64,000 bases of DNA from Serratia symbiotica. Lineage in GTDB: Bacteria; Pseudomonadota; Gammaproteobacteria; Enterobacterales; Enterobacteriaceae. The translations under genes were made by a program, and so were the position numbers. Shown here piece by piece: positions 1 to 64,000 of this stretch. The stretch is taken from positions 1,364,001 through 1,428,000 of the forward strand of contig NZ_CP050855.1 in NCBI RefSeq assembly GCF_000821185.2, in the 5' to 3' direction. The notes beneath the pieces were generated by a model. That model searched no databases. It saw only the letters and a program-made list of their open reading frames with translations, and was not told the DNA's origin. Position 1 is the stretch's first letter; each line of letters starts with the position of its first letter.

Positions 1-48
1 GCCAGCACCACCACCAACAATGACGATTTTCTTCTTTGGCGTTGTCAA
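1..48 (-). CDS. ndh: NADH dehydrogenase II, N-terminal tip (partial)
   Basis: Only the first 16 codons are in the window; the gene continues beyond base 1. Reading the minus strand from a TTG start at 48-46 gives MTTPKKKIVIVGGGAG, nearly identical to the start of E. coli Ndh, including the rare TTG start and the GxGxxG nucleotide-binding loop. A strong ribosome site (AGGGGG) lies just upstream. Ndh is the single-subunit, non-proton-pumping NADH:quinone oxidoreductase on the inner face of the inner membrane. In E. coli ndh neighbours ycfP-nagZ in the same relative orientation, which agrees with what follows here. Confidence 0.85.
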   Translation of the reverse strand, partial: MTTPKKKIVIVGGGAG

Positions 49-182
49 AATACCCCCTAAATGTGAACCAACCGTTATCCGTAAGTGAATGGAAAATATC
101 CTTACAATACATAGGGTTCACCTGTAATAAACCGATTCTTTAGCGCCAGAATAACATGTGAGGTTATTTGGTCATACCAAAA

Positions 183-196
183 TTGACCTACATCAA
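183..196. promoter_or_regulatory. Candidate FNR box upstream of ndh
   Basis: TTGACCTACATCAA matches the FNR consensus TTGAT-N4-ATCAA with one mismatch. It lies about 135 bases upstream of the ndh start. In E. coli ndh is repressed by FNR under anaerobiosis through upstream sites, so the position and match make biological sense. Binding itself is inferred. Confidence 0.55.
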
Positions 197-367
197 TTTT
201 TTTGGTTAAAGGCTCGACGCGAGGCTTTTTAGGGATTTTAATTCAATAAGTTAGCATAGAGTTACTCTACATGGCTCTACCCAGCTACTCGCCAATATTG
301 TACTTTATGAGAATAACAGCCGCAGATTATCCCGATAAAAAGCAATAATTGCGGTTCCAAAGCTGTT

Positions 368-436
368 ATGAAGTTGTTAACTCCGCGCTTGATGACTACC
401 GCCGCCGCTCTAAGCATCGCTGCGCTAGCCTCATGA
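368..436 (+). other. Signal-peptide-like 22-codon open frame (possible remnant)
   Basis: ATG at 368 opens a frame reading MKLLTPRLMTTAAALSIAAL followed by Ala-Ser and a TGA at 434-436. It looks like a bare signal peptide: basic N-terminus, hydrophobic core, small residues. The frame ends inside the 3' end of nagZ (opposite strand). No clear ribosome site precedes it. It may be the stump of an exported protein truncated by a deletion, or chance. The rest of 49-430 holds the ndh promoter region and no other gene that I can see; E. coli ycfP, expected here, is absent. Confidence 0.25.
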
Positions 437-1471
437 CAGTATCCTGAATTCGCGCAGTTTATGTTCCTCCCAGCGTGCACTGAGCGTAACCAGTGCCTTG
501 TGTGCCTGCTGCCAACGTGCCGAGTCACGCAGTTCCTGGCGGGTGAACTGACCACGGTGATATAATCGTTTTACTTTCTCTGCTTTGACTGGGGAAAGGT
601 TATCCAGCACGCTGACCGCACCAGCGCGGTTGTTGCACACCAAGATCATGTCACAACCAGCATCCAGAGCTGCCTGACCGCGTTCGGCATAGCTACCCAT
701 GATAGCCGCCCCAGCCATTGACAGGTCATCAGAGAAAATAACCCCATCGAACCCCAGTTCCTGCCGCAGAATTTGCTTCAGCCAGTAAGGTGAACCGCTG
801 GCTGGACGTGGATCGGCTTCAGTGTAGATGACGTGTGCCGGCATGACCGCATCCAGCAGTTGCCGGTTGATCAGTGTGCGGAAAATCGCCATGTCATGTT
901 CACGGATCTGCGCTAATGGCCGCAGATCGCGCGGGGTTTCTTTGTGCGAGTCGGTGCTGACACCGCCATGGCCTGGGAAGTGTTTTCCGGTGGTTTTCAT
1001 CCCAGCACTGCGCATACCCTGGATAAAGTACTCGGCCATTGCCAGCGCTTGCTGCGGATCGCTGTGGAACGCGCGTTCACCGATGGCGGCGCTGCCGTGG
1101 CCAATATCCAGCACCGGCGCAAAACTGATATCGATGTCCTGGGCGATCATTTCTGCCGCCATCAGCCAGCCCGCTTCTTGCGCTAAGTGACGACCCTGCT
1201 GCGCATCTTGCATCACAGCGAACGATTGCGCCGCTGGCAAGCGGGTAAAACCTTCATGGAAGCGCTGCACGCGTCCGCCTTCCTGATCCACCGCCACCAC
1301 CAGCCTATCCTGCGATGCCACGCGGATCTGGCGCACCAGTTCGCGCAACTGGTGCGCGTCGTGAAAGTTACGGGTAAATAGGATCAACCCGCCAACCAGC
1401 GGGTGTGTTAAAATCTCACGTTCTTCTGCATCCAGCTCATAGCTGGCAATATCTAGCATTACCGGACCCAC
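431..1471 (-). CDS. nagZ: Beta-N-acetylhexosaminidase NagZ
   Basis: Cytoplasmic glycoside hydrolase family 3 enzyme that removes N-acetylglucosamine from 1,6-anhydro-muropeptides during peptidoglycan recycling. About 346 residues with a GTG start at 1471; the E. coli protein (341 aa) also starts MGPVMLD, and a GAGG ribosome site sits 6 bases upstream of this GTG. A second GTG two codons further upstream (1477) is possible. Visible motifs: [13 protein letters not shown] near the N-terminus, the family loop KHFPGHGG with SH a few residues on, and the nucleophile region FSDDLSM. It lies upstream of nothing on its own strand until thiK (45 bases away), giving the order thiK-nagZ as in E. coli. 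The C-terminal tail diverges from E. coli, which is usual for this protein. Confidence 0.95.
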
Positions 1472-1521
1472 GGCCACCTCACTTCATTATTTGATTTGCT
1501 TCACTCAGAACCTGGGGATGA

Positions 1522-2370
1522 TCAACAAAAGCGCTGGCGCAGCACTGCCCCCCAATGCAAAAATTCAGCATCGCCGCTCTGCTGCCAGCGCGCTTCAAAC
1601 CACATCAGCATCAGGTAGTCCACCCACGGTAACCAACACTGCACTTGGGCGTGCAACCGGGCCTCATCCGGGTAGCCATGCTGCGCATAGTGCTGTAGAA
1701 AACACTGCTGCTGAACGCTAGCCCAATCATTGCTGCGAAACAGCGCGGCGATATCCAGCGCAACATCGCCATCGGCAGCGTACTCCCAGTCGATCAGCCG
1801 CAGCCCGGCGGCACTGGTGATCAGGTTACCTGGGTGAATATCCATATGAAGCGGGGCCAGTTGCAGTGGCGTTGGCGGTGTTATCCGCAAAAAATGCTGC
1901 TGACAACGCAGCCAGGCTGGGGTAAGACGCCGTTTGTCCAACTGCTGCCAATAGCTGACGAACTGTCGTTGCAAGTTCAGGCGGTAGCCACTGAGCGGCC
2001 TTCGATGCAATCCCGCTGCCATCGCTGCCAGTTCACCACATTGATTTAGGGCGTCGAACCCCTCATTTGTGACACTCTTCCCGGTAAGCCATTCGACGAT
2101 AATCCAATGATTACTCTGGGCTAAAACCTGCGGCCCTAATCCCGTACCACAACGGCGCAGCAGCCGCGCCTCCCGTTTGCGGCTGACACCCAATGCGCCT
2201 TTCTCCGCAGTTTGTTGGCGCGCCAACATGCTGATACCCTCCCCGTCGATACGCCAACTTTCACCCGTCAGACCCTGCACTGGGCTAAAATGACAACCGG
2301 CGGTATTCACCGCCGGCAACCGGGTATTCAACAATTGTCGCAGCTCAGCTTCAAAGTTCAACGGTGTCAT
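1522..2370 (-). CDS. thiK: Thiamine kinase ThiK
   Basis: Phosphorylates salvaged thiamine to thiamine phosphate. About 282 residues, close to the E. coli enzyme (274). It belongs to the aminoglycoside/choline kinase fold: the catalytic loop reads LHMDIHPGNLI (Asp and Asn of the APH motif) and the metal-binding segment LRLIDWEYAADGD. The start at 2370 overlaps the 3' end of lpoB by 20 bases, so translation is probably coupled. Gene order lpoB-thiK-nagZ is conserved with E. coli. No sign of decay. Confidence 0.92.
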   Translation of the reverse strand: MTPLNFEAELRQLLNTRLPAVNTAGCHFSPVQGLTGESWRIDGEGISMLARQQTAEKGALGVSRKREARLLRRCGTGLGPQVLAQSNHWIIVEWLTGKSVTNEGFDALNQCGELAAMAAGLHRRPLSGYRLNLQRQFVSYWQQLDKRRLTPAWLRCQQHFLRITPPTPLQLAPLHMDIHPGNLITSAAGLRLIDWEYAADGDVALDIAALFRSNDWASVQQQCFLQHYAQHGYPDEARLHAQVQCWLPWVDYLMLMWFEARWQQSGDAEFLHWGAVLRQRFC

Positions 2371-2923
2371 TACCCGACCAAACGATTTCGCCGGTTTGCA
2401 CCAACATCAGTTGCATATCCAGCGTCGGTGATTTTACATCGCCGCTGAAGTCGCTGTACAACACGTACTGTGCGTTAACGATGCGCGCCAGGCCGATGGC
2501 CTTACTGCGCGAGCCAAAGCTGTCCTCCGAGGATAAGCCCAGCGCCTGTCTGGCACTCGTCAGCCGCGCTTCCGGCACCACACTGAAAATGGAGTTGGAC
2601 TCCAGCGCTGTATGCAGCGCGGATGTCGCTTTCGCCGTTTGCAATGCGCCATTGGTGTTGTTCTTCATACTGTCTACCAACAACAGGCTGCCAGCGGTAA
2701 CCCCTTTGGCCTCCAGCATCTGGTTCACCAACGGCTGTAGGCTGCGGAACCAGTCAAACGGCTGTATTTTGGGCGGCTGCGGCACCACTTCACGGGCCGA
2801 CTGCTGAGGTTGTTCCTTCGTGTCCGGTAGCGTAACCGATTCGACGGTATCTGGCGGTTGAAGGCGCGACAAACAACCACTCAAGGTTAATGCGGCCAAC
2901 GCCACCGATAAATACTTTTTCAT
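2351..2923 (-). CDS. lpoB: Penicillin-binding protein activator LpoB
   Basis: Outer-membrane lipoprotein that activates the peptidoglycan synthase PBP1B (MrcB). The start is set at 2923 (MKKYLSVALAALTLSGC) because it gives a perfect lipoprotein signal peptide with lipobox LSGC and has an AGGAA ribosome site 5 bases upstream; the longer open frame adds an unrelated leader. The mature protein starts with a Pro/Gln-rich linker and then the globular domain, total about 190 residues (E. coli 213, with a longer linker). Overlaps thiK by 20 bases. E. coli ycfL, normally just upstream, is missing: only 62 bases separate lpoB from hinT. Confidence 0.93.
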   Translation of the reverse strand: MKKYLSVALAALTLSGCLSRLQPPDTVESVTLPDTKEQPQQSAREVVPQPPKIQPFDWFRSLQPLVNQMLEAKGVTAGSLLLVDSMKNNTNGALQTAKATSALHTALESNSIFSVVPEARLTSARQALGLSSEDSFGSRSKAIGLARIVNAQYVLYSDFSGDVKSPTLDMQLMLVQTGEIVWSGNDTVEL

Positions 2924-2985
2924 TATTATTCCTTTCCAAGCCAGCCTACAAAAACAGCTATCGATGCGCGCATTTAGCATCCAGG

Positions 2986-3348
2986 TTACCGTTCAGAAAA
3001 GCGTGACAACATCGGCCCCAGCGAGTGGCCGCCAACCAAATGCATATGAATATGATAGACCTCCTGACCAGCATGGCGATTGCAGTTGAGGATCAGGCGG
3101 TAGCCATCTTCAGCCACCCCTTCCTGTTCGGCAATTTTCGCCGCAGCGGTGATCATTCTGCCCAGCGCCGCTTCATGCTCAACGGTCACATCATTGACAG
3201 TAGGGATCAGTACATTCGGCACGATCAAAATATGGGTTGGAGCCTGGGGTGAGATATCACGGAAAGCAGTAACCAGTTCGTCTTGGTAAACCACATCAGC
3301 GGGGATTTCGCGGCGGATAATTTTACTGAAAATCGTTTCTTCAGCCAT
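2986..3348 (-). CDS. hinT: Purine nucleoside phosphoramidase HinT
   Basis: HIT-family hydrolase of adenosine and guanosine 5'-phosphoramidates and aminoacyl-adenylates. Start chosen at 3348 ([16 protein letters not shown]), identical to the E. coli start and preceded by AAGGAA; the longer open frame is spurious. About 120 residues. The histidine triad reads [10 protein letters not shown] near the C-terminus. The last residues (LSRFSER) differ from E. coli, where the C-terminus matters for activity. It heads the hinT-lpoB-thiK-nagZ group. Confidence 0.95.
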
Positions 3349-3620
3349 TTGGGCGTTCCTTGGTTTAAACAGTAAGCTGTATGAGTGACAAATTCTACTG
3401 CTTTTAACCTGCATGCGCACTTTCCGCATTGGATGATGCTAAGATCACACAACCTGGCGCACTATGCCTGTTATTGCTTTACCTAGCCCCCAACAAGGGT
3501 CAGGCTGAAAGCTATTTTACCAGGTATGAATTTGATAATCTGTGCTCTTTGCATTAATTTAGGGGGCAGACCTCCAGCTTCGCAGCAGCCACCCGATTTA
3601 TGTTCAAAGGACGCCTTACC

Positions 3621-4091
3621 ATGGTAACCCGCACGCTAGATAGTCCCGCCCGCCCAGTTCTGGCCGGAATGCCGGATGAAGCTGAACACGCACTGCGCTT
3701 CATTCGCGCCCGTAAAGCGCAATCCCATGCGTTATTCGAAGATTATGTCGAGCTGATCGCCGATCTGTTGCAGACTACGCGAGAAGCCAGAACTACCGAT
3801 ATCGCCCGCCGCTTTGGTGTCTCTCACCCTACGGCGATCAAGAACATCGCGCGGCTTAAAAGCGCCGGCCTAGTGGAATCGCGTCCCTATCGCGGGGTGT
3901 TTCTGACTGAGGAAGGCGAACGGTTGGCACATAAGGTACGCCGTCGCCATCGGATAGTGGTTGACCTGTTAGTCTGTCTGGGAGTGCCGACGAACACCGC
4001 CGAGTTGGACAGCGAAGGGATTGAACATCACATTTCTGACGCCACTTTGGCTGTGTTTGAGCAGTTCCTGCGAAAAAACACGGCGAAGTGA
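3621..4091 (+). CDS. mntR: Manganese-responsive transcriptional regulator, MntR/DtxR family
   Basis: Metal-sensing repressor of manganese transport genes. About 156 residues (E. coli MntR 155). The start at 3621 (MVTRTLDSPARP) has AGGA nine bases upstream; an ATG at 3600 is the alternative. Layout: winged helix-turn-helix (roughly residues 30-90, with TDIARRFGVSHPTAIKNIAR as the recognition region) followed by a dimerisation helix. Likely metal ligands are the Asp/Glu of FEDYVEL, the His of RRRHRIV and the acidic/His cluster SEGIEHHIS, placed as in MntR. It sits alone on the plus strand between hinT and ptsG, where E. coli has fhuE, so its location differs from E. coli. DtxR-type iron regulator is the alternative, but the ligand pattern favours manganese. 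Confidence 0.82.
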   Translation: MVTRTLDSPARPVLAGMPDEAEHALRFIRARKAQSHALFEDYVELIADLLQTTREARTTDIARRFGVSHPTAIKNIARLKSAGLVESRPYRGVFLTEEGERLAHKVRRRHRIVVDLLVCLGVPTNTAELDSEGIEHHISDATLAVFEQFLRKNTAK

Positions 4092-4214
4092 TCCCGAAAT
4101 AAGCAGTAGCTGGCTGGGGGCTTTTAGAAGCCAAATATCTTCACTTCCTGTATCTATCCCCTGTTTTCTACGTGACATTACGCGGTGTGCTATGCGGGTT
4201 TACCTACCTCGGGA

Positions 4215-4250
4215 GAAAAAATGCCGATCCCCCTTAAGTGATCGGCATTA
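4215..4250 (-). terminator. Rho-independent terminator of ptsG
   Basis: On the minus strand the sequence forms ATGCCGAT / ATCGGCAT (4221-4228 with 4241-4248) followed by a run of six to seven T. It begins 35 bases past the ptsG stop. Confidence 0.85.
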
Positions 4251-4284
4251 GGCTTTCGCTTCCCTTTAAATTCCCTTGTCTAAC

Positions 4285-5718
4285 TCAGTGATTACGGATG
4301 TATTCGTCCATATCGGTTTTCAGGTTGTCAGACTTGGTGCCGAAGATAGCCTGAACGCCAGAGCCGGCGACAACAACGCCAGCGGCACCCAATTTCTTCA
4401 GGGTAGCCTGGTCAACCTTGGCGATGTCGGCCACGCTGACGCGCAGGCGGGTGATACAGGCATCCAGGTTAGTGATATTCTCTTTACCGCCGAAAGCCTC
4501 AACCAAGGCGGCAGACATTTCAGAGCCGCCCTGCGTATCCTGCTCAGCAGCAGTGTCTTCACGGCCTGGGGTTTTCAGGTTCAGCTTGGTGATCAGCACA
4601 CGGAAGAGAGTGTAGTACACCAGCCCGTAGAGGATGCCGACGAGGGGGAACAACCAGATTTTACTGCTGTTTCCGCTCAGAACGATAAAGTCGATCAACC
4701 CGTGTGAGAAGCTGGTGCCGTCACGCATGCCTAACAAAATGCATATTGGGAACGCCAGACCCGCCAAGATAGCGTGGCTCACATACAGGATCGGCGCAAC
4801 GAACATGAAAGAGAATTCGATCGGTTCGGTGATGCCGGTCAGGAATGAGGTCAACGCAGCAGAGATCATGATACCGCCGACTTTAGCGCGGTTTTCCGGT
4901 TTGGCTGAATGCCAGATAGCGATGGCCGCCGCAGGTAAACCATACATTTTAAACAGGAAGCCGCCGGACAGTTTCCCCGCAGTCGGGTCACCCGCCATGT
5001 AACGTGGGATGTCACCGTGAAATACCTGACCCGCTGCATTGGTGAACTCGCCAATTTGCATCTGGAAAGGCACGTTCCAGATATGGTGCAGACCGAACGG
5101 CACCAGCGAACGCTCAACCACACCGTAGAGGCCAAAGGCCACTACCGGGTTCTGATAAGCTGCCCACCGGGAAAACGTCTGGATAGCAGTACCGATGGGT
5201 GGCCAGATGAAAGACAGCGCGATGCCCAGCACGATAGCCGCCAGGCCAGAGATGATCGGCACAAACCGCTTACCCGCAAAGAAGCCCAGATACTCCGGCA
5301 GTTGGATGCGGAAGAAGCGGTTAAACATGTAAGCAGCGATGGCACCAGAGATAATCCCGCCGAGTACGCCGGTATCGGCCAAATGTTTGGTTGCAATCTC
5401 TTCGGCTGTTAGGTGTAGCAGCAAGGGTGCAACCACTGCCATGGTTTTCACCATGATGCCGTAAGCTACCACCGCCGCCAGTGCGGAGACGCCATCGTTA
5501 TTAGTGAAACCTAGGGCAACACCAATCGCGAAAATTAACGGCATGTTGGCGAAAACAGATCCACCCGCTTCCGCCATCACATGAGAGACTACCATAGGTA
5601 ACCAACTAAAGTTGGCGGAACCGACGCCCAGCAGGATACCTGCGATAGGCAATACTGACACTGGCAGCATTAGCGATTTACCTATTTTTTGCAGGTTTGC
5701 AAATGCGTTCTTGAACAT
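4285..5718 (-). CDS. ptsG: PTS glucose transporter EIICB(Glc)
   Basis: Inner-membrane permease that imports and phosphorylates glucose, receiving phosphate from EIIA(Glc). 477 residues, the same length as E. coli PtsG. An N-terminal EIIC domain of about ten membrane segments (residues 1-390) carries the sugar-site motif GITEPIEF. The C-terminal EIIB domain has the phosphorylated cysteine in [11 protein letters not shown] (about residue 421). It is transcribed alone, between tatD and its own terminator. The leader keeps the SgrS target and candidate Mlc and CRP operators listed separately, so the control by sugar-phosphate stress known in E. coli may also operate here. No sign of damage. Confidence 0.97.
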
Positions 5719-5721
5719 AAA

Positions 5722-5742
5722 TGAGTGTGCTCCTGAGTAATA
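5722..5742 (-). promoter_or_regulatory. ptsG ribosome-binding region with conserved SgrS pairing site
   Basis: The minus strand reads TTACTCAGGAGCACACTCAT just before the ptsG ATG. It differs from the E. coli ptsG translation-initiation region by about one base. In E. coli the small RNA SgrS pairs here to block translation and trigger decay by RNase E, whose gene is also in this window. SgrS itself is not in this window. Confidence 0.6.
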
Positions 5743-5827
5743 ATACTTTGCTACTTTTTGGCGATTATTCGCGTTGCAAGGGGGAGAAAACCCCGCAACT
5801 TAGGATGTCTGAGCACCCATGAATTTA

Positions 5828-5878
5828 TTATTTAGAGTAAAATAAATGCCCTACGTAATGTTTGCTGGTAATCACATT
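5828..5878 (-). promoter_or_regulatory. Candidate Mlc operator and CRP site upstream of ptsG
   Basis: TTATTT-AGAGTA-AAATAA (5828-5845) is a perfect AT-rich inverted repeat of the kind bound by Mlc. Adjacent, AATGTTTGCTGGTAATCACA (about 5857-5876) keeps one perfect CRP half-site (TCACA) and a weaker other half. Both regulators control ptsG in E. coli. The assignments are by motif only. Confidence 0.4.
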
Positions 5879-6038
5879 TCAATAATAGCAAAGGAAGCAA
5901 TTTTTAAAATCGCCTGTTTTTTATCATAAAAGGCGATAAAATAATCACTAAATGCCTTTAAATGGGTGAAAATATTACCCGTTTCGTCGATTAATTACGA
6001 GCTTAAAAATTATGTCAACGATGACTACTCAGCCCAGA

Positions 6039-6815
6039 TCAAAGTTTGATGTGAAATAAGCGTGAAAAATTGTTGGTGGTGGCTTCAGCCAAGTTTTCCA
6101 GGCTAATGCCCTTCAGTACCGCCATATATTCAGCCACATCGCGCACATAGGCGGGTTGGTTTTCTTTACCCCGATGCGGCACCGGGGCCAGATACGGCGA
6201 GTCAGTTTCCACCAGTATGCGATCCAGCGGCACATAACGCGCCACCTCACGCAATTGCTCGGCGTTACGGAAGGTCACGATGCCAGAGAAAGAAATGTAG
6301 AAGCCGAGATCCAACAGCACTTCTGCGGTGGCGCGATCCTCGGTGAAACAGTGCAGCACCCCGCCACAGTCCTGCGCATTTTCTTCACGCAAAATCGCCA
6401 ATGTGTCGGCGCGCGCATCACGGGTATGCACGATCAGCGGTTTGTCCAGATCTCGGCCAATGTGAATATGCTCGCGGAACGATGCCTGTTGCAGCTCAAG
6501 GTTGTCTTTCTGGTAGAAGTAATCCAGCCCCGTCTCCCCCAACGCGACCACTTGTGCCGCCGCTGCCAGGCGGCGCAGTTCGCCGTAATCGTAGCCATCT
6601 TCCAGGTTCAGCGGGTGTACGCCACAGGAGAAGGCCACATCATCGCGCGCACCAATCAACTGGGTCATAGCCTGATAGCCCGGCAACGTAGTGGCAACCG
6701 CCAGCACGTATCCGACATCGCGCACTTTGGCCTTGGCCAGCGCGTCATCCACATTTTGGTGCAGGGTTTGATAATCCAGGCAGTCAAGGTGACAATGAGA
6801 ATCAACTAACAACAT
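6039..6815 (-). CDS. ycfH: TatD-family metal-dependent hydrolase (YcfH)
   Basis: Putative metal-dependent nuclease/deoxyribonuclease of the TatD amidohydrolase family. About 258 residues (E. coli YcfH 265). Metal ligands are visible in order: DSHCHLD at the N-terminus, ALGETGLDYFY, LIVHTRDA, LHCFTED, and VETDSPYLAP. It follows holB with 19 bases between them and ends the tmk-holB-ycfH group. The cellular substrate is not settled for this family. Confidence 0.92.
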   Translation of the reverse strand: MLLVDSHCHLDCLDYQTLHQNVDDALAKAKVRDVGYVLAVATTLPGYQAMTQLIGARDDVAFSCGVHPLNLEDGYDYGELRRLAAAAQVVALGETGLDYFYQKDNLELQQASFREHIHIGRDLDKPLIVHTRDARADTLAILREENAQDCGGVLHCFTEDRATAEVLLDLGFYISFSGIVTFRNAEQLREVARYVPLDRILVETDSPYLAPVPHRGKENQPAYVRDVAEYMAVLKGISLENLAEATTNNFSRLFHIKL

Positions 6816-6834
6816 AATGTTTAACTCTTTTGCT

Positions 6835-7839
6835 TTACAGCGAATGAAGCGGGGAATAACTGGCAGCGCTTAGCATTTGCTCCCAGCCCAGTAATTGTTC
6901 GGTCAATAGCAGTTCGCGGTTAACGCCAACCACGCTGAGCAACTGATGGCGGCAGATCAACCATTGTTGCACGATTTGCGGCAACGAAATGCCGCTCAGC
7001 CGACTGGCCAGTTGATGCACCAACGGCTGCTGATCCTGATTGAGTACATGGCTCGGTGCACCTTGCTGCCATTTCATCGCATCCACCAACAGAGCGCACA
7101 ACCAATGTAGACGCTCCCCCACATCCAGGTGACTGAGCACTGGCAACAGCGACAGCATATCATGCTGCGGCAAGGCAGCGCTCAACGCGCTACACAGGGC
7201 ACTGCGCTGTTGCCAGCGCTCCGGTTGCAGCAATTGTTCAGCAGCGATTGGCGCGCCGTCGTGCAGGCGCAGCGCAGTAAGGTGTTCGATCGGGTTACCT
7301 GCTGCGTGACGGCTTAGCCACTGCATGCTCAGTTGCTCATCCGGGCTGGCCAAATGCCAATACAGGCAGCGGCTGCGTAGCGTCGCCAACAATCGCGAAG
7401 GCTCGCGGCAACCCAGTAGAAAATAGGTTTTTTCCGGCGGCTCTTCCAATGTCTTCAGCAGCGCGTTGGCCGCCGCTTCGGTCAATAGCTCGGCCTGGGA
7501 GAGCCAGATCACCTTGGCCCCTCCTTGCTGTGCATGGGAATAGAGCCTCTCGATCACCTGACGGATCGGTTCGATACCTACACTGTTTTTGCCTTTTTCC
7601 GGCACCAGCAGATGGTAGTCCGGGTGGTTACCCGCCAGCATCAGCCGGCAACTATGACATTCACCGCAGATCTTCTCACCGTTACGCTGCTGGCAGAGCA
7701 ACCAGCGGCTCAACGCGTAAGCTAGCGTATCGTCGCCATTGCCTGCGGCAGCATGCAACAGCAACGCATGATGGCCGCGCCCAGTGGCATAGTGCACAAC
7801 CAACTGGTGATAGGGGATGTTCAGCCACGGATACTTCAT
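6835..7839 (-). CDS. holB: DNA polymerase III delta-prime subunit
   Basis: Rigid stator of the clamp loader (gamma complex) that loads the beta clamp. 334 residues, identical in length to E. coli. The AAA+ domain has a degenerate Walker A (HAAAGNGDDTL), as is normal for delta-prime, and the zinc-binding cysteines are in CQQRNGEKICGECHSC. The start codon shares one base with the tmk stop (TAATG overlap), showing translational coupling. Confidence 0.95.
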   Translation of the reverse strand: MKYPWLNIPYHQLVVHYATGRGHHALLLHAAAGNGDDTLAYALSRWLLCQQRNGEKICGECHSCRLMLAGNHPDYHLLVPEKGKNSVGIEPIRQVIERLYSHAQQGGAKVIWLSQAELLTEAAANALLKTLEEPPEKTYFLLGCREPSRLLATLRSRCLYWHLASPDEQLSMQWLSRHAAGNPIEHLTALRLHDGAPIAAEQLLQPERWQQRSALCSALSAALPQHDMLSLLPVLSHLDVGERLHWLCALLVDAMKWQQGAPSHVLNQDQQPLVHQLASRLSGISLPQIVQQWLICRHQLLSVVGVNRELLLTEQLLGWEQMLSAASYSPLHSL

Positions 7840-8477
7840 TACACGCCTTCCTGCTGTTGCAGCCAGCGGCTGACGCAGGCACGGATAGAGGCGGTAACCT
7901 GCTCCAGCGGTTGTGTAGCGTCAAGCGTAACAATCGATTCATCTTGCGCTGCCAACGCCAAATAGCGTGCGCGCGTACGTGTGAAGAACGGCAATACCTC
8001 TTGTTCAATGCGATCCAGTGCGCCGCGCGCCTGAGCACGTTGCAGCCCAATCAGCGGCGGCAGATCCAAATAGAGAGTGAGATCCGGGCGGAAGCTCCCC
8101 AACACGGCATCGCGCAGTGAGAGCATCAGTTGCGGATCTGTGCCACGCCCACCGCCCTGATAAGCCTGTGACGACAGATCGTGACGATCACCCACCACCC
8201 ATGCACCGCGTTCCAACGCCGGCTTGATAACGGTTTCCACCAACTGCACACGGGCAGCGTACAGCATCAGCACTTCCGCCTTGATGGTCGGCAGTTCGTT
8301 ACCCACTCCACGTTTGAACAGATCGCGCAATTTCTCCGCTAGCGGCGTGCCACCTGGCTCACGCGTAAAGACGATATTGTTGACACCATGCTCTCGCAAC
8401 ACACTGGCTACGGTGTCACGCGCGGTGGTTTTGCCTGCTCCTTCCAATCCTTCGATAACAACGAATTTACTTTTCAT
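7839..8477 (-). CDS. tmk: Thymidylate kinase
   Basis: Phosphorylates dTMP to dTDP. 212 residues (E. coli 213). P-loop [10 protein letters not shown] at the N-terminus, [15 protein letters not shown] (DR/E region), and the LID region. It overlaps the 3' end of mltG by 11 bases and holB by one base, so mltG-tmk-holB is a tightly coupled run. Confidence 0.96.
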
Positions 8478-9495
8478 TCTTTTCCTTTAACCCCCGACGG
8501 TAGGCACGCACCGCCTGGTTATGGCTCGCCAGGTTAGTGGTAAACGTATGACCCCCCTTACCGTCGGCGACAAAGTATAAGTAAGGTGTCTTGGCCGGGT
8601 TGGCGGCGGCTTTCAGCGCGGCTTCGCCCGGCATAGCGATCGGGGTAGATGGCAGGCCAGCAATCACATAGGTGTTATACGCGGTGCTGGCTTCCAGATC
8701 CTTGTGGGTAATACGGCCATTATAGCTATCGCCCATGCCGTAGATTACCGTGGGATCGGTCTGCAAGCGCATGCCAATACGCAGCCGGTTAACAAACACC
8801 GAGGCCACTTTGCTACGCTCTTGCGGCAGCGCCGTTTCTTTTTCGATGATCGACGCCAAGGTCAGTAGATCAGTTGGTGTTTTATACGGCAGGCTGGTGT
8901 CGCGTTCATCCCACGCAGCTTGCAGCACTTTGTTCATACGTAGGTGAGCACGCTTCAGCAAGTCGATGTCACTCATGCCGGCGGTATACCGATAGGTATC
9001 CGGGTAAAACTGCCCCTCCGGGTTGCCACCCTGTGGCATGCCTAACGCAACGGCAATCTGTGCGTCGCTTTTACCCGCCAGCGTATGCTGCAAATATTTC
9101 GACTGTTGCAGCACTTGCAGCCAGTCGCGCAGGCGTGAGCCTTCAATAAAGCGCACGGTGAACTGAGCTTCTTTGCCGCTGGTCAACAACTGTAGCATCT
9201 GGCGCACCGTCATGCCTGGGGTAAAACGATAAGTGCCGGCCTTAAATTCCGCCAGCTCCGGCTCCACCCACAGTAGCCATGGGAACCATCTGCCGCTGTG
9301 CACCAGTTGGTCACGCATCAATAACCCCGCCAGCGCCACGCGCCCGCTGCCAACCGGTAACTTGAATATCGTTTCCTGCTCGATGGCCAGCGGCGTATCG
9401 GCAAAGCGTTCAATCTTCTGGTAGCCCCAGAACATCAGAGCCAAGGCCAGAGCAATAATAATGGACAGGATCTTTAGCTTTCTTTTCTTCATCAA
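8467..9495 (-). CDS. mltG: Endolytic murein transglycosylase MltG
   Basis: Inner-membrane lytic transglycosylase thought to terminate nascent glycan strands. 342 residues (E. coli YceG 340). A single N-terminal membrane segment ([18 protein letters not shown]), a LysM-like subdomain, then the YceG catalytic domain with the essential Glu in [10 protein letters not shown]. The start is MMKKRK; the second Met is equally possible. It sits 10 bases after pabC, as in other enterobacteria. Confidence 0.95.
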
Positions 9496-9505
9496 TCAGC
9501 CGTGA

Positions 9506-10303
9506 TTAACAATGTGGGCGTAAAAAATCATACAGTTGGCGTGAATGGTAACGCCATGATTGCACTGAATTAACCGGTAACAACGGCATCAGCGCATTGC
9601 TCACCAGCACTTCATCGGCATCGGCCAGCGCTTCTAGTGGCTCGCTAACATAATGCAGGCTATATTCCGTGCCCATCAGTAGTTCGATCACGCGCCGCCG
9701 CATCAGACCGGCCACGCCCGACTGACTTAGATCCGGCGTAAATACGGCTCTTCCCTTGCGCCAGAACAAATTAGCCGTACAGCATTCCACCAGCATACCG
9801 GCAGTGTCAAGCACCAGCGCCTCGTCGGCTACCGTCTGGTCAAGATGCGCGCGGATCAGCACTTGCTCCAAACGGTTAAGGTGCTTCAAGCCCGCCAGCA
9901 GCGGATTGCGCGCCAGTGGCACTGGGCTAAGTGCCAGACTAATGCCCTGCTTGCGCCACTGTTGATAATGTGCAGGGTAGCTGCTGCGTGCCACAAGGCG
10001 CGTGGGGTTTTCACACCCTGCTGGGCTATAGCCGCGCCCGCCGCTGCCACGCGTTAGTATCGCTTTGATCACGCCGAGTGGGAGAGGTTTGGCCGCATGC
10101 ACCATCTCCTGTTCAAAGGCAACCCAGTCGGTCGTGGGCAACATCAGCCGATGTGCAGCTTGTTGCAGGCGTTCGATATGCCAGGGCAGCATATCGACCT
10201 TACCACCCGTTACCCGAGCGGTAGTGAAACAACCATCGCCAAACTGCAAACCGCGATCGCTCGGTGCCAAAGCGTGATGTCGCTGCCCGTTTATCCAGTA
10301 CAT
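9506..10303 (-). CDS. pabC: Aminodeoxychorismate lyase
   Basis: PLP enzyme that converts 4-amino-4-deoxychorismate to p-aminobenzoate and pyruvate for folate synthesis. 265 residues (E. coli 269). Fold-type IV transaminase features: the substrate-loop TRGSGGRGYSP, the probable PLP lysine in LKHLNRLEQ, and DTAGMLVECCTANLFWRKG. First gene after the fabF terminator; it probably has its own promoter in 10304-10449. Confidence 0.93.
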   Translation of the reverse strand: MYWINGQRHHALAPSDRGLQFGDGCFTTARVTGGKVDMLPWHIERLQQAAHRLMLPTTDWVAFEQEMVHAAKPLPLGVIKAILTRGSGGRGYSPAGCENPTRLVARSSYPAHYQQWRKQGISLALSPVPLARNPLLAGLKHLNRLEQVLIRAHLDQTVADEALVLDTAGMLVECCTANLFWRKGRAVFTPDLSQSGVAGLMRRRVIELLMGTEYSLHYVSEPLEALADADEVLVSNALMPLLPVNSVQSWRYHSRQLYDFLRPHC

Positions 10304-10449
10304 AAACTTTCCCCAGCCACGTTGGTTTTCACAAAAGAATATCAGGCACGTGTCGTATTAGCAGCAACATGCCGGCTGACACGTGCAGATTTCCGGCTGA
10401 CAGCTCATAAACGGATGTGGGCTTTTTTACTGGATATCATGTTCAAGCA

Positions 10450-10486
10450 TAAAAAAATCCGGGGCCAAAGTGATGACTCCGGATTG
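10450..10486 (-). terminator. Rho-independent terminator after fabF
   Basis: On the minus strand AATCCGG (10479-10485) pairs with CCGGATT (10456-10462), followed by seven T. It separates the fab cluster from pabC-mltG-tmk-holB. Confidence 0.8.
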
Positions 10487-10572
10487 TCTCTGACTGGCGA
10501 AACCCTCAAGCACGTATAAACGATCAACGTTAGGGCCAAAAATAGGCTTCCGATAGGTTACCAACAGCGTGA

Positions 10573-11814
10573 TTACATTCTGCGGAAGATCAGCGAACCA
10601 TTGGTGCCACCAAAACCGAAGGAGTTACACAGCGTATACTGCATATCACTTACCTGTCGCGCTTCATTTGGCACAAAGTCAAGATCACACTTTTCATCCG
10701 GGTTATCCAGGTTGATGGTTGGCGGTACGGCCTGATCACGCAGCGCCAAAACGGTAATGATCGATTCGACCGCACCCGCCGCCCCTAATAGATGGCCGGT
10801 CATCGATTTGGTCGAACTGACCATCACTCGTTGCGCATCAAGGCCAAAAACGGACTTCACCGCCTGTGTTTCAGCCTGGTCACCGGCCGGAGTCGAAGTA
10901 CCGTGCGCGTTGATGTAACCAATTTGTGACGTGGTCACGCCAGCATCGATCAGGGCATTTTTCATCGCCAACGCGGCACCTGCACCATTTTCCGGTGGCG
11001 AGGTCATGTGGTAGGCATCGCTGCTCATACCAAAACCGAGCACTTCAGCGTAGATCTGCGCGCCGCGTCTTTTTGCATGCTCATATTCTTCCAGCACCAT
11101 CATGCCGGCACCATCGCCAAGCACGAAACCATCACGGTCTTTATCCCAGGGGCGGCTGGCCGCCTGTGGGTTCTCGTTACGGGTAGACAACGCGCGCGCT
11201 GCACCAAAGCCGCCAATCCCCAATGGGGTACTGGCTTTCTCTGCCCCACCTGCCAGCATCACGTCTGCATCATTATAAGCAATGATACGCGCGGCATGGC
11301 CGATGTTATGCACACCTGAGGTACAAGCGGTGGCGATGGAAATACTGGGGCCACGCATGCCGTACATAATTGTCAGGTGGCCTGCAATCATGTTCACGAT
11401 GGTAGATGGTACGAAAAACGGGCTGATTTTTCGTGGGCCACCCTCAGCCAGTGAATTGTAATTTTCTTCTATCAAACCCAGGCCACCAATGCCGGAACCA
11501 ATAGCGGCCCCGATGCGGCTGGCATTAGCCTCGGTGATCTCCAGTCCCGCATCTTGCATAGCCTGCATGCCAGCAGCGATGCCGTACTGGATAAAGGCAT
11601 CCATCTTGCGCGCAACTTTGCGGGAGATGAAATCCTCTGAATTAAAATGCTTTACCAAGCCAGCAAATTTGGTCGCATAGGCGGTGGTATCGAAATGGTC
11701 GATCAGGCTGATGCCACTCTGACCGGCAAGAAGAGCGTTCCATGTAGACTCTACCGTATTGCCGACAGGAGACAACATGCCCAGTCCGGTCACAACTACT
11801 CGACGCTTAGACAC
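10573..11814 (-). CDS. fabF: 3-oxoacyl-ACP synthase II (KAS II)
   Basis: Elongating condensing enzyme of type II fatty acid synthesis, important for making cis-vaccenate. 413 residues as in E. coli. Catalytic triad visible: nucleophile Cys in [13 protein letters not shown], His in [11 protein letters not shown], and His in [12 protein letters not shown]. Ribosome site GGAGG lies close upstream. Last gene of the fab cluster; separated from acpP by an intercistronic hairpin. Confidence 0.97.
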
Positions 11815-11852
11815 GTTTGTCCTCCAAGGAGGGAAAATATGATACTAAGGAT

Positions 11853-11884
11853 AGAAAAAACTTAGGCGGTCGAATGACCGCCTA
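11853..11884 (-). terminator. Intercistronic terminator/attenuator between acpP and fabF
   Basis: TAGGCGGTC (11863-11871) and GACCGCCTA (11876-11884) form a perfect 9-bp stem with a 4-base loop. On the minus strand it is followed by AG and a run of T. It would end most acpP transcripts while letting some read into fabF, which fits the far higher need for acyl carrier protein. Confidence 0.75.
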
Positions 11885-11900
11885 GAGATGTTCTCTTATC

Positions 11901-12140
11901 TTACTGCTGGCTAGAGTTGTTGATGAAATCAATAGCTGCCTGAACAGTAGTGATCTTCTCAGCCTCTTCGTCTGGAATCTCAGTGTCGAATTCTTCTTCC
12001 AGTGCCATTACCAACTCAACGGTGTCAAGAGAATCCGCGCCTAGATCTTCAACGAAAGAAGCGTTGTTTAACACTTCTTCCTGTTTAACACCCAATTGCT
12101 CAACAATGATTTTCTTAACGCGTTCTTCGATAGTGCTCAT
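11901..12140 (-). CDS. acpP: Acyl carrier protein
   Basis: Carrier of growing acyl chains for fatty acid, lipid A and phospholipid synthesis. Start chosen at 12140 ([10 protein letters not shown]), identical to E. coli; the longer frame upstream is spurious. 79 residues. The phosphopantetheine serine lies in [10 protein letters not shown]. The C-terminus (NNSSQQ) differs from the E. coli YINGHQA ending. 154 bases separate it from fabG, enough for its own promoter. Confidence 0.98.
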
Positions 12141-12294
12141 ACTCTTAAATTTCCTATCAAAACTCGCTTTCGCGATGGTTTTCGTAGTGTATAAAATGTT
12201 GGAAAAGATGCAACTCAATCCCGGCTGGTCAAACCACGATTTTACGCTATTTTGCGGTTTTTATCCCAAATAACGCAAATGGTTTTCGCATTTT

Positions 12295-13029
12295 TTAAAT
12301 CATGTACATGCCGCCATTGACATGTAACGTTTCACCGGTGATATAGCCAGCCTCATCAGAGGCTAAAAATGCAACAGCGCTGGCAATTTCTTGTGCATCG
12401 CCCAGCCGATTGGCTGGAACTGATGACAAAATGCCTGCCCGTTGATCGTCTGTCAACGCCCGTGTCATGTCCGTCTCAATAAAGCCAGGAGCCACGACGT
12501 TGACGGTAATACCTCGTGATGCGACTTCACGCGCTAAAGACTTGCTAAAACCGATCAAACCAGCTTTTGCCGCCGCGTAATTAGCTTGCCCTGCGTTCCC
12601 CATGCTGCCTACAACGGAGCCTATGGTGATAACACGGCCAAACCGCTTTTTCATCATAGCTCTCATTACCGCTTTTGATAGGCGGAATACTGAAGTCAGA
12701 TTGGTGTTTATGATATCCTGCCATTCATCGTCTCTCATGCGCATTAGCAAACTATCGCGCGTAATACCGGCATTATTCACTAAAATATCGATTTCGCCGA
12801 ATTCAGCATAAATAGCGGCCAGCACGCTATCGATAGATTGCGTATCAACCACGTTCAACATCAACCCTTTGCCGTTTGCCCCTAAATAGCTGCTGATAGC
12901 CTCAGCACCGCTTTCACTGGTCGCTGTACCGATCACTTTGGCACCGCGTGCCACAAACGCTTCTGCAATAGCCCGGCCAATACCACGACTTGCACCAGTG
13001 ACCAGAACAACTTTACCGTCGAAATTCAT
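12295..13029 (-). CDS. fabG: 3-oxoacyl-ACP reductase
   Basis: NADPH-dependent reduction of 3-oxoacyl-ACP. 244 residues from the second of two adjacent ATGs (MNFDGKVVLVTGAS), matching E. coli; the first ATG at 13032 is too close to the GAGG ribosome site. SDR motifs: TGASRGIGRAI for the cofactor, NNAG, catalytic Ser in TIGSVVGSMG, and Tyr/Lys in QANYAAAKAG. Confidence 0.97.
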   Translation of the reverse strand: MNFDGKVVLVTGASRGIGRAIAEAFVARGAKVIGTATSESGAEAISSYLGANGKGLMLNVVDTQSIDSVLAAIYAEFGEIDILVNNAGITRDSLLMRMRDDEWQDIINTNLTSVFRLSKAVMRAMMKKRFGRVITIGSVVGSMGNAGQANYAAAKAGLIGFSKSLAREVASRGITVNVVAPGFIETDMTRALTDDQRAGILSSVPANRLGDAQEIASAVAFLASDEAGYITGETLHVNGGMYMI

Positions 13030-13044
13030 CATGTTCCTCTTTAA

Positions 13045-13974
13045 TTATTGTTCAAGCGCCGCTGACAAACTGGCGGGGTCGTTTACCGCCGCTGCTGGCA
13101 GGATGTCAACAATACGTTTAGTCAGACCGCTCAGAACCTTACCAGGGCCAGCTTCCAGCAGTCGCGTCACTCCTTGTGATGCGATAAATTCTACGCTCTC
13201 ACTCCAGCGCACCGGGCTGTAAAGTTGACGCACCAGCGCACTACGGATCGCTTCAGGATCGTTCTCGATGCGTACATCGACATTATTCACTACTGGCAGC
13301 CGTGGAACGTTGAAGGCGACATCATGCAGCGCCACCGCCAACTTATTGGCCGCTGGCATCATCAGCGCACAGTGCGATGGCACGCTCACCGGCAGCGGCA
13401 GCACACGTTTGGCTCCAGCAGCTTTACAGGCGATACCTGCACGCTCAACCGCTTCTTTGTGGCCAGCGATCACCACCTGGCCTGGCGAGTTAAAGTTGAC
13501 CGGGGAAACTACCTGCCCCTGAGCGGATGCTTCGCAGGCTTGAGCGATCGCTGCGTTGTCCAGGCCGATGATAGCGTACATAGCGCCAGTGCCTTCTGGC
13601 ACCGCTTCCTGCATCAACTTACCACGCAGTTCCACCAGACGGATCGCCGCTTCAAAATCCAACACGCCAGCGCAGACCAGCGCCGAGTATTCACCCAGGC
13701 TGTGGCCAGCCATCAGCATTGGCACTTTACCACCCTGCTGCTGCCAGATGCGGAAGATCGCCACCGAGGCGGCCAGTAATGCTGGCTGTGTGTGCCAGGT
13801 TTTGTTCAGTGCCTCCGCTGGGCCTTGCTGCACCAATTGCCACAAGTCGTACCTTAGAACAGCCGAGGCTTCGCCGAAGGTTTCTTCAACGATCGGAAAT
13901 TGTGCAGCCAACTCGGCCAACATGCCAAGGCTCTGTGACCCCTGGCCTGGGAAAACAAAAGCAAATTGCGTCAT
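13045..13974 (-). CDS. fabD: Malonyl-CoA:ACP transacylase
   Basis: Transfers malonyl groups from CoA to ACP. Start at 13974 (MTQFAFVFPGQGSQSLGM) gives 309 residues, the same as E. coli; the longer frame upstream runs into fabH. Catalytic Ser in AGHSLGEYSAL, with the oxyanion and malonate Arg region further on. Lies between fabH (22 bases) and fabG (15 bases) in one operon. Confidence 0.97.
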   Translation of the reverse strand: MTQFAFVFPGQGSQSLGMLAELAAQFPIVEETFGEASAVLRYDLWQLVQQGPAEALNKTWHTQPALLAASVAIFRIWQQQGGKVPMLMAGHSLGEYSALVCAGVLDFEAAIRLVELRGKLMQEAVPEGTGAMYAIIGLDNAAIAQACEASAQGQVVSPVNFNSPGQVVIAGHKEAVERAGIACKAAGAKRVLPLPVSVPSHCALMMPAANKLAVALHDVAFNVPRLPVVNNVDVRIENDPEAIRSALVRQLYSPVRWSESVEFIASQGVTRLLEAGPGKVLSGLTKRIVDILPAAAVNDPASLSAALEQ

Positions 13975-13996
13975 TTTTTCTTTTATTCCTGTCAAA

Positions 13997-14950
13997 TCAG
14001 AATCGAACCAACGCCGACCCCCAAGTAAAGCCGCTACCAAAGGCTTCCAACAGTAGCAAATGGCCACGCTGAATTCGCCCGTCGCGCACTGCTTCATCCA
14101 ATGCTATCGGAACTGAAGCAGCACTGGTGTTGCCATGACGTTCTAGCGTCACCACCACCTTATCCATGCTCATGTCCAGTTTTTTTGCCGTAGCATTGAT
14201 AATGCGTAGGTTGGCCTGATGTGGCACCAGCCAGTCCAGCGCACTGCGTTCCAGATTATTGGCCTGTAACGTCTCATCGACAATATTTGACAGTTCGTTA
14301 ACTGCAACCTTGAATACTTCGTTACCCGTCATGGTGACATAGGCCGGTTTGTCCTGATCCTGACGATCTTTAAACGGCAAGGTCAGCATGCCGCTATAGC
14401 TGCCATCGGCATGCAGGTGGGTTGACATGATGCCCGGCTTTTCAGATGCGCCCAGTAGCACTGCACCCGCACCATCACCGAACAGGATAAGGGTACCACG
14501 ATCTTCAGGGTTCAATGTCTGTGACAGAACATCTGCGCCAATCACCAGCGCATGCTTCACCGCGCCATTTTTCACGTACTGATCGGCCACGCTGAGCGCG
14601 TAGGTAAAGCCAGCACAAGCTGCTGCCAGATCGAACGCGGCGCACGCCTTGATGCCCAGCATTTGCTGTATCAGGCAAGCGGCACTAGGAAATGCGTAGG
14701 TTGAGGTGGTAGTCGCCACCACGATCAGTCCGATGTCCTCTTTCGCTACACCCGCCATTTCCAGCGCTTCTTCAGCCGCTTGGAAACCCATCGTCACTAC
14801 GGTTTCATCAGCGGCGGCGATACGCCGCTCACGAATACCGGTGCGCGTGACGATCCACTCGTCAGAGGTATCCACCATTTTTTCCAGATCAGCATTGGTG
14901 CGCACTTTTACGGGTAAATAACTCCCCGTACCGAGAATCTTTGTATACAT
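13997..14950 (-). CDS. fabH: 3-oxoacyl-ACP synthase III (KAS III)
   Basis: Starts fatty acid synthesis by condensing acetyl-CoA with malonyl-ACP. 317 residues as in E. coli. Catalytic Cys in [11 protein letters not shown], His in VPHQANLRI, Asn in [10 protein letters not shown]. Only six bases from plsX, so the two are co-transcribed. Confidence 0.97.
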
Positions 14951-14956
14951 GTACGA

Positions 14957-15991
14957 TCAGTCACTCTTAGGTAATACAGCTTCAAGGCGCGCAGCAATCC
15001 TTTCAGGGACTTGCCGCTGCACCGCCTGCACAGCCTGTTCGATTGCGGCTGCAAACGCGTGAAGGTTCGCAGCGCCGTGGCTTTTAATTACGGTGCTGTG
15101 CAATCCTAACAGACATGCGCCATTATACTGGTCGGGGTTCAGGTGACCGAACCGCTTTACCACCCATGCTTGCAACCAACGGCTCAACCATTTTAACCAC
15201 CACGTTTGCTTGCCACCGTCTTTGGATGATTTCAGCAGTGATAAGAATACTCTTACTACTCCTTCCATGGTTTTCAGAGTGACATTACCTACAAAGCCAT
15301 CGCAGATCATCACATCGGTTTTACCGGTGAGCAGATCGTTCCCTTCAAGATAACCAATATAATTGATTGTCGGCGTATTCTTTAATATGGCGGCAGCGGC
15401 ACGGATATGATCCAGACCTTTGGTTTCTTCTTCACCAATATTCAGCAACGCTACACGGGGTTGCGCGATACCAACGACTTCTTCCGCCATCACTGCCCCC
15501 ATCACCGCGAACTGCACCAGCATAGTGCTATCGCATTCGATGTTGGCCCCCAAATCCAGCACCACAGTTTTGCTGCGCAACTGGTTAGGTATCACTGTCA
15601 TTAACGCCGGACGCTCAATGCCCTCCAGCGGCTTGATCAACAACTTCGCTAGTCCCATTAGCGCCCCGGTGTTGCCCGCGCTGACACAGCCCTGCACTTT
15701 GCCGTCGTTAATCAGCTCTAACGCGATACGCATTGATGTACCACGGCTGGCACGTATCGCTTGTGAAGGTTTGGCATCACCAGCAATCACTGACTCAGCG
15801 GGTATAACTTGCAATCGCGCCAGAAGAACCGGATCAGCTTTGGCAAGCAAGGGGGAGAGAGCGTCGGGATTGCCGACCAGTAGAAGGTGAAGCTGTACAT
15901 TAGAGGCCAGTACCTGCAATGCAGCGGGCACTGTAACACGGGGACCGAAGTCCCCACCCATGGTATCTAACGCCAAGGTTAGACGAGTCAA
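14957..15991 (-). CDS. plsX: Phosphate acyltransferase PlsX
   Basis: Makes acyl-phosphate from acyl-ACP for glycerolipid synthesis. 344 residues. Family motifs: [13 protein letters not shown] at the N-terminus and AGNTGALMG and [12 protein letters not shown] further on. Follows rpmF by 17 bases in the conserved yceD-rpmF-plsX-fabH order. Confidence 0.96.
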
Positions 15992-16008
15992 GGTACTGCT
16001 ACTTTAGC

Positions 16009-16176
16009 TTAGCCGATAACCTTGCGACCACGGTAGAAACCGTCGGCAGTGATGTGATGACGACGATGAGTCTCACCAGAAGTTGCATCGACAGACAACG
16101 TGGTGGTAGTCAGTGCATCGTGTGAACGGCGCATGCCACGTTTAGAACGGGTTGGTTTATTCTGTTGTACGGCCAT
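16009..16176 (-). CDS. rpmF: 50S ribosomal protein L32
   Basis: Small ribosomal protein, 55 residues, found by translating the gap between plsX and yceD. It starts [20 protein letters not shown] and ends [11 protein letters not shown]. coli L32 is 57 residues; two residues are missing from the middle ([10 protein letters not shown] against ALTAVTSLSVD) and the C-terminal end. The start is preceded by a GGAGTAAG ribosome site. Location between yceD and plsX is universal in enterobacteria. Confidence 0.96.
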
Positions 16177-16192
16177 AGACCTTACTCCTCAA

Positions 16193-16714
16193 TTACTTAC
16201 GCTTTAAGCTGGCTAGTACGGCAAACGGATTTGGTTTTTCCACCTCTATAGGCAGTTTACCAAATACCCTCTCCGCTTCGGACACTTCACAGTGTTCAGA
16301 TTCATGTAACGGAACCACAGGCAGTGAAAGAATAATTTCATCTTCAATCATTGCCAACAGATCGACTTCACCAAATTCGTCAACTTCGATCGGTTCGTAG
16401 CTTTCCGGCAATGCTTCAGCCTGTTCATCATTGATGACCGGGCTAAAACAATATGTTGTGTGAACATGATGTGCAAATGGGATACCACAGCGTTGGCACA
16501 TCAGGGTTACCTGGAGGTTCACCTGCCCTGTTATCACCGCGAGGCGTTGGTTATCGATATCAAACGACAACACTCCCTCGACATCACTATCCACACTGAC
16601 CACAGAGTCGGCAACACGCGTAACCTGCTCAGGCGCATAGACACCTACGTAGTCCAAGCGTTTCTGAGCGGTACGTACTGCATCAATGGTCAAGGGTAAT
16701 TTTACCTTTTGCAT
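16193..16714 (-). CDS. yceD: 23S rRNA accumulation protein YceD
   Basis: DUF177-family protein linked to 23S rRNA accumulation and large-subunit assembly. 173 residues as in E. coli. A conserved zinc-ribbon-like CQRCGIPF lies in the middle (about residue 75) and the C-terminus is [14 protein letters not shown]. Lies 16 bases upstream of rpmF, forming one transcription unit with it. Confidence 0.94.
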
Positions 16715-16830
16715 AGGGCGCGCATATTAACGTTGTAGCGAAGTAGAGTCAAAGAAAAAGGCCGCAAAACGTCACCTTTAATACCAATATTCGCTTTCAC
16801 CATGGCCAACAGTTTAAAATACCGTACTTA

Positions 16831-16972
16831 GAGCCTATCCCAGTAGGCGTAGTTTGTTGCAGCCAGTTTGGACAGGGAAAGCGCAACATCTGGCGCGTAC
16901 ATGGCGTACGTGAGGAGGGTGAGCACTGCCAGAGCCAAAATGGCAAATAAAATAGCCTAATGGGATAGGGGC
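16831..16972 (-). repeat. Interspersed repeat with inverted ends, copy 1
   Basis: A roughly 142-bp non-coding block bounded by GAGCCTATCCCAGTAGGC on the left and the inverse (GCCTAATGGGATAGGGGCT) on the right. Its reverse complement matches 27538-27685 over most of its length, including the core CTGGCAGTGCTCACC and the end ACTGGCTGCAACAA. Internal segments are also self-complementary. It looks like a MITE-type element. It lies between divergent yceD and maf. Confidence 0.75.
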
Positions 16973-17001
16973 TGATTTCACACTATGGTTAGTAAAAAAT
17001 C

Positions 17002-17583
17002 ATGCTTAAGATACTTCTAGCTTCCACGTCACCCTATCGAAAAATACTGCTGGAAAAGCTGCAACTGGCTTTCTCCTGCGCCGCAGCGGAAGTGGATGAA
17101 ACGCCACTGGCCGATGAAACCGCCGAGGCGCTGGTGCTCAGGCTGGCGACAGCAAAAGCTCAGGCACTGGCCAGCGCCTATCCCAACCACCTGATTATCG
17201 GTTGCGATCAGGTCTGCGTGATTGACGGAAAAATTACCGGCAAGCCGCACAGTGCCGAAAACGCATGCACCCAATTGCGCCAGGCCAGCGGCCAAATCGT
17301 CACCTTTTATACTGGTCTGGCTCTGTACAATAGCCGCAGCAGGCATTTGCAGGTGCTGTGCGAACCGTTTCAGGTTTATTTCCGCACGCTGAGCGAAGCG
17401 GAGATTAGCGCCTACGTAAGCCTGGAGCAGCCACTGAATTGCGCCGGCAGCTTTAAAAGTGAAGGATTGGGGATTGCCCTGTTCGATAGACTAGAAGGCC
17501 GCGATCCTAATGCGCTGGTTGGCCTGCCGCTGATTGCGTTGCTCGCTATGCTGCGGGCTGAAGGCGTCAACCCGCTAGCCTGA
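17002..17583 (+). CDS. yceF: 7-methyl-GTP pyrophosphatase (Maf family, YceF)
   Basis: Nucleotide pyrophosphatase that hydrolyses 7-methyl-GTP, a house-cleaning role. 193 residues. Maf signature at the N-terminus ([16 protein letters not shown]), then [28 protein letters not shown], and the C-terminal [24 protein letters not shown] (given here as KSEGLG...DPNALVG). Transcribed opposite to yceD, as in E. coli, and converges on rluC with only 5 bases between the stops. Confidence 0.95.
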
Positions 17584-17588
17584 CCGGT

Positions 17589-18548
17589 TTATTGGGCTGT
17601 CTGACGGCGCAACCTCTGCAAACATTGGCGCAGCGCCCCATCCATCGGTGCTTCAATGCGCACGGTTTCACCGGTGGCAGGATGCTCGAAGTGCAGCGCC
17701 GCCGCATGCAGGAACAAACGCTTGAGGCCGGTGCCAAGCAGTTGCCGATCAAACTCGCGATCACCATAGCGATCATCAAAAGCGATCGGGTGCCCAGCAT
17801 GTAGCGCATGCACGCGGATTTGATGGGTGCGCCCAGTAATCGGACTGGCTTTAACCAGCGTGGCGAACTCGTAACGTGCTTCCACTTTAAAGCGCGTTTC
17901 CGAGGACTTGCCTTCACTGCTAACGCGCACGATACGTTCACCGCTGTGCAAAATGTTTTTCAGCAATGGTGCCTGCACCACCTTGCAGTGGGACTGCCAC
18001 TGGCCGCGCACCAGCGCCAGATAGTCCTTTTGCATTCCTTTCATCCGTAGTTGCTCATGCAGCGACCTTAGCGCCGAACGCTTCTTGGCTACCAGCAGCA
18101 CGCCGGAAGTATTACGATCCAAACGGTGCACCAGTTCCAGGAAACGGGCTTCTGGCCGCAGCGCGCGCAGCCCTTCAATGACGCCAAAGCTCAGGCCGCT
18201 ACCGCCATGCACCGCCGTACCAGAGGGTTTGTTCAGGATCAGCAGGTGGTCGTCTTCATACAAAATGCAGTTGGCCAGTGCAACCACTTTATCCAGTTTG
18301 GCGGATACCGGCACCACTTCCCGCTCAGCTATGCGCACCGGCGGTACGCGCACCAGATCGCCCGCAGCCAACTTGTACTCAGCCTTGATACGCCTTTTAT
18401 TTACGCGCACCTCACCTTTGCGCACGATGCGGTAAATCATGCTCTTCGGCACACCTTTCAGGCGAGCGAGCAAAAAGTTGTCGATTCTCTGACCGGCTTC
18501 GTCGTCAGAAATCGTGATTACTTGTACTGCCGGATTGTTGATTTTCAT
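17589..18548 (-). CDS. rluC: 23S rRNA pseudouridine(955/2504/2580) synthase RluC
   Basis: Isomerises uridines 955, 2504 and 2580 of 23S rRNA. Start at 18548 ([20 protein letters not shown]) gives 319 residues, equal to E. coli; the longer open frame is ignored. N-terminal S4 domain ([20 protein letters not shown]) and the RluA-type catalytic domain with the nucleophile Asp in [11 protein letters not shown]. Divergent from rne, with the shared promoter region between them. Confidence 0.96.
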
Positions 18549-19097
18549 GGTACGGAATTCTAAATAGAGCGCGTTAATAGCGCCACATCTTTTTCTGTGC
18601 TTAACTGTCTCTCTAGATGGCGGGTGAAACCCCGGCGGCAAATAAGCAAGACAGTATGCCGATTTGAACGTTTGCGATTTCCCCCACCGTTGGAAAAGTC
18701 ACCTTGCTATAACGGCATCAGCAATGGAATAATGTAGTTTCTTTCCGCGTTGATTCTGGTTACAGGAAAAAGGTGGAATTATGGATTTGTCTGATCGCGC
18801 AACACGCAGCAATGGCGTAAGACGTAATGCGAAATCACACAATTAGCGGGCTGCGGGTTGTAGCTTGGGCGGCAAATGGAATCAGGTCTGTCAACGTTAA
18901 TCAGAAGCTATTCCCCAAGTAAAATTGCTGTCTTCACAAAGAAATATCGGCTTACCGAAATAATGCGCCCTTATGCAGGCGACAACCGTGAGGTTGACGG
19001 CTTTGCAAGAAAATTTGGGGTTTTCGGTTCTGATCCGGCCATGTGGTTATTTTGCCCGCAGCTTTGTCGATAATGTAAAAATAACGAGTAAGTTAAG
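18549..19097 (+). promoter_or_regulatory. rluC-rne intergenic region and long rne leader
   Basis: 549 bases without a gene. In E. coli the rne transcript has a leader of about 360 bases whose hairpins are bound by RNase E for autoregulation. The size and position here fit that, and the GC-containing stretch at about 18985-19045 can fold into local hairpins. I did not find a complete small gene; a 65-codon open frame at 18876-19073 looks accidental. Confidence 0.5.
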
Positions 19098-22000
19098 ATG
19101 AAAAGAATGTTGATTAACGCAACTCAGCGGGAAGAGTTGCGTGTTGCTCTCGTAGATGGACAACGGCTGTATGACTTGGATATCGAGAGTCCAGGCTATG
19201 AACAGAAAAAAGCGAATATTTACAAAGGCAAAATCACCCGCATTGAACCAAGTCTTGAAGCAGCATTCGTGGATTACGGTGCAGAACGTCATGGTTTCCT
19301 TCCGCTTAAAGAAATTGCCCGCGAATACTTCCCCAGTAACTATTCTTCCCATGGTCGTCCAAACATCAAAGATGCGTTGCGCGAAGGCCAAGAAGTCATC
19401 GTTCAGATAGACAAAGAAGAGCGCGGCAACAAAGGCGCAGCCTTAACTACCTTCATTAGCTTGGCAGGCAGTTACTTGGTGCTAATGCCGAACAACCCGC
19501 GCGCCGGTGGTATTTCCCGCCGTATTGAGGGTGATGACCGTACCGAACTGAAAGAGGCGCTTTCCTCCTTGCAACTGCCGGATGGTATGGGTTTGATCGT
19601 TCGCACTGCTGGTGTTGGTAAATCCGCTGATGCGCTGCAATGGGATCTCTCCTTCCGTTTGAAGCATTGGGAAGCCATCAAGAAAGCTGCCGAAGGCCGC
19701 TCTGCGCCGTTTTTGATCCATCAGGAAAGCAACGTGATCGTGCGCGCATTCCGCGATTACCTGCGCCCGGACATCGGCGAAATATTGATAGACAACCCGA
19801 AAATTCTCGATCTGGCCAAAGAGCACATTTCAGCGCTGGGTCGCCCGGATTTCAGCAGCAAAATCAAATTGTATAGCGGTGAAATTCCTCTTTTTAGTCA
19901 CTACCAGATCGAATCACAAATTGAATCAGCTTTCCAACGTGAAGTGCGCCTACCCTCCGGCGGTTCGATCGTTATCGACAGCACTGAAGCGCTGACTGCT
20001 ATCGACATCAACTCCGCACGTGCTACCCGTGGCGGCGACATCGAAGAAACCGCGTTTAATACCAATTTGGAAGCGGCAGACGAAATTGCCCGCCAGTTGC
20101 GTCTGCGCGACCTCGGTGGACTGATCGTCATCGACTTTATTGATATGACCCCAGTGCGCCACCAACGTGAAGTTGAAAACCGCCTGCGTGACGCAGTGCG
20201 CCAAGACCGCGCACGCATCCAGATTGGCCGCATTTCCCGCTTCGGGCTGCTTGAAATGTCGCGTCAGCGTCTTAGCCCGTCGCTGGGCGAATCCAGCCAT
20301 CACGTCTGCCCGCGCTGTAACGGAACCGGCACTGTCCGTGATAACGAATCGCTGGCGCTGTCCATCCTGCGTTTGATTGAAGAAGAGGCACTGAAGGAAA
20401 ATACCAAAGAAGTTCACGCCATCGTACCCGTTCAGGTTGCCTCTTACCTGCTGAACGAAAAGCGTGATTCGGTCAGCGCGATCGAAAAATGCCAGGCTGG
20501 CGTGAAAGCGATCATCGTGCCAAATGATCAAATGCAGACACCACATTACTCGGTATTGCGCGTACGCAAGGGGGAAGAAACCCCTACTCTCAGCTACCTG
20601 CTACCGAAACTGCATGAAGAAGAAATGATGCAACTGCTTGAAGATGCATCGGCTGAGCGCAAACGCCCGGAACAGCCAGCGTTGGCGACCTTCTCATTGG
20701 CTGCTGACAACCCATTGCCTACCGAGGAACCCGTGATTACCCAATCGGCAGCCGCCATCGCTGTTGCCAAGCCGGGTCTGTTAAACCGCCTGTTCGGTGG
20801 CTTGAAGGCGTTACTCGCCTCTGAAGAGCATCCCGCAGCTATCGAAACCAAACTAGCTGAAGCGCCGCAGGCAGAAAACAACGTTGAAAACCGTCGCCCA
20901 CAGCGTCGCAGCCGGCAGGGTTCTGGTCGCAAAGAGCGCGCTGAAGGCCGTGACAGACGCGAAAATCGTGAACCGCGCGAGTCTGGCGAGGAACCGCGCC
21001 GCAATCAGCCGCAAAACATACCGGTTGTCGAAGAGCCTGTATCTGATGAAGTTGCCAAGGGCCTACGTGATGAGCAACAACAACGTCGTGAACAACGTGC
21101 AGAACGTCAGCGTCGCCGCCAGGAAGAGAAGCGTCAGGTTCAGCAGGAAGTAAAAGCGCAGGAAAGCACTGCTGTCGATAACGGTGAGGCACCGGCAGAC
21201 AAACGGCAGACGCAAAACATGCAGCGCCGTCAGCGCCGTCCCTTGACGCAGAACGTCCGCCTACTGTCCTCTGAGGAAGAATTGGATCGCGCGGCGGAAG
21301 AACTGCTGGCACCAAAAGCACCGGTTGCCAAAATTGAAGAGGCTCAGCAGGCAAGCGTAGAAGACAGCGTTAAACTGCTGCCGAAAACCATGGCTGCTCA
21401 GGTGGAAGATGATGCCCAGGGCGATAACCGTAGCAATAACGAAAACGGCATGCCGCGCCGCTCACGACGCTCACCGCGCCACTTGCGCGTCAGCGGTCAA
21501 CGTCGTCGACGTTACCGTGATGAACGTTACCCGCTGCAATCGCCCATGCCATTGGCCGGGGCTTTCGCTTCACCGGAGCTAGCATCAGGCAAAGTTTGTG
21601 TAGGCTACCCGGTTGCTCAGGCAGCGCAGACGAAAGAAACTGAAGTTAAGGCCAATGCCCACCAGACCACGCAAGACAATGTGCTAACGTCAGCAGAGGT
21701 CAAAGTATCTGTGAGCGATGACGCCGTTGAACCGCAAACCATCAATGTTGAAAAAACCACCTCTGGGGTTGCAGCCGCATCCATAGTGCAATCAACTACC
21801 GTTGCCGTAATTGCAACTGAGGCAGCCCCCGCCGTAGCAGGGGTTGCAGAAGTGCAGACATCCGAGCCAATGATAGCCAGCGAAAAAGCCCCAGCAGAGA
21901 TGGAAACGCCAATGCAGAAAGCTGCGGTTCCGGTCACTGCCGAACCGGCTTCAGCGCTGCAACAACAGCCTCCGGTGAAAGTCGTGCCAAATACACCGTG

Positions 22001-22184
22001 TCAGCATATTGCTAGTGCACCGATGACCAAAGCTCCTGCGTTGGCTTATCTGCCAGAAGAACGCAAGCACAGCGACTGGCAGAGACCTTCCTTCAGTTTC
22101 ACAGGCAAAGGTACTGCTGGTGGGCATGCGGCAGTGAACCAGGCTATGTCACCGGCCGCCAAACCGCAGCCGATTAACGACTAA
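19098..22184 (+). CDS. rne: Ribonuclease E
   Basis: Essential endoribonuclease and scaffold of the RNA degradosome, at the inner membrane. 1028 residues (E. coli 1061). Catalytic half: S1 domain (about 39-120), 5' sensor, DNase I-like domain with the Mg-binding Asp of [13 protein letters not shown] (near 303) and LIVIDFIDM (near 346), and the zinc-link CPRCNGTG (near 404). The membrane-anchoring helix [15 protein letters not shown] is at about 565-580. The C-terminal half is disordered, with Arg-rich RNA-binding stretches ([20 protein letters not shown]) and a C-terminal PNPase-binding end ([15 protein letters not shown]) close to E. coli. The 700-1000 region is Ala/Val/Glu-rich and diverges most. 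Confidence 0.97.
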
Positions 22185-22255
22185 AGTTAGCCCGTTTGAT
22201 AAAAAACGGCCATTTAAAGTGATCCGCTCTATTGGACACTTTGTCTGGCAGTCTG

Positions 22256-22302
22256 ATATAGCCTAAGCGCGGTATTGCACCGAGCTTAGGCTATCTTTTT
22301 TC
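22256..22302 (+). terminator. Rho-independent terminator of rne
   Basis: ATAGCCTAAGC (22258-22268) pairs with GCTTAGGCTAT (22284-22294), an 11-bp perfect stem followed by C and six T. Confidence 0.88.
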
Positions 22303-22565
22303 ACCCGCTTGATACCCAACATATCCAACTTGCCATCAACCTGGCTGACAAACAGTTGGAAATGCCTGGCTACACCAGGTTTATCCAGGGCTTCACTGCT
22401 AGCCCAACGCTCGAAGATATCCGGCTTTTCCAAATCATGGAGCGGATCGTTCTGTAGGTTACCCAACTTTTTGCGGCTTGGTTAAATAAGCTCGTATCTT
22501 GCATCGCTGACGACAGACGCAAACTCAGGTTTCTCTTGTCGCCTGGCAATAACGCGTACTTCCAT
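22263..22565 (-). pseudogene. Antibiotic-biosynthesis-monooxygenase (ABM) domain protein, broken
   Basis: From an ATG at 22565 with an AAGAA/GGGG ribosome region, the frame reads MEVRVIARRQEKPEFASVVS and stops (TAA) after about 27 codons. The following sequence in another frame reads NLQNDPLHDLEKPDIFERWA, then ...DKPGVARHFQLFVSQVDGKL. Together these are the two halves of a small YgiN-like dimeric quinol monooxygenase/ABM protein of about 95 residues. The central helix is partly lost, so there is a deletion plus frameshift. Its 3' end overlaps the rne terminator stem on the other strand. Confidence 0.7.
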
Positions 22566-22752
22566 TTCTTTCCCCCTATCCAGATGATAAAGACCAGGCT
22601 CCGGGCGCTTCAATCACCAGGATCATTAAAATCCCTACCACTAGGTGACCAATAGTCAATTGATTTGAACTTGGCTGCAACAAACAGATGCATCAAGGGC
22701 ATTTTCCGCTTATCCTTACACCCCGGCGTGGATAACCCCATTATTCGCTTAT

Positions 22753-22768
22753 ACATAAACGTTTTCTG
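22753..22768. promoter_or_regulatory. Candidate PurR operator upstream of pyrC
   Basis: ACATAAACGTTTTCTG resembles the PurR consensus ACGCAAACGTTTGCGT, including the central AAACGTTT. It sits 18 bases before the pyrC start. pyrC is a PurR target in E. coli. Motif evidence only. Confidence 0.5.
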
Positions 22769-22786
22769 ACCGCCGGAGCCAGCACC

Positions 22787-23833
22787 ATGACTGCACAACC
22801 CCAAGCCCTGAAAATTCGCCGCCCTGATGACTGGCATATCCATCTGCGTGACGGCGAGATGCTGAAAATGGTAGTGCCCTATACCAGTCAGGTGTTTAGC
22901 CGGGCGGTAGTGATGCCGAACCTGGCTCCGCCAATCACCACTGTGGACGCCGCTCGCGCCTACCGTCAGCGCATTCTGGCCGCCGTGCCGCAGGGCGACA
23001 TCTTCACCCCGCTGATGACCTGCTACCTGACCAACTCTCTCTCCGCTAACGAACTCGTTAACGGATTTGAACAAGGTGTGTTTACCGCCGCCAAACTGTA
23101 TCCAGCAAACGCCACCACCAACTCCAGCCACGGCGTGAGCGATGTAAAAGGCATTTATTCACTGTTTGAGAAAATGCAAAAAATCGGCATGCCGCTGCTG
23201 ATCCACGGAGAAGTCACCGATGTCGCTGTCGATATCTTTGACCGCGAGGCGCGCTTTATTGAACAAGTGATGGAGCCAATCCGCCTACAGTTCCCCGAAC
23301 TAAAAATCGTCTTCGAGCACATCACCACCAATGAAGCGGTTCAATATGTGCAGGAAGGCGATCGATTCCTTGGTGCCACTATCACACCGCAACATCTGAT
23401 GTTCAATCGCAACCATATGTTGGTTGGAGGCATTCGTCCGCATCTGTTTTGTCTGCCGATCCTCAAACGCAATATTCATCAGGCAGCGCTGTGTAAAGCG
23501 GCCACCAGCGGTTCAGATCGTTTTTTTCTCGGTACTGACTCAGCACCGCACACCAAACACCGCAAAGAATCCGACTGCGGTTGCGCAGGCGTGTTCAACG
23601 CCCCGAACGCGATATCGGCCTACGCCACTGTCTTTGAGCAACTAGACGCGTTGCAACACCTTGAAGCGTTCTGCTCACTGAACGGGCCGCGCTTCTATGG
23701 CCTACCGGTCAATGAAGATTTTATCGAGCTGCAACGCGTGCCGACCACTCAACCAGCAGAGATAGCTCTGGGCAACGAATCTGTCATACCTTTCCTTGCT
23801 GGCGAACCCCTGAACTGGTCGCTAAAGGGCTAA
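22787..23833 (+). CDS. pyrC: Dihydroorotase
   Basis: Cyclises carbamoyl aspartate to dihydroorotate in pyrimidine synthesis. 348 residues, equal to E. coli. Zinc ligands in [10 protein letters not shown], the carbamylated Lys in [13 protein letters not shown], His of IHGEVTD and FEHITT, and the catalytic Asp of [18 protein letters not shown] lies 9 bases upstream. No damage. In E. coli pyrC precedes dinI in the same orientation, as here. Confidence 0.97.
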
Positions 23834-23871
23834 TCTTTATTTAGCGTTATTATTGCTCCCACAGAGGAAAA

Positions 23872-23887
23872 CTATATAAATAAACAG
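23872..23887. promoter_or_regulatory. Candidate LexA box for dinI
   Basis: CTATATAAATAAACAG fits the LexA pattern CTG-N10-CAG with one mismatch in the left triplet. It lies 21 bases upstream of the dinI start. dinI is a strongly LexA-controlled gene in E. coli. Confidence 0.6.
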
Positions 23888-23908
23888 TAAAATACTTCAG
23901 GAGCAAAT

Positions 23909-24148
23909 ATGCGTGTTGAAGTCACTATAGATAAAACCAAGCCGCCGCCATCAGGAGCTATTGAGGCTCTGACCATCGAGCTGAGCAAGCGGGTGAACCG
24001 CCAATTTCCTGACGCCGTAATTCAGGTACGTTATGCCAGCGCTAACGGGCTTTCAGTGCTACGGGGGAGGAAAACCGATCGGGATCTGATCGAGGAAATA
24101 CGCCAAGAAACGTGGGAAAGCGCGGACGAGTGGTTCAGCACAGAATAA
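23909..24148 (+). CDS. dinI: DNA damage-inducible protein I
   Basis: Small acidic protein that binds RecA filaments and modulates LexA and UmuD cleavage. 79 residues (E. coli 81). N-terminal beta strands MRVEVTIDKTK, then the amphipathic helix and the acidic C-terminal helix DRDLIEEIRQETWESADEWF that mimics DNA. AGGAG lies 7 bases upstream of ATG. It carries its own LexA box. Confidence 0.95.
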   Translation: MRVEVTIDKTKPPPSGAIEALTIELSKRVNRQFPDAVIQVRYASANGLSVLRGRKTDRDLIEEIRQETWESADEWFSTE

Positions 24149-24412
24149 ATATTGCAATGCTGTTTTTACCTATGCTTGCCTAGTTCTCCAACTGTTTTGT
24201 TTTCGGCATCCCGCCACCCAACTCGTGTCCAACCATTATTAATCATTCAATTCACCGATAAAATTGGTGAATAAATATTTATTTTGCAAAATAGGTGGTG
24301 AAAAGCGCCAACAATGCAAGCAGATGCGTATACTGTAGTTGCTCTCATGATGATGAGCCGCATTGATCCTCGTTAGTCACTCAGGGTAGTTGCTACTTAA
24401 TAAGGGGTCTTT

Positions 24413-24667
24413 ATGGACAGAAACGATGAAGTAATTCAGACACACCCGCTTGTGGGTTGGGATATCAGTACTGTCGATATTTACGATGCCATGATGATAC
24501 GCCTTCATTACCTGTCTTCACTAGACCAAACGCCCGAAGAAGCTCAAGTAGACAGAACGCTTTGGCTCACTACAGATGTCGCTCGTCAATTAATCAACAT
24601 ATTAGAAGCCGGTATCGCCAAGATTCAGTCTACAGAGTATCAAGCTCACGATATAAGCAAACATTGA
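24413..24667 (+). CDS. bssS: Biofilm regulator BssS
   Basis: 84-residue cytoplasmic protein; in E. coli BssS (YceP) affects biofilm formation and indole/AI-2 signalling. The N-terminal NDEVIQTHPLVGWDISTVD and the central LWLTTDVARQLINILEAGIA match the E. coli protein nearly residue for residue. AAGGGG ribosome site upstream. Own terminator follows. Biochemical function is not known. Confidence 0.93.
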   Translation: MDRNDEVIQTHPLVGWDISTVDIYDAMMIRLHYLSSLDQTPEEAQVDRTLWLTTDVARQLINILEAGIAKIQSTEYQAHDISKH

Positions 24668-24685
24668 TTCACTGAGCCAAAACCT

Positions 24686-24716
24686 GGAGCGCCGTGACTA
24701 TCTCGGCGCTTTTTTG
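24686..24716 (+). terminator. Rho-independent terminator of bssS
   Basis: AGCGCCG (24688-24694) pairs with CGGCGCT (24704-24710), followed by TTTTTT. Confidence 0.85.
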
Positions 24717-24802
24717 CCTGAGTGCCGCACGACAGATGCATTGTCGTAGCCGACCTTTTATCATAATCCGCCAAGCGACATCTAAACAGAGAGAATAGGT
24801 AC

Positions 24803-25598
24803 GTGGAATATGACTTAATTGTGATAGGCAGTGGTTCAGTAGGCGCAGCGATAGGCTACTATGCATCGCAAGCTGGCCTGAAAGTGCTGATTCGATAGCG
24901 CCATGCCCCCACACCGTCACGGCAGTCATTACGGCGATACCCATATCATCCGGCATGCCTACAGTGAAGGTGAGAAGTACGTGCCACGGGTATTGCATGC
25001 TCAAGCTTTATGGAATGCTTTGATCCAAAAAACCGCAGAAGCACTGTTCCAACCCTGTGGGGTGTTGGAGCCAGATGCCGGTTTGCTGCGTTCAGAACGG
25101 GCAGTAACTTGCTTGATTAAACTGACCAATGAAGCAGGCTGTCACCAACTGTTCAACTGCCCGGTTAGTGCAGTAGCACCTATTGACGGCGGGATCGAGG
25201 TAACAACCGGGAAGATTGTTTCCGAAGCCGCAAAGCCGTGGTTACAGCCGGAACTTGGGTTAAAGCCCTGTTGCCGCGTCAGAGCAGAGAAAATCCTTCA
25301 GCAGCTATACCAGCGACGGTCATGAAATCTTCAGTTTCCTGCGGCAGTTTTTACCGGGTGTAGGCGTATGTTTACAAGGTGAAGCTTGCAGTTATGATAT
25401 GACCCCAGACGAAGACTTCATTATCGACACCCTACCGGGGTGCAAGGATCTGATGGTGATCACTGATCTAAGTGGTCACGGCTTTAAATTTTCCAGCGTG
25501 TTGGGCGAAGTGGCTACATTGTTTGCCCAAAATAAAACACCGTCGGTGGGCCTCTCCGCTTTTGTACTACAGCGATTTAACTGCCCCTCTCCAGCAGA
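24803..25598 (+). pseudogene. solA: N-methyltryptophan oxidase SolA, decayed
   Basis: The intact E. coli flavoprotein has 372 residues and sits next to bssS. Here a GTG start at 24803 gives [20 protein letters not shown] (FAD-binding loop) and hits TAG after 31 codons. A frameshift away, from 24903, MPPHRHGSHYGDTHIIRHAY and then GLLRSERAVTCLIKL and AGCHQLFNCPVSA match the next region but lack about 70 residues. A further gap leads to [11 protein letters not shown] and [20 protein letters not shown] near the C-terminus. So at least two frameshifts and two internal deletions. Not functional. Confidence 0.93.
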
Positions 25599-25806
25599 TC
25601 CCGTTTCGGCCATCCGGCTGCAGCGGGCAAATTTCTATCAGGTTAGGTTTATTAACTTGCTAATTCTTTTCATATCAAGTAAAAATTTAACAGTAGTATT
25701 ATTATATCTGCCTGTTGAATTTCCGTATTGTTCCTCTCTCGTGTAAGCCCTATTTTGCAGGCGAAATGCCCTAGCGGCTTTAAGCACCATCAACAAGGAG
25801 GGCACC

Positions 25807-26276
25807 ATGAAACTGCTTGCCGTGGACGCATGCTGCTTCACCCAAGTCGGTATCGCCAGCTATTATGCTGACAGTGGTTTCGCTTCGGTAAAGTGCTGCC
25901 ACAGTATCGAGCAGGCCATGCCATTGCTGACCAACTTCCAAGCAAGTCACATCTTGGTGAACCTGACCAATTACTGCCGCTATAACAGAGATAATGCGCA
26001 GCTTCAGGCATTTAAGGCAGCCAGCCAATCAGCACTATCATTTATCTATCTAGATACGCCATACCCATACAACAAAACGCCAATGCGCATCGCCGATAAA
26101 GTGTTCCTATTCAACAAAAGTGTCCTGCCCGTCACTCTGCGTACCCTACGGGAAAACCCGTTCCCTCTGTTAGGTGATGATGGTCAACACTCACTGTTTA
26201 GTCCGCAGGAACTGATGGTGATGGAATATTGGATGGCAGAAATGCCTAACTACCGCATTGCCAGAAAACTGCAAAT
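25807..26276 (+). pseudogene. LuxR/RcsA-type transcriptional regulator, cut by an insertion sequence
   Basis: A strong AAGGAGG ribosome site and ATG open a frame of about 157 codons. The first 120 residues form a receiver-like domain of the RcsA/BglJ sort (MKLLAVDACCFTQVGIASYY). After a linker, FSPQELMVMEYWMAEMPNYR begins a LuxR-type helix-turn-helix. The frame is broken at ARKLQI by the left end of the IS3 element at 26277. The recognition helix is missing and I do not find it on the far side of the element, so the 3' end is deleted. The exact orthologue is not recognised; in Serratia relatives this slot next to solA may hold such a regulator. Confidence 0.75.
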
Positions 26277-26284
26277 TGTAGTGG

Positions 26285-27453
<1,169 letters not shown>

Positions 27454-27537
27454 TGAAGCACCTGTAATGTCCTGAGGTGAGCATATCACCTCTGTTCAGG
27501 TGGCCAAATTCAGTGTGCCACTACAAACCTTTGCTAG

Positions 27538-27685
27538 CGGGCTTTATATTAGCCCAGGGTTTGTATGTGTCATTTTTGCCCTGGGCAGTGCTCACCATCC
27601 TCACCTACTCCATGTACGCTGCGGTTATTGCGCGCAGTCGGTGTGTAAACTGGCTGCAACAATCTACGCTTACTGGGATAGGCTC
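27538..27685 (+). repeat. Interspersed repeat with inverted ends, copy 2
   Basis: About 148 bp matching the reverse complement of 16831-16972. Shared core GCAGTGCTCACC, CCATGTACGC, AACTGGCTGCAACAA and terminal ACTGGGATAGGCTC. The left end is diverged (AGCCCAGGGTTTG against AGGCTATTTTATTTG). It starts 12 bases beyond the right end of the IS3 element. Confidence 0.72.
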
Positions 27686-27812
27686 TAAGTTAACTCACTC
27701 CAGTGCTATTAAGCAAAACCACTGACTCATACTCTAAAGTAGTCACCATAGTTAAATTTATTCTCGATTTCCTGCTCGCTGACGTTCGATGATTGTGCAA
27801 ATATAACAAATA

Positions 27813-28258
27813 ATGAGTAAGGTAAATAAGAACGATGCTTTGGAAAAACATCGCCGAAAATTGCGGTCAATTTCAGTGTTGATCCACGCGCTAGTGGCAC
27901 TGATTGCGTACATTATGTTCGCTTTTGGTCTGTGGAGAGTAACGCAGGGCTATTACTATGCTTGGTATCATCAGGCACAGAAGAACCATAAAGGTATTGG
28001 CATACTGCTGACTCGTCACAGACGCGTTACGCGTATCAGTAGCAGCCTGATTCAACCAACGCTGTATGTAATGCCGTTTAGCATTCTGATCAACGGCTAT
28101 CTTTTCTCCCCGCAGGTGGCTAGCCAATCAGCGTGTTCGGCTAGTTTTAGGTTCCCACCACCATCAGCAGCATGGCCGAGCATACTGGCATTACCGATAC
28201 CCTTTACCTGGCCTGGGCCGTGATCGTGCTTTCGCTGCTGCACGAGCTGGCTACCAAG
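27813..28258 (+). pseudogene. yceJ: Cytochrome b561-like protein YceJ, decayed
   Basis: E. coli yceJ is a 188-residue four-helix dihaem cytochrome b561 homologue. Here the frame from 27813 reads SVLIHALVALIAYIMFAFGL and WYHQAQKNHKGIGILL (first helices and a haem-ligand His), then loses the middle; ILINGYLFS follows and the frame then drifts. In another frame, at about 28172-28250, [20 protein letters not shown] and LLHELA match the last helix with its His. So there is an internal deletion and frameshift, and the 3' end runs straight into yceI sequence. Confidence 0.8.
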
Positions 28259-28420
28259 CTGATTGGTCAAGAGAATGATCCTTGGGACGGTTACTGTGCT
28301 GGCTTTGAAACCAGCGGCAAGATCAAGCTGAAAGACTTCGGCATCATCACCGATCTGGGCCCAACTGCACAGAACGTGGAATTGATTATTTCCGTTGAAG
28401 GTGTGCGCGAGAAGTCATAA
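28252..28420 (+). pseudogene. yceI: YceI 3' remnant fused to yceJ
   Basis: The last 55 residues of the periplasmic lipocalin-like YceI are preserved: [54 protein letters not shown], then TAA. The signal peptide and the first two thirds of the gene are gone. The remnant is in frame with the last helix of yceJ ([12 protein letters not shown]), forming an 82-codon open frame from 28172. This shows one deletion that removed the end of yceJ and the start of yceI. Confidence 0.88.
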
Positions 28421-28441
28421 AAAACGCGGCAATCGCCGCGC
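28419..28441 (-). terminator. Rho-independent terminator of trhO
   Basis: CGCGGC (28425-28430) pairs with GCCGCG (28435-28440). On the minus strand it is followed by TTTTTT. It lies just past the trhO stop and also beside the yceI stop. Confidence 0.75.
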
Positions 28442-28444
28442 TCT

Positions 28445-29512
28445 TCATTTGGCCGACCCGGCTTTTTCTTGTGCTGGAAGGTGCATCGTGGTACGCAGTA
28501 GACCTTTCGCCTTATTAAAGATCTTTATGCCACTCCCACGCTTAGCGCGACGTTCGCGTTGCTCTTCACGCGGTAGCTCCAGCTCTTCGCGGCAGATCTC
28601 ACTGCAACAGCCTTCAAACTTGGCGGTGCAACTTGGACACTGAATAAACAACAGGTGGCAACCCTGGTTTTTACAGTTGGTATGGGTATCGCATGGTATG
28701 CCACATTGGTGGCAATGGGCGATCACATCATCAGTGATCCGTTCGCCCATTCTCTCATCGAACACAAAGTTTTTGCCGACAAACTTCAGCGGTAGCCCTT
28801 GCTCTTTCGCCTTGCGCGCATATTCAATAATCCCGCCTTCTACATGGTAAACGTTTTCAAACCCGTTATGTCGCATGTAGGCGCTGGCTTTTTCACAGCG
28901 AATGCCGCCAGTACAGTACATGACAATGTTCTTGTCTTTGCTATCCTGTAACATCTCAACCGCCATCGGCAGTTGCTCACGGAAGGTATCTGAAGGCACC
29001 TCAATGGCATTTTCAAAGTGACCCACTTCATACTCATAGTGATTGCGCATATCGACAAACAGCGTATCTGGATCATCGATCATTTGGTTAACGCGATCGG
29101 CTTGCAGATATTCACCAACATTTTCCGGGTTAAAACTATCGTCATCAATGCCGTCAGCCACAATGCGCTCACGCACTTTCAGGCGCAACACCCAAAAGGA
29201 TTTGCCGTCGTCTTCCAACGCGATATTTAGACGCACCTGATCCAGCGCCGGGTGTGAGGCAAACAGCACATCTTTGAAAGCAGCAAAATTGTTTTGTGGC
29301 ACGCTAATTTGCGCGTTGATGCCCTCTTTTGCCACGTAAACGCGGCCGAACACCTTTAGCTTGTCGAACTGGATATAAAGGTTGTCACGAAACGCTTTGG
29401 GATCGTCGATAGCAAAGTATTGATAAAAAGAAACTGTGGTACGCGGCTCGGTTTCAGCCAGCATGCGCGCCTTTAGTTCCTCATTAGAAATTCGGTTATG
29501 TAACACTGGCAT
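28445..29512 (-). CDS. trhO: tRNA uridine(34) hydroxylase TrhO (YceA)
   Basis: Oxygen-dependent hydroxylation of U34 in tRNAs, leading to 5-hydroxy- and 5-oxyacetyl-uridine. 355 residues (E. coli 350). N-terminal ferredoxin-like domain, rhodanese domain with the catalytic Cys in [13 protein letters not shown], and a Cys-rich C-terminal module ([20 protein letters not shown]). Intact and convergent with the decayed yceI, as in E. coli. Confidence 0.95.
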
Positions 29513-29857
29513 GGTGTACTTTCCTGTCTTTCGGGAGGTGACTGATTTACTGCACGGCGCAGATAATACTCGAAAATAACGCGCTGTGCAGCATCAGCCT
29601 AGGTGCCTGTGCGCTGGCCGAAACATTTGCACTCTACAGCAAGTTTGGTCAGGCCCTCTTCCTGACTCTAGGGTTGCATTCCTAAACAGCGGTTCTGATC
29701 CCTATTTCCCACTACAGCAGAAAATGATCGCGGTGCAGGAATTGCCAGAGCTTAATAGTAAAACGCCTATATTGCATGAAATCAGAAGTGCGGGTTCAGT
29801 TGCTGTTCGGCAACGGCTCATCACTAATCGCTAGTTCTGGATTGGCATAAACACTGT
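29513..29857. other. 345-bp gap with no recognisable gene
   Basis: Contains the trhO promoter side. Plus-strand frames show [20 protein letters not shown] near 29590-29650 and, in another frame, MIAVQELPELNSKTPILHEI near 29725-29785. These look like pieces of real protein separated by a frameshift, but I cannot name the source. Confidence 0.3.
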
Positions 29858-31519
29858 TCACAAAACAGTGTTGCTCTTCTGGATAGCTCGCGAGATGAAA
29901 CTCAGCAATTCTGGGATATCCATCTTTGGTAGTACCACTTCAATAAAAGCTAACTGGCGACAATCTGCCACTTCAAGCAGTGCCTGCTGCAGTTGCTCCG
30001 GTTCAGTGACCTGCAGCGTCTGTACCGGATGTTCGTTGGCCAGCGCCTGTAATAATAGTGTCCAGTTCCACTGGGCAATATCGTTGTAACGCTGTTCAGA
30101 ACCGCGGATTGCACGCTCAATGGTATACCCCTGGTTGTTCAACAAGAAGATCACTGGCTTCAGCCCATCTCGCAGCATCGATCCCAGTTCCTGCACGGTA
30201 AGCTGCGCCGCACCGTCGCCAATCAACAGCACCACGCGGCGGTTCGGCTCGGCAATCTGTGCGCCAAACGCCGCGGCCAAGGTATAGCCAATCGAGGCCC
30301 ACAATGACTGGACGATAAATTTACAGCCTTGCGGCAAAGTCAGCGTAGCCGCGCCAAAGCAGGCGGTCCCCTGATCGGCAAATACAATATCACCCGGCCG
30401 CAGAAAATCCTGAATTTGCCGCCAAAAGATGCGCTGATTGAGTCTGCTGCCGTTGGCATTCGGTAGTGTTGGGCGACTAATCACCGGCAACCGCCACTGT
30501 TTTGCCAGCGATAGGCTTAGCTGGTGCAGCGCTTTAACCGCATCTTGCATCGGGATCTGACTGAACACCTGTTGCCCAACTCGCGCCTCGAATGGGTGGA
30601 TAGTGATGCATTTCTCCATCGGCAGGTGGTGGCTGAAAACAGCAGTGATGATGTCAGTGAACAACACCCCGACGTTGATCACTACATCTGCATCTTCTAT
30701 CCATCGTTTAACTTGCGGAAAGCTGGCTGCACCGAGGTAAGTGCCGGTAAAGCTGGCGTGAGTTTCGTCCACCACGCTTTTGCCATGCAGCAGGGTGGAA
30801 TGAGGCATCTTAACTTCATTCATCCATTGATCCAGCACCACGTCAGCATTGAAGCGATCTACCAAAAAATCCGCCAGTACTGAGACCCGGCATGCTGACT
30901 GTAGTTTTTCACAAGCTGCCACGATAAATTCTTGCAGTGACATTTCAGACAGGTTGGCCTGACGCAACGTCATTGGTACTGGCCGTGAAACCAACGGCGT
31001 GTCTGCTACATCGCAGGGAAGCACCAGATACACAGGACGGCGCTCAAATAGTGCAGTGGTCAGCAGACGATCGATTTCTGCCTCAGCGTTGTAGGGGGTC
31101 AGGCAAGTCTGGGCGATGGTCACCTCTTTCGCCATGCGGGCAAAATGACCGAAATCACCATCTCCCAGCGAATGATGCAGTAAATAGCCGGCTTGCTGGG
31201 CGCGCAGTGTTGGCGCGCCAACCACGTGGATCACCGGCAGGTATTCAGCATAGCTACCGGCGATGCCGTTCACTGCACTCAGTTCACCCACGCCGAAGGT
31301 GGTTAGCAGCGCTGCCGCCGGTTTGCAGCGCGCATAACCATCGGCAGCATAGGCAGCATTAAGCTCGTTGGTACAGCCAACCCAAGTGATGTGTTGGTGA
31401 TCGATAATGTGATCGAGAAACTGTAAATTATAATCACCCGGCACACCGAAGAAATGGCGAATACCAATTTGAGCCAGACGATCGAGGAGGTAATTTGAAA
31501 CGGTATAGTTTTTATTCAT
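29858..31519 (-). CDS. ipdC: Indolepyruvate/pyruvate decarboxylase (thiamine-diphosphate enzyme)
   Basis: Non-oxidative 2-oxo-acid decarboxylase, 553 residues, very similar to IpdC of Enterobacter, which converts indole-3-pyruvate to indole-3-acetaldehyde. Layout: N-terminal TPP-PYR domain with GVPGDYNL and the cofactor Glu in CTNELNA; active-site LLHHSLGDGD; central domain; C-terminal TPP-PP domain with DQGTACFGAATLTLP and the GDG...NN motif (GDGAAQLTVQELGSM, LLNNQGYTIE). The Gln in DQGT at the active site favours IpdC over pyruvate decarboxylase. Possible products are indole-acetic acid precursors or acetaldehyde/acetoin-related compounds. E. coli lacks this gene. It stands alone, followed upstream by a long gap. 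Confidence 0.85.
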   Translation of the reverse strand: MNKNYTVSNYLLDRLAQIGIRHFFGVPGDYNLQFLDHIIDHQHITWVGCTNELNAAYAADGYARCKPAAALLTTFGVGELSAVNGIAGSYAEYLPVIHVVGAPTLRAQQAGYLLHHSLGDGDFGHFARMAKEVTIAQTCLTPYNAEAEIDRLLTTALFERRPVYLVLPCDVADTPLVSRPVPMTLRQANLSEMSLQEFIVAACEKLQSACRVSVLADFLVDRFNADVVLDQWMNEVKMPHSTLLHGKSVVDETHASFTGTYLGAASFPQVKRWIEDADVVINVGVLFTDIITAVFSHHLPMEKCITIHPFEARVGQQVFSQIPMQDAVKALHQLSLSLAKQWRLPVISRPTLPNANGSRLNQRIFWRQIQDFLRPGDIVFADQGTACFGAATLTLPQGCKFIVQSLWASIGYTLAAAFGAQIAEPNRRVVLLIGDGAAQLTVQELGSMLRDGLKPVIFLLNNQGYTIERAIRGSEQRYNDIAQWNWTLLLQALANEHPVQTLQVTEPEQLQQALLEVADCRQLAFIEVVLPKMDIPELLSFISRAIQKSNTVL

Positions 31520-32510
31520 GATAATAACCTACCTATAAATATGAATGGATACAGTGTCAAAAAAGAAAGGAATTACCGCTATATTTCCATGTCCAAAGTT
31601 GGCTAACAACAACCTGTTCATAATTCTGTGTCATTGCCCACATATTAAAGGTGAGCGTTTAGATAGTCACCGAACGATAATAAAATAGAAGTGTTATGCA
31701 TTCTGAGTCATTCAAGTTAATATTCATTCAAAAATAATGGTGCCTGTCCTAACCTTTTAATTGCGACAAAGTCATTAAAATACTCCAATCAGGTCAGACA
31801 CTGACAGGGAAAGATGGGGTTTTAATACTGCCACCCAAACAGTTAATGGATTCCAAATTCACCATTTAACCCGACCAAAAAATGCGTTAAAGCATTGAAA
31901 ATAAATATAAAAATAACCACACTTAAAAGATCATTAAATCGCCCAATTTTCCTAATGAAAGCGGTCTGTTGGAACTGCTTTATCTGAGATTAATAGATGT
32001 ACAAGAAAAATGGACAATGCCGAATCAGAGCTGAAATTTGACATAATCGCAATTGGTGATTTATTTTAAGGACCGTTTCGATAAAGCGAAGACATTCTAG
32101 TAATTTTAATGTAGCACAGACTTATCAACGCTCTTTGATGATATCGTAAAAAATCCTCACCTGCTTAAAAGCATCTCGCAGCATAAAACACACTGAAAAT
32201 ATTTCGGCGAAAGTTTCTTCTCGGTATTCTATACCCTTAATGACCTAAACATTACCCCGTTTTTATTTTTCTGGTAAAAAAGAGGAATGATTGGCTTAAA
32301 ATAAAAGTGGGTACCGGGGAAGTGCTATCCCGTAAAGAATCAGTGATTATCCCCGATACGCTGGGGAATGTAGTATCTTGCCACGAAAAAATAGTTATGC
32401 TTATCATATTGAGGCCGCTAGATTACTGTCTTATCCTTGCTGCTTTGATTACCAGACTCTACTATGACTCTGTTATGATCGTTAAATGACTGCTTCCAAA
32501 CTGAGAACAC
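31520..32510. other. 990-bp AT-rich gap upstream of ipdC and lpxL
   Basis: No intact gene. It holds the ipdC promoter side (near 31520-31700), a transposase scrap at 31948-32100 described separately, and the lpxL promoter side (about 32300-32510). E. coli mdtG, msyB and yceK, expected near lpxL, are not seen. Confidence 0.6.
31948..32100 (+). pseudogene. IS256-type transposase, 3' scrap
   Basis: In one frame the sequence reads FPNESGLLELLYLRLIDVQE then KWTMPNQS, a TGA, NLT, a TAA, SQLVIYFKDRFDKAKTF and TAG. This matches the C-terminus typical of mutator/IS256-family transposases (FPNDxALxKLLYLxxxxxxKKWTMP, then a final FEDR-type motif). Two internal stops and no other transposase sequence nearby, so only a decayed end remains. 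Confidence 0.65.
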
Positions 32511-33431
32511 ATGGCCCAAGTTCCCTCTTTCACTCGCTCTTTATTGCATCCACGTTACTGGCTTACCTGGTTCGGTATCGGTTTACTCTACCTACTAGTG
32601 CTACTGCCTTATCCGATTATCTATCAGCTCGGTACTTCGCTTGGGCGATTTTCGATGTACTTTCTGAAGCGTCGTGTCGCTATCGCCAAACGTAACCTGA
32701 CGTTGTGCTTTCCGAAGATGCCTCAGGCTGAGCATGATGCGCTGGTGGTGAAAAACTTCGAATCTGTCGGTATGGGGCTGTTTGAAACCGGTATGGCCTG
32801 GTTTTGGCCAAACTGGCGCATTGAGCGCTGGTTCCAGATCAGCGGTCTGGAGCACATTCAAAAAGCACAAACTCACCATCAGGGCGTACTGCTGATTGGC
32901 CTGCACTTTCTGACGCTGGAATTAGGCGCTCGCATTTTCGGCATTCATAACCCAGGCATCGGCGTCTATCGGCCACATGACAATAAGCTGATGGATTGGC
33001 TGCAAACCTGGGGCCGCATGCGCTCCAATAAATCAATGTTGGATCGCAAAGACCTTAAAGGCATGATCCGCGCGCTGAAACAAGGCGATATCATTTGGTA
33101 CGCGCCAGACCATGATTACGGCCCACGTAGCAGTGTGTTCGCCCCGCTATTCGCCGTGGAACAAGCCGCCACTACCACGGGTAGCTACCTGCTGGTACGC
33201 ATGGGAAAACCGGCGATTATTCCCTTCACCCCGCGTCGGTTGCCTGGTGGCAAAGGTTATGAGCTAATTATTCAGCCGGAGGTAGCACACTTTCCGTTGA
33301 ATAATGAATTCGAGGCAGCCGCCTTTATGAACAAGGTGGTAGAGAAAGAGATCCTGATGGCACCGGATCAATACATGTGGCTACACCGTCGCTTTAAAAC
33401 ACGCCCGGAAGGTGCGCCTTCGCTGTACTGA
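32511..33431 (+). CDS. lpxL: Lipid A biosynthesis lauroyltransferase
   Basis: Inner-membrane acyltransferase adding laurate to Kdo2-lipid IVA. 306 residues, equal to E. coli LpxL. One N-terminal membrane helix ([19 protein letters not shown]), the HX4E catalytic motif in [10 protein letters not shown], and [16 protein letters not shown]. No visible damage. Neighbour trhO matches E. coli apart from the ipdC insertion. Confidence 0.95.
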
Positions 33432-33831
33432 TGCCACCCGGTGGCAACTTACTAAATGGGTCAATGGCCCGTTTACCCTATAAGCTGTGTCCCGCAATTG
33501 CACGTGAGCGCCGCTGGCGATCAATGACCAGACAGCTTAGTCATACTCCCTGTGCATCTCGCGTTTTCGTGCCAAATAAGGGTCAACTTTTTCTTTAAAA
33601 ATGAGATATAGCGCTTGGAAAAATCCATCACAAAGCTATCAAATAGTTGATTTTTTAATAAAAAATGTAAATTCTTGGCTAAAATAACGCCATAACTCGC
33701 GTATTTTTCTCGATCCTTAGGCGCTGCGGCTTTGTCGGGTAATGTGCCTTGGGCAACCATCTTTCTTAAATACACATAAGCACCATCGCATCGGCTATAG
33801 CAACACGGCGTACTTTATTGGGAATAACATT
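33432..33831. other. 400-bp gap between lpxL and the peptide transporter
   Basis: GCCACC-C-GGTGGC (about 33434-33446) is a small hairpin after the lpxL stop, without a T run. A minus-strand frame at 33521-33775 reads MYLRKMVAQGTLPDKAAAPK and onward; it may be a remnant of an unidentified gene or chance. AT-rich sequence at 33640-33680 is suitable for the promoter of the transporter. Confidence 0.3.
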
Positions 33832-35373
33832 ATGCAATCCTCTGTTAATAAAAAAGAAAGCCGAACCTTCTTCGGTCATCCTTATCCGATTGGTTCGCTG
33901 TTTTTCACTGAAATGTGGGAACGGTTCTCGTTTTACGGTATTCGCCCATTGTTAATCTTGTTTATGGCGGCCACCGTTTATGACGGTGGCATGGGGCTGA
34001 CGCGTACAAACGCCTCAGCGATCGTCGGCATCTTCGCTGGCAGCATGTATCTGGCTGCGCTGCCAGGCGGCTGGCTGGCGGATAACTGGCTTGGTCAGCA
34101 AAAAGCCGTGTGGTACGGCTCGATTCTGATCGCCCTCGGCCACCTGTCGATCGCCCTCTCCGCCATCATCGGCGACAGTTTGTTCTTCATCGGCCTGATG
34201 CTCATCGTGCTCGGTACCGGCCTGTTCAAGACCTGCATCTCAGTGATGGTCGGCACGCTATACAGCAAAAACGATACGCGCCGTGACGGCGGTTTCTCAC
34301 TGTTCTACATGGGCATTAACATAGGTTCGTTTATCGCGCCGTTAATTTCCGGCTGGCTGATCACATCACACGGCTGGCATTGGGGCTTCGGTATCGGGGG
34401 TATCGGGATGCTAGTGGCGTTACTGATCTTCCGCGTATTCGCGGTGCCAGCGATGAAACGTTATGACAGCGAAGTGGGTCTGGATGCCACCTGGAACACT
34501 CCAGTAACCAAGAGACGCGGCGTGGGTGCCTGGCTGCTGACGTTGGTGGTTGGCGTGGCAGTCATTATCGCCCTGATCGCACAAGGCGTGATAGTGATTC
34601 ATCCTGTGGCAGTCGCCAGCATCCTGGTGTACGTGATTGCCGCATCGGTCACCCTGTACTTTATCTGCCTATTCGTCTTTGCCGGCCTGAACAGAAAGGA
34701 ACGCGCACGTTTGCTGGTGTGCTTTATCCTGCTGGTTTCCGCCGCTTTTTTCTGGTCAGCATTTGAGCAAAAACCGACGTCGTTCAATCTGTTTGCCAAC
34801 GACTATACTCACCGCATGATCGGCGACGTCGAAATCCCAGCAGTGTGGTTCCAATCAATCAACGCCCTGTTCATTATCCTGCTGGCACCAGTCTTCAGTT
34901 GGGCATGGCCAGCACTGGTGCGTAACCAGGTGCACCTGAGCAGCATGACCAAATTTAGTATCGGCATTTTGTTTGCCGCTGCCGGCTTTGGCCTGATGAT
35001 GCTGGCTGCCCAGCACGTGCTGGTCAACGGTGGTACGGGCGTGTCGCCGCTGTGGCTGGTTGGCAGTATTTTGATGCTGACGTTGGGTGAGCTGTGCCTA
35101 AGCCCCGTTGGCCTGGCCACCATGACCCTGCTGGCACCAGAAAGAATACGCGGCCAGATGATGGGGCTATGGTTCTGCGCCACCGCGCTGGGCAACCTGG
35201 CAGCCGGCCTGATCGGCGGCCATGTCAAGGCCGATCAATTGGACATGCTGCCAAGTCTGTTCGCCCGCTGTACCATCGCCTTGCTGATCTGTGCCGCCGT
35301 GCTGATGGTGCTAATCAAGCCAGTGCGTCGCATGCTGGAAAATACCCAGACCAAAAGCAGCGTTCTCCAGTAA
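33832..35373 (+). CDS. POT-family proton:oligopeptide symporter
   Basis: Inner-membrane di/tripeptide transporter of the PTR2/POT family. 513 residues from the ATG at 33832 (MQSSVNKKESRTFFGHPYPI), chosen because the conserved N-terminus EMWERFSFYGIRPLL (the ExxER motif for proton coupling) follows shortly. About 12-14 hydrophobic segments; PTR2 signature region FYMGINIGSFIAPLISGWL; FWSAFEQKPTSFNLFAND in the C-terminal half. Not closely like E. coli DtpA-D in detail, so I give no symbol. It stands where E. coli has mdtG/msyB/yceK. Confidence 0.88.
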   Translation: MQSSVNKKESRTFFGHPYPIGSLFFTEMWERFSFYGIRPLLILFMAATVYDGGMGLTRTNASAIVGIFAGSMYLAALPGGWLADNWLGQQKAVWYGSILIALGHLSIALSAIIGDSLFFIGLMLIVLGTGLFKTCISVMVGTLYSKNDTRRDGGFSLFYMGINIGSFIAPLISGWLITSHGWHWGFGIGGIGMLVALLIFRVFAVPAMKRYDSEVGLDATWNTPVTKRRGVGAWLLTLVVGVAVIIALIAQGVIVIHPVAVASILVYVIAASVTLYFICLFVFAGLNRKERARLLVCFILLVSAAFFWSAFEQKPTSFNLFANDYTHRMIGDVEIPAVWFQSINALFIILLAPVFSWAWPALVRNQVHLSSMTKFSIGILFAAAGFGLMMLAAQHVLVNGGTGVSPLWLVGSILMLTLGELCLSPVGLATMTLLAPERIRGQMMGLWFCATALGNLAAGLIGGHVKADQLDMLPSLFARCTIALLICAAVLMVLIKPVRRMLENTQTKSSVLQ

Positions 35374-35394
35374 AGCAGAATGCGGCAAAGAATC

Positions 35395-35420
35395 GTGGAA
35401 TGCGCCCATGCGCATTCCAC
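35395..35420. terminator. Long perfect hairpin between convergent genes
   Basis: GTGGAATGCGC and GCGCATTCCAC form an 11-bp perfect stem with a CCAT loop, between the stops of the peptide transporter and mdoH. There is no T run, so it may be a Rho-aided or bidirectional terminator. Confidence 0.5.
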
Positions 35421-35444
35421 GTCAGAGAACCACAGAACCTGCGG

Positions 35445-37988
35445 TTAACGCTGGCTCAGCGGGTTATGGGGCAACTGCTGGTAGTGCTCACGCCAGGCAG
35501 CACCTTCTGGCTGCTGCCAGATGCGCTGATGCAGGCGCGACAGCGCCACCGGATCACTCAACAGTTCCAGGCGTTTATCCTTCACCAGTTTTTCCGGCCC
35601 CAGATCCAGCGCTTCATTCACCCGCGCTTCGCGGTTGCGTTCAATCGCCGCGCGTAAATGGTGACGCGCCGTTGCCAGCGAGGTGGACAGTGCATTGAAG
35701 GACGGGTTGACCACCGCGTGCATAAAACCGTTGGTCAGCGCACGACGGCGGTTAAGTTGCAAATATTGTTCAGTCGCCAGCAGTACGCACGGCGGTGAGT
35801 ACTCTTCTGGTATCAGGAACAGCTTGGCACGCTTACTCTTCATGCCCAACGTCGCACGGCTCGACAGCACCGAGACAAATGGCGACAGGATCAGCGAGAA
35901 CACGATCGGCGACAGCCACCACAGGAAGCGCAGATCCAGCTTCGCCATGCCACCGGCCCACACCAGGCCCAGCAGCATCTGCCCACCGTGGCGTTTGAAC
36001 GCCTCGCCCCATGGCGTATCGTCGTCATCACGCTGCGGTGAATTCCACACCACTTCCCAACCAAGGAATGCGCTGACCACGAACAAGGTGTGGAACAGCA
36101 TACGTACCGGTGCTAACAGTATCGAGAACAGCATTTCCAGCAGCATTGAGAGCAGCAGGCGGAAAGCGCCGCAGTACTGCTTCACACCTTTCACCCAAAT
36201 CAATACCACACTGAGCAACTTCGGCAGGAACAACAACACCAGCGTGGTGGAGAACAGCGCAATGGCCAGTTCTGGATGCCACTGCGGCCAAACCGGAAAC
36301 AACTGCCGTGGCTGAAGGAAATACGCCGGCTCTACCAGTTTATGCACCACCTGCAATGCGGTAGACAGCGCCAGGAACATAAACCACAACGGTGCCGACA
36401 AATAAGACATGACACCAGTCAGGAACACTGCACGGTGCACCGGGTGCATACCTTTCACCAGAAACAAGCGGAAATTCATCAAATTACCCTGACACCAACG
36501 ACGATCGCGCTTCAACTCATCCAGCAGGTTAGGTGGCAATTCTTCATAGCTGCCCGGCAGATCGTAGGCGATCCAAACACCCCAGCCTGCACGGCGCATC
36601 AACGCGGCTTCGACGAAGTCATGCGACAAAATCGAGCCAGCGAAAGCCCCCTCACCAGGCAACGGTGCCAACGCACAGTGTTCGATAAACGGCTGCACGC
36701 GGATGATGGCGTTATGGCCCCAGTAGTGCGACTCGCCCAGTTGCCAAAAATGCAGCCCGGCGGTAAACAGTGGCCCGTACACCCGAGTGGCAAACTGCTG
36801 AATGCGTGCATACAGGGTATCCATGCCAGCGGCCTTCGGTGCCGATTGAATAATCCCGGCGTTCGGGTTGGCGTCCATCAGTCGCACCAAATCGGTAAGA
36901 CACGTCCCGCTCATCACGCTATCGGCGTCCAGGATCACCATATAGCTGTATTCACCGCCCCAACGGCGGCAAAAGTCGTCGATATTGCCGCTTTTGCGCT
37001 TCACACGGCGGCGGCGGCGACGGTAAAAAATGCGGCCACCAACATCGTGGCACAGCTCCATCCAAGCTTTTTGCTCCGCCACGCAGGTATCTGGATCGTC
37101 GCTGTCGCTCAGCACATAGATATCGAAATGTTCCAGTTGGCCAGTGGCGGCAACTGACTCGTAGGTCGCACGCAAACCGGCGAATACGCGTTCGACGTCT
37201 TCGTTGCAGATAGGCATTATCAACGCGGTGCGATGCGCTGGATTAAGCGGCTCATCACCTTTGATGGTGGAGGAAATACTGTACTTATCTTTGCCGATCA
37301 GCAACTGCAGGAAGCCCATCAGCGCAGTCCAAAATCCGGCGGACACCCAACAGAACAAAATGGCAAACAGGATCAGGATACCGGCCTGTAACACGTATGG
37401 CAGCAGTTGCAGCACGGATGGCATCAGCTCTTGGTTCCACAGGGCAAGCGGATTGAGCAGCGCCCACCCCTGATACGGCAGAATGGTTTTCATGTACCAA
37501 GTGGCGATACCGGTTTGTAGCAGTATCAGCACCAGCAGCACATAGCGACGTATCGAACCCACCGATCGCCAGCGCTCCTCCGCCGTAGCTTCCTTTTTAG
37601 AGGCACGGCGGCGAGGCACTTTGCGGCCGCACAAAGCATGCCAAAAGCGTGCCAGCGGGTTGGTACACCAGGCTTCAGGAAACATGCTGGTGCGCTTGAT
37701 TGGCGGCGTTGCCTTAAGCAGAAACCGCCCTTGCGGGTCGGTAGCGAAATCGTCATCAGTGACCGCATCTGGCCAGGCGCTTTTAATCCGCATCTTGACC
37801 GAAGCCAGCGCTACATCATCCGCCGACAGGCGGTTGACGCTAGTATCAAAGGCCCCCATCTGGCGATGCAGCGCCGCCAAATCCTGGGCTTCATCCGCCG
37901 CCAATTGGACGCTGAACGCCTTTGACCGTTCTTCGGTCAAAGGCATCGCCGCAAGATAATCTTTAACAGCTTGAGTCGACTTATTCAT
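35445..37988 (-). CDS. mdoH: Glucans biosynthesis glucosyltransferase OpgH
   Basis: Inner-membrane glycosyltransferase making the beta-1,2-glucan backbone of osmoregulated periplasmic glucans. Start at 37988 ([16 protein letters not shown]) gives 847 residues, equal to E. coli, and overlaps the end of mdoG by 8 bases; the longer frame is not needed. Family GT2 core with LDADSVMSG (DxD) and the catalytic [10 protein letters not shown] (QxxRW type), and about eight membrane segments. The extreme N-terminal region diverges from E. coli but the core is almost identical. Confidence 0.96.
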
Positions 37989-39549
37989 TGGCAGGTAACT
38001 GATAGCTCCAGGTTTCCGATAGGGTCTTATCACCATTGACCAGTGCAGCGCGCATTTCTACTGGCTTCTGGTTGTCTTTTACTTTCAGACGCAGCGTCAG
38101 ACGCCAGCCTTTAGTCACAGGATTATAGCGGATGTTGTTCTCTACCATCTCACCGTTATCGTCGATGCTAACCTGGGAGGCAACCGACGCACTGGCGTCC
38201 AAACCTGTTAGCAGCGGGCCGACGAAGTCAACCAGGAACGCCACGCTGCCGTCAGGCTCGCGGATCAGGCTATACTGTTTCACTTCACCAGTGGAGCGCA
38301 GGGTCTGGCTGACATAGGCGATACCCTGTGACTGCAACTTGTCTTCATCGCGGGTGAAGCGCAAACGGTAGTTCAGTGCCAATGGCGTTTTAATGTCCGG
38401 AAATAGCTCTGGGGTCCAGAATGCGACGATGTTATCGTTGGTTTCATCTGCTATCGGGATCTCCACCAGTTCAACCTTACCCTTGCCCCAGTCACCACGC
38501 GGTTCGATCCAGGCACTTGGGCGCAGATCGTAACGATCGTCCAGATCTTGATAGTTCTCAAAGTGGCGGCCACGTTGCAACAGGCCGAAGCCTTTAAGAC
38601 TTTCGACGGTGAAGGTGCTGACGGAGAGATGTTTTGGATTGTTTAGCGGACGCCAGATCCACTCACCGTTGCCAGCGTGGATCGACAAGCCATTGGAGTC
38701 ATGCAGCGCTGGACGGTAATTTAACGTCGGCGATGGCTGGCTCGACCCAAACAAAAACATGCTGGTCAACGGTGCAATGCCCAGCTTGCCGACTTTATCG
38801 CGCAGGAACACTTTGGACTCGACATCCACTATCGTGTCGCGGCCAGGGTAGACCACAAAGCGGTAAGCACCAGTGGCACACGGTGAATCCAGTAGCGCAT
38901 AGATCACTAGGCGCTTGTCGCCCGGCTTTGGGCGTTCAACCCAGAATTCACGAAAACGCGGGAACTCTTCACCAGACGGCAAAGCGGTATCAATCACCAA
39001 GCCACGCGCAGAAAGCCCGTACACCTGTCCTTTGCCCACCACACGGAAGTAACTTGCACCCAGCAGGCTCATAATTTCATCGTACTTGCCCGCACTGTTA
39101 ATAGGGTAGAGGATTTTGAAACCGGCAAAGCCCAGATCCTTCAACGTTTCAGGATCGTGCTTACCTGAACCGAAACTGAAGTAGTTAGGGCTGTATTTGA
39201 TTTCTTTTACACGGGTGGCGGTGACTTCATTGATCTTCACTGGGGTATCGAAGTACATCCCTTGATGATAAAATTCAAGCTTAAAAGGGGTTTTCAGTTT
39301 ACTCCAATAAGCTTTATCGTAATTGAACTGGATCTGCTGATAGTCCGCAAATTTCATCTCACGGAACTGAGAAGGCAGGTTACTTTTCGGAGGCTGAAAG
39401 TCTCTCCCGGCCAGAGTCTGCGCCTGTTTGACCACATCATCAATGGAAAAGGCCCATGCCTGTGAAGCAAGCAGCGTGAGTAGCACAGTGGCACCTAACC
39501 AACGAACATTCACAGCGCGTGATTGCCTGGATAATAGATTAACTCGCAC
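37981..39549 (-). CDS. mdoG: Glucans biosynthesis protein G, periplasmic
   Basis: Periplasmic protein needed for glucan backbone branching. A GTG start at 39549 (reads [17 protein letters not shown]) has AGGAG five bases upstream and gives 522 residues (E. coli 511). The signal peptide has a hydrophobic core [16 protein letters not shown] and cleavage before FSIDDV. The rest matches E. coli OpgG along its length (for example [33 protein letters not shown]). Overlaps mdoH by 8 bases: one operon, divergent from the broken mdoC. Confidence 0.95.
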
Positions 39550-39808
39550 ATCCCCTCCTAATTCGTGTGCTAAAAACAACAATCCATACTAGGGATTCTT
39601 CAGTTGTCCGACAACATGATAAATGGATGGTTCATGTTAGCGGTTATTTGATTAAGGTTTAGACAATTGACGAAATACCCGCGTAGCAAAACACGACACG
39701 CTATAAGAAATTAGAATCAGTATAGTAGATTTTCATATAACAACTTAACCCTTGACGATTTAATTGTGCGTGTTAATAATCATCCAATTAAATCACCCAC
39801 GGTAACCT

Positions 39809-40926
39809 ATGACTAACATGTAGCCACCAACGTGAGTTTTTTCTTGATTCAGTCCGAGCTTCTTTGATGTTGCTCGGTGTTCCGTTCCATCTCTCCTTGA
39901 TCTATTCCAGCCATGTATGGTCAGTGAACAGCGCCACTCTATCCTTTTCTCTGACGACGCTGAATGATTTTATCCACGCCTTCCGCATGCAGGTATTTTT
40001 CGTAATATCCGGCTATTTTTCCTATATGCTCTACCAGCGCTACGAGCGTCATCAGTGGCTAAAGATAAGGCTTGCACGGGTGGCGATCCCGTTGCTAAGC
40101 GCGATCCCCTTAATAACCGTGCCGTAGTTTTATCTGCTGAAACATTTCACCAACAAGTTAAACGGCGGGGATGATTTCTCTCTCTATCAGAAAATAAATG
40201 TCACTGTTTTGGAGCTGGTTTCTCATCTATGGTTTTTATTAACGCTCTCACTGCTGACCGGTGCCTGTTTTTACTTGTTACAAAAAATCAAGGCACCAAA
40301 AAATCTCAATCGGGGGTGCTAATAAATAAAACGACTGGGCTAATAAAATCTCACTGCTCTTTCTTGTTTATGCCATGTCCTATGCAACCGGGCACCACCT
40401 TATTTTAATTTTCGCACCGCAATTATTGTCCAATGCTCTGTTCAACATCGTGGTGATGGAAATGATGTCCTATCTGCCGTTCTTCATCCTCGGCGCTTAT
40501 GCGTTTAAGTTTACGTGTCTGAAGGCAATTTTTCTGCGCCGTTCTCGATGGGTGTTGCTGGTTTCATTGCTGCTGTTTGTCGCTTATATGCTAAACCAGC
40601 ATCTATATGGCCCACAACAGCTAGATGTGATGATCAAGGCCCTATTGGGGGTTATGATGACTCATTTGGTGTTCTCTTTCGGGCACAGCTTATTAAATTA
40701 CCGCTCTCCACGCATCTCTTATCTGGTTAACGCCTCGCTGTTTATATATCTGGTGCACCATCCGCTTACCATAATATATGGCGCGTTTGTGACGCCTGGT
40801 ATCGGTAATAACTTGCTGGGATTCCTGCTGGGTCTGCTGTTTGTCTTCTCTTTATCTTTGGTATTATATGGACTGCATAAACGTATTCCTATACTGCGTT
40901 TCCTATTTTCCGGTAAACGGCAATAA
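39809..40926 (+). pseudogene. mdoC: Glucans biosynthesis protein C (OpgC succinyltransferase), broken
   Basis: E. coli OpgC (385 aa, ten membrane segments) succinylates periplasmic glucans. Homology runs from [20 protein letters not shown] (codons before 39864) through [20 protein letters not shown]. At 40125 an in-frame TAG interrupts, and the same frame continues with FYLLKHFTNKLNGGDD and SHLWFLLTLSLLTGA to a double stop. The last half is in another frame (from about 40375: MSYLPFFILGAYAFKF, VNASLFIYLVHHPLTIIYGA) to a TAA at 40924. The likely start ATG at 39809 is out of frame as well. So several lesions; divergent from intact mdoGH. Confidence 0.93.
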
Positions 40927-41133
40927 CGCCCTGAACCCTGCCAGTCATGATGGGTACTTGACAGCATCTCCGAGCCGGAAAGGAAACGGGTCGCTGAACC
41001 TTGGTTCTTTTCCTGCCTCACAGAAAGTAAGGAATATTAACAAATCGTAAATACACTGGACTGATAACTATAGATAAAAGAAAGAATTCTGTTGCTTCCT
41101 CGCCATTGCCCAACGTATCTTTATCAAATAAGA

Positions 41134-41166
41134 ATAAAAGCCTGATTGTTTTATCAATCAGCCTTG
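41134..41166 (-). terminator. Hairpin upstream of nhaP2
   Basis: GCCTGATTG (41140-41148) pairs with CAATCAGCC (41155-41163) with one mismatch. A-rich on the left side, so on the minus strand it is followed by CTTTTATTC. It could also end plus-strand transcription from the mdoC remnant. Confidence 0.4.
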
Positions 41167-41253
41167 GCGTTTTACCCACTAAACACGTTATCATTATCAG
41201 GAATCCGTGCTCACAAGCACCGCCCTTTCCCCCAGCCTCAGGAGAACATCATT

Positions 41254-42975
41254 TTGGATGCTAGCACCATTAACAGCCTGTTCGTCATCGGTGCCGTGCT
41301 GGTAGGCTCAAGTATTCTGCTGAGTTCATTTTCTTCTCGTCTCGGCATTCCCATCCTGGTGATATTCCTAGCGATCGGCATGTTGGCTGGCGTTGATGGC
41401 CCAGGCGGCATCGTCTTCAACAATTATCCGCTGGCCTATCTGGTCAGTAACCTGGCTCTGGCGGTGATCCTGCTTGACGGTGGCATGCGTACCCGCGTCA
41501 GTTCCTTTCGCGTTGCTCTGTGGCCAGCACTTTCCCTCGCCACCGTCGGTGTGGTGATCACAGCGGGGCTAACTGGGATAGCAGCCGCATGGCTGTTCGA
41601 CCTCGATCTGCTGCAAGGACTGCTGATCGGTGCCATCATCGGTTCCACCGATGCCGCTGCGGTGTTCTCACTGCTGGGTGGCAAAGGTCTCAACGAACGC
41701 GTCAGCGCCACGTTGGAAATTGAATCCGGCAGCAATGATCCAATGGCGGTGTTTCTCACCATTACCCTGATCGCGATGATCGCCGCCGGTGAAACCACCC
41801 TTAGCTGGATGTTCCCGCTACACTTGATGCAGCAATTTAGTATGGGGATCATTTTTGGTCTCGGCGGCGGCTGGCTGCTGTTGACGCTGATCAACCATAT
41901 CAAACTGGCCGAAGGTCTGTACCCACTATTGGCCGGTAGCGGCGGCATACTCATCTTCGCTCTGACCACGGCGCTGGACGGCAGTGGCATTCTGGCGGTT
42001 TATCTGTGCGGCCTGCTATTGGGTAACCGGCCGATCCGCAACCGCCATGGCATTGTACAAACCTTCGATGGCCTGGCCTGGCTGAGCCAAATCGGCATGT
42101 TTCTGGTGCTGGGATTGTTGCTCAATCCGCATGAACTGCTGCCAATCGCCATCCCCGCCCTGCTGCTGTCACTGTGGATGATCCTGTTCGCCCGCCCACT
42201 TTCGGTATTCATTGGCCTACTGCCGTTCCGCAGCTTTACTCTGCGCGAGCGTGGCTTTATCGCCTGGGTTGGTCTGCGCGGTGCCGTGCCGGTGATCCTG
42301 GCAGTGTTTCCAATGATGGCCGAGTTGCCGAATGCACAGTTGTTCTTCAACCTAGCCTTCTTTGTGGTGTTGGTCTCATTGCTACTGCAAGGCACCACGC
42401 TGTCATTCGCCGCCAGGAAAGCCAAAGTGATCGTGCCGCCTGCGCTGACACCGATCTCACGAGTGGGGCTAGACGTACATCCAGAAAATCAATGGGAACA
42501 GTTCGTCTATCAACTGTCGATGGAGAACTGGTGCGTTGGCGCTGCACTGCGCGAGTTGAAAATGCCGCCCAACACGCGCATCGCCGCGCTGTTCCGTGGC
42601 AAAGAACTGTTGCACCCAAGCGGCAGCACCCGGCTGCGTGAAAGAGATATCCTGTGCGTTATTGGCCATCAGCATGATTTGCCAGTACTCGGTAGGCTGT
42701 TCAGCCAAGCACCGGCCATCACCTTCGACGAGCGTTTCTTCGGCGATTTCATCTTGCAATCGGACGCCTGCCTGAGCGATATCTCGCAGGTTTATGGCCT
42801 GAACTTGCAGGATAACGTGAACGATCAGCAGACGCTTGGGCAGTTCATCATTCAGTTGATTGGTGGTGAGCCGGTGATCGGTGATCAGGTGGAATGGGAG
42901 GGACTGATCTGGACCATTGCCGAAATGGCAGGCAATCAGGTCAGCAAAATCGGCGTAAAAATTGTCAGCGAGTGA
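41254..42975 (+). CDS. nhaP2: K+/H+ antiporter NhaP2 (CvrA)
   Basis: Inner-membrane CPA1-type potassium/proton antiporter. The family start [17 protein letters not shown] corresponds to a TTG codon at 41254, with AGGAG nine bases upstream; that gives 573 residues (E. coli 578). A longer frame from an ATG at 41146 is open but has no homology. Membrane domain of about 12 segments with [11 protein letters not shown] and [16 protein letters not shown] (ion-site Asp residues), then a cytoplasmic TrkA_C-type domain ([17 protein letters not shown]) and a CorC-like C-terminus. In E. coli cvrA lies elsewhere (next to dadX), so local order differs. Confidence 0.93.
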
Positions 42976-43776
42976 AGCCACTTTTTCTGTCGTACGGCAA
43001 GACCGGCCGCAACAGATTTATCCCGCAGATAGCACTTGTCGCACCTTAATCCAGCAATATATACCTTATATAATTCGAGTGACAGGAAAGCGGCAATGCA
43101 ATGAAAAATCGGTCGGAAACCGATTTGAATAGCGCTGGCACTGGGGATCAATGAACCTCAGGCACTTAAGCTAGCGCCTAGACAACTTGAAGGAAGTATG
43201 GCGGGTATATTTGAAATCAGCTAACCCCAACGCTAATAAAGCACCTTCTACGTATCGCGCTGGTGGAACCATTGACGATCAAAGTATCTGGCATTGTTTC
43301 AGATGGTTGCCTTGAGGCCTGCGCCACAATAGAGAAGGTATAAACCCTGAGTGGGGCAAGGCAGTTTTATCCACCCTGCGCAAGCATAAACGCGATATCA
43401 TCCACCTGTTTAATTTTTGTTTTTGCAACTCGTTGCAGCGCCGTATGGCACGGGCATTGGCAATCTCATACACCAGGTCAATCATCGCAATGATTCAGTC
43501 ACGATCGGCCTTATCCAAATTGCCAAGCATGGTGGTGATAATTGACTGATAGACATTGGATGCGGCGGTCAACGATTTTTCTCTCGCTGCGAGGGCTGCG
43601 ACACCCCCCATCGCCGTTCGGACTGTGGTATATCAATCTCCTATTGCCAGGCAGCAAATCTACCGGTTTGCAGTTTAGCAAAGGATTAAAGGTGAAAAAC
43701 AAAGACCCCTCCACCGCCGGGTAGGCAAAAAAGCTGGCACCGATTTGAATGAATAACACAAGTCTCACGTTATTAC
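42976..43776. other. 800-bp gap between nhaP2 and cho, with possible gene debris
   Basis: No intact gene. 43060-43209 is a repeat-like block (listed). On the minus strand, 43560-43385 gives NVYQSIITTMLGNLDKADRD, a stop, then IIAMIDLVYEIANARAIRRC; this looks like a decayed small protein of unknown family. The cho stop lies at 43777. Confidence 0.35.
43060..43209. repeat. ERIC-like intergenic repeat block
   Basis: A 150-bp block bounded by TATACCTTATATAATTCGAG on the left and CAACTTGAAGG...CGGGTATA on the right; the ends are inverted copies in part (TATACC...TTCGAGT against TATACC...TTCAAGT). Internal CTGGGGATCA and GAACCTCAGG are also complementary in part. This layout resembles intergenic palindromic repeats common in Serratia and Yersinia relatives. 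Only one copy in the window. Confidence 0.4.
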
Positions 43777-44628
43777 TCAGCCCGGCAATTCAATAATCCG
43801 GTAGTGGCCAGCCATCAGTGGCTTGCATAGGATCTTGTAGCCATCGCTATCAAAATGGCTGGCGGGGTGCTGCAAGGCATCGGCCTGTTCCAGGCTACTG
43901 ACCGATCCCAGATAAAACCAGTTATCGATCACATGATACTGACGCAGCGAATCACCCTGCTCTTCCAGTGCTACCCGTCCGGTGTAGGGCCAGCAGTTGA
44001 TGCGTATTTGCTCCAGCGCGGTGACCAAACGCTGGCCATGTTGCTGCTCGGACTCTGCACCACAACAGGCACCAGCGCATTTACCTAGGCTGAAGCGGAA
44101 GCAGGCTGCCCCTAGCGGCAATTTGTCAATCCCCAGCTTACCGTAGCACAGCCGCTGTTCGTCGGCGATGACACGCAGCTTCGCCAGTGCCGTGCTGCGG
44201 TTGGCAAACAGCCCGTACAGATTGGGCGTAACGGCAAAATCGATCTCTTTGGCATGTACGATCATCACCCGCCCATCACCTATGCGTAGCGAACATAGCT
44301 GTTTTGAACGACGCAGCCTTTTATTGAACAGCGGCTGCTGCTGCTTGATAAGCTGCGCTTCCAGCAGAAGCGCCCCCAATGCCCCCGCTGTAGTGATAAA
44401 GCTGATCCGCTGGGTCTGACGCAACAGTTTGGCTTCCCCCTGGGCGCGAAAATGCGCCATCACTCGGCTGCGAATATTGACGCTTTTGCCAATGTACAGT
44501 GGTAGACGATCGCTCTGGCCGTGAAAGAGGTAGACGCCCGGCGACCTGGGCAGTTGATCCAGGCTAGCGCGCAGATGGTCTGGATAGTGATAGATATTAA
44601 GCTCTGGCTCGAGCCGGTTTGACATCAT
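43777..44628 (-). CDS. cho: Excinuclease Cho (UvrC homologue)
   Basis: SOS-induced nuclease that makes the 3' incision in nucleotide excision repair, working with UvrAB. About 283 residues (E. coli 295). GIY-YIG domain at the N-terminus (SPGVYLFHGQSDRLPLYIGK, with SVNIRSRVMAHFR), then the region LLLEAQLIKQQQPLFNKRLR shared with UvrC, and the Cys pattern GKCAGACCG. The start is placed at 44628 (MMSNRLEPELNIYHYP) because the LexA-like box overlaps the ATG at 44661. No UvrC C-terminal RNase H domain, as expected for Cho. Confidence 0.92.
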   Translation of the reverse strand: MMSNRLEPELNIYHYPDHLRASLDQLPRSPGVYLFHGQSDRLPLYIGKSVNIRSRVMAHFRAQGEAKLLRQTQRISFITTAGALGALLLEAQLIKQQQPLFNKRLRRSKQLCSLRIGDGRVMIVHAKEIDFAVTPNLYGLFANRSTALAKLRVIADEQRLCYGKLGIDKLPLGAACFRFSLGKCAGACCGAESEQQHGQRLVTALEQIRINCWPYTGRVALEEQGDSLRQYHVIDNWFYLGSVSSLEQADALQHPASHFDSDGYKILCKPLMAGHYRIIELPG

Positions 44629-44659
44629 AATGTCGTTATACTCATGGTTAATAGCACAC

Positions 44660-44675
44660 ATGGTTTTTTATCCAG
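44660..44675. promoter_or_regulatory. Candidate LexA box of cho
   Basis: On the minus strand CTGGATAAAAAACCAT fits CTG-N10-CAG with one mismatch and is close to the E. coli cho box. It lies about 32 bases before the chosen start. Confidence 0.55.
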
Positions 44676-45068
44676 CATACCGTTTGCCTCTGTTTACTTA
44701 CCCATGGTGCTCTGTGGTTTTTACCGAAACCAACGCGTCCTTCACTTTTGCAAAAGCCAAAACGCTGAGTACTGATTTAGGCTACGCATCTTACCGTCAA
44801 TCTATTTCTATGCAAATTTATAAGAAAAAAGACCAAATTTGATCGCCGCAAGATATAACGTTAAGCTATAAATGCTAAAAAATTAGTCCCCTAACTAGCG
44901 TGATATCGCTTAAATTGGGCTTGCATTTACGGTTCACATTTCATGAAGAGAGTGAAGGCTGGCCACCTGGAACAGCAATATGTTTAGCCAAACTAATGGT
45001 TCAACATAGAAAAATGGATGGGGATTGCGAATTCACGAACAACTAATGTTTCATTAAGGGACGATAAT

Positions 45069-46571
45069 ATGAAGTTAAGAAAAAAACGTCATAAGCCGAT
45101 GCACATTAATGACATCACCATCATCGACGACAGCAAGCTGAAGAAGGCGATTACCGCCGCCGCGTTGGGCAATGCGATGGAGTGGTTCGACTTCGGCGTA
45201 TACGGCTTCGTAGCCTATGCCCTTGGACAAGTCTTCTTTCCGGGCGCATCTCCTGGCATACAGATGATTGCTGCGCTGGCGACCTTCTCGGTGCCTTTCT
45301 TAGTCCGCCCACTCGGCGGTATCTTCTTTGGTGCCATGGGCGATAAATTTGGCCGCCAGAAAGTGCTGTCCATCACCATTATCATTATGGCGGTGAGCAC
45401 CTTCTGCATCGGCCTGATCCCGTCTTATGCCGCTATTGGCATCTGGGCACCGATCCTGCTGTTGCTGGCCAAGCTGGCGCAGGGTTTCTCCGTCGGCGGA
45501 GAATACTCCGGGGCAGCGATTTTCGTGGCAGAATATTCACCCGATCGCAGACGTGGCTTTATGGGTAGTTGGCTTGATTTCGGCTCTATCGCCGGTTTCG
45601 TGCTGGGTGCCGGCGTCGTGGTGCTGATTTCCAGCATCGTTGGCGAAGCCCGCTTCCTCGACTGGGGCTGGCGTATTCCGTTTTTCATCGCAGCACCGCT
45701 GGGCATTATTGGTCTCTACCTGCGCCATGCACTGGAAGAAACCCCTGCGTTCCAGCAACACGTTGACAAGATGGAGAAGGATGATCGCAACGCCATCGAA
45801 AATCCGCCGAGGATCTCGTTCACAGAAATTGCAGCCAAACATTGGAAAAGTCTGCTGGTGTGCGTAGGTATCGTGATTTCCACCAATGTGACCTATTACA
45901 TGTTGCTGACCTATATGCCAAGCTATCTTTCGCATAATCTGCACTACTCGGAAGATCATGGCATATTGATCATCATCGCCATCATGATTGGCATGCTGTT
46001 CGTGCAACCGGTGATCGGCCTGACCAGCGATCGCATTGGCCGTAAGCCATTTATTATCGGCGGCAGCATTGGTCTGGTAGCGCTGGCTATCCCGTGCTTT
46101 ATTTTGATTAACAGCAGCGTGATTGGCTTAATTTTTGTCGGTTTACTGGTGCTGGCGGTGCTGCTGAACTGCTTTACCGGCGTGATGGCCTCCATATTGC
46201 CAGCAATGTTCCCAACGAATATTCGCTACAGCGCGCTGGCGATTTCCTTCAACATTTCAATCTTGGTTGCTGGCGCTACCCCAACGGCGGTAGCCTGGCT
46301 GGTGGAATCCACTGGCAACCTCTACATGCCGGCCTACTATTTGATGGTAGTGGCAGTGATCGGCCTGATTACCGGTCTATATATGAAAGAAACTGCCAAC
46401 AAACCGCTACGCGGTGCCCCCCCAGCCGCCTCTGATCGCATGGAAGCCAAAGAACTGCTCCAGGAAACCTATGACAACATCGAACAAAAGGTCGAGGACA
46501 TCAATGCGCAAATTGCCGATTTAGAAAATAAAAAACAGACGTTGGTCGATCAGCACCCTAAACTGGACTAA
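45069..46571 (+). CDS. proP: Proline/glycine betaine transporter ProP
   Basis: Inner-membrane osmosensing H+ symporter of the major facilitator superfamily. Start at 45069 (MKLRKKRHKPMHINDITIID) gives exactly 500 residues, as in E. coli. Twelve membrane segments with the MFS loop GDKFGRQKVL and GLTSDRIGRKPF, and the C-terminal coiled coil (DNIEQKVEDINAQIADLENK) used to set the osmotic threshold. AAGGGA is upstream. In E. coli proP is in another chromosomal region, so local order differs. Confidence 0.95.
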   Translation: MKLRKKRHKPMHINDITIIDDSKLKKAITAAALGNAMEWFDFGVYGFVAYALGQVFFPGASPGIQMIAALATFSVPFLVRPLGGIFFGAMGDKFGRQKVLSITIIIMAVSTFCIGLIPSYAAIGIWAPILLLLAKLAQGFSVGGEYSGAAIFVAEYSPDRRRGFMGSWLDFGSIAGFVLGAGVVVLISSIVGEARFLDWGWRIPFFIAAPLGIIGLYLRHALEETPAFQQHVDKMEKDDRNAIENPPRISFTEIAAKHWKSLLVCVGIVISTNVTYYMLLTYMPSYLSHNLHYSEDHGILIIIAIMIGMLFVQPVIGLTSDRIGRKPFIIGGSIGLVALAIPCFILINSSVIGLIFVGLLVLAVLLNCFTGVMASILPAMFPTNIRYSALAISFNISILVAGATPTAVAWLVESTGNLYMPAYYLMVVAVIGLITGLYMKETANKPLRGAPPAASDRMEAKELLQETYDNIEQKVEDINAQIADLENKKQTLVDQHPKLD

Positions 46572-46600
46572 CGCGCTCTGACATTCAAAATCCAATGCTA

Positions 46601-46623
46601 GCCAGTTAATTAAGGTAACTGGC
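46601..46623 (+). terminator. Hairpin after proP
   Basis: GCCAGTTA (46601-46608) pairs with TAACTGGC (46616-46623), 30 bases past the proP stop. No T run follows, so efficiency is uncertain. Confidence 0.5.
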
Positions 46624-46730
46624 ATCCCCGCCATACCCTAACCACCCGTGTGTGGGTTTCAAACCACATACGGCCATGCATAGGGCCATTGGTGTGATCT
46701 TGACCCGCTATATCCAGACAGCTTTTGTCT

Positions 46731-47630
46731 CTAAGTTAACGTTATCCGCTGGCTCCGGTATTCCCTCGGCGAGAGGTATCCCAGGGCACTGTGTGAATGG
46801 TTTTCATTGTAATGCTCGAACGCTGCCGCCAGGTTTATCAACGCCGTTCTCACATCCGGTTTTGGCATGAAGGTGATATAGCCACTTTTCATCGTTTTTA
46901 CGAACCGTTCAGCCATACCGTTGCTCTGTGGACTGCTCACTGCTGTTGTGCACGGCTCCAGATTCAGTTCCCTCGCGAACCAGCGAGTTTCATGCGCTAC
47001 ATAAGCCGAACCGTTGTCCGTCAGCCACTGGATTGATTTTTCCGCTAACTGATTACCGAACCGCTTTTCCACTGCACCCAGCATCACATCCTGTACCGTG
47101 CGGCTGTCGTAACCCCCTGTGCTGGCAGCCCTGTCTATGGTTTCTCTGTCGCAGCAGTCCAGCGCGAACGTCACCCGCAGCTTTTTGCCATCATCACAGC
47201 CGAACTCGACGCCATCTGAACACCAGCGCAACTCGCTTTCTGCCACCGCGACTTTACCATTATGCTCCCGCTGCGGACATTGTGGTTTGTCGTGCAGCAG
47301 CAACAGGCGGTTCTCACTCATCACACGATAAACCCGTTTGGCATTCACGGGAGGAAGCCCTTCATTGCGCGACTGTTTCCGCAGTATCGCCCACCCCCGT
47401 CGATAGCCATAACCCGGCATATCGCTGATGATCGCGAGGATACGCGGCAGCAGTTGTGCATCTGCTTCCTCATTCCGTCTGTTACAGCGCCCGTCCTGCC
47501 AGCCGACGGGACGATCGACCCGAAGGGATAACTGCGCACGCGACACGCCTAAAGCCCGGCTAACCTGTGCTATTCCTTGTCCTTTGGTAACCAGGGCGCA
47601 TGCGCTATCCATTTTCGCGACTGACCGCAC
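46731..47630 (-). CDS. IS2-like transposase OrfB
   Basis: Catalytic half of an IS2-type (IS3 family) transposase, 299 residues, close to IS2 InsD along its length ([37 protein letters not shown]). DDE residues in [20 protein letters not shown] and [13 protein letters not shown]. The frame is open, but its normal fusion partner OrfA is truncated, so it is probably not active. Confidence 0.9.
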
Positions 47631-47725
47631 TCCACCGCTTCTTTCAGGCTCTCGTTCTCCATTGTTTTCTTACCCAGAAGGCGCTGAAGCTCACGGATTT
47701 GTTTCACAGCGGTGGCTAACGCTAA
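47570..47725 (-). pseudogene. IS2-like OrfA, C-terminal fragment
   Basis: The frame retains [20 protein letters not shown] then [20 protein letters not shown], matching the end of IS2 InsC including the zipper region. The helix-turn-helix part (about the first 75 residues) is missing; upstream sequence in the same frame ([13 protein letters not shown]) is foreign. Confidence 0.85.
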
Positions 47726-47887
47726 ATGCCGGAGTGGCCCTGTAATAAAGTGGCTGAACTTCTGCCCTGGAAAGTGGATCTCACTTCTCATTAACCGTCA
47801 ATACGGCATTGCCTTTACGCTTGCAGCATTTGTGCATAATTACCAGAAATACCGGCCTTAGCCGGGAACATGACGGAGAACCCCGCC

Positions 47888-48109
47888 ATGAGGCATTGTC
47901 CTGAATGCGGCCAAGCCGCACACACCAGATCATCGAACTACATCACCAATACGACCAAAGAGCGCTACAACCAGTGCACCAATATCAACTGTGGATGCAC
48001 GTTCGTGAGCCATGAAACCTTTACCCGCGTCATTTCAAAACCGCATAACGTTGATCCTGTTTCACCTCACCCTCAAAGCGGCGGTCAAGCTTCGTTGGTT
48101 TTTGGATAG
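47888..48109 (+). CDS. ogr: Ogr/Delta-like late transcription activator (zinc finger)
   Basis: P2-phage Ogr family: activates late phage promoters through RNA polymerase alpha. The start at 47888 (MRHCPECGQAAHTRSSNYIT) matches P2 Ogr (MFHCPLCQHAAHARTSRYIT); an ATG six codons earlier (47870) is an alternative. About 73 residues. Zinc ligands: HCPECG and QCTNINCGC. In P2 the gene follows D at the far end of the prophage, next to the att site opposite to int. Here it lies about 830 bases left of attL, outside the resident prophage, next to a truncated IS2-like element. So it probably belongs to another, largely lost, P2-like prophage. Confidence 0.85.
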   Translation: MRHCPECGQAAHTRSSNYITNTTKERYNQCTNINCGCTFVSHETFTRVISKPHNVDPVSPHPQSGGQASLVFG

Positions 48110-48115
48110 CCACAA

Positions 48116-48142
48116 GAAAAACGCCCGCAAATGCGGGCGTTA
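48116..48142 (-). terminator. Terminator after the NadS antitoxin gene
   Basis: ACGCCCGCA (48121-48129) pairs with TGCGGGCGT (48132-48140). On the minus strand it is followed by TTTTTC. It also lies just after the ogr-like gene on the other strand. Confidence 0.75.
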
Positions 48143-48145
48143 AAA

Positions 48146-48439
48146 TCACTTGGAGGATAGTGCCGGCAGTACATGTTGCGGATCTCGTTCAATCGCACGC
48201 AATAGCGCCTTGGCTGGGCCGGTTGGTTCACGTCTGCCCTGCTCCCAATTTTTGAGCGTCCCGACACTGACAGAAATCAGCGCAGCAAAAACGGGTTGAG
48301 ATAACCCCATCGCTTGACGAATGGTTTTAACTTGCACAGCGCTAACCTGAAACTCACGAGAAGGTGCGCGCTCACCGTCAATAATTTCATTCATTTGCGC
48401 CATGCTTTCTTTCAAGCGATCGAACAGTTTAGCGTCCAT
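48146..48439 (-). CDS. nadS: NadS-family antitoxin (HigA-like)
   Basis: Antitoxin and autorepressor of a type II toxin-antitoxin module. 97 residues from MDAKLFDRLKESMAQMNEII. A Cro/C1-type helix-turn-helix lies in the C-terminal half (IRQAMGLSQPVFAALISVSV then GTLKNWEQGRREPTGPAKAL), as in the NadS family. It follows the toxin gene by two bases (toxin first, antitoxin second, the RelE/NadS order). The toxin has a nonsense codon, so the antitoxin is left without a functional partner. Confidence 0.88.
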   Translation of the reverse strand: MDAKLFDRLKESMAQMNEIIDGERAPSREFQVSAVQVKTIRQAMGLSQPVFAALISVSVGTLKNWEQGRREPTGPAKALLRAIERDPQHVLPALSSK

Positions 48440-48441
48440 AG

Positions 48442-48756
48442 TTACCACCTCTCATTCAATGCGCGAAGGATGCGCCTTTCATCCGCAGATAAATCATCTT
48501 TGATGCCCTTTTTGTCGATCACCAGCAAACGGATCTGAGACTCGGACAACTTGTGATAATAAATTACCCGTACACCACCTCGCTTCCCTTTGCCGCCGCA
48601 GGCCCAGCGTACCTCGCGCAATCCCCCGGTTTCTTAGATCACATCGCCAGCGGTTGGGTTTGCAGCGAGATAAAGCTGAAACTCTCGATACTCTTCATCG
48701 CTGAGCAGCGTCAAAACATCCTCTGTAAAAATTGAAGTCTCTATAAATATCATCAT
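48442..48756 (-). pseudogene. RelE/HigB-type toxin with a nonsense codon
   Basis: ATG at 48756 starts MMIFIETSIFTEDVLTLLSD, continues EEYREFQLYLAANPTAGDVI, and meets TAA at codon 41 (48636-48634). The same frame then runs on to its natural end: ETGGLREVRWACGGKGKRGG, VRVIYYHKLSESQIRLLVID, KKGIKDDLSADERRILRALN, ERW and TAA. This is the full length (about 104 codons) of a RelE-like mRNA interferase paired with NadS. Apart from the single nonsense codon the frame is clean, so inactivation is recent. Confidence 0.88.
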
Positions 48757-48894
48757 CTATGCGTCAATGGCGTATACCGTAAGCACATGTTAGCATCTAT
48801 CGGGTATCAGTCAATGACGCATGGACGATCATGAAAGGTCTTCGGGGTGAAAACCTTTGCTGCCGTCACGCTGCCATTTAGCGTTTTGCAGGCA

Positions 48895-48920
48895 CAAAAA
48901 AACCGCCTCTCGGCGGTTTA
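48895..48920 (-). terminator. Terminator downstream of the tRNA-Leu end
   Basis: AAACCGCC (48900-48907) pairs with GGCGGTTT (48912-48919). On the minus strand it is followed by a run of T. It is probably the original terminator of the tRNA-Leu gene, now separated from the gene by the prophage. Confidence 0.75.
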
Positions 48921-48941
48921 ATTTATCTTTATAAATCAATG

Positions 48942-48996
48942 TGGTACCCGGGGCGGGACTTGAACCCGCACAGCCATAAGCCGAGGGATTTTAAAA
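48942..48996 (-). tRNA. tRNA-Leu(UAA) 3' fragment = left attachment site of the prophage
   Basis: On the minus strand the sequence TTTAAAATCCCTCGGC, a variable arm, CTGTGCGGGTTCAAGTCCCG (T arm) and GGGTACCA are the 3' portion of tRNA-Leu(UAA), from the anticodon to CCA. The 5' half (acceptor and D arm) is absent upstream (to the right), where AT-rich phage sequence and int begin. This is what remains when a P2-like phage integrates in the tRNA gene and restores the complete tRNA at its other end. The complete gene should lie beyond the right edge of the window. Confidence 0.88.
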
Positions 48997-49111
48997 AATA
49001 TCGATAACCATTTAAAATCAATGAGTTATTAGAAGTCAGTGACTTACAATTATCTATAGTTGCTATTTATTGTTGTTTGTCGGTTTATGGAGCCACTTTT
49101 TCAAGGTGTTT

Positions 49112-50116
49112 TTAATCAGAAACCTTATCAAATGGATTAAGCGATAATGCCGCCTCCAAATGGTCTGGGGCAAAGTGCGCGTAACGCATAGTCATCATGA
49201 TGGTGCTATGACCGAGGATCTGTTGCAGCACTAAAATATTGCCCCCCCCCATCATGAAATGTGACGCGAATGTATGCCGCAAAACGTGGGTGCGCTGACC
49301 TGTAGGCAGTTCGATCCCCGCCCTCTTCAGTGCATGCTTGAAAGCATCATATGCAGGCGAAAACAACTCACCACGCTTTTTAGGCAACATCTCTTGTAAG
49401 CGCTTTGAGATCGGAACGGTACGATTTTTGTTGCTCTTGGTATTGATGAACGATATCCGTCCAGGCAATACCTGAGATTGCTTCATGCCTTCGGCTTCAC
49501 CCCAGCGCGAACCTGTAGCCAAGCAAACCCGCACAATCAGGCCAAGACTTTTGTTTTCCGACTCATCGCAAGCGGCCAGCAACCGCTTAATTTCATCCTC
49601 ATAGAGGAATGATAATTCCTGATCCCCTTCCTTGAATTGGCGTATTCCATCAAGCGGGTTGCCGCCTTCCCATTCACCCAGGCGCTTTAACTCAGAAAAC
49701 ACGGCGTGTAGGTATGACTGTTCACGGTTAACTGTGGCTTCTTTCACGGTCTTCCGTCCCTTTGCCATCCATTCGCCAGAAAGACGGTGCTCACGATAGA
49801 CAGCAAACATATTTTTATCAACTTCGTGGGCCAGCGGATCACCTAAACGTTTACAAATTGCCTCCAGCTTTGCTAAGCGAGATTCGCCGGATTCAAGCGT
49901 CTTGCCGTGCAGGTCATACCAGCGCTGTACCAACTCTGCTAATGTTACCGCGCCGATCTCTACCTCAGTTTTATTCCTTTGGGCCAAAAGTTTCCGCTCA
50001 TGCGAAAGCGCCTCGCCTTTTGTTGCAAATTGCTTCCGCACCCGCTTTCCTGCGGCTTTTCCATAGGGATAGCATTCGCAGAGCCACTTTCCTGATGGCA
50101 GTTTAGTTACTGTCAT
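49112..50116 (-). CDS. int: P2-type tyrosine recombinase (integrase)
   Basis: Site-specific recombinase acting on the tRNA-Leu att site. 334 residues. N-terminal arm/core-binding domain (residues 1-160), catalytic domain with Arg204 (ATGSRWGE), Lys227, His277-x-x-Arg280 (HVLRHTFASHF), His303 (LGHS) and nucleophile Tyr312 (MRYAHF). All catalytic residues are present. Its stop lies 115 bases from the tRNA fragment, the usual spacing to attP. Transcribed away from the repressor gene in the same direction. Confidence 0.95.
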   Translation of the reverse strand: MTVTKLPSGKWLCECYPYGKAAGKRVRKQFATKGEALSHERKLLAQRNKTEVEIGAVTLAELVQRWYDLHGKTLESGESRLAKLEAICKRLGDPLAHEVDKNMFAVYREHRLSGEWMAKGRKTVKEATVNREQSYLHAVFSELKRLGEWEGGNPLDGIRQFKEGDQELSFLYEDEIKRLLAACDESENKSLGLIVRVCLATGSRWGEAEGMKQSQVLPGRISFINTKSNKNRTVPISKRLQEMLPKKRGELFSPAYDAFKHALKRAGIELPTGQRTHVLRHTFASHFMMGGGNILVLQQILGHSTIMMTMRYAHFAPDHLEAALSLNPFDKVSD

Positions 50117-50133
50117 TTTATGGCCCTCATAAT

Positions 50134-50658
50134 TTAAGAATAAATATCTGGTATTTCGCCAGTTTCAATCAGTGATAATAACTCATCTTCATTAAGTACT
50201 ATTGTCCCTTTCATACGCGCTAACTCCATCTTTTTAGTACCAGCATTATAGCCATAACATAATAGGTGGAGATTTACTGTAACCTCACTTCTAACTATCA
50301 TGCCTGCCAGCTTTGCACGCTCAATCAATCGATCTTTATCAGCTTTTTTGAATCCAGTGAAGTAGATTTCAAATTCACCATCAAACACAGGTGCATCATA
50401 TTTTCTTAATGAATCATGTCTTTTTTCTGGAAAAATATATTGTGAAGCATCAATAGTAGGGGCTATTAAGTCAGCATGTTTTTTAGCATCATCAAACCGC
50501 TCAAACGATTTAATAAACCTATCTTTACGGAAAGCTCTATAACCTGATTCAGATGGTGAAAAACCTTGTACATAGCGTTCGGAATGGCTGGGGTTATTTA
50601 CTGCATATGCCGCAACTTTTTTATCAGCACTGATATAAACAAAGTAGATGGTTTCCAT
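50134..50658 (-). CDS. BRCT-domain protein of unknown role
   Basis: 174 residues. The N-terminal 90 residues (METIYFVYISADKKVAAYAV) are unfamiliar. The C-terminal part, about 95-168, has a BRCT-like pattern as in NAD-dependent DNA ligase: an opening strand with a Gly (FEIYFTGFKKADKDRLIERA), AGMIVRSEVTVNLHLLCYG, and GTKKMELARMKGTIVLNEDE with a closing LLSLIETGE. BRCT domains bind DNA ends or phosphopeptides. It lies between int and the repressor, so it should be expressed in the lysogen together with them. Function unknown; a role in exclusion or DNA-end recognition is only a guess. Confidence 0.6.
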   Translation of the reverse strand: METIYFVYISADKKVAAYAVNNPSHSERYVQGFSPSESGYRAFRKDRFIKSFERFDDAKKHADLIAPTIDASQYIFPEKRHDSLRKYDAPVFDGEFEIYFTGFKKADKDRLIERAKLAGMIVRSEVTVNLHLLCYGYNAGTKKMELARMKGTIVLNEDELLSLIETGEIPDIYS

Positions 50659-50671
50659 TTAATATCCCTAT

Positions 50672-51043
50672 TTAATTACCTGTTTTCAGCTTTAATTTCG
50701 ATTGCGCGAACGCATCACCAACCGCCTGTATGTTTAAACGCGCCGCCTCATCCATAGCGCGGTAATTTTCTATGAGTTTTTGTTCTTCCATAGAGATTGA
50801 ATCCACGGCATGCGGTGTTTTTTGACCAGTAAGTACGTATGTCACATCTATTCCTAATTCTCCACCTAAGCGCGAAAGGGTCAGCGCATCAGGCATGGTT
50901 TCCCCCCTCTCGTACTTCCCCCAGGTGCGAGTAGAGACACCAAATTTTTCCGCAATAGAACCTTGGCTCTCGCCGATTTTTTCCCTTTCTTCACGTAGCC
51001 TTGCAGCTATGAGGAATAATAATTCCCTTCCGCATGTTGACAT
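50672..51043 (-). CDS. Phage repressor (CI/C-like, XRE family)
   Basis: Probable lysogeny repressor, 123 residues. Helix-turn-helix at about 20-60 (ESQGSIAEKFGVSTRTWGKY), followed by a helical C-terminal region for oligomerisation. AAGGAAG ten bases upstream of the start is inside a candidate operator. Divergent from the early genes at 51104, the standard position of P2 C/186 CI. It lacks the peptidase domain, so it would not be inactivated by RecA directly. Confidence 0.85.
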   Translation of the reverse strand: MSTCGRELLFLIAARLREEREKIGESQGSIAEKFGVSTRTWGKYERGETMPDALTLSRLGGELGIDVTYVLTGQKTPHAVDSISMEEQKLIENYRAMDEAARLNIQAVGDAFAQSKLKLKTGN

Positions 51044-51058
51044 AGGAATAAAACTTCC
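51013..51058. promoter_or_regulatory. Two near-identical palindromes at the repressor start (candidate operators)
   Basis: GGAATAATAATTCC (51013-51026, perfect palindrome) and GGAATAAAACTTCC (51045-51058) are spaced exactly 32 bases, about three helical turns. The first is in codons 6-10 of the repressor gene, the second covers its ribosome site. A half copy (GGAAC) lies at 51076. They sit in the divergent control region between repressor and early genes. Binding is inferred. Confidence 0.5.
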
Positions 51059-51103
51059 TTAAATTGATTTGCACAGGAACTTAGTGGATCACAATATAGC
51101 ACT

Positions 51104-51295
51104 ATGAAACAAGTCAATCACGATCAGCGGTCACGCCTGCCCAAGGGCATCGCGTCACAAAAAGCCGTTCCGATGCGCTTGTCAGACGAAGAACGCGAAA
51201 GATTAGAATCACTTGCAGCTAAAGAGTGCCGTTCAGTCTCAAGCATGGCGCGCCTGGTTCATCTGCGCGGAATGGAAGCAATTGCTTCTGAATAA
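51104..51295 (+). CDS. Ribbon-helix-helix-like phage protein
   Basis: 63 residues. After a basic N-terminus, VPMRLSDEERERLESLAAKE and CRSVSSMARLVHLRGMEA give the strand-helix-helix pattern of small Arc/MetJ-type DNA-binding proteins. First gene of the rightward early operon; it probably helps to regulate early transcription or excision. Confidence 0.6.
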   Translation: MKQVNHDQRSRLPKGIASQKAVPMRLSDEERERLESLAAKECRSVSSMARLVHLRGMEAIASE

Positions 51296-51306
51296 TCGGG
51301 GGACGC

Positions 51307-51510
51307 ATGGGTAATACCACTATCAACATCACAGTCCCTACAGGATATGTGTCCTTAGAAGCGTATGCCGATATGGTGAAAATCCCGTTAAGCACCTGTC
51401 GCGCCATGGTAAGGGATGGCCGGATCATTATCCGCCCGAAAAAGTGCGCAAAAAACCGGGTAGAAGTAAACCTCGTTGCCATGCTCAAAGACGCGATAGA
51501 GAACAGTTGA
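51307..51510 (+). CDS. cox: Cox-like excisionase/repressor
   Basis: 67 residues. P2 Cox family: TGYVSLEAYADMVKIPLSTC followed by RAMVRDGRIIIRPK, a winged-helix DNA-binding layout. In P2 Cox represses the lysogenic promoter and directs excision with integrase. Position, second in the early operon and divergent to the repressor, agrees. Confidence 0.75.
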   Translation: MGNTTINITVPTGYVSLEAYADMVKIPLSTCRAMVRDGRIIIRPKKCAKNRVEVNLVAMLKDAIENS

Positions 51511-51518
51511 GGCGAACC

Positions 51519-51719
51519 ATGCAAAGCACAACACACGCTATCACCAAAATAAGCCGCAGCGCGTCACGCTATCGCGGGTTTGTTATCACCCACAGGCCAA
51601 GAACGGCGACCAATCCGATCTCACGGTATGAAATCAGCCTTGGTGATCAGTCGTTCGGCCTGTTCGATGCGCAAGCACTGGCAACCGGCTATATCGAACA
51701 ACTCTACACACAACGCTAG
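51519..51719 (+). CDS. Small P2-like early protein, unknown
   Basis: 66 residues from an ATG at 51519 (MQSTTHAITKISRSASRYRG); the C-terminal RYEISLGDQSFGLFDAQALA is well formed. Lies 8 bases after cox and 9 bases before the next gene. I do not recognise it. Confidence 0.6.
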   Translation: MQSTTHAITKISRSASRYRGFVITHRPRTATNPISRYEISLGDQSFGLFDAQALATGYIEQLYTQR

Positions 51720-51728
51720 GTGGCAAGC

Positions 51729-52259
51729 ATGAAATTTGCCTACAGCATCCTTGTTAACGATCTGTTGCAGCAGTACCGCTTTAAAAGCGAGAACATGCGC
51801 GCCGTTACCGCAGTTGCTGAAGAAGTGCGCCAATTCTCTCAGAACGACTATGCCTTTCGGTTGAGCGTTGGCCTTGAGGGATTGCTGAGCACCGCGCAGG
51901 CGGCGGGTGACGCTGAATCGGCTACAACCCTGGATGAGCTTGTCATAGCGCAGAACATGCAGCAATTAGCCGATGAGCATAATGGAGTATTAAATAAAAT
52001 GAAAAAGCGCTATTCAAAGCACGGATCACATGCAGGTAGCATTCCTGGGCTGGTTCAGGTCGGCAAAAACGTTTATGTGTATACGGCTGAATTCACTATC
52101 CGTAGGTCGCCAAGAAATTTTATTAAGAGAGATAGTTATTTAATTAACAAATGGGCCGATAAAGGCGGTGTCGATAATTATTATGGCCGTGACTTTACCT
52201 TAGCTGAAGCAATGCGAACAATTGAAAGGCTGAAGGGTGGAAAAAGTTATGAAAATTGA
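51729..52259 (+). CDS. Replication protein B-like (P2 gpB position)
   Basis: 176 residues from ATG 51729, which has AGGTGG five bases before. Contains VNDLLQQYRFKSENMRAVTA and FRLSVGLEGLLSTAQAAGDA, a helical region that I associate with P2 gpB-like proteins (helper of host DnaB on the lagging strand). The C-terminal part (YVYTAEFTIRRSPRNFIKRD) is less familiar and AT-rich from about 51980, with different base use, so it may be a replaced end. Identity is tentative. Confidence 0.5.
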   Translation: MKFAYSILVNDLLQQYRFKSENMRAVTAVAEEVRQFSQNDYAFRLSVGLEGLLSTAQAAGDAESATTLDELVIAQNMQQLADEHNGVLNKMKKRYSKHGSHAGSIPGLVQVGKNVYVYTAEFTIRRSPRNFIKRDSYLINKWADKGGVDNYYGRDFTLAEAMRTIERLKGGKSYEN

Positions 52260-52422
52260 AATGATTTTCGGCATATTTATTTTTGCTGTGCTGATTGTTA
52301 ATTTAATTCAGTTTCTAATCAGGCAGCGGTGTGAAAAAGTAAGACAGCAGAAATTAAAAGCGTTCTCTAAATTTAAGGCCCGCCGTGAAGAAGTAGAACG
52401 CAAGGCACGCAGGCAACTGTAA
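52249..52422 (+). CDS. Small single-pass membrane protein
   Basis: 57 residues from MKIEMIFGIFIFAVLIVNLI, a single hydrophobic segment followed by a basic tail (RQQKLKAFSKFKARREEVER). Overlaps the previous gene by 11 bases. No known function. Confidence 0.55.
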   Translation: MKIEMIFGIFIFAVLIVNLIQFLIRQRCEKVRQQKLKAFSKFKARREEVERKARRQL

Positions 52423-52434
52423 CAGGTATGCGAT

Positions 52435-52659
52435 ATGAAAAGTAACGATCCATCACTTGCCAGCCTGCTTAAACAAGGCTGTCAGGTTACGCACTACCGC
52501 AATACTCGCGGCTGGATAGAATGCCCTGATGGGCGTTTCTTTAAGCCAGAGCCAAATAAGGTACGGTTCATTAAAGGTATGAGTAAGTTTGTTTATACGA
52601 AGAAGATAAACAAAGGTTTATTTAATGACTTGGCAGGGTTTTTTAGAAAACTGCTGTAG
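52435..52659 (+). CDS. Hypothetical phage protein
   Basis: 74 residues (MKSNDPSLASLLKQGCQVTH, GWIECPDGRFFKP, basic C-terminus). Phage-fil-like proteins of enterobacteria have the same sort of CPDGRFFKP segment near the N-terminus, but I cannot confirm this. Twelve bases after the previous gene. Confidence 0.5.
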   Translation: MKSNDPSLASLLKQGCQVTHYRNTRGWIECPDGRFFKPEPNKVRFIKGMSKFVYTKKINKGLFNDLAGFFRKLL

Positions 52660-52745
52660 TCATTAAGTAACAGATAAATCTTTTTCTACCTGTCGTCACT
52701 TTGTTAAGTGATGGCGAATTTACTCACCCATTAGTGGAGGTAAGT

Positions 52746-53207
52746 ATGTCCAGCAAAGAAAAAGACCTGGATAAAGAAGAGCCAGATCTTGTTTTTCATA
52801 TGTGTTCAGTGGAGCTAGTAATACGTAGCAGGATTGCCAATGCCTCTGAACTTTTTTCACGCTCAACCTTTTCATATTTCAACGAAAAGGCATCAGCTAT
52901 TAGATCTGATCTTTTTGATAATTTAATTGAGCAATCAGGTCGCGCGATTGAGTGGCATCTAAACGAATCGCAATCACCTGACTATCCGGCAACTCCGAAG
53001 TGCCAGAAATATAAGGAGCAGCTAGCACAAAGCAATGATGCCAGTCTGGCAGTCTCCGCAATTGAGGATGAGTTAACCGTAAAAGACTTTATTAATCTCA
53101 TGGAAGCGGCTGAAGCGTCAGTCAGAGGCCTAGGAAAAACAATCAGGCCATGGCACTTATCGAAGGTATTAAAAACATTTGAGTCACTTACGAGACGAGC
53201 CGATTAA
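52746..53207 (+). CDS. Hypothetical phage protein
   Basis: 153 residues from MSSKEKDLDKEEPDLVFHMC; the ATG at 52746 is chosen because GGAGG is five bases upstream. Mainly helical, acidic, no motif that I recognise. Same strand as the early operon. Confidence 0.55.
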   Translation: MSSKEKDLDKEEPDLVFHMCSVELVIRSRIANASELFSRSTFSYFNEKASAIRSDLFDNLIEQSGRAIEWHLNESQSPDYPATPKCQKYKEQLAQSNDASLAVSAIEDELTVKDFINLMEAAEASVRGLGKTIRPWHLSKVLKTFESLTRRAD

Positions 53208-53228
53208 GGCCGGATAACCGGCCTTCGT

Positions 53229-53411
53229 TCAGAAAGGCTCAGCAATAAAATCCATCGGTGTGTACGGGTATTTCTTTTTTAGTTTGATGCTTACCGCATC
53301 ATGTATTCCCCGAAGTTCTCTATTGCCTCCGTGGCTGGTTGTTGGAAGTGATTCATTTAGCAGAGTATCAAGCGATTTGAGGCATTCGATGATTTTTTAT
53401 CTTTGATCCAT
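53229..53411 (-). pseudogene. Possible small decayed gene on the minus strand
   Basis: ATG at 53411 gives MDQR, TAA, then an open frame KIIECLKSLDTLLNESLPTT, SHGGNRELRGIHDAVSIKLK, KKYPYTPMDFIAEPF and TGA. About 60 codons with one early stop. It runs opposite to neighbours. It may be a real small gene with a later start; no family recognised. Confidence 0.3.
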
Positions 53412-53502
53412 CGATATTTCCTTTTAGTGGTGTGTAGTTATGCCGCTCGCTTCTTGCTTCTTGCTGGAAGGCGGCAGCTTAAGCTTAATGAGGCTTCAAA
53501 TT

Positions 53503-53712
53503 ATGACTAAACGTGACCAATACAGTTTCATCCTGAACGTTTTATTACCAACGATTGAGCGTGAGGGATTGACGATCAAGACCCACGGGAGTGGTAAGTT
53601 AACGCTCTCCCCCGAAGATCCCTCAGTGACCTGTTTCATTCAAGACATGCGGCAGCGCCTGACTTCGGCATTGCTGCGTCCTGCTCCACCTTCATCGCCA
53701 TACGGAGTTTAA
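53503..53712 (+). CDS. Hypothetical phage protein
   Basis: 69 residues from ATG 53503 (MTKRDQYSFILNVLLPTIER), with GAGG nine bases upstream; upstream in-frame ATGs are less well placed. Five bases before the exonuclease gene, so in the same operon. Not recognised. Confidence 0.55.
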   Translation: MTKRDQYSFILNVLLPTIEREGLTIKTHGSGKLTLSPEDPSVTCFIQDMRQRLTSALLRPAPPSSPYGV

Positions 53713-53717
53713 CCGCC

Positions 53718-54296
53718 ATGAATCACTTAATGATCGATCTCGAAACGCTCGGAACGGATTCAACCGCGCCAATAGCTTCTATAGGTGCTGTTTTTTTTGA
53801 GCCTTCAACGGGCTGCACCGGGGGCCGTTTTTATGTTCGCGTGGATTTTGCCAGCGATATGGCGTTAGGGGCTAAACCTGACGGGTACGCCATGAAATGG
53901 TGGCTGAAGCAAAGCAGTGAAGCGCGTGCAGAACTGGTTAACGATGAAGCGTTGCCTGTTGGCCGGGCGCTATCGCAGTTATGCCAGTTTATCAAGGATA
54001 ATCAGCAGCCTGCTGGGAAGAAGCATTTACGTGTTTGGGGTAATGGTGCGTCATTCGATTGCGTGATTTTACGCGCCGCCTATGCGCGCGTCGGCATTAC
54101 GCCACCGTGGGATTGGTGGAGGGATCTTGATGTTCGTACCGTAGTAGAAATGGGGCGCGGGTTGGGTTATGACCAAAAGTATAATCTTATTTTCAAAGGC
54201 GTTCAGCATACTGCGCTTGATGATGCGTTACACCAAGTGGCTTACGTTTCGGAGATTTGGCAACGCCTGACAGCCGATAAGGAGCCAATATTATGA
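53718..54296 (+). CDS. 3'-5' exonuclease, DEDD superfamily (exodeoxyribonuclease VIII-like)
   Basis: 192 residues of the RNase T/DnaQ-like fold. Catalytic acids: MIDLETLGTD (DxE), GNGASFDCVILRAAYARV (second Asp), and QHTALDDALHQVAY (Exo III-type HxxxxD). Similar small exonucleases are frequent next to phage methylase genes. Stop overlaps the start of the adenine methyltransferase gene by four bases (ATGA), so both are translated together. Substrate (ssDNA or RNA) unknown. Confidence 0.85.
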   Translation: MNHLMIDLETLGTDSTAPIASIGAVFFEPSTGCTGGRFYVRVDFASDMALGAKPDGYAMKWWLKQSSEARAELVNDEALPVGRALSQLCQFIKDNQQPAGKKHLRVWGNGASFDCVILRAAYARVGITPPWDWWRDLDVRTVVEMGRGLGYDQKYNLIFKGVQHTALDDALHQVAYVSEIWQRLTADKEPIL

Positions 54297-55207
54297 TCCG
54301 CCCGTTCATCAAATGGGCGGGTGGTAAATCACGCGTCCTTCCTGATCTGCTGCCACACCTTCCTAAAGCTGACTGCCTGATCGAACCGTTCGTAGGCGGC
54401 GCTTCGGTATTTCTTGCGACTGAATACCGCCGCTATGTGCTGGCCGATATCAACCCGGATCTGATTAACCTGTATCGCTGCGTAACAAGTTACATGGATT
54501 TGGTTATCGAAACCGCGCAGGAAATATTTGAAAAGTTCAACGATGCCGAGGGCTACGGCAAAATTCGCACTGCTTTCAACACTCAAAGGCGATCCACACG
54601 TAAGTGTGCGCACACGCTGGAGAATATTGGACGCGCTGCGCAATTCCTCTATCTGAACCGCCATTGTTATAACGGCGTTTGCCGTTACAGCAAGAAGACC
54701 GGATTTAACGTGCCGTTTGGCAAGTATAAAAGCGTCTACTTTCCTGATAATGAAATCCGCCTGTTTGCCGAAAAGGCCAATGACACTAAGGCAATATTTC
54801 TTTGCGTACCGTTTGAACGTTCCCTACAGGTCGTCACTGGTGGCGACGTTCTCGTTTACTGTGATCCGCCGTACCTGCCTGCCAGCGATACCGCCAATTT
54901 TACCCAATACCACACCGAGCCATTCACAGAGAGCCATCACCGCCAGTTAGCGGCGGATCTGCTGGAAGTGAATCGCAAATATGGCGTGCCGGTTGTCATT
55001 TCCAACAGCGACACCGAAACCACCCGCGAGATTTACCACCGCTTCCGCCTGCATGAAATTAACGTGCAGCGCTCTGTAAGCACTGACACCAGCAACCGCC
55101 AGAGGGCCAAAGAAGTGATCGGCACTTTGGGACTCAGCATTCTTGACGAGTATCAGGCCGATTGCGGGATCTGTGAAAGCTGCGGGCAGTGTGCAGAGGG
55201 GGCATGA
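54293..55207 (+). CDS. Dam-like adenine-N6 DNA methyltransferase
   Basis: 304 residues, D12 class. Motif I-like FIKWAGGKSRVLPDLLPHLP and the SAM-binding FVGGASVF; catalytic DPPY in VLVYCDPPYLPASDTANFTQ; VISNSDTETTREIYHRFRL near the C-terminus. An odd Cys-rich tail ([14 protein letters not shown]) follows and could bind zinc. Probably methylates GATC, protecting phage DNA. Coupled by 4-base overlaps to the exonuclease and the cytosine methyltransferase. Confidence 0.9.
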   Translation: MIRPFIKWAGGKSRVLPDLLPHLPKADCLIEPFVGGASVFLATEYRRYVLADINPDLINLYRCVTSYMDLVIETAQEIFEKFNDAEGYGKIRTAFNTQRRSTRKCAHTLENIGRAAQFLYLNRHCYNGVCRYSKKTGFNVPFGKYKSVYFPDNEIRLFAEKANDTKAIFLCVPFERSLQVVTGGDVLVYCDPPYLPASDTANFTQYHTEPFTESHHRQLAADLLEVNRKYGVPVVISNSDTETTREIYHRFRLHEINVQRSVSTDTSNRQRAKEVIGTLGLSILDEYQADCGICESCGQCAEGA

Positions 55208-56202
55208 CTGTGACGGCCTATTACAACGAGATCGATCCCTTTGCGGCCCAATGGCTGCGCAATCTGATTGACGCCAAGCATATTGCCCCCGGTGTCGTTG
55301 ACACTCGCTCAATTGAGGACGTTACTGCAAATGACCTTAAAGGATTCACGCAATGCCATTTTTTTGCCGGGATCGGCGTCTGGTCATATGCCCTGCGCAA
55401 CGCCGGATGGCCAGATGAAAAGCCGGTCTGGACAGGCTCTTGTCCGTGCCAGCCTTTCAGCGCGGCAGGCAAAGGCCATGGGTTTGATGACGAGCGGCAC
55501 CTCTGGCCTGCGTTTCACTGGCTCATCAGCGAGTGCCGCCCTCAGTGCATCTTTGGCGAGCAGGTTGCAAGCGGTAACGCGAACGCTTGGTTCGACCTTG
55601 TACAAGCTGACCTGGAAGCCATGGACTACGCCTTCGGGCTTGTCCCGTTCCCGGCTGCGGGCGTCGGTGCGCCGCATATCCGAGACCGTGCCTACTGGGT
55701 GGCCCACACCCACAACACGGGAAGATGGGAAGGAATGCCAAAATGTGCCGCTGAACGCGTTGCTGGGGCGAGTGGTGTGGCTGACCGGCTGGCCAACACC
55801 GACATGCAATACGAATCCACAACCGGAGACGCCAAGGGGGCTTCAAAATCTGGCGGGCGCGGCAAGGTTAGCGGGCTGGGCAACACCCAACACAATGGAT
55901 ATCTTACCGATGAGATGTCGGAAAGCATTAGCGAAAGCGAGGAAGAAAGGCGGTTGCTCGAATCTCAAAGACCAGATACACGAGATAGTGTACTGCAAAC
56001 ATCCCTGCCGACTAACAGCTTCTGGCGAAATGCTGACTGGCTCTTCTGCCGGGATGAAAAGTGGCGGCCAGTTGAACCCGGCACATTCCCGCTGGCTGAT
56101 GGGGCTTCCGCAAGAGTGGGACGACTACGCGCCTACGGTAATGCCATCGTTGCGCCGGTCGCCGAAGCGTTCATAGCCTCATATCTGGACAGTGTGCAAT
56201 GA
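55204..56202 (+). CDS. Cytosine-C5 DNA methyltransferase
   Basis: 332 residues from ATG 55204 ([20 protein letters not shown]). Motif [18 protein letters not shown], motif IV with the catalytic Cys82 in [14 protein letters not shown], motif VI-like [14 protein letters not shown], motif VIII-like RDRAYWVAH, a divergent target-recognition stretch with repeated LANT/GLGNT, and a C-terminal motif X ([20 protein letters not shown]) after [18 protein letters not shown]. It overlaps the previous and following genes by four bases each. Its +1 frame is open over almost the whole length (see next entry). Confidence 0.9.
55268..56176 (+). CDS. Second long open frame inside the cytosine methyltransferase gene (possible overprinted gene)
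   Basis: 302 codons without a stop in the +1 frame. The product contains [40 protein letters not shown], three GW(P/A)TP repeats ([29 protein letters not shown]), and a C-terminal [20 protein letters not shown] leading into [14 protein letters not shown]. Repeated WPTPT and an ending of the type GGQLNPxxxxWLMGxPxxW are features that I know from phage DNA-modification proteins. So both frames look conserved. It could also be a shadow of the methyltransferase frame, since LANT in one frame becomes WPTPT in the other. A start for translation is not obvious. Confidence 0.4.
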
Positions 56203-58658
56203 CCACGGTAACCCGTGGCCGTTGCGCTCCTTCTTCGCCCCCACCTTTTCCGGGTAGCCCTGTTGATACTACCCGGTATGCTTACGCATGGAATAAGCCA
56301 GGCCAGGCAATTGGCCATGATCTGTCTCCTTCTTGCCGTGGTTTCGATTACCTGACGCCGGACGGCACCCGCAAGCATATTGATATCGCCAATCTGTACG
56401 AAGAGAACGAAAAGCCGGAGCGAAGCAAGCTGTTGCGCCGCCGCCTCGCTTCTCTTCCGCAGTATATCCGCCGCCACTTTGCCGCGAAGCTGGACGCGCT
56501 GGACGCGAAAGACCGCAAAGCGGCAGATCACTGGCTGATTAACACCTTTGAGCGCCATGTATTAACGCGTATTGATAGCGTGAATAGCGTTTACCAGCCT
56601 GATAGCGTGATGCCTGGCATCCTTCTGACAATCCGCGATCAGCTTTTCCGTATGCTCTGGGCAGGGAAGAAAGAGTTAAAAAGACTGGCTTATACGCTTT
56701 CCGATATCTTTACGAGCGAGTTTATACGCGAGTCCGATCACCAGCTTGCGCGCACTGGCGATCCTGAGTTCGCGGCGCTTTCTGGCTATGGCCGTATTGC
56801 GTCGCTGGCGGTGCATTTGAAAACGCCGATCCCCAGTTGGACAGCGTATTGCAATGAAGAACTGGAAGCGGAGGACGCGTTACGCGCGGTTCTTCGTCTT
56901 GAGTCACCACAGTGGTGGTTAAACCGCCTGCGCCGTATCCATGCCCGTTGGCGTGAGCATTTGATGATTGCAGCGGGATACGTCCAGAAAAAATCCTCCC
57001 CATACAGTAGCACCCCGTGCCTTACGGAATGGTTGGCCCAGAAAAAGGCTAACCGTGAATACCTTAAGGCTATGGAGCTGGAAGACCAGGACACGGGCGA
57101 GCGCATTTCACTTATCGATAAAGTCGCCGGTAGTGTCGCCAATCCGGCCAACCGTCGCCGCGAACTCATGACGAGAATGCGCGGATTTGAGGATCTGGCG
57201 AAGTTGGAAGGGCTGGCCGGTGACTTTTACACACTGACAGCGCCTTCCCATTACCACTCCATGCAGCATAACGGGTGCCGCAATAATAAATACTGTGGCG
57301 CGTCGCCGCGCGAAACGCAGCAATATCTTTGCAAGGTCTGGGCGAGAACCCGTGCAGCGTGGAAGAGAAAAGGGATCCGCGTCTTTGGTTTCCGCGTGGT
57401 CGAACCGCACCACGATGCAACGCCACACTGGCATTTACTTCTTTTTATGCGCCCGGAATGCGTCGAGCAGGCGCGCGAAATCTTCCGTACCTATGCCCTG
57501 AAAGAAGACGGCCACGAACCGGGAGCGCAGGAAAATCGCTTTCAGGTTGTGCCAATCGATGAAGCCCACGGCAGCGCTACCGGATATATAGCGAAATACA
57601 TTTCCAAGAATATCGACGGCTTCGCGCTGGATGGCGAGAAGGACGACGAAACCGGGGAAGACCTGAAAGAAATGTCACTCCGTGTTAGCGCGTGGGCGTC
57701 GCGCTGGTCTATTCGTCAGTTTCAGCAGATCGGCGGTGCGCCGGTCACGGTATACCGCGAACTTCGCCGCCTGGGCGATCGTGAACTGGTGTTACACCCT
57801 GAACTGGAAACCGCACGGCAGGCTGCTGATGCAGGAGAATGGGATAACTACGTGTTAGCCCAGGGAGGCCCGTTGGTTGAGCGCGATAATGTGCGTATCC
57901 GTCTGAACTATGAAACCACCGAAAACGGCAATGCCTACGGCGATGACGTCCAGAGAATTACCGGTATTTACTGCCCGATGACGGGCAGCGAATCGTTGAT
58001 ATTCACCCGCACCACTCAATACATAATTGTGCCAAAGCACCAGAGCGTTGACGGCGTGGTCGTTGACGTTGGTTTTTCAGGCGGCAGCGCCGCCCCTTGG
58101 AGTTCTGTCAATAACTGTACTGAGCACGAAAAACATACAGATCCGGGTGGTGAGCATCCGCCAGATAATCAGCCCGAACAGTTGGCCTTTGGTCAATTGA
58201 CCAGGGCGCAGCGAAAACAGCTACAAGCCAGCTTGCACAGTGACCAGCCTCGGCGACAAAAATCTTCTGCTGATGAGTTTGAAGCATTGGCGCGAGCCAT
58301 TGTTAGTGGTGAGTGTTCAGATTATGACCGCAGCAGGGCTGACAGCTATCTACGTGCGGCGCACACAATCCGGCAGGCAGAACAACCGGTTACAGCCGGG
58401 ATCGCCGTATTGGCTAAACAGGTGCAACGTTGGGCAGAGATCAAGCGGGTACCAGTGAGCAAGCCGCAGGCTGTGCAGCTTGCCCAAGGTAATGAAGTGA
58501 CCGTACTCGACAGTGTCTACCGCGCCAACCTCAACACCGGGGAGATCATCCGGTGCGGAACATTCGAACCATGGCGCAAGGCAATATCACGCAGGGAAAC
58601 CAGCAGCCTGATCGAAAGGTGGAAAGATGCAGCACAGCGGAAGGCTGATAGTCATTAA
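56199..58658 (+). CDS. A: Replication endonuclease A (P2 gpA, HUH)
   Basis: Rolling-circle initiator that nicks the phage origin and stays attached to the 5' end. 819 residues (P2 gpA 761). HUH motif at His410-x-His412 (TPHWHLLLFM), and the two active tyrosines at 463 and 467 (TGYIAKYISKN). ATG overlaps the methyltransferase stop by four bases. In P2 the origin lies inside gene A, so a nick site is likely here, but I cannot locate it. The C-terminal 200 residues are longer and less conserved. Confidence 0.93.
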   Translation: MTTVTRGRCAPSSPPPFPGSPVDTTRYAYAWNKPGQAIGHDLSPSCRGFDYLTPDGTRKHIDIANLYEENEKPERSKLLRRRLASLPQYIRRHFAAKLDALDAKDRKAADHWLINTFERHVLTRIDSVNSVYQPDSVMPGILLTIRDQLFRMLWAGKKELKRLAYTLSDIFTSEFIRESDHQLARTGDPEFAALSGYGRIASLAVHLKTPIPSWTAYCNEELEAEDALRAVLRLESPQWWLNRLRRIHARWREHLMIAAGYVQKKSSPYSSTPCLTEWLAQKKANREYLKAMELEDQDTGERISLIDKVAGSVANPANRRRELMTRMRGFEDLAKLEGLAGDFYTLTAPSHYHSMQHNGCRNNKYCGASPRETQQYLCKVWARTRAAWKRKGIRVFGFRVVEPHHDATPHWHLLLFMRPECVEQAREIFRTYALKEDGHEPGAQENRFQVVPIDEAHGSATGYIAKYISKNIDGFALDGEKDDETGEDLKEMSLRVSAWASRWSIRQFQQIGGAPVTVYRELRRLGDRELVLHPELETARQAADAGEWDNYVLAQGGPLVERDNVRIRLNYETTENGNAYGDDVQRITGIYCPMTGSESLIFTRTTQYIIVPKHQSVDGVVVDVGFSGGSAAPWSSVNNCTEHEKHTDPGGEHPPDNQPEQLAFGQLTRAQRKQLQASLHSDQPRRQKSSADEFEALARAIVSGECSDYDRSRADSYLRAAHTIRQAEQPVTAGIAVLAKQVQRWAEIKRVPVSKPQAVQLAQGNEVTVLDSVYRANLNTGEIIRCGTFEPWRKAISRRETSSLIERWKDAAQRKADSH

Positions 58659-58842
58659 TAGCTATGTTGGCCGTTCGCATAGACGAAAACGTCTTTTGTG
58701 GCCATTAGGTATCGATCATAGGCAAAAGCGACTGTGTTACCAGGCAATACAGCCAGCTATGTCTATGTGGTACCGCCACAGGCCCAGGTGAGAACAGCTG
58801 TGCTGCAGCCAAGTTATTTACAACTTATGGAGATTCATCGAT

Positions 58843-59541
58843 ATGGGGTATTTAGGAAGTAAAGCCGCAAGTGGTGCATATCAAGCGATCATCAGCCAAA
58901 TGCCACCGCATGACACCTACATTGAAACGCACCTAGGTAGCGGCGCGGTGATGTTTCACAAGCCGCCAGCAGCATGCAATATAGGTATTGATCTTGATGA
59001 TCACGCCTTTGGGCTAACTCGCGCACGCTGGCTTGATAAGGGGTTAACTCCACCAAAATTGAACTTATACCACGGTGATGCAGTTGGATTTTTGCAACGA
59101 GAAGATTTTAGCCATCATGGCAGAACACTGATTTATGCTGATCCGCCCTATCTACCAGAAACACGCACAAGCCGTGCTAGTTACCGCCATGAATACACCA
59201 AAGACGATCACCGGCAATTGATCGCCACGTTGCGACAAATACCAGCCAGCGTGATGATTTCAGGCTACCCATCGGCACTATATGACAATTTGCTTTGTGA
59301 TTGGCGATCTATTCAGTTCCAAGTAATGACACGCGGCGGCCCGCGCACGGAACAGTTGTGGATGAATTTTGCTGAAGGGGCCGCCTACAGTCACACCTTC
59401 GCGGGTACTGATTATATTGATCGCCAGCGTATCAAGAGAAAAGCGGAAAGGTGGGCCAATAATTATAGAGCCTTACCATCATCAGAACAGGTTACCATCC
59501 TGAGCGCCCTTCTATCTACCCATCAGCACGGAGACAAATAA
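58843..59541 (+). CDS. Second adenine-specific DNA methyltransferase (D12 class)
   Basis: 232 residues. SAM site MGYLGSKAASGAYQAIISQM and THLGSGAVMF, catalytic DPPY in LIYADPPYLPETRTSRASYR, and a short C-terminal region. Shorter than the first Dam-like gene and not closely similar, so target specificity may differ. Starts 185 bases after A, with GGAG nearby; the gap holds only a small hairpin (GACGAAAACGTC, 58684-58695). Confidence 0.85.
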   Translation: MGYLGSKAASGAYQAIISQMPPHDTYIETHLGSGAVMFHKPPAACNIGIDLDDHAFGLTRARWLDKGLTPPKLNLYHGDAVGFLQREDFSHHGRTLIYADPPYLPETRTSRASYRHEYTKDDHRQLIATLRQIPASVMISGYPSALYDNLLCDWRSIQFQVMTRGGPRTEQLWMNFAEGAAYSHTFAGTDYIDRQRIKRKAERWANNYRALPSSEQVTILSALLSTHQHGDK

Positions 59542-59542
59542 C

Positions 59543-59887
59543 ATGATAAATGCCGCAGAACGTAAGCGCATGCAGCGACAACGGGATAAAGAGGCAGGTA
59601 TCACCACGATCACCTTGCGCTTAGATAGTCAGGAAATGGCGATGATTCTGGAAGGTTGCCAGCAGCGCCGGATCGCGAGGGAACCATATGATGTGACAGA
59701 ATACCTGATTGGCCTCATACGGCAAGACAACAAGCTGTTGCATAAACAGCTTGCCGAGCTGCGTAAAAGTAGCTGCGGGAAATGCGGCGACACGTTGCCA
59801 GGCGAGCCGGGCGGGTGTTGTATGCAGGGGGATGTGCAATGTTGGCAGACCACCGGCTACAAAAAGCTGATGCTGGCAACGCTGTAG
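59543..59887 (+). CDS. Small protein with helix-rich N-terminus and Cys cluster
   Basis: 114 residues. N-terminal MINAAERKRMQRQRDKEAGI and TTITLRLDSQEMAMILEGCQ resemble a ribbon-helix-helix DNA-binding start; a coiled segment (NKLLHKQLAEL) follows; then CGKCGDTLPGEPGGCC...C, which could bind zinc. It starts 1 base after the second adenine methyltransferase and is probably co-translated. Not recognised; a regulator of the following accessory gene is possible. Confidence 0.6.
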   Translation: MINAAERKRMQRQRDKEAGITTITLRLDSQEMAMILEGCQQRRIAREPYDVTEYLIGLIRQDNKLLHKQLAELRKSSCGKCGDTLPGEPGGCCMQGDVQCWQTTGYKKLMLATL

Positions 59888-60303
59888 AACCTTCACCAGT
59901 CGAGAATAGCAGCACCGAAGAAATGACATGTTTTAGCTTAGGTTCGAGTTAATGTTATTGCAACCTGGGCCAAAGTCAATCTGAATGATAGTTTTGCGCC
60001 AAAAGCTGACGTTTATCGAGTTGGTCCGTATAATAATGCGCGTTCAGCCCAATAATCATTGAGAAGAGTGATGTTCACTATCTTCGATTCAGTCGATGCT
60101 AGCTAGGATACCTAGGGTCATCCATCACTTGTGATTAATGATAAATAACATAAACAATGTACGCACTAGAATCATCTTGGGAAATGTGCCACGCACTTGT
60201 GAAAAAAAATATAAAAACGGCATTAATTTTTTAAAGTTGCAAACTAACTTTTCTACATCTAGAATATTAGATGTGCTGCTAGCTTTTTCTTATAAGGGAT
60301 AAA
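59888..60303. other. 415-bp AT-rich gap before the 388-residue gene
   Basis: No open frame of note. Base composition drops toward AT from about 60100. TAAGGG (60294-60299) is the ribosome site of the following gene. The A-rich stretch at 60200-60260 is suitable for a promoter. A boundary of the accessory insertion probably lies in this gap. Confidence 0.5.
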
Positions 60304-61470
60304 ATGAACATTTTCAATGTCATTGAAACAGAAGCACCTCTTTGCGAAGAATTTAAGTTAATTCTTGAAAACCCAAACTATAAACCTGTCCACAAAGTTC
60401 TCCAGTCGTGGGGAGAAGGCCTGCTGGAAAGATCTGGAGAGCAACGTAAATTTGTTGTCGAATTCCAGACAACGTTTAACTCTTCGTTTTGGGAATTATA
60501 TCTAAATAAATCATTCAAAGAGTTGGGATATTCAGTCGATTATACAAAGGATAGGCCTGATTTTTGCATAACTACACCTGAAGGTTATCAATTCAATGTC
60601 GAAGCCGTTATTTCTGATAAAAGCAAGGTTTTAACTAGACAAGAGGAGTATATGGATGAGGAAACCTACGCTCAGCACTCCACCACCAAACTGATAGGCA
60701 AACTGAAAGATAAGAAGGATCTCTTCATCGGCACTGAGAAAAAAAAGAACCCTTACTCGTCACTGGATCATGTGAAAGATAAGCCGTTCGTTATTGCCAT
60801 AGCCCCATTTGATAGCAAGATGTCTCTACTCCAAAATAACACAATGATTAACAGAGTGCTATTTGGAATCGAGCCACCTGACTCGAATGATTTGTCTTTT
60901 GGTAAGCAGAGATCTGTCAGTTCAACTTTCAAACCCAATGGTTCACCTATTGAAGTCGGGATTTTTACGAATGATTCCTATAAAGAAATAAGCGCAGTAA
61001 TATTCTCAACTACCGGTACACTTGATAAAGCCATCGTTGAAAGTGGCGCATCAAGGCTAGTGAGGGCCACCCGTTATAAAACCATGTGTGTGAACGAATT
61101 CGTATCTAAAGAAGGTAGGCAGGCTCATAGATTAAGCCGGTTCAATTATCTCATCACTCAACGTTTCTTCCATGATGAGCAATTTTTTGGTTCAGATGTA
61201 ATTATTTGCCATTCATCTGAATGGACAGAAACACATTTAGACGGTTTGCATATCTACTACAACCCGTTCGCCACAACACCTCTAGATTCCAAAATATTCC
61301 ACGCTAAAGAAATCACTCATAACTTTTATGATATCGATCGCCAAGAGCCAAACATGCAACATCCTGACGGAGCATTAGTATCCAGGCAGTTGTTTAGACC
61401 ATCAAAGCAATTCTTGAATTTATTAGTAACCTCTTACTGCCCTGAATTTATTGCTGATACCAAATGGTAA
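60304..61470 (+). CDS. Unrecognised nuclease-like protein in the P2 accessory slot (candidate antiviral gene)
   Basis: 388 residues, visibly more AT-rich than the genes around it. The N-terminal third has FVVEFQTTFNSSFWELYLNK (residues 50-69), FKELGYSVDY and then DRPDFCITTPEGYQFNVEAV (83-102). An acidic residue in a helix (Glu64), then PD (Asp86) and a strand with Glu100 about 14 residues later follow the layout of PD-(D/E)XK restriction-fold nucleases, with the usual Lys not obvious. The rest (SLDHVKDKPFVIAIAPFDSK, then AIVESGASRLVRATRYKTM) is unfamiliar. Own promoter region, own terminator, nothing else in the slot. In P2 phages the region between A and Q carries genes such as old and tin that exclude other phages, so a defence role is my inference. 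Confidence 0.6.
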   Translation: MNIFNVIETEAPLCEEFKLILENPNYKPVHKVLQSWGEGLLERSGEQRKFVVEFQTTFNSSFWELYLNKSFKELGYSVDYTKDRPDFCITTPEGYQFNVEAVISDKSKVLTRQEEYMDEETYAQHSTTKLIGKLKDKKDLFIGTEKKKNPYSSLDHVKDKPFVIAIAPFDSKMSLLQNNTMINRVLFGIEPPDSNDLSFGKQRSVSSTFKPNGSPIEVGIFTNDSYKEISAVIFSTTGTLDKAIVESGASRLVRATRYKTMCVNEFVSKEGRQAHRLSRFNYLITQRFFHDEQFFGSDVIICHSSEWTETHLDGLHIYYNPFATTPLDSKIFHAKEITHNFYDIDRQEPNMQHPDGALVSRQLFRPSKQFLNLLVTSYCPEFIADTKW

Positions 61471-61674
61471 TTGAATCACCATTGATAACCCAGATAATTT
61501 AGCGCCCTATTTTCAGACGTATTTCTTGCGGGCATAACGTCAAACTTCACCCATATCCGAGTGCCAGGCCGAGTATTCATCTATACAAATGACGCAATTA
61601 AAATGAATTAATATTCACAAAAATGATTGACACCAACTAAGCGGCATAGAAACCTGAACATTACCGCCCCAACC

Positions 61675-61711
61675 AAAGCGCCTATACGCCACACATCGAG
61701 GCGCTTTTTCT
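61675..61711 (+). terminator. Terminator of the 388-residue gene
   Basis: AAAGCGCCT (61675-61683) pairs with AGGCGCTTT (61699-61707), a 9-bp stem ending in T residues. Confidence 0.8.
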
Positions 61712-62191
61712 TTGCACCAACGATCGCACATCAAATCTGATCGCCTCGCAGCGATGCGCAGGTGAAAGCGGTGTGAGGTTTGCGGCGGATAGGCAGGGAA
61801 AACGATCCCCATCGATCCCCTATTCCGTGCCGTCCCCCCCGCCCCCACGCTGCATGCTTAACAATTCACTTTTTATGCAGTTGGAAAAAGTGTGTAAAGC
61901 CTTGTCTGGTGCGGTTTTGAGGGGTGATTAGGTATGCAATGAACTATGCGGATTGTTGCACTTAGGATATGCAGCGTTTTTTTGGCAAAGAATCACTTTC
62001 GATCTCTGCAAAAACTGCGATTGCGGGTTGAGTGCCGACATTGAGCATGCCGGGCGACTTTGCGTTAACCTGCCACGTCACACTTTAATTTTCAACAGCC
62101 GTGTGACGCGACATTTTAATGAAAAAAAACGCCTGTGACATGTCACAACAGCACACGGCTAATAGATGTGATATGAATAGCAGCGCATAAG

Positions 62192-62220
62192 AATGCAAAA
62201 ACTGCCTTTCGGCGGTTCAT
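62192..62220 (-). terminator. Terminator of the P-Q transcript
   Basis: AACTGCC (62200-62206) pairs with GGCGGTT (62211-62217) with one wobble; on the minus strand it is followed by a T run. It lies past the Q stop. Confidence 0.7.
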
Positions 62221-62259
62221 ATTGCACGCATCAAGCAACTTACTTAATAAGTTAACAAC

Positions 62260-63297
62260 TTACTGGTCATTTTTGAGCAGTTCATACAGATTGAAGCTGA
62301 TCACCTCTTCCCCGACCCAGTCGTTTAGCTCGCACAATCGTTCCTGTAATGGCGACATTTCATTAATCGCAAACACTCGCGCAGCCTTTTCCACATCCCC
62401 TAAACCGCCGCTGTTGTTCGGCACAATCCCCATCAATTGCGGTGGCGTGCGTTGAGACGCCAGCTGATCGTCGCGCGTCACTCCCTTGATGTTCAAAAAC
62501 TCATCTTTTGCCGCTACCTCGGCCAGCGGAATAAGCTGCAAGCCGTCCGGCTTACCGCCAGGCGCGTACATAAACAGATTGCGGAAATTACCCGGCCCTT
62601 TCGATTCCTTCAGCGCCTTTCGCAGGTTGTCGATATCCTCCTGTTTGTGCGCGGCATCGTTCATGTACAGAATAAAGCCGGCATGGCTGCCGTTGAGGTA
62701 GTATTTCCGGCGAAACAGCGTTGCGGCCTCGTTCAGCCAAATGGAGTTAAGTGCAGAAAGGTACTCGGGAACGCCGTAGATCTCCTGATTAATGTCCGGG
62801 TCAAGCAGGTGGAAAATGGTGCCATCTTCAAACTGATGCGGCTCCGCCCACGATTGAACAAACCAATATGAGTCCGGGTTGACGCCGCGACGGGTATATT
62901 TCGCCAGGCTGGGAACCAGCTTCATTATCCCGCCGAGGCGGTTGTAACGTGCCTCCATGAACGCATTGCCGAACACCATAAAATCCAGAGCGTAGCGGCT
63001 AAAATCCTGCTTTGACAGCAAGGGGTGAGGTTTAAACATGCTCACTAAAATGTTGCGTTTCATCATGATAGACGAAGTGTGATGCACAGCTGAACGGAAT
63101 GTCTTCGCCAGGCCGTTGAACGAGATTGGCGGCTCATACCAGCGATCGACGACGCAGCACTCCAGATAATCCAGTATTTCGCGCCGATCCAACATCGGGA
63201 TCGGGTCGCCGAAGGTGAACGCCTCAACGTGTTGCGCGCCAGTCTGTTTATGTGTCGTTGGCTGGGCATGCTTGCGGCCCCGGTTGCGCTTGCTCAT
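62260..63297 (-). CDS. Q: Portal protein (P2 gpQ)
   Basis: Forms the portal vertex through which DNA is packed. 345 residues (P2 Q 344). PBSX/P2 portal family features: EAFTFGDPIPMLDRREILDY near the N-terminus, NAFMEARYNRLGGIMKLVPS, GVPEYLSALNSIWLNEAATL, and PPQLMGIVPNNSGGLGDVEK. The start ATG follows the P stop immediately, so they form one unit P-Q on the minus strand. Intact. Confidence 0.93.
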   Translation of the reverse strand: MSKRNRGRKHAQPTTHKQTGAQHVEAFTFGDPIPMLDRREILDYLECCVVDRWYEPPISFNGLAKTFRSAVHHTSSIMMKRNILVSMFKPHPLLSKQDFSRYALDFMVFGNAFMEARYNRLGGIMKLVPSLAKYTRRGVNPDSYWFVQSWAEPHQFEDGTIFHLLDPDINQEIYGVPEYLSALNSIWLNEAATLFRRKYYLNGSHAGFILYMNDAAHKQEDIDNLRKALKESKGPGNFRNLFMYAPGGKPDGLQLIPLAEVAAKDEFLNIKGVTRDDQLASQRTPPQLMGIVPNNSGGLGDVEKAARVFAINEMSPLQERLCELNDWVGEEVISFNLYELLKNDQ

Positions 63298-64000
63298 TTA
63301 GTAGATCTCCATAAAACCTGTATTGCTACCGGTTGCCCCTTCGAGCGGTTCATTGAATAAGGCGTGCATAACGGCCCATGCCACATCGCCGTGGCTGACG
63401 CCTTCGGCGCGGCTGGTGACATAGGTTGTCCGCCGGCCGGTGGCCGTCATTTGCTTGCGGATGGACATAAACGCCTGAGCGATATCCAGCGCGCCGGCAT
63501 CAAACTCCAGGCGGCCGGAGCGGATCACGTCGCGGGCCTTCAGTACGAGGTCGGTTTTCATTTCCAGGCTGTAGTTGATGGCGTTAACCGCCGGGAAGAA
63601 TTGGCGCACCAGTTGCGACACCGCGCGGCCCAGGCCGGTGTTGTCGATACCGATATAACTCACGTTGTAACGTTCGGTCAGCGCCTTGATGTTGCGGGCC
63701 TGCGCAGCAAAATCCATCCCGCGCCACTGATGGCGCTCCAGCACCCGGAATTTTCCGCCGGCAACCAGCGGCGGCAGAATGACCGCACACCCGGCGCTGT
63801 CGCCATCTTCAGAACTGGCGGGGTCATAACCGATCCAGACTTCACGCGACGCTACCGGGCGCAATGCAAAAGGCTTGACGTCCGTCCAGTGCTCCCAACT
63901 GTCCACCATGCAGCGCTGCATTTCACCCATCGGGAAGACAGACGATGTATCGTCGATGAAGTTGCACATAAACAGGTTGTCAAAATCTTCATCGCTGTTT
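63298..64000 (-). CDS. P: Terminase large (ATPase) subunit, C-terminal part (P2 gpP, partial)
   Basis: Only the last 234 or so codons are in the window; the N-terminal ATPase domain lies beyond 64000. The visible part is the nuclease domain: IGYDPASSEDGDSAGCAVIL (first Asp), YIGIDNTGLGRAVSQLV (second acid region), DVIRSGRLEFDAGALDIAQA, and SRAEGVSHGDVAWAVMHALF (last Asp). Matches P2 gpP type terminases that cut cos. Confidence 0.9.
   Translation of the reverse strand, partial: NSDEDFDNLFMCNFIDDTSSVFPMGEMQRCMVDSWEHWTDVKPFALRPVASREVWIGYDPASSEDGDSAGCAVILPPLVAGGKFRVLERHQWRGMDFAAQARNIKALTERYNVSYIGIDNTGLGRAVSQLVRQFFPAVNAINYSLEMKTDLVLKARDVIRSGRLEFDAGALDIAQAFMSIRKQMTATGRRTTYVTSRAEGVSHGDVAWAVMHALFNEPLEGATGSNTGFMEIY

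Follow-up and report, generated by a model that had tools for sequence, protein, structure and literature searches.

The closest described systems to the gene considered here are PD-T7-5 and PD-T7-1. A review table credits PD-T7-5 to Vassallo et al. 2022 and gives it a PD-(D/E)XK prediction (PMC10952713). That study describes 21 systems, five of them from selection with phage T7, each cloned with its native promoter, and states that all 21 cut plaquing of their selecting phage in E. coli (PMC9519451). A later study found that PD-T7-1 also protects against a T7-like phage (PMC12409345). The Shield paper gives PD-T7-1 and PD-T7-5 a low-probability RmuC-like prediction and reports that Shield ShdA II shares neither sequence similarity nor a predicted fold with them (PMC10270631). 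PD-T7-5 is also named among predicted systems in PMC13268207 and PMC12421847, as are other PD-T7 systems in PMC11514479 and PMC12629846. The literature we searched, which mostly excluded subscription papers, held no mechanistic study of PD-T7-5. A second line of background concerns genomic position: the interval between gpA and the portal gene is described as a defense hotspot, occupied in P2 by old and tin (PMC9122126, PMC9519451).

We analyzed a window of 64,000 nucleotides from Serratia symbiotica (contig NZ_CP050855.1), in which a sequence-only reading had placed an unrecognized nuclease-like gene alone in this P2 slot (Table 1). The gene cannot be called unrecognized, because PD-T7-5 is a named family of a published defense study, and the PADLOC profile for it (PDLC04110) matches residues 1-367 of the protein over profile positions 1-342 of 346 (E=1.1e-132). 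Judged by this match, the gene is a member of the PD-T7-5 family, a known family with published phage defense. It resembles the described system in its full-length profile match, its single-gene organization and the PD-(D/E)XK prediction (PMC10952713); the copy here is carried by a P2-like prophage. PHROGs assigns the protein to phrog_8571, annotated as of unknown function (4.1e-90), and no Pfam or NCBIfam family matched it at E<=1. RmuC families likewise gave no match, either in Pfam at E<=1 or in a further profile search at E<=0.1.

Table 1. Features of the PD-T7-5 locus and its prophage; positions are those of the window
Feature	Position	Strand	Evidence or remark
Putative attL, 107-bp perfect direct repeat	48889-48995		Recurs at window-equivalent 82329-82435, past the window end
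P2-type gpA replication endonuclease, left slot border	56199-58658	+	phrog_91, 4.6e-261
D12-type adenine DNA methyltransferase, between gpA and gene	58843-59541	+	PF02086, 4.7e-07; phrog_56
Small phage regulator, between gpA and gene	59543-59887	+	phrog_536
Promoter-like site, CTGACG-17-TATAAT	60006-60034	+	10/12 matches, best in scan
PD-T7-5 family gene	60304-61470	+	ATG-started ORF, 388 aa
N-terminal part (about residues 1-250), PD-(D/E)XK-like core	60304-61053	+	Tetrad conservation; AlphaFold2 model
Strand-rich C-terminal part (about residues 250-388)	61051-61470	+	Model; conserved E309, D313, N320
Terminator-like hairpin, longer loop, T-rich tail	61675-61707	+	About 205 nt past stop; z -2.31 for 61660-61730
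P2-type portal protein gpQ, right slot border	62260-63297	-	phrog_68, 9.2e-162

The protein also matches the PADLOC model for PD-T7-1 (E=2.2e-40), here over positions 108-428 of 452; the roughly 107 additional N-terminal residues of that profile are absent from the window protein, leaving the match partial. Both models nevertheless match all 110 members of our alignment A4. A homologue from Escherichia phage mEp460_ev081 (L002, 449 aa, 27% identical) is PD-T7-1-like by length only.

The open reading frame has exactly the extent first described for it and is likewise AT-rich, and an AAGGG motif lies shortly 5' of its ATG. It is a real gene rather than a chance frame, since 791 proteins match its product at E<=0.001; among the best 120 of these, the nearest is a Serratia marcescens protein (91% identical over the full length), followed by relatives from Providencia (80%) and Rouxiella (78%). 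We take a 54-aa open reading frame directly upstream (60138-60302) as chance. As had also been claimed, composition sets the gene apart from the phage genes around it: its GC content is 0.391 (GC3 0.388), compared with 0.486 to 0.584 in eight phage genes nearby, and with 0.551 (GC3 0.584) in gpA and 0.534 (GC3 0.665) in the portal gene. The proposal that it has its own promoter region and terminator holds in part. A promoter-like site precedes the gene, but 59700-62300 contains 10 such sites against 5.6 +/- 2.4 in shuffled sequence, so the signal is weak and not clearly above chance. A scan for short-loop terminators returned one site, within the gene itself, and none 3' of the stop codon, whereas a longer-loop hairpin does follow the gene; of three downstream pieces folded, the one containing it folds better than its shuffles (the other two gave z of 1.58 and -0.72).

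The pair of perfect direct repeats, whose second copy lies 33.4 kb further on, and an integrase-like open reading frame (49112-50116, named by eye) just inside the left copy mark out a P2-like prophage, about 33.5 kb long, that extends past the window end. A 33.7-kb IMG/VR contig carrying an identical gene (100%) is probably the same prophage. Two IS3-type transposase-like open reading frames were recognized by eye elsewhere in the window (26285-27124 and 46731-47630). The gene is indeed flanked by gpA and the portal gene, the position held by the old and tin cargo of P2 (PMC9122126, PMC9519451). It differs from that cargo in being another gene, and in its placement after a methylase and a small regulator; it is therefore not alone in the slot. 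The methylase is one of three DNA methyltransferases around gpA (54293-56202 and 58843-59541), two of the D12 adenine type and one a C5 cytosine enzyme.

That the slot is an established site for phage-exclusion genes agrees with its description as a defense hotspot (PMC9122126, PMC9519451). We surveyed it in 20 stretches adjoining the best portal matches in genomes of the same family, which are not a random sample, and found both borders in 18. In these, the interval between the BLAST ends of gpA and portal spans about 1.0-6.0 kb and holds differing open reading frames. The slots yielded 74 open reading frames, including three of the window itself; we scanned 10 of the larger ones with defense models, and eight matched a PADLOC model at E<=0.01, although for one of these the match was weak (E 5e-4, in L159). 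Pfam was run on 16 slot frames, two of which were also among those 10. One slot frame in a same-family genome (L154:1872-2429) encodes an ElaD/SseL-like C-terminal domain (Pfam, 9.4e-45).

The host genome offers a closer comparison, as it contains three further portal matches (L170, L171 and L172). No gpA was present in the stretch taken around L172. In the other two, L170 (C1:2142547) and L171 (C1:54134), gpA is 92% and 89% identical to that of the window, respectively, while the portal is 49% identical in both, which we read as a sign of module exchange. The PD-T7-5 gene is absent from both gpA-portal intervals, and the window copy is the only one in the host genome. Lying between gpA and portal, missing from sister phages and set in a slot of variable content, the gene has the traits of slot cargo. 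Homologues of the slot methylase do occur in the intervals of L170 and L171, with 66-75% identity; the one in L171 is split in two. Both adenine methylases of the window prophage have homologues in these two sister prophages, and a homologue of the C5 methylase (57%) is found in L170.

Relatives of the gene recur in P2-like elements. P2-type gpA, portal or terminase genes lie near the family gene at 13 of 108 loci, two of which are the window locus and its IMG/VR copy; the remaining eleven amount to five separate elements. Four loci belong to an Aeromonas prophage, which shows the full gpA-gene-portal order and is the only one of the five with both borders. The family gene lies 2.4 kb from the portal in a Halomonas element, on the strand opposite to gpA in a Collimonas element, just after gpA in a Thermodesulfobacteriota contig, and just after the portal, on the same strand, in a metagenomic contig. 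The neighborhood search that had been proposed for homologues in P2-like prophages thus finds them next to gpA or the portal gene in five elements besides that of the window. Because the proteins of these elements are 27-32% identical to that of the window, separate entries of the family into the P2 slot appear likely. The idea of a defense gene in the P2 slot is supported by the PD-T7-5 match and by this recurrence, with the amendments that the family is known and the gene has company.

Outside P2-like elements, the family is found on 93 of 72,556 plasmid records, 27 of them typed as conjugative. Examples include replicons of E. coli (111 kb) and Cronobacter (101 kb) that carry tail-fibre genes and resemble phage-plasmids, as well as a Vibrio conjugative plasmid and an Agrobacterium plasmid in which a Lit-family exclusion gene adjoins the family gene. 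A phage collection contained two matching records only, both distant, and a search of 246 same-family genomes gave four with a match, namely the window's own and three that are partial and distant (34-36%). For the gene of locus L088, which is 99.7% like a Proteus protein, a search of E. coli genomes gave no near DNA match. This distribution bears on whether the gene might instead be internal to the phage, serving replication, packaging or recombination. Its place next to replication and packaging genes would fit such a role; against it stand the gene's absence from the two other gpA-portal intervals of the host genome, a composition that differs from that of the phage genes, the published defense of the family (PMC9519451), and relatives carried by plasmids, conjugative ones among them, or by chromosome contigs without a gpA or portal homologue in the fetched flanks. 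We regard a phage-internal role as extremely improbable.

The nearest open reading frames differ among the 32 loci that we inspected. Our neighbor scan covered 115 of 123 frames; the other eight, from loci L084 and L110, were dropped because they duplicate the window or L085. Among the 115, Pfam identified the AbiJ N-terminal domain four times and AbiGi, reverse transcriptase and Peptidase_U49 twice each, counts that are not independent because some loci are near copies of each other. Ten upstream neighbors comprised SIR2_2, DUF6680, Gamma_PGA_hydro, AbiGi (two) and five without a Pfam family. AbiGi-family genes lie directly upstream of a PD-T7-5 homologue at L087:5249-5932 and L088:5184-5909, as does a gene annotated DUF2971 on an E. 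coli replicon (L109:7176-7931); these may possibly reflect a loose association. Across the 32 loci and 115 frames, we saw no constant partner, in keeping with a single-gene system, and from the varying neighbors of its relatives we therefore consider that the gene probably acts alone.

This variability also weighs on a restriction-type arrangement, in which the nuclease would be paired with the methyltransferases of the prophage and these would shield self DNA. The two D12 adenine methylases and the C5 cytosine methylase, at most about 6 kb upstream, make such a pairing conceivable. However, the methylase just upstream has homologues in the gpA-portal intervals of two sister prophages, whereas the defense gene is single-copy in the host genome, and no methylase appears among the 25 most frequent of 73 Pfam families in the neighbor frames. 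Moreover, RM-like clones were set aside in the screen of Vassallo et al. (PMC9519451). We judge a restriction-modification pairing improbable and retain the reading of the gene as a stand-alone defense.

To examine the predicted active site, we used a 205-row alignment that includes the window protein and in which 88 rows are loci. We first removed ten loci whose frame was truncated, broken or judged unreliable (L025, L026, L029, L030, L031, L036, L051, L054, L078 and L083), one partial protein (P0009) and exact duplicates. Unlike the 110-row A4, this alignment includes L002 and L003. Glu64, Pro85-Asp86 and Glu100, singled out by the sequence-only reading, are at the positions given for them, and Glu64, Asp86 and Glu100 are conserved together with Lys137, a residue missing from that list, in 204 of the 205 sequences. 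The sole exception (L059) is gapped at three of these positions, and the tetrad is intact in the two most distant homologues, which come from Morganella phage IME1369_01 and Escherichia phage mEp460_ev081. The lysine expected two residues after the third acidic residue is not found: 81 of the 88 loci rows have V or T at residue 102 (E100-A-V). All 88 carry Lys137, which lies in the long helix that follows. Lysine migration occurs in the PD-(D/E)XK superfamily, and Lys137 is a likely stand-in for the catalytic lysine.

AlphaFold2 models reached a mean pLDDT of 87.0 with 36 sequences and of 92.9 (pTM 0.93) with 110. The latter model predicts a helix at 58-73, a two-residue strand at 77-78, strands at 87-90 and 96-105, a helix at 119-142 and a strand at 162-169. 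This alpha-beta-beta-beta-alpha-beta order is that expected of a PD-(D/E)XK core, with E64 in the first helix, D86 just before strand 87-90 and E100 in strand 96-105. Structure matches included many restriction-endonuclease-like proteins, all weak; the top match of the better model is a non-nuclease, and RmuC is not among the matches listed. Foldseek returned nothing at E<=0.001 against the PDB with both models or against viral models with the first. PDB sequence searches stayed at chance level: the single sequence scored best against a galectin (E 0.26) and the 110-row profile against a designed protein (E 0.066). The proposed PD-(D/E)XK-like layout is thus supported by its residues and by the topology in structure prediction, while the fold matches are weak and the lysine is displaced.

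Taken together, we consider it highly probable that the gene is a PD-T7-5 single-gene anti-phage defense in the gpA-portal slot, likely a nuclease directed at superinfecting phages. Most likely, the lysogen would resist such phages by means of the prophage-borne protein. The N-terminal half of this protein probably forms a PD-(D/E)XK nuclease that depends on metal, is built on E64, D86, E100 and the displaced Lys137, and would cleave nucleic acid during infection. The strand-rich C-terminal part probably serves recognition or control; S230, K242, E309 and N320 are invariant in the 110 aligned sequences, and the C-terminal half with these residues may control or complete the cutting activity. 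The protein might alternatively act by abortive infection, killing or arresting the infected cell through an attack on host nucleic acid or a non-nuclease activity instead of cutting phage DNA directly. The four strongly conserved residues are unexplained by a simple nuclease core, and Vassallo et al. assign a probable Abi mechanism to 12 of their 21 systems; yet of the 11 systems in which a component binds or cleaves DNA, they report direct immunity for 7 (PMC9519451). We hold abortive infection to be a possible but less favored outcome, one whose host-nucleic-acid form overlaps with the nuclease-based defense that we prefer.

The family and the slot were already known; what this analysis usefully adds is a set of residues and the observation that PD-T7-1 and PD-T7-5 overlap. 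We tentatively speculate that the two are one anti-phage nuclease family whose active site consists of E64, D86, E100 and the displaced K137. Its strand-rich C-terminal part, with S230, K242, E309 and N320, would then sense a phage product or complete that site, so that self is told from non-self with neither a methylase nor a partner. Both residue sets are concrete handles for tests of mechanism. The locus adds a well-supported PD-T7-5 copy, carried by a prophage whose sisters in the host genome lack the gene. Because both models hit the same 110 proteins, tools that score PD-T7-1 and PD-T7-5 separately may be counting branches of one family.
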